From the NCBI GenBank assembly GCA_021162745.1, contig JAGGYC010000024.1, forward strand, positions 1-42,219: a stretch of DNA of 42,219 bases, given 5' to 3'. Both the position numbers and the translations under genes were made by a program. The notes under the pieces were generated by a model. That model did not search any database, was not told the DNA's origin, and saw only the letters and a program-made list of their open reading frames with translations. Source of the stretch: Desulfuromonas sp. Lineage in GTDB: Bacteria; Desulfobacterota; Desulfuromonadia; Desulfuromonadales; Desulfuromonadaceae. Below are positions 1 to 42,219 of the stretch, in pieces. Within the stretch, counting starts at the first letter, position 1. Each line of letters begins with the position of its first letter.

Positions 1-894
1 GAGCCACAGCCGGAGTCACAGCCGGAATGGGATGCCGACAGCGATGCCTTCAGCTTCTCGCCGTCAGATTCTTTCAGTTTTGACGATCAAAGCCCGGAAA
101 CCTCTGACAGCTCAGATATATTTTCATTTGGCACTGCCGACGAAGAGCAGGAACATATTCCAGCACCATCGTCCAGCGAAGCGTTGGACGATGAAACAGA
201 AAAACCAGACTTCATGTTCGAAAGCCTGGCAGATGAGAACACCAGCAAACCGCCGGTTGCCCCAGCCGTGCTGGAACAAACAGAGACGATACCAGCAGAA
301 CAAGAGCCAGAGCCGGAACGCGAACAACCAGCCCCGACCAAAGTTAAAAAACGTAAAACATCGAAACTGTTGGTGCTGCTTCTGCTTATGATCCTGGCAA
401 TTGTTGGTGTGTATGGCTATTTTTACATGACACTGGGCACCACCGACATCAACACGATGATTCAGGAGATCGAACGTCAGCTGGTTCCAACCTCCCAGCA
501 ACCAAAGGGAGCACTTCATATCACCACCACTGAAAGCTTTTATGTCGACAACACACAGTCTGGCCAGTTATTTGTTGTTCAGGGTCTGGCGCGTAACGAT
601 TTTTCTCAACCGCGCGCGGAGTTAAGCGTCACAGCGACCCTCTACAAAAAAAAGGGCCAGCCATTAGTGAAAAAAACCATCTATTGCGGCAATACAATCA
701 CCAGGGAAGATTTAGAAAGTCTCGAAATCGGAGCATTGGCAGAAAAGATGAGTAATCCGTTTGGTGCTGCGCTATCAAATGTAAATGTTGCACCGGGGCA
801 ATCGCTACCATTCACGATCGTGTTCAACAACATCTCTGATGAACTTAACGAATTCAGTGTCGAACCGGGAACATCAAAGGCCGCTGCGCGCTAA
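1..894 (+). CDS. DUF3426 family membrane protein, 5' end outside window
   Basis: The reading frame is open from the first base, so the start lies upstream. The visible part begins with a long acidic, Ser/Pro/Glu-rich low-complexity stretch. A single membrane segment follows at about bases 364-429, after a KKRK basic patch. The C-terminal domain of about 130 residues has the beta-rich pattern of DUF3426 (VQGLARNDFSQPRAELSV, then a CGN motif, then PGQSLPFTIVF). Members of this family usually start with an MJ0042-type zinc ribbon, which would be outside the window. The function of the family is not established. The topology suggests an anchored protein with a cytoplasmic linker and a periplasmic domain. 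A strong hairpin terminator follows 36 bases after the stop. Confidence 0.75.
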   Translation, partial: EPQPESQPEWDADSDAFSFSPSDSFSFDDQSPETSDSSDIFSFGTADEEQEHIPAPSSSEALDDETEKPDFMFESLADENTSKPPVAPAVLEQTETIPAEQEPEPEREQPAPTKVKKRKTSKLLVLLLLMILAIVGVYGYFYMTLGTTDINTMIQEIERQLVPTSQQPKGALHITTTESFYVDNTQSGQLFVVQGLARNDFSQPRAELSVTATLYKKKGQPLVKKTIYCGNTITREDLESLEIGALAEKMSNPFGAALSNVNVAPGQSLPFTIVFNNISDELNEFSVEPGTSKAAAR

Positions 895-1313
895 TCAAAC
901 GAACCCGTCCTGTTTCATAAACAAAAACCGCTATGCCGTAGCAGCTTCAGGCTACGGCATAGTTTTATTTAGAATAAAACCCCTGCTTCCACCTCAGCGC
1001 TCCGACTATGCACCACAAGACCTCTCAGACAAAAAACCATCCTAAAATCAACACACAGGACAATGCTTTCAAGCTCAATGGCTGGAGCAAATCAAAACGA
1101 AAACAATTGGACACGATCCCTGTTTAGCTGCGCTAAAAAGGACAAAATTTCTTGCAATACAAAGGATATTTAGCTATCCTCCATAACGCCTTACTACTCT
1201 TTTTCGCCTTAAAAACGGATAGTTAAACAAAAATAGTTCAAAGTGCCGGCAAAAGATAGAACGGCATTCTGCAATTATACAGTAAAATATGACCCCTGGG
1301 AGGAGAACCGGTT
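895..1313. other. Intergenic region upstream of ackA
   Basis: Apart from the terminator at 931-970, this 419-base gap has no convincing open frame or RNA fold. The best promoter-like pair is TTGCAA (1152-1157) and TATCCT (1175-1180), 17 bases apart. Each matches the sigma-70 consensus at only four of six positions, so it is a weak candidate for the ackA promoter. A strong ribosome binding site, GGGAGGAG, lies at 1298-1305. Confidence 0.4.
931..970 (+). terminator. Rho-independent terminator after the DUF3426 gene
   Basis: A perfect 12-bp stem (931-942 with 951-962) has an 8-base loop and is followed by TTTTATTT. It closes the upstream transcription unit. Confidence 0.85.
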
Positions 1314-2576
1314 ATGGATATTCTTGCATTAAACTGCGGCAGCTCGTCGGTTAAATATCAGCTTTTCAACTGGGACAAGAAAGAGGTTATCGCTAAAGGT
1401 GTGGTTGAACGCGTAACCATCGGCGACTCTTTTATCTCTCATGAAGTTCCCGGTCGTGACACCTATAAGGAGGAGTCGGAATGTCCGGATCATCGCGTCG
1501 CCATCGACCTGATTATCAAGACTCTGACCGATCCCTCTAACGGTGTCGTTAAAGAGATGAGTGAAATCTCTGCGGTTGGCCATCGTGTTGTACACGGCGG
1601 TGAAAAATTCACCTGCTCCGTCCCCATCGACCAAGAAGTGCTTGACGCGATTCGGGCCGTTCAACACCTGGCACCGCTACACAACCCGCCCAATATCTCA
1701 GGAATTGAAGCGGCTCAGGCAGTACTGCCCAACGTACCCCATATTGCGATTTTCGATACGGCATTCCACCAGTCCATGCCTGCTCACGCGTATACCTATC
1801 CCCTGCCCTACGAGTGGTATGAGGAGTACGGTGTCCGTCGCTACGGCTTCCACGGCACCAGTCACCTGTATGTTTCCAAGCGTGCCGCGCTCAAACTCAA
1901 CAAGCCGTTGGCGCAGTGCAACATCATCACCCTGCACATCGGCAATGGGGTCTCCCACACGGCCATTAGTGGCGGAAAGTCTATCGATACCAGCATGGGG
2001 CTGACGCCTCTGGAAGGGGCCATGATGGGTACCCGCTGTGGTGATATTGACCCGGCAATACCCCCTTTCATCATGGACCAAGAGGGCTGTACTCCCCGCG
2101 AGATTGATTCAATTCTCAATAAAAAATCTGGCCTGCTCGGCATTACGGGCCGCTTCACCGATCGCCGTGATGTCATCACCGAGGCCAAAAACGGCGATGA
2201 GCGTTGCCAATTGGCTCTCGATGTCGAAGCCTATCGTCTGAAGAAATACATTGGCTCTTATGCCGCTGCTCTCGGTGGTGTTGACGCCATCGTCTTCACA
2301 GCGGGCGTCGGTGAAAATGCCGGCATCATTCGCCAGAAGGCCGTCGAAGGTCTGGAGTTCATGGGGATCCACCTCGATACAGAAAAGAACCTGAAGACCT
2401 TCAGCAAGAACGGCGAAACCGAGATCTCCACACCTGACTCACCGGTAAAAATCTTCGTCATCCCAACCAATGAAGAATTGGTTTTTGTTGAAGATGTCGT
2501 GGGGATACTCAACGACACCTACACGGAACACACCAAGTTCCCTTACACCTTTACCTCGCCGGACTATTCTGCATAA
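1314..2576 (+). CDS. ackA: Acetate kinase
   Basis: This enzyme interconverts acetate + ATP and acetyl phosphate + ADP in the cytosol. The family signatures are all present: NCGSSSVKY near the N-terminus, VGHRVVHGGEKF with the substrate-binding Arg, DTAFHQSMP, RYGFHGTSH, the nucleotide-binding stretch from HIGNG to MMGTRCGDIDP, and FTAGVGEN near the C-terminus. At 420 residues it is slightly longer than the usual 400. The ATG has a strong Shine-Dalgarno sequence (GGGAGGAG, 9 bases upstream). The partner gene pta lies immediately downstream but on the opposite strand, so the two are convergent and not the usual co-directional operon. Together they can activate acetate to acetyl-CoA or make ATP from acetyl-CoA. 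Confidence 0.98.
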   Translation: MDILALNCGSSSVKYQLFNWDKKEVIAKGVVERVTIGDSFISHEVPGRDTYKEESECPDHRVAIDLIIKTLTDPSNGVVKEMSEISAVGHRVVHGGEKFTCSVPIDQEVLDAIRAVQHLAPLHNPPNISGIEAAQAVLPNVPHIAIFDTAFHQSMPAHAYTYPLPYEWYEEYGVRRYGFHGTSHLYVSKRAALKLNKPLAQCNIITLHIGNGVSHTAISGGKSIDTSMGLTPLEGAMMGTRCGDIDPAIPPFIMDQEGCTPREIDSILNKKSGLLGITGRFTDRRDVITEAKNGDERCQLALDVEAYRLKKYIGSYAAALGGVDAIVFTAGVGENAGIIRQKAVEGLEFMGIHLDTEKNLKTFSKNGETEISTPDSPVKIFVIPTNEELVFVEDVVGILNDTYTEHTKFPYTFTSPDYSA

Positions 2577-2651
2577 TCAACACCGCCAACCACATCGACG
2601 CCGGTTAAGGATCGATGACGTTGCTTGAGCATTCAATAGCTACCACAAATA

Positions 2652-2684
2652 AAGAGGCCATCTTCCACAGGAAGATGGCCTCTT
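2652..2684. terminator. Bidirectional terminator between ackA and pta
   Basis: A perfect 15-bp stem (2652-2666 with 2670-2684) has a 3-base loop. There is an A-rich run before it (aaataaag) and a T-rich run after it (TCTTGTTGTTT), so it can end transcripts from both convergent genes. Confidence 0.85.
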
Positions 2685-2732
2685 GTTGTTTCCGCTCCTG
2701 CTATAACAGGAACATCAATACTCGCAAACGTA

Positions 2733-3734
2733 TTATCCCTGTGCCTGAACTGCCGTAATCGCAGAGACATTGATGATATCATCAACCGAGCAACCGCGAG
2801 ACAGGTCATTTACCGGCTTGGCCAGACCCTGAATAATCGGACCGACAGCTTCAGCTCCAGCAACACGCTCTACCAATTTATAGCCAATATTGCCGGCATC
2901 AAGGTCGGGGAAAATAAGGGTATTTGCCTTACCCGCAACAGCTGAGCCCGGCGCTTTTTTCTCGCCAACCTTAGGCAGCAAGGCAGCATCGGCCTGCAGC
3001 TCACCATCAATCTGCAACGCAGGATCGAGCTGTTTAGCAATTTCCATCGCTTCGAGCACTTTATCTGCATCTTCGTGCTTTGCGCTGCCCTTGGTCGAAA
3101 ATGACAGCATGGCAACGCGGGCATCAACGCCGAGAAAACTCTTGCAACTGCTTGCCGTAGAAACAGCAATTTCGGCCAGCGCCTGTGCATTAGGGTTGGG
3201 ATTAACCGCACAGTCGGCAAATAATAAAATCCCGTTTTCACCAAAATCGGGGTTTTTAGTCACCATAAGGAAGACAGAAGACACGGTATTCATCCCTGGG
3301 GCCGTTCCGACAACCTGAAATGCAGCACGCAGAACATCGCCGGTGGTATTGAACGCACCGGCAACCGCACCGCCGGCATCATTCTTACGAACCATCATCG
3401 AGGCAAAAAACAGGTTGTCATCTGCGGTCAGCTGTTCACGCGCCTGATCGGCGGTCAACCCCTTCTTTTCCCGCAATTCAACCAGTTCTGCAACATAATC
3501 ATCAAGTTGTGGAGCTTTGGCCGGACAAAGCAGTGTGACTCCATCCAAACTGACATTAAGCTCACTCGCTTTAGCCTGCAAAACTTCAGGGTCGCCAAGC
3601 AGGACAATGTTTGCCAAGCCATCAGCAACAATCTGTCCAGCAGCCTCGACCATCCGGTCGTCATACCCTTCAGGCAAAACAACCGTCTGCATATTTGCAC
3701 GAGCCTTGGCTTTAATCTGATCTACCAGTTGCAT
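2733..3734 (-). CDS. pta: Phosphate acetyltransferase
   Basis: It transfers the acetyl group between acetyl phosphate and CoA, completing the AckA-Pta route. The 333-residue length fits the short single-domain form (PTA_PTB domain only), without the DRTGG/P-loop N-terminal region of the enterobacterial long form. Recognisable blocks are VVLPEGYDDRMVEAA at the N-terminus, GTAPGMNTVSSVFLM in the middle, FADCAVNPNPNAQALAEIA, and the conserved LSFSTKGSA followed by DGELQADAAL. The ATG has a very strong ribosome binding site (GAGGAGGAG, complement of 3737-3745). It is convergent with ackA and shares its terminator. Confidence 0.98.
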   Translation of the reverse strand: MQLVDQIKAKARANMQTVVLPEGYDDRMVEAAGQIVADGLANIVLLGDPEVLQAKASELNVSLDGVTLLCPAKAPQLDDYVAELVELREKKGLTADQAREQLTADDNLFFASMMVRKNDAGGAVAGAFNTTGDVLRAAFQVVGTAPGMNTVSSVFLMVTKNPDFGENGILLFADCAVNPNPNAQALAEIAVSTASSCKSFLGVDARVAMLSFSTKGSAKHEDADKVLEAMEIAKQLDPALQIDGELQADAALLPKVGEKKAPGSAVAGKANTLIFPDLDAGNIGYKLVERVAGAEAVGPIIQGLAKPVNDLSRGCSVDDIINVSAITAVQAQG

Positions 3735-3940
3735 ATCTCCTCCTCTTTTTAGAACATAGTTTGATTGTTTAGATTTTATACCTGATTCACAAATCTGACG
3801 TCAACCCTATTCGGCCAAACCGGGACCATTGAACAAAAAGACAATAGGTTCGGCAGTCAACATGAGCTATAATAGCAGCGTTAACCGTCTTAGCACTAGT
3901 TACCAAAAGGGCGAAATCCCCCTGCATTCCATTCGAGGCC

Positions 3941-4798
3941 ATGACCTTTTTGACGTCCCGATATCCGCTATTAATCGGCCTGATTGTTTCGCTCATCATC
4001 CATCTGATCAGCTTAACCCTCGCACCACCGATCATTCCTGCCCCCCCAAAGGAGATCAAACCACTACTCGTTGAACTTAAACCTTCTCAGCCGCGACGCG
4101 AAACGGTCATCCCACGGCAGCCGCAGAAACCAGCTGAAACGGTTGACCGTCAAGGGGTAAATGAACAACAGGTCGTCAAGGAACAAGCCCCCAAAGGCCT
4201 TGATCAGGAAGACAGCTCACCTGTCATTGCCAGGCCCACACCGCCTCAACCCAAAAAAACACCGCCACAACCCCAGCGGCCAGCAAAGAAAACACCACAG
4301 ACAGTCACCGTTCACCCCGGTCAGATAACGGCGGCAGAGCCATCGGAAGCACTGCCTAGTCTTCAGCGACTATTAGAGTCCGGCAATAATGCCGCTGCCG
4401 ACATCACCCGCTCCGCGCAAACCAAACAGCGCCCTGATATCGAAAGCGGTGACGAATTACTCCTGAACATGACACAGGATAAGTTGTTTTCATTTTTTGC
4501 CCGGTTTAAGAAAAGTATTTATGCGGTCTGGAACTACCCTGATGAATCGATTAAACGACGCCAGCAGGGGATAGCCCTGTTGAAAATCGTCATCAATCGC
4601 GATGGCAGCGTTGAGGATGTCGATCTGATCTCGGCATCCGGTCATGAACGCCTTGATCGTGAAGCTATTGCGGCGATTTTCAAAGCACAACCTTATGGTC
4701 GGCTCCCCCAAAATTACCCGGATGATCAACTGACCATCATGGCCTACTTCGAATACGTTCTGGGCCAAAGCACACCCAATATTTACCGCAGAGAATAG
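3941..4798 (+). CDS. TonB family energy-transducer protein
   Basis: The architecture is that of TonB: an N-terminal membrane anchor (residues about 8-28, LLIGLIVSLIIHLISLTLA), a long Pro/Lys/Gln-rich spacer (about residues 30-130) and a C-terminal TonB domain (about 190-280). That domain contains the typical WNYP, INRDGSVEDVDLISASGHERLD and FEY blocks. TonB proteins couple the proton-motive force, through ExbB/ExbD, to outer-membrane receptors. No exbB or exbD and no receptor gene is adjacent, so its partner is unknown; it could instead be a TolA- or GspC-like linker. The ATG at 3941 has only a weak GAGG just upstream, so the start is not certain. The stop codon overlaps the terminator stem that follows. 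Confidence 0.85.
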   Translation: MTFLTSRYPLLIGLIVSLIIHLISLTLAPPIIPAPPKEIKPLLVELKPSQPRRETVIPRQPQKPAETVDRQGVNEQQVVKEQAPKGLDQEDSSPVIARPTPPQPKKTPPQPQRPAKKTPQTVTVHPGQITAAEPSEALPSLQRLLESGNNAAADITRSAQTKQRPDIESGDELLLNMTQDKLFSFFARFKKSIYAVWNYPDESIKRRQQGIALLKIVINRDGSVEDVDLISASGHERLDREAIAAIFKAQPYGRLPQNYPDDQLTIMAYFEYVLGQSTPNIYRRE

Positions 4799-4827
4799 AA
4801 AAGGGGCCCACATGAGGCCCCTTTTCT
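4797..4827. terminator. Bidirectional terminator between the tonB-like gene and folD
   Basis: A 12-bp perfect stem (4797-4808 with 4816-4827) has an AGAAAA/TTTTCT base and a GGGGCC/GGCCCC core. It lies between two convergent genes and begins inside the tonB-like stop codon. Confidence 0.85.
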
Positions 4828-4874
4828 ATCTGAAACATTAGTTTGTTTAACGCCAAACCCTCTGGCGAAATATT

Positions 4875-5729
4875 TTACTTTGCCGTCACCCGACTGGTCG
4901 CACTCTGTATGGTATTAAACAGCAACATGGTGATGGTCATCGGGCCAACACCACCGGGAACCGGTGTAATGTAGCTGGCCTTTTCCGCCGCAGCGTCAAA
5001 CTCAACATCACCCACCAGTTTTTTATCGCCGACGCGGTTAATACCGACATCAATCACCACCGCGCCCTCTTTAATCCACGCCCCCTTCACCATCTCAGGA
5101 CGACCGACTGCCGCAATAACCACATCAGCACGACCGACATGGGCGGGCAGATCCTTGGTCCGCGAGTGACAGATCGTCACCGTGGCATTCTCGGCCAGGC
5201 ACATCAGAGCGACCGGCTTACCGACAATATTGGAGCGGCCAACAACAACAACCTCTTTACCATCCAAATCATACTGGATCGACTCCAGCATCTTCATCAC
5301 CCCGTACGGAGTACAGGAACGGAACGTCGGATGGCCCGTCACCAGGCAACCGACATTGTAAGGATGGAAGCCATCAACATCTTTAAGCGGTGAAATCGCA
5401 TTGAGAACGCAATCCTCATCAATGTGATCCGGCAGTGGCAACTGCACCAGAATGCCGTCGATCCGTTCATCATTGTTGAGTTGGTCCACCAACTCCAGCA
5501 ACTCCTGCTGGCTGGTTTCTGCAGGAAGCTTATGCTCAGCGGAGTAAATTCCCGTTGCCGCACATGCTTTCTCCTTCATCGACACATAGACACGGCTCGC
5601 AGGATCATCTCCCACCAGCACGACAGCCAGACCGGGAGTGACCCCTTTTGCACAAAGCTCTGTAACCTGGGCAGCCATTTGCTCTCGCATCTGAGCGGCC
5701 AGCGCCTTACCATCAATCAATTGAGCCAT
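4875..5729 (-). CDS. folD: Bifunctional methylenetetrahydrofolate dehydrogenase / methenyltetrahydrofolate cyclohydrolase
   Basis: FolD interconverts 5,10-methylene-, 5,10-methenyl- and 10-formyl-tetrahydrofolate in one-carbon metabolism. The 284-residue length is standard. Visible signatures are the catalytic YxxxK at Y48/K52 (YVSMK), [10 protein letters not shown], the dinucleotide-binding [11 protein letters not shown], and [10 protein letters not shown] near the C-terminus. The ATG is preceded by AGGAGGA (complement of 5734-5740). It lies 57 bases downstream of the small zinc-ribbon gene on the same strand, and the two are probably cotranscribed. Confidence 0.98.
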
Positions 5730-5786
5730 TTCATCCTCCTACACAGCGTCAGGGAACTCGGGTTCCCGGTTATCAGTGTACAGATC

Positions 5787-6032
5787 CTAAGATGCCTTCG
5801 GACATCCGCCACAACCACCACCTGAGTTTGCCGGACATTTCGGTGCCGACTTGTCCGCCGAATAACCCTGATCGTACCAACCGCCCCCTTTGAGAGCGAA
5901 GCCACTCCGGGATATCAACTTTTTTACGGCACCACCACAATCACGGCACTCGGACAACGGCTCATCAGAAAACTTCTGACGTGCCTCAAAAACGAATCCA
6001 CATTTCTGACATTCATACTCATACATTGGCAT
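5787..6032 (-). CDS. FmdB-type zinc ribbon protein
   Basis: This 81-residue protein begins MPMYEYECQKCG and carries two CxxC pairs (C8/C11 and C29/C32), the signature of the FmdB/CxxC_CXXC_SSSS regulatory family. A conserved SGFALKGGGWY block follows. The Cys/Gly-rich tail (CPANSGGGCGGCPKAS) adds further possible metal ligands. The family is widespread next to folate and one-carbon genes, but its molecular role is not settled; a regulatory or nucleic-acid-binding role is usually suggested. A good ribosome binding site (AGGAGTG) lies upstream. It is the first gene of a probable operon with folD. Confidence 0.9.
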   Translation of the reverse strand: MPMYEYECQKCGFVFEARQKFSDEPLSECRDCGGAVKKLISRSGFALKGGGWYDQGYSADKSAPKCPANSGGGCGGCPKAS

Positions 6033-6208
6033 AACAACACTCCTTTAACAATAAACCAGCCGCTAAGGTAATCAGCTCCCCATTTTTTGTCAAGATAACT
6101 ACGGTACATAAACACGTTAAGAGCGATTCAAAGTTGAACCGCCAGCCAGATATCTACTGGGAAAAACACCAACGGTATGCTAAGGTTTTGCGCAAAGGAG
6201 AATGTCGC

Positions 6209-7711
6209 ATGTCAGCCATTGAACAACTATTAGCCAATGACCAGAGTTGCCGCCTGCCAACCCCCCCGGCCATTGCCATCCGCATTCTCGAAGAGGTTTG
6301 CAAAGAGGAGCCATCATTTACACGGCTATCTGAACTGATCACCTCGGATCCCGCACTAACTTCTCGCGTGCTGCGCATTGCCAACTCCTCCATGTACGCC
6401 CCCCTCAACCGGATCGACAGCCTCGAAAAGGCGCTGGCCCGGATGGGGATTTCCGCCATTACCAATATCGCCTTGTCGTTTATTCTGGTTAACAATTTTC
6501 ATGGCCAGGAATCAGGCGAATTTAATTTTACCTATTTTTGGAAACGTGCCATCACCGCAGCCGTCAGCGCCAACCTGATTGCCAAAAAAATCTGCCGCGG
6601 AAACGATGATATCTTCATCACGGCGCTGCTGCAGGATATCGGCATTCTTGTCGCCTATACCTGCCTGGAAGACTATCGTTCAATCTTCAGTCCCGAACAA
6701 CGACGTCGCCACACGCTGAAACTGGTCGAACAGGAGGAGTTCGGCTTTGCTCATTCACAACTGGGCGCAGAGATCCTTACACGATGGGGGCTTCCGGACT
6801 CAATTTCGCAGCCCATCCGTTTCCACCACCAAACAGACCAGGCTCCTGAAGCATTCAATTGCCCGGCACAGGTTATCAACCTGGCAGACAAGCTTTCTGC
6901 CATTTTCCACGGTCGTCCGGTTCCGGAGAAGCTCAAAACATTCCGCAGCATTTTACACAGCCGCTATCAGCTTGATGACACGACCATCAATCAGCTGATT
7001 GAGGACATTTCCGAACAGAGTGTTCAAATTCTGTCGTTTTTTGATATTCCCGCCGGCAAGATTAAAACAGCGGCCCAGATCCTTCAGGAAGCCAACGAGG
7101 AGTTGTCACGCCTCAACATGACCACCAGCCAGCTGATGACCCAATATCAACTGGAAAAAGATGCCGCCCTCAAAGACAGCCAGGATCTGACGAAGGCGAA
7201 CGCCGAATTAAGTCGACTGGCCTTTGAAGACAGTCTGACCGGCCTATACAATCTGCGTTACTTCCACGATTTTTTTGATCGCGAACTCCAACGATCTTCC
7301 CGCTACAACACCGTATTCTCGCTGCTGATGTTTGATGTCGACAACTTTAAACAGGTCAATGACACCTACGGCCATCAGGCCGGCGATCAGGTGCTCAAGG
7401 CGATTGCCGATACGGCCAAGGAAACGTTACGCAATACGGATCTGGTTGTCCGCTACGGTGGCGAAGAATTTGCCGCCCTTCTTCCTGAAACAGATTTAAC
7501 ACTGGCCAGTGAAATCGCTGAACGACTGCGCAGAAACATCGCCGACCAGGTTACCCCCTGGAAAGGGGCTGACATCACCATCAGCATCGGCGTTTCCCAT
7601 TACTGTCCCCAAGAAGCCAAGTTGACTAAAAACCAGATTATCGCCATTGCCGATGCCGGTCTTTACCGCTCAAAGAAAGGTGGTAAAAATCAGGTCAGCC
7701 TCCCGCTCTAA
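6209..7711 (+). CDS. HDOD domain diguanylate cyclase (GGDEF)
   Basis: A cytoplasmic protein of 500 residues. An HDOD domain occupies about residues 10-215 (LPTPPAIAIRILE at the start, then ITSDPALTSRVLRIANSS). A Leu-rich coiled segment at about 285-340 leads to a GGDEF domain at about 345-500. The active-site loop is GGEEF (residues 417-421), and an RxxD product-inhibition site (RNTD, 408-411) sits the usual five residues upstream, so it should make c-di-GMP from two GTP with feedback control. An upstream in-frame ATG exists at 6134. The ATG at 6209 was chosen because it has AAAGGAG eight bases before it and begins at conserved HDOD sequence. What the HDOD part senses is unknown. Confidence 0.92.
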   Translation: MSAIEQLLANDQSCRLPTPPAIAIRILEEVCKEEPSFTRLSELITSDPALTSRVLRIANSSMYAPLNRIDSLEKALARMGISAITNIALSFILVNNFHGQESGEFNFTYFWKRAITAAVSANLIAKKICRGNDDIFITALLQDIGILVAYTCLEDYRSIFSPEQRRRHTLKLVEQEEFGFAHSQLGAEILTRWGLPDSISQPIRFHHQTDQAPEAFNCPAQVINLADKLSAIFHGRPVPEKLKTFRSILHSRYQLDDTTINQLIEDISEQSVQILSFFDIPAGKIKTAAQILQEANEELSRLNMTTSQLMTQYQLEKDAALKDSQDLTKANAELSRLAFEDSLTGLYNLRYFHDFFDRELQRSSRYNTVFSLLMFDVDNFKQVNDTYGHQAGDQVLKAIADTAKETLRNTDLVVRYGGEEFAALLPETDLTLASEIAERLRRNIADQVTPWKGADITISIGVSHYCPQEAKLTKNQIIAIADAGLYRSKKGGKNQVSLPL

Positions 7712-7808
7712 GCGACAAGCAAGGGGAAAATAACGGTCAACGGGCAACAGCCGTTCAAAATCAAATCCATACCCTCAACAATCCCTCTATAAAGGTCTCC
7801 CCCCGGCA

Positions 7809-8651
7809 ATGCTCTACCTTATTCTTGTCTCCCTGATCTGGGCTTTTTCATTCGGGCTGATCAAAGGGCAACTCACGGGATTGGATCCCAACCTCGTCGC
7901 AGCGATCCGCTTGTTTTTAGCTTGGCTGGTATTTCTTCCATTCTGCCGATTACGCCATTGCCGACTGATCACCATCATCTGCCTGTTAGCGATCGGTGCC
8001 ATCCAGTACGGGGTGATGTATATGGCCTACACAGCCTCGTTTCAGTACCTTGAGGCCTACCAGGTGGCATTGTTCACCATATTCACCCCCATCTATGTCA
8101 CCCTGATCAACGACCTGCTCAGCGGGACATTCCATAAACGTTTTTTCTATGCGGCAAGCCTGGCGGTTTTCGGCACGGCAATCATCCTCTATCGCGACCT
8201 GCACCATGATGAATTCCGCACCGGCTTTCTATTACTACAACTGGCCAACCTGTGCTTTGCCTTTGGTCAGATTGCCTATACCCGCGTCATGCGCCACTGC
8301 CAAGCAACGGATCGCCAGGTATTCTCTCTGCTCTATCTCGGTGCAGTGCTGAGCACCCTGCCCATATTATGGTCCAGTGGTCAGTGGCGGATCCCCTCAT
8401 TGAGCTTGCAACAGCTTTCGGCCCTGCTGTATCTGGGGATACTGGCATCGGGAGTGTGTTTTTTCTTGTGGAATTATGGGGCGAGAAAAGTTAATGCCGG
8501 TACGTTGGCGGTATGCAACAATCTAAAGATTCCCCTCGCCATCGCCTGCTCAGCACTGGTGTTTGGCGAAACGGTCAATTGGCAACAACTGACAACCGGA
8601 TCGGTGATTCTACTACTGGCGTTACTGCTGAACTGGCACATCCGCCGATAA
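7809..8651 (+). CDS. EamA/DMT family transporter
   Basis: A 280-residue, almost wholly hydrophobic protein with about ten membrane segments arranged as two repeats, as in the EamA (drug/metabolite transporter) family. The N-terminal LILVSLIWAFSFGLIK and the late GVCFFLWNYGARKVNA are typical of EamA proteins. The substrate cannot be told from sequence. It is probably an inner-membrane exporter of metabolites or amino acids. The ribosome binding site is weak (AAAGG about 12 bases upstream). It ends three bases before the convergent porin gene, with no hairpin between them. Confidence 0.9.
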   Translation: MLYLILVSLIWAFSFGLIKGQLTGLDPNLVAAIRLFLAWLVFLPFCRLRHCRLITIICLLAIGAIQYGVMYMAYTASFQYLEAYQVALFTIFTPIYVTLINDLLSGTFHKRFFYAASLAVFGTAIILYRDLHHDEFRTGFLLLQLANLCFAFGQIAYTRVMRHCQATDRQVFSLLYLGAVLSTLPILWSSGQWRIPSLSLQQLSALLYLGILASGVCFFLWNYGARKVNAGTLAVCNNLKIPLAIACSALVFGETVNWQQLTTGSVILLLALLLNWHIRR

Positions 8652-8654
8652 CCG

Positions 8655-9995
8655 TTAAAACAGGTACAGCATCTGAGCCGCAAAGCGGTTGGAAAGATCG
8701 TCGAGGTTTTGATTAGCGACCGATGCATCATCCTGATGCGGTGCTGAGCCATTGCGGATTTCGTAGCTCAGCTTGCCACGCAGATGACGGGAGAATTTAT
8801 ACAGCACGCCAAGGGTCACGGTTTCAACCTGCCGCTCCATGTGGGTTTCAGTGCCGAGATCGAGGCGGTCGTAGCGGGCATTAAGCCAAAATTCGGGAAA
8901 GATCCGACAACCAATATCAAAGTACCAGCCCAGGGCCTGATCCTCGGGAAGAATATTATAGCTGGCTACCATCATGCCGTTATTACTCATCGTACCCGGC
9001 ACGGCCCCGCCATCGGTACCAGCAAAGATCATCCCATGGGCTTTGACAATTTCACACTCCATGCGCAGATCCTGCCAAAGCAGCGTTGTCCCCACCCCAT
9101 AGCGGCAACGACGGAACACCCGTTCATCGTGGGCAACACCAACCTCAAGAGTTCGTTGCCCCTCCTGATACCAGCCAAACATCTTCCATCCCTCACGCTG
9201 CACACCTTTGCCGACACCGCGCAACCGCTCTGCAGCCAGATACAGATAAAGATCGGGATTGTCATTTTTATCGCTGAGCTGCAAACCATGTCCATTACCC
9301 AGCATGGCCGCATAACTCAATTCCCAGGCATTATACGTAAAGCTGTCAAACAGCATAATACCGATATCACGACAACATCCGGCAATCAGGAATTGATTGT
9401 CATCACCGGGATCTGTGCCATCGGCCTCAAAAAAACGCTCCTGCATCAACATATTGGTAGCATTGGTCAGATTAATATAGTTACACGGCGGAACAAAGCC
9501 TAACGATTCTTCAACACTGGGCGTCTTAAACATCCCCAAGCGGACCCGCGCACCGGGGATATAGCTGAAGGTCACACTGCTTTCGACGAGCCGGATACGA
9601 TTATTATCATCAATCCGTGATGCGGCATTGTTACCACTGATGGTTTTAACGCTGTAGGCGATCTTATTGCTAAGAGCACCGCGCATGCCGAGCTGAAATT
9701 TACGCACATTAGCTTCCGATGATGAGCGTAAATTCGGCGATATCAGGCTGGCCATCATCGGCTCACCCTTGAAGGGGCCGGCGGGCAGGTCTCCGCCATC
9801 GGTACGCTGATAATCCAGCAACAAAAAACCACCCCACCGCAGCGCCGGCGCATCCGGTTTTTCTGTTCCCTGCAACATAAACCAATTCACGGCATAGGCC
9901 GGTCGGCAGCAAAGCAGACCCAGCAGTAAAACGGTGAGGAGAAGGACAAACCTGACAGGGCTAAAGCGATCTATACAGACTATTCTTGTCGACAC
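8655..9995 (-). CDS. Outer-membrane porin-like beta-barrel protein
   Basis: A protein of 446 residues with an N-terminal signal peptide: a hydrophobic core around residues 16-30 and probable cleavage after AYA at residue 35. A chain of alternating beta-strand-like segments follows and ends in LYLF, the C-terminal aromatic typical of outer-membrane barrels. Strand motifs such as RVRLGMFKTPSVEE and FWLNARYDRLDLG resemble phosphate-selective porin O/P-like proteins, but the substrate is not identifiable. The frame is open for a further 29 codons upstream. I chose the GTG at 9995 because GGAGG lies six bases before it and it gives a proper signal peptide, whereas the upstream ATG would add a second hydrophobic stretch. 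It has no obvious operon partner. Confidence 0.85.
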   Translation of the reverse strand: MSTRIVCIDRFSPVRFVLLLTVLLLGLLCCRPAYAVNWFMLQGTEKPDAPALRWGGFLLLDYQRTDGGDLPAGPFKGEPMMASLISPNLRSSSEANVRKFQLGMRGALSNKIAYSVKTISGNNAASRIDDNNRIRLVESSVTFSYIPGARVRLGMFKTPSVEESLGFVPPCNYINLTNATNMLMQERFFEADGTDPGDDNQFLIAGCCRDIGIMLFDSFTYNAWELSYAAMLGNGHGLQLSDKNDNPDLYLYLAAERLRGVGKGVQREGWKMFGWYQEGQRTLEVGVAHDERVFRRCRYGVGTTLLWQDLRMECEIVKAHGMIFAGTDGGAVPGTMSNNGMMVASYNILPEDQALGWYFDIGCRIFPEFWLNARYDRLDLGTETHMERQVETVTLGVLYKFSRHLRGKLSYEIRNGSAPHQDDASVANQNLDDLSNRFAAQMLYLF

Positions 9996-10218
9996 ACAGC
10001 ACCTCCGCGACACGACAACCTTCAATACAGGCAACAATACTACTGCACTATAGAGGAAAAATAACCACGGCACTACCACCAATGGCTAACAAACCCCTGC
10101 TAACTTATTAACATGACGATATCTCAGGTTTAATATTGAACCATGCGGGACTCATAGTCTATGATGAAGGTTTATTGCTGACAACCGGGCGCCCTTGCGC
10201 CACAACCCTGGTAGAGTC

Positions 10219-11232
10219 ATGACGACACACAGCCATCGCTTCAGCTACCTGCTTACCGCCCTTGCCAGCCTGGTGATCATCATTGCAGGACTGAAGAGTG
10301 CACAAGACCTGATTGTCCCTTTTCTTCTGGCCGCATTTATTGCCATCCTCTGCCTGCCTTCCCTCCACTGGCTGGAAAAACGGCACCTGCCAACTGCATT
10401 CAACATTCTGCTGGTCATTTCGGCCACCTTGTTGGCGGGGCTGTTACTGGCAATTTTTATCGGTACATCGCTGCATGACTTCTCCCGCACCCTGCCGGTC
10501 TATCAGGCACGCCTGCACGAGGAGACCCGCATGCTGTTCTTATGGCTTAATCAACACGGCATCGACATCTCACCACAGATTATGCTCGATTACTTTGATC
10601 CCAGTGCGGCGATGAAGATCGTCGCCAACACGTTGAGCAGTCTCGGTGCGGTGTTAACCGACGGTTTTCTGATTTTATTGACCGTGGTCTTTATTTTATT
10701 TGAAGCCAGCGCCATGCCTAAAAAAATACAGATGGCGCTGGCCAACCCGGAACAGTCGTTTGCCCAGTTCAGCCGTATCACCCACAGCGTTCAGGGCTAC
10801 CTGGTGATTAAATCTGCCGTCAGCCTCATCACCGGGATAACCATCACCCTGTGGCTGATCATTCTCGACATCGACTATCCGGCCCTGTGGGGGTTGCTGG
10901 CATTCATGCTCAACTACGTACCCAACATCGGCTCTATTATCGCTGCCGTACCCGCCATGCTACTCGGGCTGATTCAATACGGCCCCGTCGAAGCATTAAT
11001 GGTTGCCGCAGGCTATGTCGCCGTCAATGTCATTGTCGGCAATGTGATCGAACCACGCTACATGGGTAAACAACTGGGCCTGTCACCACTGGTGGTTCTA
11101 TTGTCGTTAATTGTCTGGGGATGGGTGCTCGGCCCCGTCGGCATGCTGCTCTGCGTCCCCTTGACCATGATTGTTAAAATTGCTCTGGAAACAACGGAAG
11201 AGTTACGCTGGATTGCGATCCTTCTCGGCTAA
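10219..11232 (+). CDS. AI-2E/PerM family transporter
   Basis: A polytopic inner-membrane protein of about 337 residues. It begins with two membrane segments, continues with a soluble insert rich in charged residues (about 75-150), and ends with further membrane segments. The C-terminal block with NYVPNIGSIIAAVPAMLLGL and GNVIEPRYMGKQLGLSPLVVLLSLI is the signature of the AI-2E (UPF0118/PerM/TqsA) family. Members export small molecules or act as sodium/proton antiporters; the substrate here is unknown. A TTG eight codons upstream (10195) is an alternative start. The ATG at 10219 follows GGTAGAG, a weak binding site. Confidence 0.9.
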   Translation: MTTHSHRFSYLLTALASLVIIIAGLKSAQDLIVPFLLAAFIAILCLPSLHWLEKRHLPTAFNILLVISATLLAGLLLAIFIGTSLHDFSRTLPVYQARLHEETRMLFLWLNQHGIDISPQIMLDYFDPSAAMKIVANTLSSLGAVLTDGFLILLTVVFILFEASAMPKKIQMALANPEQSFAQFSRITHSVQGYLVIKSAVSLITGITITLWLIILDIDYPALWGLLAFMLNYVPNIGSIIAAVPAMLLGLIQYGPVEALMVAAGYVAVNVIVGNVIEPRYMGKQLGLSPLVVLLSLIVWGWVLGPVGMLLCVPLTMIVKIALETTEELRWIAILLG

Positions 11233-11280
11233 ATCGAGAAACAATCGCCCCCCCCCAGCCACGTTAAAGGATACCCCCGA

Positions 11281-11430
11281 ATGGACAACAAAAAACATTT
11301 GAAGCCGGAAAACTACCTTGGTTTCTTTCTACTGATTTTAGCCCTGATGGCTTTTGCCGTACTAGTCAAAAGCTGCAACATTTCTCAATATCAACATCAG
11401 CAGCAACAAACGGTATCGCATGACAACTGA
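11281..11430 (+). CDS. Small single-span membrane protein (49 aa)
   Basis: A short frame encodes 49 residues: a charged start (MDNKKHLKPENY), one membrane helix at about residues 14-29 (FFLLILALMAFAVLV), then KSCNIS and a Gln/His-rich tail. It has an AAAGGA ribosome binding site about nine bases upstream. Its stop overlaps the start of the next gene by 11 bases (ATGACAACTGA), which suggests translational coupling. I recognise no family. Its position as the first gene of the GIDE-like/lemA cluster suggests it works with those membrane proteins, but this is inference. Confidence 0.6.
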   Translation: MDNKKHLKPENYLGFFLLILALMAFAVLVKSCNISQYQHQQQQTVSHDN

Positions 11431-13348
11431 AACAGAACAGGACACCCTGTTACTGGTCAAAGCTCAGTCAGCACAGCGTGATCTGGACAGCGTCATCAAA
11501 GAGCTGACACACTGTAGTGGTCTTGATGGTTATACCCTGCGCCAACGCCTGATCGGCCCTGCCATCAGTCAATTGCACAAAGGGGCAGAGAAGGATCTGC
11601 GCCCCCTGGCCGACCTCCTGCGCCACCATCAGATCGATGCCTGGCTGGTTCAACCGCGCCCGTTGTCCTTTGCTCCAGCAACAATCAGCGGCCTGACCAT
11701 CCGTGCCGATAAGATCGTCTTTGAATGCCGGCACCAGCGCTTCAAACTGAAACGCGGCATGCAACCACTGATCGTTGTCGCCGATCTATCCGGCCAAATT
11801 TCAGCCAATCACCTGAAACGGTTACTGGTTCACAATGCCCATACCGGCACCTCCCCCGAAGATCCCAGCCAACAGGCCCTGCAAAAAGAGATTTTCAAAC
11901 AAGCACCGGTGATCGATCTATACTGGAGCGACTGCGCTGATGATCCACAGCAGGCCGTGCGGATCATCCCCGGGAAATTTGACCATCGCCAGCTGGGTGA
12001 CAAGGCCGAGCTAAGTCGCAACCGAAACCTCGCCGCACTACTCGAAGTGATCTGCGACTACTGTCCCCAGCATCACATCGACCATAGTTACGGCCTCGGC
12101 TTTCTCCCCGATTACCGCGTCAAGCCGCTCAAGGATCTCTTTTATCACCATAAGGAGAATCTGGACACCCTGACCCGCTACGGCTGGCTGCTGCTCGAAA
12201 TCGCCGGCAACGACCACGGTCAACAAAAACACTCAGGCTCAACACCGATTCAGCAATTGCTGGAAACCAGCGGTCTGGCGGCGGTCCTCCCTGTTTTCGA
12301 TAACACTGCCGACCCCCAGAAACCGCCGGCACAACCTCGGCGTCCAAAACCACCATCATTACCGCCCCCCCCCGGGCCACAAACCCGATCAGGGCTGCGA
12401 CTACACTTCAGCAGCTGGCGTCTGGCGGCAACCTTTGGGGGCATCGTTATCATAATCCTCAGCGAAGGGCAGCAGAATCTCCCTGCCGGACTTTACCGCT
12501 ATGGCGTGTCCAGCGGACTTCTGCCACTACTGGTCAGCGGCCTGTGTTTGTGGAACGCCCTCTACTACTGGCGACTCAAGCGGCGCATGGAAAACACCCC
12601 GACCAGCAAAGCCCGATCAGCAGCCATGGGCATGGTTGAAATCCACGGCCAGGCGCGCCGCCTCTATGCCCTGGTTTCACCCACCACCCAGACACCATGT
12701 ATCTACTACTGTTTGAAAAAATATCGACGCTCAGGCAAGGATTCCACCTGGCGAATGACCAGCGTTACCTCCAGCGATAACGTCCCCTTCATCCTTGAAG
12801 ATGAGACCGGACGTATCACCATTGATCCCCAGGGCGCAACGCTCAGATCAAAGATCACGTATGATAATGCCACGGGCAACAGTTCAGCGCATGAAAAATG
12901 GAAAGAAGAGGTGATCTACGAGGGAACCACCCTCTACGTCATGGGTTTCGCCCGTATGACTCACAATGATCAGGACACATTACGCCAACGGGTCGCTGAC
13001 AAACTGCGCAACCTGAAGACGGATCGACAACAGCTGATGCAGTACGACCACAACAGCGACGGCACCATCGATGCTGCCGAATGGGATAGCGCCCGCGCCG
13101 ACATGGAACAGCAGGCCCTGCATGACAAGCTGCACGGCAAACTGCATCAGGGCCAACAACGCAGCAACCAGCAACTGGTGATCGGTGCGCCGCCGCAAAA
13201 AGGACTGCCGTTCATCATCGCCGAAACCGAATCCGAAACACACCTGATCCGCCATTACAGCTGGTATATACCGCCGCTGCTGGTAACCGGCATTGCCATT
13301 TTCAGTTGGGCGCTAACACGCGCCGCTACCTTTTTCCACCTTATTTAA
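11420..13348 (+). CDS. GIDE-like membrane protein with EF-hand loop
   Basis: A 642-residue protein. The first 300 residues are soluble and of no family I can name. A Pro-rich linker (about 300-322) leads to two membrane segments (about 333-345 and 366-385). Next comes a domain of about 100 residues resembling the GIDE domain (AMGMVEIHGQAR, CIYYCLKKY, FILEDETGRITIDPQGA), and a last membrane segment lies at about 615-637. Inside the part after the GIDE domain is a canonical calcium-binding EF-hand loop: D543, N545, D547, G548, I550, D551, E554. GIDE domains are named from a mitochondrial E3 ligase; bacterial versions lack the RING finger, and none is seen here. The next gene is lemA, a partner often found beside such proteins. 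A nine-C run at 12365-12373 lies in the Pro-rich linker. Confidence 0.75.
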   Translation: MTTETEQDTLLLVKAQSAQRDLDSVIKELTHCSGLDGYTLRQRLIGPAISQLHKGAEKDLRPLADLLRHHQIDAWLVQPRPLSFAPATISGLTIRADKIVFECRHQRFKLKRGMQPLIVVADLSGQISANHLKRLLVHNAHTGTSPEDPSQQALQKEIFKQAPVIDLYWSDCADDPQQAVRIIPGKFDHRQLGDKAELSRNRNLAALLEVICDYCPQHHIDHSYGLGFLPDYRVKPLKDLFYHHKENLDTLTRYGWLLLEIAGNDHGQQKHSGSTPIQQLLETSGLAAVLPVFDNTADPQKPPAQPRRPKPPSLPPPPGPQTRSGLRLHFSSWRLAATFGGIVIIILSEGQQNLPAGLYRYGVSSGLLPLLVSGLCLWNALYYWRLKRRMENTPTSKARSAAMGMVEIHGQARRLYALVSPTTQTPCIYYCLKKYRRSGKDSTWRMTSVTSSDNVPFILEDETGRITIDPQGATLRSKITYDNATGNSSAHEKWKEEVIYEGTTLYVMGFARMTHNDQDTLRQRVADKLRNLKTDRQQLMQYDHNSDGTIDAAEWDSARADMEQQALHDKLHGKLHQGQQRSNQQLVIGAPPQKGLPFIIAETESETHLIRHYSWYIPPLLVTGIAIFSWALTRAATFFHLI

Positions 13349-13370
13349 CCTCAACACCTAGGAGTTTATT

Positions 13371-13937
13371 ATGACGGCATTGATTGTTCTCGGCGTTTTG
13401 CTTCTGATAGCGGCCATGGCTATTGGCTACGTGATTATGATCTACAACGGCCTGATCCGGCTGAAAAACGAAACCGATAAATCATGGAGCAATATCGATG
13501 TGTTGCTCAAGCAGCGCTTTGATGAACTGCCCAAGCTGATCAAGGTGTGCGAAGGCTACATGCACCACGAAAAAAGCACCCTCGAAGCGGTGATCAAAGC
13601 CCGCTCCATGGTCGGCGAGGCCCGCTCAGAGAATGCTCAACTCGAAGCCCAGAACCTGCTGACCGACACCCTCAAGTCGCTTTTTGCCGTCACCGAGAGC
13701 TACCCGGATCTTAAAGCCGATGCCGCATTCCGCAGCCTGGGCAACCGCATATCTGAACTCGAAGATCAAATTGCCGACCGCCGCGAAATGTTCAATGAGT
13801 ACATCAATCTCTACAACATCCGTATCGCCCAGTTCCCCGATCTACTGATCGCCAGAAAGTTCAACTTTGGCCCGAAAACACTATGGGAGATCAACCCGGA
13901 GCATCGCGCCGACGTTGAGGTCTCCTTCAACCAATAA
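13371..13937 (+). CDS. lemA: LemA family protein
   Basis: A 188-residue protein with an N-terminal membrane anchor (residues about 4-25) followed by the helical LemA core. The diagnostic stretch IYNGLIRLKNETDKSWSNID and the motif VLLKQRFDELPKL are present, as is the C-terminal YNIRIAQFPDLLIARKFNF. LemA proteins are anchored helical-bundle proteins of uncertain function, often next to GIDE or TPM-domain proteins, and this cluster fits that pattern. A good ribosome binding site (AGGAG) lies seven bases before the ATG. The TAA stop shares its last A with the ATG of the following gene. Confidence 0.95.
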   Translation: MTALIVLGVLLLIAAMAIGYVIMIYNGLIRLKNETDKSWSNIDVLLKQRFDELPKLIKVCEGYMHHEKSTLEAVIKARSMVGEARSENAQLEAQNLLTDTLKSLFAVTESYPDLKADAAFRSLGNRISELEDQIADRREMFNEYINLYNIRIAQFPDLLIARKFNFGPKTLWEINPEHRADVEVSFNQ

Positions 13938-14572
13938 TGACGGCCAACCGCTATCCGGTGCCGGAAGGCCGGCACCGGACTGAAACCGAAGTCAAACGCA
14001 GCCGCTTTATCACCACCGTTCTCGCCACGGCCGATCGTAAACACAGCCGCGAGTTTATCCACAATATCCGGCACGAATTTTCCGACGCCAACCACAACTG
14101 CTGGGCGCGGGTGATCGGAGCTCCCGGCTGTACCATGCAGGCTGGCATGAGCGACGACGGCGAACCACAGGGCGCTGCAGGCAAGCCGATACTCACCACC
14201 CTGCTCCATGCCGACATTGGCGATATTACGGTGGTGGTCAGCCGCTATTTCGGTGGTACCCGGTTAGGTAAAGGGGGGATGGTGCGCGCCTACACCGATG
14301 CCGTTCTCCACGCCCTAAGCAGTCTGCCAACGGTGGAAAAGATCGACTACCAAGCACTGCAGATTACACTCGCCTATCCGCTATTAGAACAGGTTCAGCG
14401 CCTGTTCGACGACTACGAGGTCAAAGTCGATCAGCAGAGTTACGCCGATCAGGTACAGATCAACCTGCGACTGCCGCGTGAGCACGCTCAGACATTCAGC
14501 CGCCATCTCACGGAACTCAGTCATGGCCGTATTCGAATTAACCAGCACGACTACACCGAATCCCCCGCCTGA
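13937..14572 (+). CDS. yigZ: YigZ / IMPACT family protein
   Basis: A 211-residue protein of the UPF0029/IMPACT family. The N-terminal domain has KRSRFITTV, the conserved D-rich SDDGEPQGAAGKPIL and the VVVSRYFGGTRLGKGGMVRAY block. The C-terminal DUF1949-like domain runs from about residue 135 and has a ferredoxin-like fold in known members. Bacterial YigZ is a cytosolic protein of unclear role with suggested nucleic-acid or translation-related binding. Its start overlaps the lemA stop by one base (TAATG), so translation is probably coupled. There is no clear functional link to LemA beyond the operon. Confidence 0.93.
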   Translation: MTANRYPVPEGRHRTETEVKRSRFITTVLATADRKHSREFIHNIRHEFSDANHNCWARVIGAPGCTMQAGMSDDGEPQGAAGKPILTTLLHADIGDITVVVSRYFGGTRLGKGGMVRAYTDAVLHALSSLPTVEKIDYQALQITLAYPLLEQVQRLFDDYEVKVDQQSYADQVQINLRLPREHAQTFSRHLTELSHGRIRINQHDYTESPA

Positions 14573-14654
14573 GGATAGTGTAGACAACATCTGGACAATC
14601 TCGACTCACCCCTGTACAATCCGGCCGAATTCGAAAGAGAAAGGTTGAGTTACC

Positions 14655-15011
14655 ATGGCTTCACACAATAATGAATTATGGCAAACCATCATGTTCCTGT
14701 TTTTGAGTAAATTTGTTAAACAGGCCAACGAGCCGTTTGCTCAAAAACAGCTGATCAATGCCAAAAATGTTGAACTGGCAAGCCGTTTCGCCACAATGGT
14801 TGGCGATACAACTGCAGAAGACAAGATCAAACTGGCCCTGCTCAAAGCTCTTAAGCAACTGGAAAAATCTATGTTTATCCAGCGTCTGGACGAAACCACC
14901 CTCCAACTGAGCGACGAAGGATTAACAAAGATGCAGACAGAGCTTCAAACGGCAATGATGAAGATCGCCCGCGACTTCCCTGAATCGGTCCCTAACGAAA
15001 AAACTAATTAG
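14655..15011 (+). CDS. Hypothetical protein (118 aa)
   Basis: I do not recognise this gene. It encodes a mostly helical, soluble protein with no signal peptide, no membrane span and no cysteine. The middle (AEDKIKLALLKALKQLEKSMFIQRLDE) looks like an amphipathic helix. A short beta-like stretch (TTLQLSDEGLTKM) resembles a winged-helix wing, so a small helix-turn-helix protein is possible but not supported by a clear motif. An AGAGAAAGG sequence lies about 10 bases upstream of the ATG. It stands alone: 82 bases after yigZ and about 180 bases before the next gene. Confidence 0.6.
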   Translation: MASHNNELWQTIMFLFLSKFVKQANEPFAQKQLINAKNVELASRFATMVGDTTAEDKIKLALLKALKQLEKSMFIQRLDETTLQLSDEGLTKMQTELQTAMMKIARDFPESVPNEKTN

Positions 15012-15190
15012 CTTATCCCCCTTAAATTCTATATAAATCCACTCGGTATAAAGATCATCAGCCTGGCGAACGATTAAAAATCCGCATCGTTAATGTCGGT
15101 CTTTTATTTTGTTGGACAACGATGGCGAAAGAGCTAATATGGTGATATTGGTTATACAATTTGGATTATTAGCCTTCATCTGGGATCCCC

Positions 15191-16513
15191 ATGTCAAACT
15201 CTGTAGAGCAACCTCTTCCTCAAATCCTATGCGTCGATGATGAACAAGGGATCCTCCGTTCATTGCGTCGGGTATTGATGGATGAAGAATGTGATGTCCT
15301 TATTGCGGGGTCTGGTGCCGAAGGCCTTAAGACTCTCAATGAAGTAACTAATTTAGCCCTGATCATCTCAGATCAGCGCATGCCTGAAATGACCGGCGTC
15401 GATTTTCTGCAGCAGGCTAAAGACGTTTGTCCTGCCGCCTACCGGGTTATGCTCACCGGTTATGCCGATATTAATGCCACCATGGATGCCGTCAACAAGG
15501 GGGAAATTTGGCGTTATCTCACCAAACCCTGGGACGATGAACAACTGATTTTATTAGTGCGTGATGCCATCCGCCAGTTCAACCTTGAGAACGAAAACAA
15601 AAAACTCCAGCAGATCATTGAAAAACAAAATCAAGAACTCAAAGAGTGGAATGATCGTTTAAAACAGCGAGTGCTCGCCCAAACGAACCGGATCCGTGAA
15701 AAGCACGAGGAGCTTGCACGCGGCAACAAGCACCTCCGCGAAAGTTTTGAACAGACCCTCCATGCGTTCTCATGCCTGATAGAACTTCGCGACAAAAATC
15801 TTAAGAACCATTCCCATAGCACGGCGGCAATTTCCGAACAGGTTGCACAGAATCTTAAACTACTTCCAAAGCAGCAAAAAAACATCCGGGCAGCAGCTCT
15901 TCTACACGGGATTGGCAAGCTGGGAATTCCTGACAACATTCTCTGTAAACGAGAAGAAGATCTAACCGCCAGCGAAAAAATCATCTACAACACATTTACC
16001 GTGCGCGGACAAACAGCCATTGGCCCTATCGACGATTTACGTGAGGCAGGTATTATCTTACGTCACCTCATGGAGCGTTATGATGGAAAGGGCGGTCCCG
16101 ACCAGCTCACAGGCGACAACATCCCTATTGGTTCGCGCATTATTGCTCTTGCGGAACATATCGATCGCCACCTGAATGCCGGCGATTGCGGCACACTGGA
16201 ACAGATTATCGATGGCTGCAAGACTCAGTTCAGCAAACGTTTCGACCTAAGGCTGCTTCCTATTGTGGCCAAAGCGGCGCGCGCCTATTATTCAGAGACA
16301 GAGCAAGCTGGACTCCCCGACAGCAGACAAGAGCTTTTCCCCAAAGATCTCAGCACCGGTATGGTGGTATTACGTGACGTTTACAGTGGTACCGGCCTGC
16401 TGTTACTCAAGCAAGGTTCGGTTCTCAACGAAGAATCGATCAAATCACTCAAGCGCTACTATGACACCGACACCCCTAAACAGCCGGTGCTGGTGCTTAA
16501 AAAACATGATTGA
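15191..16513 (+). CDS. Response regulator with degenerate HD-GYP domain
   Basis: A 440-residue RpfG-like protein. An N-terminal receiver (about 10-130) has the acidic pair D16/D17, phospho-acceptor D61 (ISDQRMPEM) and KPW lysine intact. A coiled coil (about 140-190) leads to an HD-GYP-type domain (about 190-375). The catalytic HD is HG (H239-G240 in LLHGIGKLGIPD), the second histidine cluster is RHLMER where HHHER is usual, GYP is GGP, and the late AD is AE. It is therefore unlikely to hydrolyse c-di-GMP. It may bind the nucleotide or act as a phosphorylation-controlled scaffold. A C-terminal segment of about 60 residues (DLSTGMVVLRDVYSGTG) matches the tail seen after such domains. Its last codons overlap the pseudogene that follows. 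Confidence 0.88.
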   Translation: MSNSVEQPLPQILCVDDEQGILRSLRRVLMDEECDVLIAGSGAEGLKTLNEVTNLALIISDQRMPEMTGVDFLQQAKDVCPAAYRVMLTGYADINATMDAVNKGEIWRYLTKPWDDEQLILLVRDAIRQFNLENENKKLQQIIEKQNQELKEWNDRLKQRVLAQTNRIREKHEELARGNKHLRESFEQTLHAFSCLIELRDKNLKNHSHSTAAISEQVAQNLKLLPKQQKNIRAAALLHGIGKLGIPDNILCKREEDLTASEKIIYNTFTVRGQTAIGPIDDLREAGIILRHLMERYDGKGGPDQLTGDNIPIGSRIIALAEHIDRHLNAGDCGTLEQIIDGCKTQFSKRFDLRLLPIVAKAARAYYSETEQAGLPDSRQELFPKDLSTGMVVLRDVYSGTGLLLLKQGSVLNEESIKSLKRYYDTDTPKQPVLVLKKHD

Positions 16514-17177
16514 ATATGACGAATAACAACAGCGCCTGGTCCTGAAAATTGTCTGCTACGGCCCGGCCCTGTCCGGTAAAACCACCAACCTGGAAACCAC
16601 GGTACAGCAATGCACCGCCGAGCTGGAACGAACCTATCTACAACTGGTACAGAATGAAAAAATGGCCTGAGTCGGACAACTGGCCGCTGGAGTGGCCCAC
16701 AAGATCAATACTCCCATGGATTTTATCACCAGCAACCTCAGCTCACTGAAAAAGTATCTGAATCGACTGCTGCAAATGGCAACCATGCTGGAACAGACGA
16801 CCAGCCTTCTTCCTGCGGCAACTCTCAAGCCTGTCCACGAGCTGAAAAAACAGCTGAAAATCGATTTCATTCGTGAAGATGCCGAAGTCCTGATCGCCCA
16901 AAGCCTGGAAGGGGGCATGAAAACGCTGGCAAAAGATGGTATTGCGAAAGTTGTGGCCGGTGACACCACAGTTGAAGAGTTACTGCAAGTACATGACCTA
17001 CAACTACGCTACGAACGCAGCTGCACACACTGCCATCGCACCATAGCGGCCAAGTACCGGTTCTGTCCCCATTGTGGTAGGAGCAAGAAACAGACCTGCC
17101 CTCAATGTCAGACTCCACTCGAAGCAGAGTGGAATCACTGCCCAAACTGTCGGACAGCCATATTAGCAGCAAGCTAA
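16506..17177 (+). pseudogene. Chimeric remnant: MglA-type GTPase / histidine kinase / GspE tail with zinc ribbons
   Basis: One frame runs from the ATG at 16506 to the TAA at 17175 and is broken by a TAA (16524-16526) and a TGA (16668-16670). Part one (to about 16595) reads LKIVCYGPALSGKTTNL, the P-loop region of MglA-type small GTPases, and nothing after it from that family. Part two (about 16596-16910) is the coil and dimerisation domain of a histidine kinase closely resembling the two intact kinases in this window (QNEKMA-stop-VGQLAAGVAHKINTP). Its H-box is altered from HEINNP to HKINTP. Part three (about 16915-17000) matches the extreme C-terminus of GspE/PilB ATPases (KTLAKDGIAKVVAGDTTVEELL). 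Two CxxC...CxxC zinc ribbons follow. A 161-residue frame from a GTG at 16692 is intact and could still be translated. Confidence 0.65.
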
Positions 17178-17250
17178 TTTTCGGAATAGTCTGATGTAAA
17201 ATCGATAAAACAGCCCCCAAAAGCAGTAAGAAGGGGATGATGGGGACAGG

Positions 17251-18123
17251 TCAAGAGTTCATCAAGCCACCAGACGTTTCTGCAAAGACAATGGCGAACT
17301 CGCTGCCCAAGGCACTAACCGTCTCAGCATCGAATCCAAGCACAACCGCTGATGCTTCTGCAGAGAGCAGCTCAGGCTGTATGGGATAACTGCCTAACCC
17401 CATACTTTTACAGAGCTGACGGGCGAGACGCACAACACAACACAGCAGAAATGGTTCGTCCTCGCGATCTCCAGTTAATTCTGCTGTTTCAGCGTAAAAG
17501 GTGCTGGCAACGAGCATCGGCGAAAAATTCCAGTCAAACAAAATGGCCGCGCCCAAATGATTAAAAGGATACGGCAACAAGGCTTCTGAGCGCTGCTGCC
17601 TCAACTCACTGTTTTCAGTTTCCTCCAGAATACGACCATACAACTCTGGAGTATCCATGTTGCAGATGGTTTCACCGATATTACTCATCAATCCAGCCAT
17701 AAAAGCTTCTTCAGGATGTACAGCATCAATTTTCTTCGCAATAAATCGAGCTGCGATGGCAAAAGCAGCTGACTCTTCCCACAAACTTCGCTCGACCGCT
17801 CCCTGACGAACATGCATCCCTTTAACCGCCATGGCCAAAACCATATTGCGCAGGGTTTTATCACCCAACACCACCACCGCATTGTGTATGGTATTAATTT
17901 TTCTGGGAAATCCATAGAAAGAAGAATTCGCCAGTTTCAACACCCTCAAGGTGAGAGATTGATCACTGGTAATAATATCGGCAAGACGTCGAGCATCGGC
18001 ACTGCCGCTATTCATCAATTGCAATACATCGTTAGCCACAACGGTGATGCCGATCTCACAGGTCACCGATGCCAGAATCGACCGGCTATCCAACGGTATC
18101 TTTTCACAAAAAATCTCCGCCAT
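17251..18123 (-). CDS. HDOD domain protein
   Basis: A 290-residue cytoplasmic protein made almost entirely of an HDOD domain (about residues 20-215). The motifs ITSDQSLTLRVLKLANSSFYGF and the NAVVVLGDKTLRNMVLAMAV helix are visible. HDOD domains are related to HD phosphohydrolases but lack the catalytic residues and are thought to act as signalling or scaffolding modules. It has no output domain. It starts five bases after the stop of the receiver-PAS gene on the same strand, so the two form an operon and probably one pathway. Confidence 0.9.
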   Translation of the reverse strand: MAEIFCEKIPLDSRSILASVTCEIGITVVANDVLQLMNSGSADARRLADIITSDQSLTLRVLKLANSSFYGFPRKINTIHNAVVVLGDKTLRNMVLAMAVKGMHVRQGAVERSLWEESAAFAIAARFIAKKIDAVHPEEAFMAGLMSNIGETICNMDTPELYGRILEETENSELRQQRSEALLPYPFNHLGAAILFDWNFSPMLVASTFYAETAELTGDREDEPFLLCCVVRLARQLCKSMGLGSYPIQPELLSAEASAVVLGFDAETVSALGSEFAIVFAETSGGLMNS

Positions 18124-18128
18124 CCGTA

Positions 18129-18938
18129 TTAATCCCCTGTTTTTTGAATCAGAGTAATCACCATTCCCCGACTAAGGTTATTATTTAAATATTTCCCCGT
18201 TGCTGCAAACACCCGGTCATTATAGTGCACGATGTCCGTCGATTCCCCCACCAGCTTAACCTGTTCCAGAAATGCCAGCACTCCGGCAGGGAACACCTTA
18301 GATACCCGTTCTCCAAGCAATGTACCCTGTTGAGTAAAAAGCTTATTAGCACAATCATTTGCCTGAGCAATCAGGTCATCAGCATCGACACCAATCACCA
18401 CCACCGGAATACTGTCAAGAACATCTTGGGCCAACTGCAATACCTGGCTACGCATCTCTAAAGCCGAGGTACGTTCTTGAACCATCCTTTCCAGATTCGT
18501 GTTGATCTCCTTCAACTCCAGGTTACGCTGCGCAACTTCGTATGACAGGATTTCATTGTTCTGACTCAAAAAATAGGTATCAACAGCATTCGCGATGTCG
18601 ACGCGGAGCTCATCATCGTTCCATGGTTTTGGAATAAACTTATAAATATGGCCAATATTAATCGCCTCCACAACAGAAGCAGTATCAGCATAACCCGAAA
18701 GGACAATGCGAACAGTCTTAGGCCATTGGTCATGAACCTGACTAAGAAATTCCACCCCATTCATCCCCGGCATCCGATAATCAGAAACGACCACACAGAC
18801 ACCCTGTTCCTGCTCCAGAACCTGCAACCCATCAGCACCTGACTCGGCCATCAGCAACTCATAGTTATCTTCATCCATAAACAAGCGCCGCAACGCCCGC
18901 AATACATTCGGTTCATCATCGACAAATAAAATTTTCAT
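18129..18938 (-). CDS. Response regulator with PAS-like domain
   Basis: A 269-residue protein. The N-terminal receiver (about 1-125) has acidic pair D7/D8, phospho-acceptor D53 (VVSDYRMPG) and KPW lysine, all intact, in the style of RpfG/HupR receivers. A coiled coil (about 130-165) leads to a PAS-like domain (about 170-260; SIPVVVIGVDADDLIAQAND). There is no kinase, DNA-binding or nucleotide-cyclase output, so it probably relays a phosphorylation signal to its neighbour, the HDOD protein. The ATG at 18938 has GGAAGGG six bases before it. An ATG nine codons upstream with GGAGGGG is an alternative start. Confidence 0.85.
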   Translation of the reverse strand: MKILFVDDEPNVLRALRRLFMDEDNYELLMAESGADGLQVLEQEQGVCVVVSDYRMPGMNGVEFLSQVHDQWPKTVRIVLSGYADTASVVEAINIGHIYKFIPKPWNDDELRVDIANAVDTYFLSQNNEILSYEVAQRNLELKEINTNLERMVQERTSALEMRSQVLQLAQDVLDSIPVVVIGVDADDLIAQANDCANKLFTQQGTLLGERVSKVFPAGVLAFLEQVKLVGESTDIVHYNDRVFAATGKYLNNNLSRGMVITLIQKTGD

Positions 18939-19235
18939 CGACGACCCTTCCGGATAAACATTCACTACAGCCCCTCCATTCTAATGTATGGATTTTCAAC
19001 TATTGTAAACCCTAGCAGATGAGACCCTGTTTGCATAGAAAGGAATCATCGGCTCAATATTTTCACTGATTCAATTCGACGCTGCACGATTTGACAAAAA
19101 AAACACAAATCAGCAAGTCATATGAAATTCCCATTTTCAGCTACCAGTCAAGAGCCTTGCTGTTATTTAAACTATTTTGTAAACTCACTGCAATGCTGAA
19201 AATCAACCGGTCACTACCGACAAAGGGAGAAAATT

Positions 19236-20513
19236 TTGTTATCTGCATTAAAAAATGATTCCATGCGGGATCAACTACTATTAGTTGATGATAACGCTAC
19301 GAATCTGGATACTCTGTTGGCTACGCTGGGTGATCGTTACGATTTACGTGTCGCGGTTGATGGTAAAACCGCCATTAACCTCATTGACGATGGTTATCTC
19401 CCCGACCTGATTTTACTCGACGTAATGATGCCGGAAATGGATGGCTATGAGGTTTGTCGCCACCTGAAAGCAAAAAAAGAAACCTGTGATATTCCCGTCA
19501 TCTTTCTCAGTGCCTTGGACAGCAATAATGATGAAGCCAAGGGATTGGAACTTGGTGCCGTCGATTATATAACCAAACCTTTTTTTCCTGCGATTGTCTG
19601 TCAGAGGATCAACACTCACTTGGAACTGAAACATCATCGCGATAAGTTGCAGAATCTGGTGGTGGATAAAACGGATCAGTTGACCACGGCCTACAATGAT
19701 TTAAAAAAAGTCCATGACCAGATGGTCCAGCAGGAAAAAATGGCATCGCTCGGTCAGTTGGCTGCTGGTGTTGCTCATGAGATCAACAACCCTGCCGGGT
19801 TTGTCAGTAGCAACATTGTTTCATTGGAAAAATATGTTGGTCGCTTGAGTGAATGGGCGCTGTTTGTAGAACAGATTTTGCCATCGGTGGATAATCCGGA
19901 AATTGTTTCCCTACTGCAGGAAAAAAAACGCACACTGAAACTCGATTACATTTTGGAAGACGTTAAAGATTTAATCAGCGAATCAAAGGATGGCATTGAG
20001 CGAATTGCGGCGATTGTGCGCAACATGAAAAGCTTTTGTCGCGCCGAAGGTGATACCTTCAAATCGCTCAACGTGCATGACTGTCTCGACAGCGCCCTGA
20101 GCATCGCCCATAACGAGATCAAATATAAAGCCACCGTCAAAAGAGAGTACGCGGAGCTACCGCCGATTCATGTCCTGCCGCAACAACTGGGGCAGGTGTT
20201 TGTCAACCTGCTGGTCAATGCCGCTCAGGCGATTGAACAGCAGGGAACCATTACCGTTCGCACCACTCATGAAAACGAGTGGGCGGTGGTGAAGATCTGT
20301 GACACCGGCAGCGGCATCACCCCCGAGCATCTGCAACGACTGTTCGAACCTTTTTTTACCACCAAGGAGGTTGGTCGGGGAACCGGGTTAGGCTTGAGTA
20401 TCTGCGCCGACATCATCCAGAAACATCAGGGAACGATCACCGTAGACAGTACTGTTGGTGAAGGAACCTGCTTTACCATCAAGTTGCCATTGGTGGAAAG
20501 GCGTGAAGGATAG
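19236..20513 (+). CDS. Receiver-histidine kinase (soluble)
   Basis: A 425-residue cytoplasmic protein. An N-terminal receiver (about 10-130, phospho-acceptor D62 in LILLDVMMPEMDG) is followed by a short coil and a kinase core. That core has a H-box of the HEINNP type (phosphorylated His at residue 181) and a HATPase domain with N-box LVNAAQAI, CDTGSGI and GTGLGLSI. Such receiver-first kinases pass signals from an upstream kinase to a further receiver. It begins with TTG, supported by AAAGGGAGA directly upstream; an ATG nine codons later is the alternative. The kinase core is closely similar to that of the PAS kinase at 28.6 kb and to the pseudogene at 16.6 kb. Confidence 0.9.
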   Translation: MLSALKNDSMRDQLLLVDDNATNLDTLLATLGDRYDLRVAVDGKTAINLIDDGYLPDLILLDVMMPEMDGYEVCRHLKAKKETCDIPVIFLSALDSNNDEAKGLELGAVDYITKPFFPAIVCQRINTHLELKHHRDKLQNLVVDKTDQLTTAYNDLKKVHDQMVQQEKMASLGQLAAGVAHEINNPAGFVSSNIVSLEKYVGRLSEWALFVEQILPSVDNPEIVSLLQEKKRTLKLDYILEDVKDLISESKDGIERIAAIVRNMKSFCRAEGDTFKSLNVHDCLDSALSIAHNEIKYKATVKREYAELPPIHVLPQQLGQVFVNLLVNAAQAIEQQGTITVRTTHENEWAVVKICDTGSGITPEHLQRLFEPFFTTKEVGRGTGLGLSICADIIQKHQGTITVDSTVGEGTCFTIKLPLVERREG

Positions 20514-20608
20514 AGACTGCCTATACAATTTTTCTGTGTGTTCCAGCATCAAAACAGCCCCCCCCCAAAAAAACAATAAATAGCGCAAAAACAGGAAGCG
20601 AGCGCTTT

Positions 20609-23290
20609 ATGAATGTGCGACATAAAATATTCCTGCTCCTCAGCATCATTTTACTCTCTTCGATAATGCTCTACGTCTGGGTCTACGCCCGGATGGATCA
20701 CCATCGCTTAATGACACGGCTTAACCAAATGAGCAAACAGGCAGAGCATGCCTTTAGAGCCGAACAGGATTCCACCGAAATGCGCATGCTGCAAATTGCC
20801 ACTTTCGTTGCCAACGACCCCCACACCCGGCAGTTATTTTTACAGGGAAAACAGGCTGTCGAGTCGGAAGGGGGTGGCGGTGGTGGCAAACTATCTGCCC
20901 GGATCAGAAAATCGCTGTATGAACACGTACGCCACAGCCAGGAGGTGTTGGCGCAGCAGTTTAAGTTCAGGCAACTCCATTTCCATTTAGCCCCCGGTTC
21001 ACTCAGTTTTTTACGTGCCCATAAGCCGGAAAAATTCGGCGACCGCATGGACAAGATGCGTTACACCATTGTTACGGCGAATACCACACTTAAGCCCACT
21101 ACCGGCTTTGAAACAGGAAGATTGGTTTCGGGCGTCCGCGGCGTAACCCCAGTATTCGCGATAGACAGTAAAACCAATAAAAAGATCCATGTCGGCGCTC
21201 TGGAAGCCGGCACCTCCTTTACCACCAGTCTTACCCTGTTTCATAAGAACTATCCATGGTTGAACGCAGCGGTACTGCTCCACAAAAAACACCTTCAGGC
21301 CAACATCTGGCCCGAATTTCTGGACAAGCTGTTGCGAGAGCAGCCGTTTATCAGCGGTTTTCGTGTCGAAGGCACCACGTCCCCCCTGATTGATAAATTT
21401 TTAACCCGCAATGACTTTGCGAAAATTTCAACATCCTCTGATCTCCACATCTTGCGCGACGGAGAGCTACTGTACAATTTTACGTCCTTTCCCCTGCGTG
21501 ACTTCCGTGGAAAGACCGATCCACAGCAACCCGATGCCGGTCGGATCATTATTTGGCAGGATGTCAGTTCAGAGATTGCCATCCATCACCACAATGTCCG
21601 CAATTTAATCATCTATGGATTCCTGTTGTTTGCAGTCATCGAAATTCTGATGTTTTACGGCCTGCGATTGATGACTCAGCGGTTACAAAAAGAGTTGGAA
21701 CGCACCCGTAAGCTTGAAGCCGTTAGCGATAAAGCAGCCCAGGTTATTCGTCATATTGACGAGTCGATCGATCAGCCACAGCTGCAATTGCAGCAACTGA
21801 TCCAGGAGCAGGTGGATGATGCCGTCAAGGCGGTAGATGCCGGTTTTGGTTTATTTTTAAGTTCAACAGAAAAGGATGATGAGTATCGGGTACTGGCTGT
21901 CTCCAACATGATCTGGTCAAACATTGCCGGTGTGGAACGGTTTGACCAAGCACGCAACACTATGCAGCAACAGGGATATTTTCCGATAAAAATGACCGAC
22001 AACCAGTTAATAACGGTATTGCAAAGTGCGCAGCCAATAATTCTAACCCACAACGATTGCAAGGGATTTGTTGGCAACATTTTGCCGCCGGGACATCCGG
22101 CAATCAATAATCTATTGTTGGTTCCGGTGACTACCGAAAAGTACGGGTCAGGCCTGCTTGTTTTGGCAAATCGTAAAGGTGGCTTTGGCATGGATGAGCA
22201 GATCACTGCCAAGGCTTACGCTGCTGCGGCTTCATTGATTATGCATGCTGACCTGCGTGAGGTGGCCCGACTGGCGGCCGAAGAATCATCCCGCTTAAAA
22301 ACTGAGTTTTTGGACAATATAAGCCATGAGTTACGCACACCGATGAATGCGATCATGGGGTTTGGTCAGGTTCTCGCTGATAGTCAGTTGGATGATCGAC
22401 AACAAAGGTTTGTCAATAATATCAACCTCTCGTCCAAAACGATGTTGAATTTAATTAATGACATATTGTCAGTAACAAAACTTGATGATCAGCCCAAAGA
22501 AGAGCTTACCATCAAAGTGTTCAGCCCAACGCAGTTGCTAAACCGGATTAGCGATAACTTTGCCATCAAAGCTAAAGAACGGGGAGTAAAGATTAAAACT
22601 GAATTTTCAGATCAACTGCCAATATGGGTGAATAGTTATCCGGCCCAGGTGGAGCAAATACTAAATCTATTAATGGGCAATGCAATCAAATTCAGCCATG
22701 GCGGTGAGGTAACATTGGCTCTGGCATTGTCGGAAATGGATGACGATATGGCAACGCTGAAGTTTTCTATTTGCGATCAGGGGATTGGCATTGCCGAGCA
22801 ACAACAGCAACTGATTTTTCAACCATTTTATCAAATTGATGGTGCAAAAACACGCCAATACGAAGGTAGCGGATTGGGCTTAACCATTGCCAAAAAAACC
22901 TGTACCCAGCTCGGTGGCGATATAGCCGTTGAAAGTGTCATAGGTCAGGGGAGCTGCTTCACTTTTCAGTTAAAACTCCAGAGAGCAGTCCCCGCCACAG
23001 AGAACTTATCCGCGTCAGTCATGCAGGATGCCAATACCGCGTTTAAAGTCGAGACGGCAAGTGTCCTGCCCCTGGGATCGTTAAGCGAAATTGCTCAACT
23101 GTTACAGCAATTGGAAGATCCGTTAGCCAAATTACAGCCGAACCTCTGTCAAGAGATTGCCCAAACATTAACCAACAAGCAATGGCCATATCATATGGCA
23201 GAAGAGATAGAAAAACTAACGAGTTTAATCAGCAAATACCGCTTTGTTGAGGCACGCGAGGTTGTATCCAGAATAAAGGAAATGCTGTAA
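20609..23290 (+). CDS. Membrane sensor histidine kinase (Cache-like, GAF, HisKA, HATPase)
   Basis: An 893-residue inner-membrane kinase. TM1 is at about residues 5-25 and TM2 at about 331-353. Between them is a periplasmic domain of roughly 300 residues, probably Cache-like; motifs LHFHLAPGSLSFLRAHKPEKFGD and GLVSGVRG-type Gly/Arg loops are seen. A cytoplasmic GAF domain (about 380-555, ending ANRKGGFGMDEQ) precedes HisKA (H573 in NISHELRTP) and HATPase (NAIKFSHGG, DQGIGI, GSGLGLTIAK). The last 70 residues form a helical tail also present at the end of the next kinase, although no receiver or HPt lies before it here. A six-Gly run (GGGGGG) interrupts the periplasmic part. The signal is unknown. 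Confidence 0.9.
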   Translation: MNVRHKIFLLLSIILLSSIMLYVWVYARMDHHRLMTRLNQMSKQAEHAFRAEQDSTEMRMLQIATFVANDPHTRQLFLQGKQAVESEGGGGGGKLSARIRKSLYEHVRHSQEVLAQQFKFRQLHFHLAPGSLSFLRAHKPEKFGDRMDKMRYTIVTANTTLKPTTGFETGRLVSGVRGVTPVFAIDSKTNKKIHVGALEAGTSFTTSLTLFHKNYPWLNAAVLLHKKHLQANIWPEFLDKLLREQPFISGFRVEGTTSPLIDKFLTRNDFAKISTSSDLHILRDGELLYNFTSFPLRDFRGKTDPQQPDAGRIIIWQDVSSEIAIHHHNVRNLIIYGFLLFAVIEILMFYGLRLMTQRLQKELERTRKLEAVSDKAAQVIRHIDESIDQPQLQLQQLIQEQVDDAVKAVDAGFGLFLSSTEKDDEYRVLAVSNMIWSNIAGVERFDQARNTMQQQGYFPIKMTDNQLITVLQSAQPIILTHNDCKGFVGNILPPGHPAINNLLLVPVTTEKYGSGLLVLANRKGGFGMDEQITAKAYAAAASLIMHADLREVARLAAEESSRLKTEFLDNISHELRTPMNAIMGFGQVLADSQLDDRQQRFVNNINLSSKTMLNLINDILSVTKLDDQPKEELTIKVFSPTQLLNRISDNFAIKAKERGVKIKTEFSDQLPIWVNSYPAQVEQILNLLMGNAIKFSHGGEVTLALALSEMDDDMATLKFSICDQGIGIAEQQQQLIFQPFYQIDGAKTRQYEGSGLGLTIAKKTCTQLGGDIAVESVIGQGSCFTFQLKLQRAVPATENLSASVMQDANTAFKVETASVLPLGSLSEIAQLLQQLEDPLAKLQPNLCQEIAQTLTNKQWPYHMAEEIEKLTSLISKYRFVEAREVVSRIKEML

Positions 23291-23332
23291 TAGGTGAACA
23301 TTACCAGCGGATTGACCAAAGGAATTGTTGAC

Positions 23333-27364
<4,032 letters not shown>

Positions 27365-27433
27365 TGTTTTAGCTGTGTCAAAACATGCCGGCATTCATGA
27401 ATACATGGTTGACGTTGGAAGGAATCGTTGAAA

Positions 27434-28507
27434 ATGGACTATACTCCGAAAAAGCAGATACTCATTGTTGATGATAATGAGTTCAACATCGATACACTCA
27501 TTGCAACTCTGGGTGATGAATATGAGCTGCGCGTCGCCATCGATGGCGATATGACCTTGAAATTACTTGCGCATGATGATCTGCCGGATCTTATTCTGCT
27601 AGATGTGATGATGCCTGAGATGGATGGTTATGAGGTATGCCGCCGTATAAAAGAGTGTGAAAGAACACGGGGGATCCGAATCATATTTCTGACAGCGTTA
27701 ACTGACATTGCTGATCAGGAAAAGGGACTTAGCCTGGGGGCTGAAGATTATATCACCAAGCCATTTAATCCGGCGATTGTCAGGGCGCGGGTACGTACCC
27801 AGTTGAAGCTTAAACAATATCGCGATCATCTCGAAGATCTGGTGACAAAAAAAACAGAGCAATTACTGCATGCCCAAGAGGCCATTATTGCCAGTATGGC
27901 GATAATGGCCGAACATCGTGATCCTGAAACTGGGGCTCATATCCAGAGGACCAAATCATATGTTCGGGTGTTGGCACAGGCCATGGCAGCGCAGATGCCG
28001 GATATTTTAACTGAACAGACTATTGATATGCTTTACCGGGCCGCGCCCCTGCATGATATCGGCAAAGTAGCGATTCCAGATGAAATACTACTGAAACCTG
28101 GCCGCTTAACGGCTGAAGAGGCGACCATTATGCAAACCCATACCAGCTGTGGCGCTGATACTATTCGTCGTACAGAAGAGATTGTTGGCAGTAACCAGTT
28201 GCTGCATCTGGCAATGGAAATTGCCGAATACCATCACGAAAAATGGGATGGCAGCGGTTATCCGCACGGCCTTGAGGGCGACAATATCCCCTTGTCTGCC
28301 CGATTGATGACCATTGCCGATGTTTATGATGCCCTTATCAGCATACGTCCTTATAAACCTGCTCTCAGTCATGCGGAAACGGTAAAAATAATTCTCGAAG
28401 GTGATGCTTTTACCAGACCGGAACATTTTGACCCACAGATACTGCGCTGCTTTGAGCGTATCCACGACCAATTTGATCATATCGCGACGGCATTCAGCGA
28501 TCGCTAG
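27434..28507 (+). CDS. Response regulator with HD-GYP c-di-GMP phosphodiesterase domain
   Basis: A 357-residue soluble protein. The receiver (about 8-125) has phospho-acceptor D57 (LILLDVMMPEMDG) and KPF lysine. The HD-GYP domain (about 150-345) is complete: H207-D208 in LHDIGKVAIPDE, the EYHHEKWDG cluster, GYP at 275-277, and IADVYDAL. It should hydrolyse c-di-GMP to pGpG/GMP when its receiver is phosphorylated. It lies directly downstream of the hybrid kinase and is the likely output of that relay. A TTG two codons upstream (27428) is an alternative start; the ATG has AAGGA ten bases before it. Confidence 0.93.
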   Translation: MDYTPKKQILIVDDNEFNIDTLIATLGDEYELRVAIDGDMTLKLLAHDDLPDLILLDVMMPEMDGYEVCRRIKECERTRGIRIIFLTALTDIADQEKGLSLGAEDYITKPFNPAIVRARVRTQLKLKQYRDHLEDLVTKKTEQLLHAQEAIIASMAIMAEHRDPETGAHIQRTKSYVRVLAQAMAAQMPDILTEQTIDMLYRAAPLHDIGKVAIPDEILLKPGRLTAEEATIMQTHTSCGADTIRRTEEIVGSNQLLHLAMEIAEYHHEKWDGSGYPHGLEGDNIPLSARLMTIADVYDALISIRPYKPALSHAETVKIILEGDAFTRPEHFDPQILRCFERIHDQFDHIATAFSDR

Positions 28508-28558
28508 AACAACGGTCTCATTGCTTAATGGAGGGGCATAGAGTCCCCTTCACTCAGG

Positions 28559-30598
28559 ATGAAAGGTGATGATGTGACTATGCAACAACAAAACAATCTT
28601 TTTGAAGTGTTATTTGGTAAATTTCCAACGGAGATATCAGAACGGGAGAAAAATGCGCTGATAAAAAACTACAACCAGCACAGTCACGAATTTAGAATCT
28701 GGCGAGATCAGTCCCACAACAATAAGTTTGTCTCAGAATCCTGTTTCGCCCTCACAGGCTATTCAGTGCGTGAATTCCTTGACGACAATGAACTGCTTGA
28801 AAAGCTTATTTCTCCAAACGACATCCCCTTGTGGTATGAAAGCCACCAGACAAGCACACATGAATCGATCCAGATTCGCTTGATTAAACGAAATGGTGAG
28901 ATCGCCTGGTTTGAACACAACTGCAGTCCCCTTATTGAGGAAAACTCTGAAGTGAACGGATATATCGGCAATTTTGTCGATATCACAGACCTCAAAAAAG
29001 CCCAAACCTCAGCTCAAAAGCTTGCCATAGCAGCGGAACAGCATGCTTCAGGTATGGCCATTACAGATCAACACGGCGCCGTCGAATATGCCAACCCCGC
29101 CTTTAACGATATGCACCATGAAACCCTGAAAATTCAACCGGGAGATACATGGGCGTTATTAGCTCCGGGAACGCCAAAAGCACAGGAGATCAAAGAAACG
29201 GTTCTGAAGAAACAGCAATGGAGCGAAAACATACGCATCCCGAACTATCAAGGGGCAGATCATTGGCAAACGATCAAAATCTCCGCTGTTCTAGATGAAC
29301 AAGGCCAGATCATCAATTATCTGGCGTTTATAATTGATATCACCCAGAACATGCAAGACAAACAACATGCCCTTGAACAACACCGCAAATTACAACACCT
29401 GTTCAAAGTAGTGGAAGCAGGAAAACAGGAGTGGGAACACTCACTGGACTGCATTAACAATGCGGTGATCTTGACTGATCATAACGGCATCATCAAGCGG
29501 GTCAATAGTGCCATTACACAACTGCTTAATATCAATATTGCAGACATCCTCGGCCAAGACTGGCGTTCTTTACTGCCTGACGAATTGAAAAATCAAATTG
29601 ATCTACCCGTCGATGGTGAATATTACGATCAGATACGGGACAAATGGTTACGTTATAAGACGTTCCCGTTTAATAGTGAATCTCTGAGCACCCAGGTGAG
29701 TCAAGTAATTACCCTGCACGACATCACCGAATCACAGCGCATCACCAATGAACTCGCCAGTGCCTATGAACACCAGAAAGCAACTCAAAGCCAACTAGTC
29801 CATCAGGAAAAAATGGCATCCATTGGTCAACTGGCCGCTGGAGTAGCTCACGAGATCAACAATCCGACGGGGTTTATCACCAGCAATCTGGTCAGCTTGG
29901 GTAAGTACACGACAAAGCTCAATGAACACATCGCCTTTCTCGAACAATCGCTTCAACAAATAGGCAACACTGAATTATTAACGTCAATGCAACAACATCG
30001 CCAAAAACTTAAGCTATCTTTTATACAAGAAGACATCAAAGATTTGATTGAGGAGTCACTGGAAGGGGCCGAACGGATAAAAATCATCGTCAATAATTTA
30101 AAAAGCTTTTCCCGCGTCGATGATACCGGTTTTTTCACCAGTAATTTGCACGAATGTCTGGACGCAGCGCTGAATATCGGCTGGAATGAAATTAAATATA
30201 AAGCAACCGTTACCAAGGATTTTCAACCCATCCCAGATGTTTACTGTTCGGCACAACAGCTTAACCAGGTGTTTCTCAACCTGCTGGTCAATGCAGCTCA
30301 GGCATTGCAGGAGCAAGGTGAAATCAACATCCAAACCATCACCCAGGAGCCTTGGGTAATAATCAAAATCAGCGATAACGGCAGTGGCATTGCCCCGGAA
30401 CACCTTTCGCGAATTTTTGAACCATTTTTCACCACAAAAGATGTCGGCAAAGGTACCGGGCTCGGGTTGAGTATCTGCTACGACATCATACAGCAACACC
30501 ATGGTGAGATTGATGTCGAAAGTACCCTCGGCCAAGGTACGACCTTTATCATTAAACTCCCCATTGCGGCTTCGCCGGGCGACGAAGAGAATGCTTGA
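28559..30598 (+). CDS. PAS-domain histidine kinase (soluble)
   Basis: A 679-residue cytoplasmic kinase without membrane segments. Three PAS-like domains (about 35-150, 155-265 and 295-395) are followed by a coil and a kinase core. The core has phospho-acceptor H431 (GVAHEINNP) and a HATPase domain with LVNAAQAL, SDNGSGI and GTGLGLSI. It shares its kinase core with the receiver-kinase at 19.2 kb. The start is uncertain: ATG 28559 lacks a binding site, while GTG 28574 (AAAGG seven bases before) and ATG 28580 are possible. It has no receiver, so its target is elsewhere, possibly one of the receiver proteins in this island. It ends five bases before a strong terminator. Confidence 0.9.
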   Translation: MKGDDVTMQQQNNLFEVLFGKFPTEISEREKNALIKNYNQHSHEFRIWRDQSHNNKFVSESCFALTGYSVREFLDDNELLEKLISPNDIPLWYESHQTSTHESIQIRLIKRNGEIAWFEHNCSPLIEENSEVNGYIGNFVDITDLKKAQTSAQKLAIAAEQHASGMAITDQHGAVEYANPAFNDMHHETLKIQPGDTWALLAPGTPKAQEIKETVLKKQQWSENIRIPNYQGADHWQTIKISAVLDEQGQIINYLAFIIDITQNMQDKQHALEQHRKLQHLFKVVEAGKQEWEHSLDCINNAVILTDHNGIIKRVNSAITQLLNINIADILGQDWRSLLPDELKNQIDLPVDGEYYDQIRDKWLRYKTFPFNSESLSTQVSQVITLHDITESQRITNELASAYEHQKATQSQLVHQEKMASIGQLAAGVAHEINNPTGFITSNLVSLGKYTTKLNEHIAFLEQSLQQIGNTELLTSMQQHRQKLKLSFIQEDIKDLIEESLEGAERIKIIVNNLKSFSRVDDTGFFTSNLHECLDAALNIGWNEIKYKATVTKDFQPIPDVYCSAQQLNQVFLNLLVNAAQALQEQGEINIQTITQEPWVIIKISDNGSGIAPEHLSRIFEPFFTTKDVGKGTGLGLSICYDIIQQHHGEIDVESTLGQGTTFIIKLPIAASPGDEENA

Positions 30599-30603
30599 CG
30601 ACG

Positions 30604-30656
30604 GAACAAAAGACCATGCAGCGACATGATTCTCAACGCTGCATGGTCTTTTGTTC
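30604..30656. terminator. Bidirectional terminator after the PAS kinase
   Basis: A perfect 20-bp inverted repeat (30604-30623 with 30637-30656) with a 13-base loop and AACAAAA/TTTTGTT ends lies between the convergent kinase and xthA genes. Confidence 0.88.
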
Positions 30657-30672
30657 TCTGAAAAGCCTCAGC

Positions 30673-31488
30673 TCAGTCCAGGTCAAACTCAGCCCAGACC
30701 GGGCAGTGATCCGACGGTTTTTCCATCCCACGAATCGTATAATCGATCCCACAATCCCGACAGCTCTGTTGCAGAGCGTCACTGGTCAAAATCAGGTCGA
30801 TACGCAACCCGCGCTTTGGTTCACGATCAAAACCACGACTGCGATAGTCGAACCAACTGAACAACTCAGTCACCTGAGGATAACAGCCCCGGAAACTATC
30901 ATACAGCCCCCAGTCCATCAGTCGCTGCAACCAGCCACGCTCTTCAGGGAGAAAACAGCTTTTGCCCTGCTTAAGCCAGCGTTTCTCGTTATCGGCCCCG
31001 ATACCAATGTCAGCGCCTGCCGGGGCGACATTCATATCCCCGACAACGGCCAACAGATCATTGTCAGCATCAAACTGGCCCAGCAGCTGATGCAGATCAG
31101 CGTAAAAGCGCTGCTTCGCTGGAAATTTCAGTGGATGTTCGCGATTTCCCCCCTGAGGGAAATAACCGTTGATGACCGTCAGTATCCGGCCGGCAACGTC
31201 ATAGCGACCAACAATTAACCGCCGCTGGGCCTCGTCGTCATCGCTGTCAAAACCACACATTACGCTCAACGGCGGTTGTTTTGACAGCAAGGCGACGCCG
31301 TAGTGCCCTTTTTGACCCAAAAAGTCGACATGATAGCCCAAGGCTTCCACTTCCAGGCGGGGGAACTGGTCATCGTGAACCTTGGTTTCCTGCAGGGCAA
31401 TAATATCGGGGGCATGTTTCTCAATAACCGCTTTTAGCTGATGAAGTCGCGCCCGCAGGCCATTGACGTTGAACGAAACAATCTTCAT
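30673..31488 (-). CDS. xthA: Exonuclease III (AP endonuclease)
   Basis: A 271-residue enzyme of the exonuclease III/AP endonuclease family. It cuts DNA at abasic sites and removes 3' blocks in base-excision repair. Signatures are [13 protein letters not shown] at the start, [10 protein letters not shown] with the metal-binding Glu, [20 protein letters not shown], and the C-terminal RIDLILTSD and [10 protein letters not shown] containing the catalytic His. The frame extends 11 codons upstream into the preceding gene; I chose the ATG that begins [10 protein letters not shown], as in other members. It lies four bases downstream of the alcohol dehydrogenase gene and is the last gene of a minus-strand operon. 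Confidence 0.95.
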
Positions 31489-31492
31489 ACCC

Positions 31493-32656
31493 CTAACAGC
31501 AATGCTTGAGGATGGCAGCAATCACCTCGGCGTTATACTCATTAAGTCCCCACTTCTGCGCCAGCATGGTGGCATTATCGGCAATGGCTGGAATATCCTG
31601 TTCAGGGATTTTCGCCTCGGCCAGCGTTACCGGGCTACCGATCTTGCGGAACCATTGTTTCAACGCTTCGGCGGCATACAGAGCGCGCTCCTGTTCACTG
31701 CCGCCACTGCAACCAAATACCCGATTGGCAAATTGGGCAAACTTGGCGGGGTGCTGCTGGGCCTTATAGGTCATCCAACCCGGCATAACGATCGACAATC
31801 CGGCACCATGGGCCACATCGTACAGGGCGCTCAACGAATGCTCGATCATATGGTTGGGGAAGCCATAGACGCCGATTCCAGCCGTTGACAAGCCATTCAG
31901 TGCCCAGGTCGCCGCCCACATCATCGTCGCCCGGGCATCGGCATGATCAGGCTGATCAAGAATCTGTTCGGTACACTCGATAATCGTTTTAATCAGGCCC
32001 TCGACAAAACGATCCTGCAATGGTGTCGCACTGTCGGCACTGGTGAAATAACCCTCAATCAGATGAGAGATGGCATCAACCGCAGAATAGGCGGTGTAAT
32101 CTGCCGGCACCGAATAGGTCAAACAGGGATCGAGAATCGACACCTTGGGAAACAACAACGGCGAGCCGATGTTGAATTTCTGCTTCGTCTGTTCATTGGT
32201 GACCACCCCGCCGGAGTTCATCTCCGAACCGGTGGCTGCCAGGGTCAAAACCGTGATCAACGGCAACGCCTCCCTCACCTGGGCCTGATCAATAAAGAAG
32301 TCCCAGACATCGCCATCGGTCTTCGCCCCGGCAGCAATCGACTTCGATGCGTCCAGCACACTGCCGCCACCGACGGCGACAATAACATCCACCTGCTCCG
32401 CCTTGGCCAGCGCCACCCCGGTACGAACATGGCCAAGGACCGGATTCGATTTCACACCGCCATGCTCAACCCAGCTCACCCCGGCCTGTTGCAGCGACGC
32501 CGTCACCTGATCGTAAACACCCGTACGCTTGATGCTGCTCTGACCATACACCAGCAGCGCTTTGCTGCCGTACCCAGCAGTGCTCTTACCCACCTTCTTG
32601 ACCATCTGCGGACCAAAAACAATTTTGGTTGGATTATGAAAAACAAACGGTTGCAT
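31493..32656 (-). CDS. Iron-containing alcohol dehydrogenase
   Basis: A 387-residue group III alcohol dehydrogenase resembling YqhD/BdhA-type NAD(P)H-dependent butanol/aldehyde reductases. The nucleotide loop [10 protein letters not shown], the [19 protein letters not shown] block, the [11 protein letters not shown] segment that supplies Asp/His metal ligands, and the [20 protein letters not shown] segment with the two remaining histidines are all present. It probably interconverts aldehydes and alcohols in the cytosol; the precise substrate is not known. A GGGGAGGA binding site precedes the ATG. It lies between the DUF167 gene and xthA on the same strand. Confidence 0.93.
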
Positions 32657-32681
32657 CGTTCCTCCCCCTGAAATTAAATTG

Positions 32682-32996
32682 TCAGCTCAGCGCCTGGTTC
32701 AGGCACTGTCGCACCTCTGCACAGCTGAGTCCTTCGACCACAAGCCGCTTGTGACGACTTTTATGACCGCTGAGCAGGGTCACCGAGCGCTTTGAACAGC
32801 CGAGCAGTTTGGCAAAATACTCGCAACACAACTTATTGGCCGCACCATCCACCGGCGGCGAAGTCAGGCGCACCTTCAACTCATCGCCCTGCAAGCCACA
32901 CAAGCCATTTTTACTCGCCCGTGGCTGCACCAGCACAGCGATCACCGCCGTCCCGCCTTTGTCCACCACACAGGCATTGAGATCATCCAACATCAC
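32682..32996 (-). CDS. yggU: DUF167 (YggU) family protein
   Basis: A small soluble protein of 104 residues with the DUF167 signature: VQPRASKN, then GLQGDELKVRLTSPPVDGAANK, then SGHKSRHKRLVVEG. The function of the family is not known; it is commonly found next to YggT, as here. The first codon may be the GTG at 32996 or the ATG directly after it. The upstream yggT stop lies only three bases away, so the two are cotranscribed. Confidence 0.93.
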   Translation of the reverse strand: MMLDDLNACVVDKGGTAVIAVLVQPRASKNGLCGLQGDELKVRLTSPPVDGAANKLCCEYFAKLLGCSKRSVTLLSGHKSRHKRLVVEGLSCAEVRQCLNQALS

Positions 32997-32999
32997 CGT

Positions 33000-33293
33000 T
33001 TAAAAACTATAGGCAATGCTATGCAAAACCGCCGTGATCATCCGCTGGCAGAATGACAGTGCCAAGAGCAGCACCAGCGGAGTGAAGTCCATGCCGCCAA
33101 ACTGCAATGGGATCAGTCGCTGGATTCGGTACAGTACCGGGTCGGTCGCTGAATGGAGAAAGCGGACAATACTGTTGTGGGGATCGGGGTTCACCCAAGA
33201 GATCAACGCCCGCCCAACAAGGATAAGAATATAGATGGTGAAGGCCAGATCCACCAGGCCGGCCAGGGCTAAAAACAACTCACGTAAAATCAT
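33000..33293 (-). CDS. yggT: YggT family membrane protein
   Basis: A 97-residue integral membrane protein with two hydrophobic segments (about residues 4-28 and 70-88). Between them is the family motif RALISWVNPDPHNSIVRFLHSATDPVLYRIQRLIP. YggT proteins are inner-membrane proteins of unclear role, with links to osmotic adaptation and cell division. It is the first gene of the minus-strand operon yggT, DUF167, alcohol dehydrogenase, xthA. It is divergent from the DAHP synthase gene, with a gap of about 290 bases that must hold both promoters; I see no clear operator in it. Confidence 0.92.
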   Translation of the reverse strand: MILRELFLALAGLVDLAFTIYILILVGRALISWVNPDPHNSIVRFLHSATDPVLYRIQRLIPLQFGGMDFTPLVLLLALSFCQRMITAVLHSIAYSF

Positions 33294-33584
33294 TTTTTCT
33301 CACTTTCATTTCGAGCAAAAAAAGGATCCATTATTCATGGTTTCGAACGCTAAGATCATTCCTGTTTATACCGGGCAACTCCAGCCCTGTCAACGCTTTC
33401 ACCCGGTCAAAAATAGGTTCACCAGACCAACAATATGATCTATTCTGACAGGGCTTTTGACATCTGTTTACGAACAGGATAGAGTGCCGTCTGGAGGGTT
33501 GAGCGTTGGTTACTCTCGCTCGAAATCCGCTGCCGTCATTTGCTCAATTAAACTACCATGAAGCAGCAAGGGGAACAATCAATC

Positions 33585-34649
33585 ATGTACCGGACTAACA
33601 ATCTCAATATTCAAAGCATCACCGAAGTTATCGCACCCGCTGAACTCAAGCAGGTCTTTCCGTTATCAGAGGGTTCAGCGGAATTTGTCACCAAGGCGCG
33701 CAATCAGATCAAGGATGTGTTGCACAATCGCGATCCGCGAATGATGGTGGTCGTTGGTCCATGTTCCATCCACGATCCAGAAGCAGCCCTCGACTATGCC
33801 CGCCGCCTGGGCAAACTAGCCAGCGAACTCGAAGACCAGTTGCTGATCGTCATGCGGGTCTATTTTGAAAAACCACGCACCACCGTCGGCTGGAAAGGGC
33901 TGATCAACGATCCTGACCTCAACGGTAGCCACCTGATCTCTAAAGGACTGGGCGTGGCCCGGCAGTTGTTCTGCGCCATCACCGACCTCGGTTTGCCCAT
34001 CGCCACCGAGATGCTCGACACCATCACCCCGCAATATTTTGCTGACCTGATCAGCTGGGGCGCCATTGGCGCCCGTACCACCGAGTCACAGCCTCATCGT
34101 GAGATGTCGAGTGGTCTATCGTTCCCCGTTGGCTTCAAAAACAGCACCGACGGCAACCTGCAGATCGCCATGGACGCCATGAGCGCTGCGCAGCATGAGC
34201 ACAGCTTCCTCGGCATTAACCGCTCAGGTAAGATCTCCATCGTTAAAACCTGTGGCAATCCCGATGCCCATATCGTCTTACGCGGCGGCAGCAACGGCCC
34301 CAACTATCAAGCTGAAGCGATTGCCACCACCGAGCAGAAATTGGCGGCCCAGAACCTCGGTCAGGCAATTATGGTCGACTGCAGCCATGCTAACTCGAAC
34401 AAAGATCACAACCGCCAAGAACTGGTGGTTAATGATGTTCTCGAACAGATTGCCGCAGGTAATCGCAGTATCTGTTCCATTATGATCGAAAGTAACCTTG
34501 AAGCGGGCAACCAGTCGATGGCGGATCCTGCACACCTCAAATACGGGGTCTCAATCACCGACAAATGTATCGACTGGGAGACCACCGAACGCCTGCTGCG
34601 CACCACCCATGCCAGTCTTAAGCAGATGGACGGTCGTCCGGTAGAATAA
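33585..34649 (+). CDS. aroF: 3-deoxy-7-phosphoheptulonate (DAHP) synthase, class I
   Basis: It condenses phosphoenolpyruvate and erythrose 4-phosphate, the first step of the shikimate pathway. The 354 residues closely follow the E. coli AroF/AroG/AroH type: VVGPCSIHDP, RVYFEKPRTTVGWKGLINDP, SWGAIGARTTESQPHRE, HIVLRGG, DCSHANSNKDH and ESNLEAGNQS. Which isozyme it matches cannot be told from this sequence, so the symbol is approximate; feedback control by an aromatic amino acid is expected. An in-frame ATG nine codons upstream exists. The ATG at 33585 was preferred because AAGGGGA lies about ten bases before it and it aligns with the known N-terminus. Confidence 0.95.
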   Translation: MYRTNNLNIQSITEVIAPAELKQVFPLSEGSAEFVTKARNQIKDVLHNRDPRMMVVVGPCSIHDPEAALDYARRLGKLASELEDQLLIVMRVYFEKPRTTVGWKGLINDPDLNGSHLISKGLGVARQLFCAITDLGLPIATEMLDTITPQYFADLISWGAIGARTTESQPHREMSSGLSFPVGFKNSTDGNLQIAMDAMSAAQHEHSFLGINRSGKISIVKTCGNPDAHIVLRGGSNGPNYQAEAIATTEQKLAAQNLGQAIMVDCSHANSNKDHNRQELVVNDVLEQIAAGNRSICSIMIESNLEAGNQSMADPAHLKYGVSITDKCIDWETTERLLRTTHASLKQMDGRPVE

Positions 34650-34674
34650 ACAGAACAGACCGACAACAGATAAA

Positions 34675-34706
34675 AGGGCGCAGCATCCACTTGGATGCTG
34701 CGCCCT
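34675..34706. terminator. Bidirectional terminator after DAHP synthase
   Basis: A perfect 15-bp inverted repeat (34675-34689 with 34692-34706), preceded by TAAA and followed by CTTTATT, lies between the convergent DAHP synthase and lhgO genes. Confidence 0.85.
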
Positions 34707-34732
34707 CTTTATTACTTTCATCTGGATATACT

Positions 34733-35935
34733 CTACAAAGCAAAACGAGCAACCGCTCTGGCTGCGACAGCTTGACCGATACTCAGCGAGGCCGTTGCCG
34801 CCGGTGACGGCGCGTTGAGCACATGCACCATCCCCTCTTGTTCGAAAATCTGGAAATCATCCAGCAAGGTACCATCTTCGGCCACCGCCTGCGCACGCAC
34901 TCCGGCACCGGCGCGATAAACATCGTCGCCACTGATCCCCGGCAGCAGATGCTGCAAATCGTGAACGAAACGTTTTTTGGAAAACGAGCGATGGTACTCC
35001 TGCAACCCTACCTTCCAGAAGCGGCGAGCCAGTTTGATAAAACCGGGATAACTGACCGTTTCCAGAGTGTCACGCAGCGAAAAGCTGGAACGCTGATAGC
35101 CTTCGCGCTTAAAGGCCAGCACCGCATTCGGCCCCGCCTCCACGTCGCCATGGATCATCCGTGTATAGTGTACCCCCAGAAATGGAAAGTCTGGATCGGG
35201 CACCGGATAGATCAAGTTTTTCACCAACGAACGGCGCTCTCTGACCAACTTGTAATATTCGCCACGAAACGGGATTATCCGCACCCCGGGTTCGGCGCCA
35301 CACATCCTGGCCACCCGGTCACAGTGCAATCCGGCACAATTGATCACAAACCGGGTCTGCACAGTTCCCACCGCCGTCGTCAGGTTGAAACCATCATCCA
35401 CAGCCTCAATACGCTGCACTTCGGCTCCGGTCATAATCCGGCCACCACGCTCGACGACCAAACGGGCATAGGCTTCAGTGACCTTGACATAGTCGACAAT
35501 ACCGGTTTCCGGCACCAACAACCCGGCAATACCGGCAACATTGGGCTCATAATGTTTTAAACCCGCTTCGTCGAGACGCTCAAGCCCCTGTAGGCCATTG
35601 GCATGTCCGCGCCGCTCCAACTCATCCAATGCCGCAACCTCGCGCTCATTGGTTGCCACCACCACTTTGCCACAGCGCTCATGGGGAATGTTTTGCTCGG
35701 CGCAAAAACAGTACAGCGCCTCGCGCCCTTCCACGCAATTGCGTGCCTTAAGCGATCCGGGTCGATAGTAAAGCCCGGAATGGATCACGCCACTGTTATT
35801 TCCCGTCTGGTGACGAGCCAGAGTGGTCTCTTTTTCCAACACCAGAATCGAACAATCCGGAGACTGTTCCGTCAATGCCAATGCCGTTGCGGCACCAACG
35901 ATCCCCCCACCGATCACCACTACATCACATTTCAT
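34733..35935 (-). CDS. lhgO: L-2-hydroxyglutarate oxidase/dehydrogenase
   Basis: A 400-residue FAD enzyme of the DAO superfamily, LhgO type, which oxidises L-2-hydroxyglutarate to 2-oxoglutarate and passes electrons to the membrane quinone pool in known members. The FAD-binding VVIGGGIVGAATA is at the N-terminus. It is followed by HQTGNNSGVIHSGLYYRPGSLKA, the strongest family signature, then INCAGLHCDRVA and RGEYYKL. The C-terminal FAD contact GAGVRAQ and the APSPAATASLSIG block are also present. It starts 11 bases after a small MerR-like gene on the same strand, so the two are probably cotranscribed. Confidence 0.94.
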   Translation of the reverse strand: MKCDVVVIGGGIVGAATALALTEQSPDCSILVLEKETTLARHQTGNNSGVIHSGLYYRPGSLKARNCVEGREALYCFCAEQNIPHERCGKVVVATNEREVAALDELERRGHANGLQGLERLDEAGLKHYEPNVAGIAGLLVPETGIVDYVKVTEAYARLVVERGGRIMTGAEVQRIEAVDDGFNLTTAVGTVQTRFVINCAGLHCDRVARMCGAEPGVRIIPFRGEYYKLVRERRSLVKNLIYPVPDPDFPFLGVHYTRMIHGDVEAGPNAVLAFKREGYQRSSFSLRDTLETVSYPGFIKLARRFWKVGLQEYHRSFSKKRFVHDLQHLLPGISGDDVYRAGAGVRAQAVAEDGTLLDDFQIFEQEGMVHVLNAPSPAATASLSIGQAVAARAVARFAL

Positions 35936-35946
35936 AATAAATTCGA

Positions 35947-36141
35947 CTACCCTTCTTCAGCCTCATTGAGCATATCGGTAACCTGCAACCGCACGTCATC
36001 GATATGAACCCGCACCACATCGCCATCTTCACGTTCGCTGCGTACCAGACCTTCTGCGGCCCAAAACAGCAACACTGATTTCTTAATACCAAACTTGTCC
36101 GCTGCCGCCTCTACATCATACCACGTCTTCATCAGAGCCAT
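35947..36141 (-). CDS. Small MerR-like helix-turn-helix protein
   Basis: A 64-residue protein whose first half (WYDVEAAADKFGIKKSVLLFWAAEGLVRSE) looks like the winged helix-turn-helix of MerR/excisionase-type proteins. It lacks a dimerisation coil and an effector domain, so it is a minimal DNA-binding module or a degenerate one. The ATG has an ideal AAAGGAG six bases before it. It lies just upstream of lhgO in the same direction and might regulate it; that is inference. Confidence 0.65.
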   Translation of the reverse strand: MALMKTWYDVEAAADKFGIKKSVLLFWAAEGLVRSEREDGDVVRVHIDDVRLQVTDMLNEAEEG

Positions 36142-36359
36142 CGCCTACTCCTTTCATTACATAATAACCATTATCCTATTCTTCATTATATCTCGTATAG
36201 CAGAGGTGAACAGAGCTTGGCAAAAAAATTATAAAGAGAACAGACCCCATTGCCGATATAATGAGTGTTCGCGACACATTCATCCCGGCCAGCTGTTGGC
36301 CACTGTTCCAATGTCATTTAATACTACCTGAATTCAAGGTACTAGTCAGGAATTTGCTT

Positions 36360-37286
36360 ATGGGACCCGGAGTCCTGGTCGTCGACCTCTCCAGCGCTAC
36401 ACGTGATAACATCATTACCACCCTCAGAGAAACCTCGCCATTCGGCCGCTATTTTGAGACCAGCAGTGGCAGCGAAGGATTGAAAATCATAAAAAATGAG
36501 GTGATTGATGTCATTTTATGCAGCCTGCAACTCGATGAACTCTCCGGTATTGATCTGTTGCGCCAATTGCAGCAGGATGAAGAGCTATGCGACATCCCGG
36601 TGGTGATCCTGACCCGCGATGATCGCACCCAGACCAAGATTGACCTGTTGGAACAGGGCGCCAGCGATTACATCGTCCAGCCCTTTGACAATGGCGAACT
36701 GGTGGCGCGAATCAAGGTTCAGCTAAAAATGAAAACCATGCAGGACAACCTCAAGCGCAGCAATCGGCTGTTGCTCAACCTGTCCAGTACCGACTCACTC
36801 ACCCGCCTCTATAATCGCCGCGTACTGATGAAAACCCTCAGTAAAGAGTTTCAGCGTAATGCCCGAAGCAGCGAAACCCTGTCACTGTTAATGCTCGATA
36901 TCGACCACTTCAAGCAGATTAACGATAGTTTTGGCCACCTTAACGGCGATATTGTCCTGGTGACTCTGGCCAAACTACTGCGCGACTATCTGCGTCCCTA
37001 TGATGTGGCGACCCGTTTTGGTGGCGAAGAGTTTGCCCTTGTGTTACCCAACACCCGGCTGGAAGCAGCCAAAGACGTGGCAGAACGACTACGCATTGCA
37101 ATAGAAGAATTACAGTTCAGTGGTGAACTTCGTGATCTGAAAATCACTGCCAGTATCGGTGTGTCCTGCTACCCCGGCGGTGAGATTGATAATATCGACC
37201 AGCTGTTGCAGGCCGCCGACCACGCTTTGTACCAGGCTAAAGAGGGTGGCCGCAACCAAGTGATGTGTATGGAACTGACCCTCTAA
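36360..37286 (+). CDS. Diguanylate cyclase with degenerate receiver domain
   Basis: A 308-residue protein with a receiver-like domain (about 1-125) and a GGDEF domain (about 140-305). The cyclase part looks active: GGEEF at 221-225 with an RxxD inhibition site (RPYD, 212-215). The receiver part has lost its key residues: the phospho-acceptor position is Ser55 (ILCSLQLDEL), the conserved Lys is Gln107 (IVQPFD), and the second acidic residue of the DD pair is Leu. Control by ordinary phosphorylation is therefore unlikely, and dimerisation or protein binding may replace it. The frame extends 33 codons upstream to ATG 36261. I chose 36360 for its AGGA site at the usual distance and the fit to the receiver start. 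Confidence 0.88.
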   Translation: MGPGVLVVDLSSATRDNIITTLRETSPFGRYFETSSGSEGLKIIKNEVIDVILCSLQLDELSGIDLLRQLQQDEELCDIPVVILTRDDRTQTKIDLLEQGASDYIVQPFDNGELVARIKVQLKMKTMQDNLKRSNRLLLNLSSTDSLTRLYNRRVLMKTLSKEFQRNARSSETLSLLMLDIDHFKQINDSFGHLNGDIVLVTLAKLLRDYLRPYDVATRFGGEEFALVLPNTRLEAAKDVAERLRIAIEELQFSGELRDLKITASIGVSCYPGGEIDNIDQLLQAADHALYQAKEGGRNQVMCMELTL

Positions 37287-37347
37287 GCAAAAAGCGAAAA
37301 GCCTCGTTGCCGTTATGGGGTCCCAAACCCGCCGGCCTGCTCAACAT

Positions 37348-37385
37348 AAAAAAAGGGCAGCCATTTTCATGGTTGCCCCCATTTT
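37348..37385. terminator. Bidirectional terminator after the diguanylate cyclase
   Basis: A 9-bp stem (37355-37363 with 37370-37378, one G-T pair) is flanked by a run of seven A on the left and CCATTTT on the right. It lies between convergent genes. Confidence 0.7.
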
Positions 37386-37405
37386 CAATTATTTACTGAA
37401 TGAAT

Positions 37406-37729
37406 CTATAGATCGTTCAGTAACCGATAGAGTTTTTTCTGAACATCCCAGACCTTTTCGGCCGCCAGATTACAGCCGCCCTCTTCAAGCAGCAACCGAC
37501 CACGATCAAACAAGTTGTGGGCATTGAGCAGTACAGGACTCAACTCGGTGTCAAAACGCATGCGTGGAATTTCCCCAACCCGCTCCAGCTGCTCTTGCAA
37601 TGTGGCGAGGCCCTGATCAATCACCCGTATTGCTCGGTCCGCTCCCTGCAACTGCTGATCAGTGCTAATTTTCTTCATCAGAACCTCGGTTTCCTGAACC
37701 AGATCGCGATAACGCTCGGAAATACTCAT
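37406..37729 (-). CDS. Hypothetical helical protein (107 aa)
   Basis: I do not recognise this gene. It encodes 107 residues, predicted almost entirely helical, with heptad-like leucines (YRDLVQETEVLMKKI, then AIRVIDQGLATLQEQLERV). It has no membrane segment, one Cys, and a C-terminal AEKVWDVQKKLYRLLNDL. The ATG at 37729 has AAAGGAG six bases before it and is preferred over the ATG 12 codons upstream. It stands alone, upstream of and divergent from the thiamine operon. Confidence 0.65.
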   Translation of the reverse strand: MSISERYRDLVQETEVLMKKISTDQQLQGADRAIRVIDQGLATLQEQLERVGEIPRMRFDTELSPVLLNAHNLFDRGRLLLEEGGCNLAAEKVWDVQKKLYRLLNDL

Positions 37730-37864
37730 GCGTGACTCCTTTTTATTCTTATAAAATTCAGGCAAAAACCGGATTCAACTCAGCCCCGTTTACCGTGTCC
37801 GCAACTATTGCGGACATACTAGAGGAAAGCGACAGGTAAAAACAACGGCAAACCGATAAAAAAG

Positions 37865-37893
37865 TTGACTTTAAAGTATACGGACTGTAGTTT
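37865..37893 (+). promoter_or_regulatory. Candidate promoter of the thiamine operon
   Basis: TTGACT (37865-37870) and TAGTTT (37888-37893) are 17 bases apart and lie about 20 bases before the riboswitch. The -35 element matches the sigma-70 consensus at five of six positions; the -10 element is poor. Confidence 0.4.
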
Positions 37894-37912
37894 TTTATCG
37901 TTACACTTAAAG

Positions 37913-37988
37913 CCCTAGGGGAGTTTTATACTGAGAGTCCTACCCAGGACGACCCTTAGAACCTGATCCGGATCATACCGGCGTAGGG
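37913..37988 (+). promoter_or_regulatory. TPP riboswitch (thi box)
   Basis: The conserved thi-box elements occur in order: CTGAGAG at 37931-37937, ACCCTTAGAACCTGATCCGG from about 37952, then ATACCGGCGTAGGGAAG. The closing P1 helix pairs CCCTA (37913-37917) with TAGGG (37984-37988). The element senses thiamine pyrophosphate and normally shuts off expression when it is abundant. It stands before five thiamine genes. Confidence 0.96.
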
Positions 37989-38020
37989 AAGCGGCACCCG
38001 TTACGGGAGAACTCCCGTCG

Positions 38021-38050
38021 AAGGTCGCTTTCGCGACCTTTTTCTATTTT
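38021..38050 (+). terminator. Riboswitch expression-platform terminator
   Basis: An 8-bp stem (38021-38028 with 38033-38040) with a four-base loop is followed by a T-rich tract (TTTCTATTTT). Just upstream, 37997-38018 contains two mutually exclusive pairings (CCCG with CGGG, or ACGGGAG with CTCCCGT). This suggests transcription attenuation when TPP is bound. Confidence 0.75.
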
Positions 38051-38081
38051 AAGGATCGATCAAACGATTCTTCGTCAAGCC

Positions 38082-38909
38082 ATGCATATTGTTCTCAACG
38101 AAAAACACTGTCAAGTCGATGACCAGTTGTCGCTGTTTGAGCTGCGCGACCGCAATAAACCGACAGCTGACATCATCATCTGCAATGGCACGCCGGTCAG
38201 CGATGATCGCCCCCTGCAGCCCTTCGACCAGGTGATCCTGATCCAGCGCGGCGAACAGCCCAGTGCCGAAGAGCTCGAAGCCCTGCTCGTTGCCCGCCAC
38301 CCCCCGGAGGTTCACGATCCGCTGAAAAAAGCGACCATCGGCATCGCCGGCGCAGGAGGGCTTGGCTCGTCGATCGCCATCGCTCTGGCCCGGACAGGTA
38401 TCGGCCAATTGATCATTGCCGATTTCGACGTTGTCGAACCCTCCAATCTCAACCGGCAGCAATACTACATTGATCAGATCGGCATGGCCAAGGTGGAGGC
38501 ACTGCGCGCCAATCTACAACGCATCAATCCATTTACCATTATCCGTACGGAGAATCGTTACCTGAACGCCGACAATATCCCCGATCTGTTTGCCGGTGTC
38601 GATATCATGGTCGAAGCCTTTGACTGCCCCGAAGCCAAGGCGATGCTCAGCCAGGTGTGGTTACAGCAATTTCCGGACACACCGCTGGTCGCCGCATCAG
38701 GCATGGCCGGTTACGGCTCAAGCAACAGCATTTCCACCCGCAGGGCAATGGGCAACCTCTACATCTGCGGCGACGGCACCAGCGCAGTTCAACCCGGCAA
38801 CGGCTTGATGGCGCCACGCGTCGGCATCGCCGCTCATCATCAGGCCAACACGGTTATCCGCTTGCTATTGGGGATCGACCCCATCGAGGAACCCATCAAG
38901 GAGAAATAG
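38082..38909 (+). CDS. thiF: ThiF family adenylyltransferase with N-terminal ThiS-like domain
   Basis: A 275-residue protein fusing a ubiquitin-like ThiS-type domain (about residues 1-62) to a ThiF/E1-like domain. ThiF adenylates the C-terminus of ThiS so that it can accept sulfur for thiazole synthesis. The nucleotide-binding GIAGAGGLGSSIAIALA, DFDVVEPSNLNRQQY and the DIMVEAFDCPEAK block are visible. The CxxC zinc pairs of E. coli ThiF are absent, as in short ThiF forms. The N-terminal domain lacks a terminal Gly-Gly, so it cannot serve as the carrier, and a separate thiS follows. No good ribosome binding site lies near the ATG (AAGGA is 26 bases away), so the true start may be a non-ATG codon upstream. 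Confidence 0.9.
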   Translation: MHIVLNEKHCQVDDQLSLFELRDRNKPTADIIICNGTPVSDDRPLQPFDQVILIQRGEQPSAEELEALLVARHPPEVHDPLKKATIGIAGAGGLGSSIAIALARTGIGQLIIADFDVVEPSNLNRQQYYIDQIGMAKVEALRANLQRINPFTIIRTENRYLNADNIPDLFAGVDIMVEAFDCPEAKAMLSQVWLQQFPDTPLVAASGMAGYGSSNSISTRRAMGNLYICGDGTSAVQPGNGLMAPRVGIAAHHQANTVIRLLLGIDPIEEPIKEK

Positions 38910-38911
38910 TT

Positions 38912-39112
38912 ATGGACGTTATCGTCAACAACCAGCTCAAAATCGTCAGCGACGGCAGCACCCTTGCCGAGCTGATCCAACAAATGGGCCTAGATGAAAA
39001 ACGGATTGCCATTGAATACAACCGCGACATCTTGAACCGTGAGCAGTTTGCCAACACCATTCTCACGGCTGACGACAAAATCGAGATCGTCAACTTTGTC
39101 GGTGGCGGTTAA
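38912..39112 (+). CDS. thiS: Sulfur carrier protein ThiS
   Basis: A 66-residue ubiquitin-like protein ending in the diagnostic Gly-Gly (VNFVGGG). ThiF adenylates this tail, which then carries sulfur as a thiocarboxylate to ThiG. The core IVNNQLKIVSDGSTLAELIQQM and DDKIEIVNFVGGG match the family in length and pattern. AAGGAG lies eight bases before the ATG, and the thiF stop is two bases away. The next gene, thiG, follows only after 211 bases that contain an inverted repeat. Confidence 0.97.
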   Translation: MDVIVNNQLKIVSDGSTLAELIQQMGLDEKRIAIEYNRDILNREQFANTILTADDKIEIVNFVGGG

Positions 39113-39144
39113 GAGCACTAACTTAACCACGAATAAACCTATTT

Positions 39145-39235
39145 ACAGGGATATGCAGGATAGACAGGATAACACCTTAAATACTAAAGACTTTGGGTGA
39201 TTGTTTATCATCATGAAGATCCTGCACATCCCTGT
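39145..39235. repeat. Imperfect inverted repeat between thiS and thiG
   Basis: The arms at 39145-39161 and 39219-39235 (ACAGGGATRTGCAGGAT and its complement) match at 16 of 17 bases. Similarity continues weakly outward to about 39135 and 39243. Between them lies a 57-base AT-rich segment with a further TAGACAGGAT unit beside the left arm. No coding frame is present. It looks like a small interspersed, MITE-like element of the 'aggatAgacaggat' type. Confidence 0.65.
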
Positions 39236-39323
39236 TTAAACCTTTGTTTTGTATTTTTGAAGGTACTCAGAAGCTACGATTGAGAAACACCGGGAGCAGT
39301 CCCGGTCAAGAAAGGCTTACACC

Positions 39324-40097
39324 ATGGATGAACTGATTATTGCCGGTCGCTCCTTCCGCTCCCGCCTGATGGTGGGCACCGGAAAATTTGCCTCCAATAC
39401 CAAGATGGCCGAAACCATCGCAGCCTCCGGCAGCGAAATCGTCACCGTCGCCCTGCGCCGCGTCAATATTGACGATCAACAGGACGACCTGCTCAACCAT
39501 ATCGACCGCGATAAATATCTGCTGCTGCCCAATACCAGTGGTGCCCGCGATGCCGAAGAAGCGATCCGCCTGGCGCGACTGTCTCGCGCTGCCGGTTGCG
39601 AACCATGGGTCAAGCTGGAGGTCACCCCCGACCCCTACTACCTGCTACCCGACCCCATCGAAACCCTTAAAGCGGCGGAAGTGCTGGTCAAAGAGGGCTT
39701 TATCGTTCTCCCTTATATCAACGCCGATCCGGTACTAGCTAAGCATTTGCAAGAAGTGGGCGTCGCCACGGTGATGCCACTCGGTGCCCCCATCGGCACC
39801 AATAAGGGGTTAAAAACCCGTGACAGCGTCGCCATCATCATTGAACAAGCGATTGTCCCCGTCGTTGTCGATGCCGGTCTCGGCGCACCATCCCATGCTG
39901 CTGAGGCTATGGAGTTAGGAGCCGATGCCGTCATGGTCAACACCGCCATGTCCGTTGCCGGCAATCCACCGTTGATGGCCGCAGCCTTCGGCAAAGCCGT
40001 CGAAGCAGGTCGTCAGGCCTATCTGGCCGGACTCGGCAAGGAACAGAAGCAAGCTGAAGCCTCCAGTCCACTGACCGGTTTTTTGAGGAACGAATAA
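39324..40097 (+). CDS. thiG: Thiazole synthase
   Basis: ThiG builds the thiazole phosphate ring from 1-deoxyxylulose 5-phosphate, dehydroglycine and ThiS thiocarboxylate. The 257-residue TIM-barrel protein has [19 protein letters not shown], the Schiff-base lysine K97 in [33 protein letters not shown] and [26 protein letters not shown]. The ATG has AAAGG about ten bases before it. Transcription must cross the 211-base gap with the inverted repeat to reach it, unless it has its own promoter. thiH follows after two bases. Confidence 0.98.
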
Positions 40098-40099
40098 TC

Positions 40100-41224
40100 A
40101 TGAGCTTCGCCGATGAAATACAGAAATACCCTGCTGAACAAATTCTGGAACAGATGGCCAACACCACCACCACGCAGGTAGAACAAGCACTGGCTGCGGA
40201 ACGCCTGAGCATACGCGATCTGACCACCCTGCTCTCTCCGGCAGCGCTGCCTTACCTTGAGCCCATGGCACAAAAGGCTCACCACATTACCCAGCAGCGC
40301 TTTGGCAACATTATCCAGCTTTACACCCCCATGTACCTGTCCAACGAGTGCAGTAACGGCTGTAAATACTGTGGTTTCAACGCCAGCAACAAGATCCCCC
40401 GCGCCACCCTGAACCTGGATGAGATCGAACAGGAAGCACAGATCATCCACGATTACGGCTTTCGCGCCATCCTGCTGCTAACCGGCGAGCATAAAAAGAT
40501 GGAGGACAACAGCTACCTGGCAGCGGCAGTAAGGCGAATCAAGCCGCTGTTCAGTTCCATCAGCATTGAGGTGTATCCCATGGATACCGCAGGCTACCAG
40601 CAGATGGTCGCCGCCGGAGTCGATGGTTTAACCGTGTATCAAGAAACCTATGACCGTGACCTTTACAAAGAGCTGCACCCTTATGGCAAAAAAAGCAGTT
40701 ATGATTACCGTATCAACGCACCGGATCGTGCCGGGAAAGCGGGGCTGCGCCGCATCGGTGTCGGTGCCCTGCTCGGCCTCGGCCCCTTTGAAACCGAAGC
40801 GTTCTACACCGGCCTGCACGCCCACTATCTGGCCCGCCATTACTGGCGCAGCCACGTCAGCATATCGTTCCCGCGCATCTGCCCCGCCGATGGCGGCTTT
40901 GCCCCGATCAATCCGGTCAGCGACAAACAACTGGTGCAGATGGTGTGCGCCATGCGCCTGCTGATCCCCGATGCCGGATTGTTCATCTCCACCCGTGAAA
41001 GTGCAGAATTACGCGACAACCTCATGCCCCTGGGGATCACCCACATGAGCGCCGGTTCCTGCACCGCTCCCGGCGGACATGCCAATCAAGGGGAGCACAC
41101 CGAACAGTTTACCATCGACGATGACCGTAGCCCCGAAACGATAAGCGAAACCATCCGCGCCAAAGGCTTTGAAGCGGTATGGAAAGATTGGGACAGCGCG
41201 TTTTTGAACGCCGCTTCCATGTAA
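40100..41224 (+). CDS. thiH: 2-iminoacetate synthase (radical SAM)
   Basis: ThiH cleaves tyrosine with S-adenosylmethionine to give 2-iminoacetate (dehydroglycine) for ThiG, the anaerobic route to thiazole. The 374-residue protein carries the radical-SAM CxxxCxxC motif at C84/C88/C91 (CSNGCKYC) and the family blocks LTGEHKKM, VYQETYDRDLYKELHP, FPRICPADGG and MSAGSCTAPGGH. It begins two bases after thiG and ends two bases before thiE. Using ThiH, not the oxygen-dependent ThiO, fits an anaerobic lifestyle. Confidence 0.98.
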   Translation: MSFADEIQKYPAEQILEQMANTTTTQVEQALAAERLSIRDLTTLLSPAALPYLEPMAQKAHHITQQRFGNIIQLYTPMYLSNECSNGCKYCGFNASNKIPRATLNLDEIEQEAQIIHDYGFRAILLLTGEHKKMEDNSYLAAAVRRIKPLFSSISIEVYPMDTAGYQQMVAAGVDGLTVYQETYDRDLYKELHPYGKKSSYDYRINAPDRAGKAGLRRIGVGALLGLGPFETEAFYTGLHAHYLARHYWRSHVSISFPRICPADGGFAPINPVSDKQLVQMVCAMRLLIPDAGLFISTRESAELRDNLMPLGITHMSAGSCTAPGGHANQGEHTEQFTIDDDRSPETISETIRAKGFEAVWKDWDSAFLNAASM

Positions 41225-41226
41225 CG

Positions 41227-41859
41227 ATGACTATCGATTTCCCACTCTACCTGATTACCGACCGCCATCAGGTTCATCCACACCACGATCTGCTCAGTGC
41301 CGTTGCCGCCGCCTTGCAGGGCGGCGTGCAAGCGGTGCAACTGCGGGAGAAAGATCTTCCCGCCGCCGATCTATTTGCACTCGGCACCGGGTTACGCCAA
41401 CTCACCCATCAGTACAATGCCAAGCTACTCATCAATGATCGCATCGATATCGCTCAAGCCGTCGATGCCGACGGTGTTCACCTCGCCGAACAATCCCTCA
41501 GTGTCAATGAAGCCCGTCGGCTGCTCGGCCCTGACAAGCTGATCGCCGCCTCCACCCACAGTCTGGAGCGGGCACAGCAGGTTGAGCGTGAAGGCGCTGA
41601 TTTTATCACCTTCAGCCCGGTCTATTACACCGCCTCCAAAGCCGAATACGGCGCACCGCAGGGGCTGGACAGGCTGCAACAGGTCTGTGAACAGATCGCA
41701 ATACCGGTTTTTGCCCTAGGCGGGATCACCCCGCAACGGGTCACTGCGGTGTGTCAAACAGGTGCAGCGGGGATCGCATTGATCTCCGCGATTCTGGCGG
41801 ACAAAGACCCATGTTCAGCAGCCATTAATTTTGCCGATCACAGCAAACCGACCCTATGA
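41227..41859 (+). CDS. thiE: Thiamine phosphate synthase
   Basis: ThiE joins the thiazole phosphate and the hydroxymethylpyrimidine diphosphate to form thiamine phosphate. The 210-residue TIM-barrel protein shows QLREKDLP, LLINDRIDIA, DGVHLAEQS, FSPVYYTASKAEYGAPQGL and PVFALGGIT. I chose the ATG at 41227, which starts MTIDFPLYLITDR, over a start 16 codons upstream that overlaps thiH. It lies two bases after the thiH stop and is the last gene of the riboswitch-controlled operon. Confidence 0.96.
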   Translation: MTIDFPLYLITDRHQVHPHHDLLSAVAAALQGGVQAVQLREKDLPAADLFALGTGLRQLTHQYNAKLLINDRIDIAQAVDADGVHLAEQSLSVNEARRLLGPDKLIAASTHSLERAQQVEREGADFITFSPVYYTASKAEYGAPQGLDRLQQVCEQIAIPVFALGGITPQRVTAVCQTGAAGIALISAILADKDPCSAAINFADHSKPTL

Positions 41860-41974
41860 GCAAAAACTTTCCTGATTGGTATTGAACTAAAAATCTTAAT
41901 ACTTCCGAAAAACGCAAGTTTCTAGAATTTTTAAGTCACTTATTCCGCCTTATTCTCACGGATTCGGTTAAAAA

Positions 41975-42008
41975 AAAGACCGACTGCTATTCGACGCAGT
42001 CGGTCTTT
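41975..42008. terminator. Terminator of the thi operon
   Basis: A perfect 13-bp stem (41975-41987 with 41996-42008) with an 8-base loop has a long A run on the left and TTTATC on the right. It can serve both the thi operon and the convergent SH3-domain gene. Confidence 0.85.
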
Positions 42009-42079
42009 ATCAAAAAAAATGACTTATTTTTCACCGTAAAATTATTCTTTTTCCCGTCAACAGGGTTCGCACTAGCAGC

Positions 42080-42219
42080 CTAGTTGCCCCACGTCAGTGA
42101 TTTTGCAATCCAGCCACTCTTGCCCCTTTCATGCTCAACATGAAACCATTGCGGTGTTTCCTCAAGAACCTTAAAGGCTACCCCTTTATTCGCCCGGAAC
42201 ACAATCCGGTTTGAGGTAC
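42080..42219 (-). CDS. SH3-domain protein, C-terminus only
   Basis: The last 46 codons of a minus-strand gene whose start lies beyond the window. They read like the C-terminal half of a bacterial SH3 domain (FRANKGVAFKVLEETPQWFHV, then GWIAKSLTWG and stop). Bacterial SH3 domains usually sit in exported, cell-wall-associated proteins. The rest cannot be seen. Confidence 0.7.
   Translation of the reverse strand, partial: TSNRIVFRANKGVAFKVLEETPQWFHVEHERGKSGWIAKSLTWGN

What the first reader, a model, noticed from the sequence alone, without database searches (positions are those of the whole stretch)
16506..17177. In-frame three-part chimera: GTPase P-loop, histidine kinase coil and GspE tail with zinc ribbons
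Seen: a single frame carries an MglA-type P-loop (GPALSGKTT), then a histidine kinase dimerisation region close to the two intact kinases nearby, then a GspE-type C-terminus and two zinc ribbons, with only two stop codons. Both junctions keep the frame. Two random deletions would both keep frame about one time in nine. Inference: either serial in-frame deletions of a signalling/motility cluster, or a real fusion gene that decayed recently. The 161-residue part after the TGA could still be made.
Basis: partly seen in the sequence, partly recalled or inferred. Interest (0 to 1): 0.72.

Follow-up and report, generated by a model that had tools for sequence, protein, structure and literature searches.

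The report
Shrunken remnant of a signalling operon
What looks like a three-part fusion gene is most likely the recently decayed leftover of three neighbouring signalling genes, cut down by two internal deletions to about 15% of their length; it is an unusually legible fossil of an ordinary kind of event.

Summary
In detail: one frame (16506-17177) carries an MglA-type start and P-loop, a histidine-kinase dimerisation stretch and a GspE C-terminus with double zinc ribbon, broken by TAA 16524 and TGA 16668. It is best read as the remnant of a conserved operon (MglA GTPase, histidine kinase, receiver/MshEN/GspE ATPase with zinc ribbons). Twelve of 13 fetched order-relative loci with that ATPase hold the three genes separately in this order; in 11 of the 12 all three frames are uninterrupted. 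Measured on 15 operons, about 1.08 kb and 2.67 kb are missing. The joins fall at codons that both parent genes have in relatives; exact shared bases are only partly borne out. The kinase part groups with operon kinases (96/85), not with the two nearby kinases, though other scores are equivocal. Loss looks recent: two nonsense changes, no frameshift, near-normal conservation except a slightly weaker GspE tail. None of 13 other family genomes has the tail; no fused gene was found. Serial deletion is supported, a genuine fusion gene is not. Interest low.

The parts
15191..16513 (+). Intact upstream gene: receiver plus HD-domain response regulator (NCBIfam NF053512 'NosR family' type), the surviving gene of the operon context
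   Evidence: Pfam Response_reg and HD_5; NF053512 436.7 bits against cut-off 400; strong homologue (over 250 bits) in 7 of the 12 operon-bearing order loci
16506..16592 (+). MglA remnant: start codon to P-loop and 'TTNL' (29 codons incl. one stop); ATG overlaps the stop of the upstream gene by 8 nt
   Evidence: 62-79% identity to the MglA start in 12 relatives; operon MglA query hits only residues 1-34 here; 13 of 13 near-invariant columns kept
16524..16526 (+). Internal stop TAA
16587..16592 (+). Junction 1: AACCTG (codons N-L). N-L codons stand at both parental sites in relatives; AACCTG exactly is seen on the MglA side in 4 of 19 loci and on the kinase side in 2 of 10, in no locus on both
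   Evidence: codon-level comparison
16593..16913 (+). Histidine-kinase remnant: end of the coil, H-box (H kept, next E changed to K) and dimerisation helices
   Evidence: groups with operon kinases 96/85 in the tree; coil score +10.4, above all 101 other kinases (maximum 6.9); rest of the piece equivocal
16668..16670 (+). Internal stop TGA
16911..16916 (+). Junction 2: GGGGGC, a G-rich stretch between kinase 'EG(A)' and GspE 'GGM'; relative L033 has GGGGC on both sides
   Evidence: codon-level comparison
16914..17177 (+). GspE/PilB-like ATPase remnant: end of the ATPase plus double zinc ribbon, all 8 cysteines kept (17022-17150)
   Evidence: 43-53% identity to GspE-DZR C-termini in 13 relatives; DZR E=4.5e-10; cysteine columns
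16692..17177 (+). Open 161-aa ORF (GTG) downstream of the TGA; weak ribosome-binding site
   Evidence: anti-SD duplex -3.2 kcal/mol
16917..17177 (+). Open 86-aa ORF (ATG): GspE tail and double zinc ribbon; the better-initiated candidate product
   Evidence: anti-SD duplex -6.0 kcal/mol
17251..18123 (-). Convergent HDOD gene; in 5 of 6 inspected family relatives it directly follows the regulator gene, so the remnant is missing there
   Evidence: Pfam HDOD; synteny

Best explanation
The stretch is a recent fossil of an operon MglA GTPase -> histidine kinase -> receiver/MshEN/GspE ATPase with double zinc ribbon, downstream of an HD-type response regulator. Two deletions (about 1.08 kb from the MglA P-loop into the kinase coil, about 2.67 kb from the kinase dimerisation domain into the GspE C-terminus), each probably by slippage or end-joining at short shared sequences, left the ends of three genes joined in one frame; two nonsense changes came before or after them. 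Shown: segment identities, order, position, separate genes in relatives, missing lengths. Inferred: the deletion mechanism, the order of events, the recency. The remnant most likely makes nothing useful. The intact system would be a kinase- and GTPase-controlled GspE/PilB-like motor (inference from domains only).
For: 12 of 13 fetched order-relative loci with the zinc-ribbon ATPase carry MglA, kinase and GspE-DZR as separate collinear genes, uninterrupted in 11 of 12; 12 of 80 named-genome loci carry the collinear trio (one of them seems to be the same contig as one of the 13). The MglA start overlaps the regulator's stop, and the two are similarly close in at least 6 of 12 order loci. Kinase piece in the operon-kinase set, 96/85; window kinases in another, 99/93. 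Missing lengths agree over 15 operons: 1039-1229 and 2647-2917 bp. 49 of 54 near-invariant columns kept; MglA and kinase pieces as conserved as expected from the neighbouring intact gene (mean residuals +0.3 and -0.7). One copy in the genome, no other operon-type MglA.
Against: No genome of the family searched holds the intact operon (13 of 13 others lack the tail), so the parental bases at the joins can only be inferred from distant relatives; AACCTG is in no relative found on both sides. For the kinase piece two profile HMMs tie (114.0 v 113.2), and its summed per-site score (-27.9) is below all 12 operon kinases (minimum -12.3), though above 99 of 101 others. A recent loss requires several independent complete losses in sister species, or a late gain by transfer.
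Confidence: 0.91

Rival explanations
1. A genuine three-part fusion gene that was functional as a fusion and decayed recently.
For: Both joins keep the frame; all eight zinc-ligand cysteines are kept.
Against: None in viral contigs. In relatives the genes are separate. The MglA piece is 29 codons of a G domain; no HATPase_c or T2SSE domain is hit. Frame keeping is about 1 in 9 by chance and more likely if the shared codons are in phase, as here.
Confidence: 0.03
2. The deletions destroyed the operon, but the downstream piece (86 aa from ATG 16917, or 161 aa from GTG 16692) is still made as a small zinc-ribbon protein and kept by selection.
For: No stop in 168 codons after the TGA, both internal stops in the first quarter (noticed after the fact); 8 of 8 cysteines kept; among the six in-frame starts after the TGA, ATG 16917 has the best ribosome-binding site (-6.0 kcal/mol), formed at junction 2.
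Against: The GspE tail is the one piece less conserved than expected (mean residual -3.7; nine intact loci -1.4 to +2.4). With about 0.08 substitutions per site an open frame needs no selection. No orthologue in the family to test.
Confidence: 0.06
3. Assembly artefact: the stops are base errors and the deletions misjoins.
For: 163-contig assembly; reads not available.
Against: Joins of about 4-6 shared bases are too short to mislead an assembler (general knowledge); base errors at the stops would not account for about 3.75 kb of missing sequence. The same genome shows no other operon-type MglA and no other match to the tail.
Confidence: 0.03

Closest known systems
MglA / histidine kinase / receiver-MshEN-GspE-DZR operon of Desulfuromonadales and other phyla (found here; no paper found)
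   Same: Same gene order and strand, segment-by-segment homology, and in 7 of 12 order loci the same strong regulator homologue nearby
   Different: The window copy has lost about 3.75 of about 4.4 kb, is joined into one frame and has two stops
MglA gliding-motility GTPases (PDB 6h17, 3t12; operon MglA of L035 E=7.7e-45 and 4e-43)
   Same: N-terminal strand and P-loop GPALSGKTTNL
   Different: Only 29 of about 228 residues remain in the window
Bacterial pseudogenes formed by deletion between short direct repeats (recalled; no paper read on it)
   Same: Internal deletions with similar sequence at the joins, plus nonsense changes
   Different: Three successive genes end up in one frame, which makes it look like a fusion

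Membership tests
Remnant of the MglA-HK-GspE/DZR operon | Same order and strand of the three gene parts | tested here: met
   12 of 13 order loci, 12 of 80 named-genome loci
Remnant of the MglA-HK-GspE/DZR operon | Position directly after the RR-HD gene | tested here: met
   strong regulator homologue in 7 of 12 order loci, weaker 129-136-bit hits in L031, L036, L037, none listed in L030 and L032; start/stop spacing
Remnant of the MglA-HK-GspE/DZR operon | Kinase part orthologous to the operon kinase, not to a neighbour paralogue | tested here: met
   tree 96/85; HMM tie and intermediate per-site score are weaker
Remnant of the MglA-HK-GspE/DZR operon | Joins at shared short sequences | tested here: inconclusive
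   N-L codons and G-rich stretch on both sides in relatives; exact AACCTG never on both sides of one locus; own parent sequence lost
Functional fusion gene | Stop-free fused frame in at least one genome | tested here: not met
Functional fusion gene | Complete catalytic domains | tested here: not met
   MglA piece 29 codons; no HATPase_c, no T2SSE hit
Functional small zinc-ribbon protein | Purifying selection or expression of the 86/161-aa ORF | not testable with these tools
   no orthologue in 13 other family genomes
Pseudogene | Internal stops and loss of conserved domains | tested here: met
   TAA 16524, TGA 16668, about 3.75 kb missing

The most novel reading that the evidence does not exclude
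Junction 2 placed a G-rich stretch just before ATG 16917, so the deletion that killed the operon also gave birth to a translatable 86-residue protein (GspE tail plus double zinc ribbon) that may now be expressed with the upstream regulator gene: a new small gene made by operon collapse.
Probability: 0.05. Interest if true: 0.5.

Novelty: new member of a known kind. Interest (0 to 1): 0.2.

Why it matters
It shows how an apparent multi-domain fusion can arise by operon decay, a trap for automatic inference of function from domain fusions. The parent operon, which pairs an MglA GTPase, a kinase and a receiver-bearing GspE/PilB-like ATPase, occurs across several phyla, and I found no description of it in three full-text searches; that is the more useful lead.

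Tried and rejected
Rejected: origin of the kinase part from the two nearby kinases by recombination. The 79% DNA match to 29792-29889 covers the H-box region, and matches of 70-86% identity to that part of the query occur in many relatives; the tree separates them.

Led nowhere: HMM comparison of operon against other kinases (tie); viral-contig search (21 candidate stretches, none confirmed); promoter/terminator scan of 15000-17400 (4 promoter-like sites against 2.8 expected, 0 terminator-like against 2.6). Literature: 0 papers; 5 papers listed, of which I read only passages of PMC4316618 (it describes conserved neighbourhoods for MglA groups 2 and 3; none of the passages shown has this layout); 1 and 10 papers listed, none read.

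Limits of the counts. The kinase tree used 44 of 101 non-operon kinases, chosen by score with the window's two included; the row L057 in the remnant's set was labelled 'other' because its operon is split. One search used 11 loci (9 for the GspE tail). In one search single intact proteins also miss near-invariant columns (up to 3), so the remnant's losses per piece (0, 2, 3) are not outside the intact range. Not every 'intact' operon is clean: the kinase of L036 is interrupted by one in-frame stop, and the GspE of L086 matches in three pieces in different frames. Confidence in the best explanation went from 0.92 to 0.91 for the partly unsupported shared bases. One search was an incomplete submission, not filed.

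Full report
WHAT IS THERE. The other five frames hold 6 to 10 stops each. The stretch occurs once in the genome; the only other DNA matches are 98- and 64-base pieces of the kinase region in two intact kinases of the same contig.

WHAT THE PIECES ARE. The C-terminal piece matches the end of large GspE/PilB-like ATPases in 13 of 97 other genomes of the first tail search (E 3.2e-24 to 1.1e-20); 10 further genomes have only weaker matches (E 7.5e-10 or higher). In the two such proteins scanned, from L035 and L056, Pfam finds a receiver domain, MshEN, T2SSE and a double zinc ribbon. I fetched the 13 loci. In 12 of 13 an MglA-family gene starts with residues 62-79% identical to the remnant (not L041), and in the same 12 a histidine kinase lies between MglA and the ATPase on the same strand. 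All three frames are uninterrupted in 11 of these 12; in L036 the kinase has one in-frame stop. The GTPase is MglA by its match to solved MglA chains (E=7.7e-45). A collinear trio was also counted in 12 of 80 named-genome loci fetched with the regulator gene as bait, among them Thermodesulfovibrionales, Nitrospirae, Desulfosarcina, Desulforapulum and beta/gamma-proteobacterial records; the zinc-ribbon tail was matched in 7 of these 12.

POSITION. In the window the MglA ATG overlaps the stop of the HD-type regulator gene (15191-16513) by 8 bases. A strong homologue of this regulator (over 250 bits) is present in 7 of the 12 order loci, a weaker one (129-136 bits) in L031, L036 and L037, and none was listed in L030 and L032. 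In L029, L030, L033, L035, L036 and L039 the upstream frame ends within about ten bases of the MglA start; in L034 the gap is about 170 bases. So the remnant sits where the operon should be.

THE JOINS. First join: relatives read GKTTNL-LQLH in MglA and ENLE(T)RVQ(E/Q)RTAEL in the kinase, and the window reads GKTTNLETTVQQCTAEL. The MglA side has N-L in 19 of 19 loci read, the kinase side in 6 of the 10 found. The exact letters AACCTG occur on the MglA side in 4 of 19 and on the kinase side in 2 of 10, never both in one locus. Second join: kinase EG(A) and GspE (G)GM; L033 has GGGGC on both sides. Deletion at short shared sequences is thus likely but inferred. Measured on 15 operons the missing lengths are 1039-1229 bp (median 1079) and 2647-2917 bp (median 2674).

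WHICH KINASE. In a 107-column tree with 23 operon kinases and 44 of 101 others, the remnant lies in a starred set of 16 rows with 14 operon kinases and the kinase of one split operon (96/85); the window's two intact kinases lie in another starred set (99/93). Against this: two profile HMMs tie, and the summed per-site score lies between the classes (-27.9; operon minimum -12.3; 99 of 101 others lower); only the coil scores clearly operon-like.

HOW OLD. Two nonsense changes imply about 0.08 substitutions per site if neutral (95% Poisson about 0.009-0.30). Of 54 columns near-invariant in intact proteins 49 are kept (13 of 13, 17 of 19, 19 of 22); lost are, among others, the E after the phospho-accepting H and an N of the H-box. 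Intact proteins left out one at a time also lose up to 3 per piece, so this is light decay at most. All eight cysteines of the zinc ribbons are kept. Compared with the intact regulator next door, the MglA and kinase pieces are as conserved as intact genes would be (mean residuals +0.3 and -0.7 points), the GspE tail slightly less (-3.7; intact range -1.4 to +2.4). The operon was therefore probably under normal constraint for most of its history in this lineage and died recently.

RELATIVES. None of the 13 other genomes of the family matches the tail. Eleven of the 13 have an MglA only 41-44% identical to the operon type and two have none; none of the listed GspE/PilB matches in the family covers both the receiver and the zinc-ribbon part. 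At six inspected sites the regulator gene is followed within 2-54 bp by a convergent gene, HDOD in five and a response regulator in one; the other seven genomes' sites were not inspected. A recent death here therefore means independent complete losses in sister lineages, or a late gain by transfer; I cannot decide between these.

IS THERE A FUSED GENE ELSEWHERE. I read the three longest partial matches (G006, G093, G122): ordinary kinases followed by their ATPase domain, without a double zinc ribbon. Viral contigs gave nothing.

CAN ANYTHING STILL BE MADE. The 161-aa ORF starts at a GTG with a weak ribosome-binding site (-3.2 kcal/mol); an in-frame ATG at 16917 (86 aa) has -6.0, within the range of 19 assumed gene starts of this window (1.7 to -12.0). 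Expression cannot be tested here. I hold a living small gene possible but unlikely.

VERDICT. Observation confirmed; the serial-deletion reading is supported and the fusion-gene reading is not. It is an ordinary pseudogenisation with an unusually legible result.

Noticed in passing
L029-L040, L056, L064, L066, L067, L069, L077, L086, L104, L107, L109, L112: A conserved gene trio MglA GTPase, histidine kinase, GspE-type ATPase (with zinc-ribbon tail in the order relatives and in 7 of 12 named-genome loci, without a matched tail in the five beta/gamma records) spans several phyla; no paper found. The domains suggest a kinase- and GTPase-controlled pilus/secretion-type motor.
   Followed up: partly
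window 15191-16513; L042-L047: The HD-type regulator has a degenerate HD-GYP motif in all 7 family members read (LLHG.GK, RH[LI][LM]E, G[GST]P), while the 8 operon-bearing order relatives in the alignment keep LLHD and HHE. Two operon-bearing gamma records (L066, L069) are degenerate too.
   Followed up: partly
window 16917-17177: The best ribosome-binding site among the in-frame starts of the remnant was formed at the second join, in front of an 86-codon open frame with a double zinc ribbon.
   Followed up: partly
L036:7211-8647 (- strand): The operon kinase of this relative (G023) is interrupted by one in-frame stop: a second, independent sign of decay of the operon, or a sequencing error.
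   Followed up: no
window 15191-30598: The contig keeps a dense signalling cluster (regulators, HDOD protein, several kinases) around the remnant.
   Followed up: no
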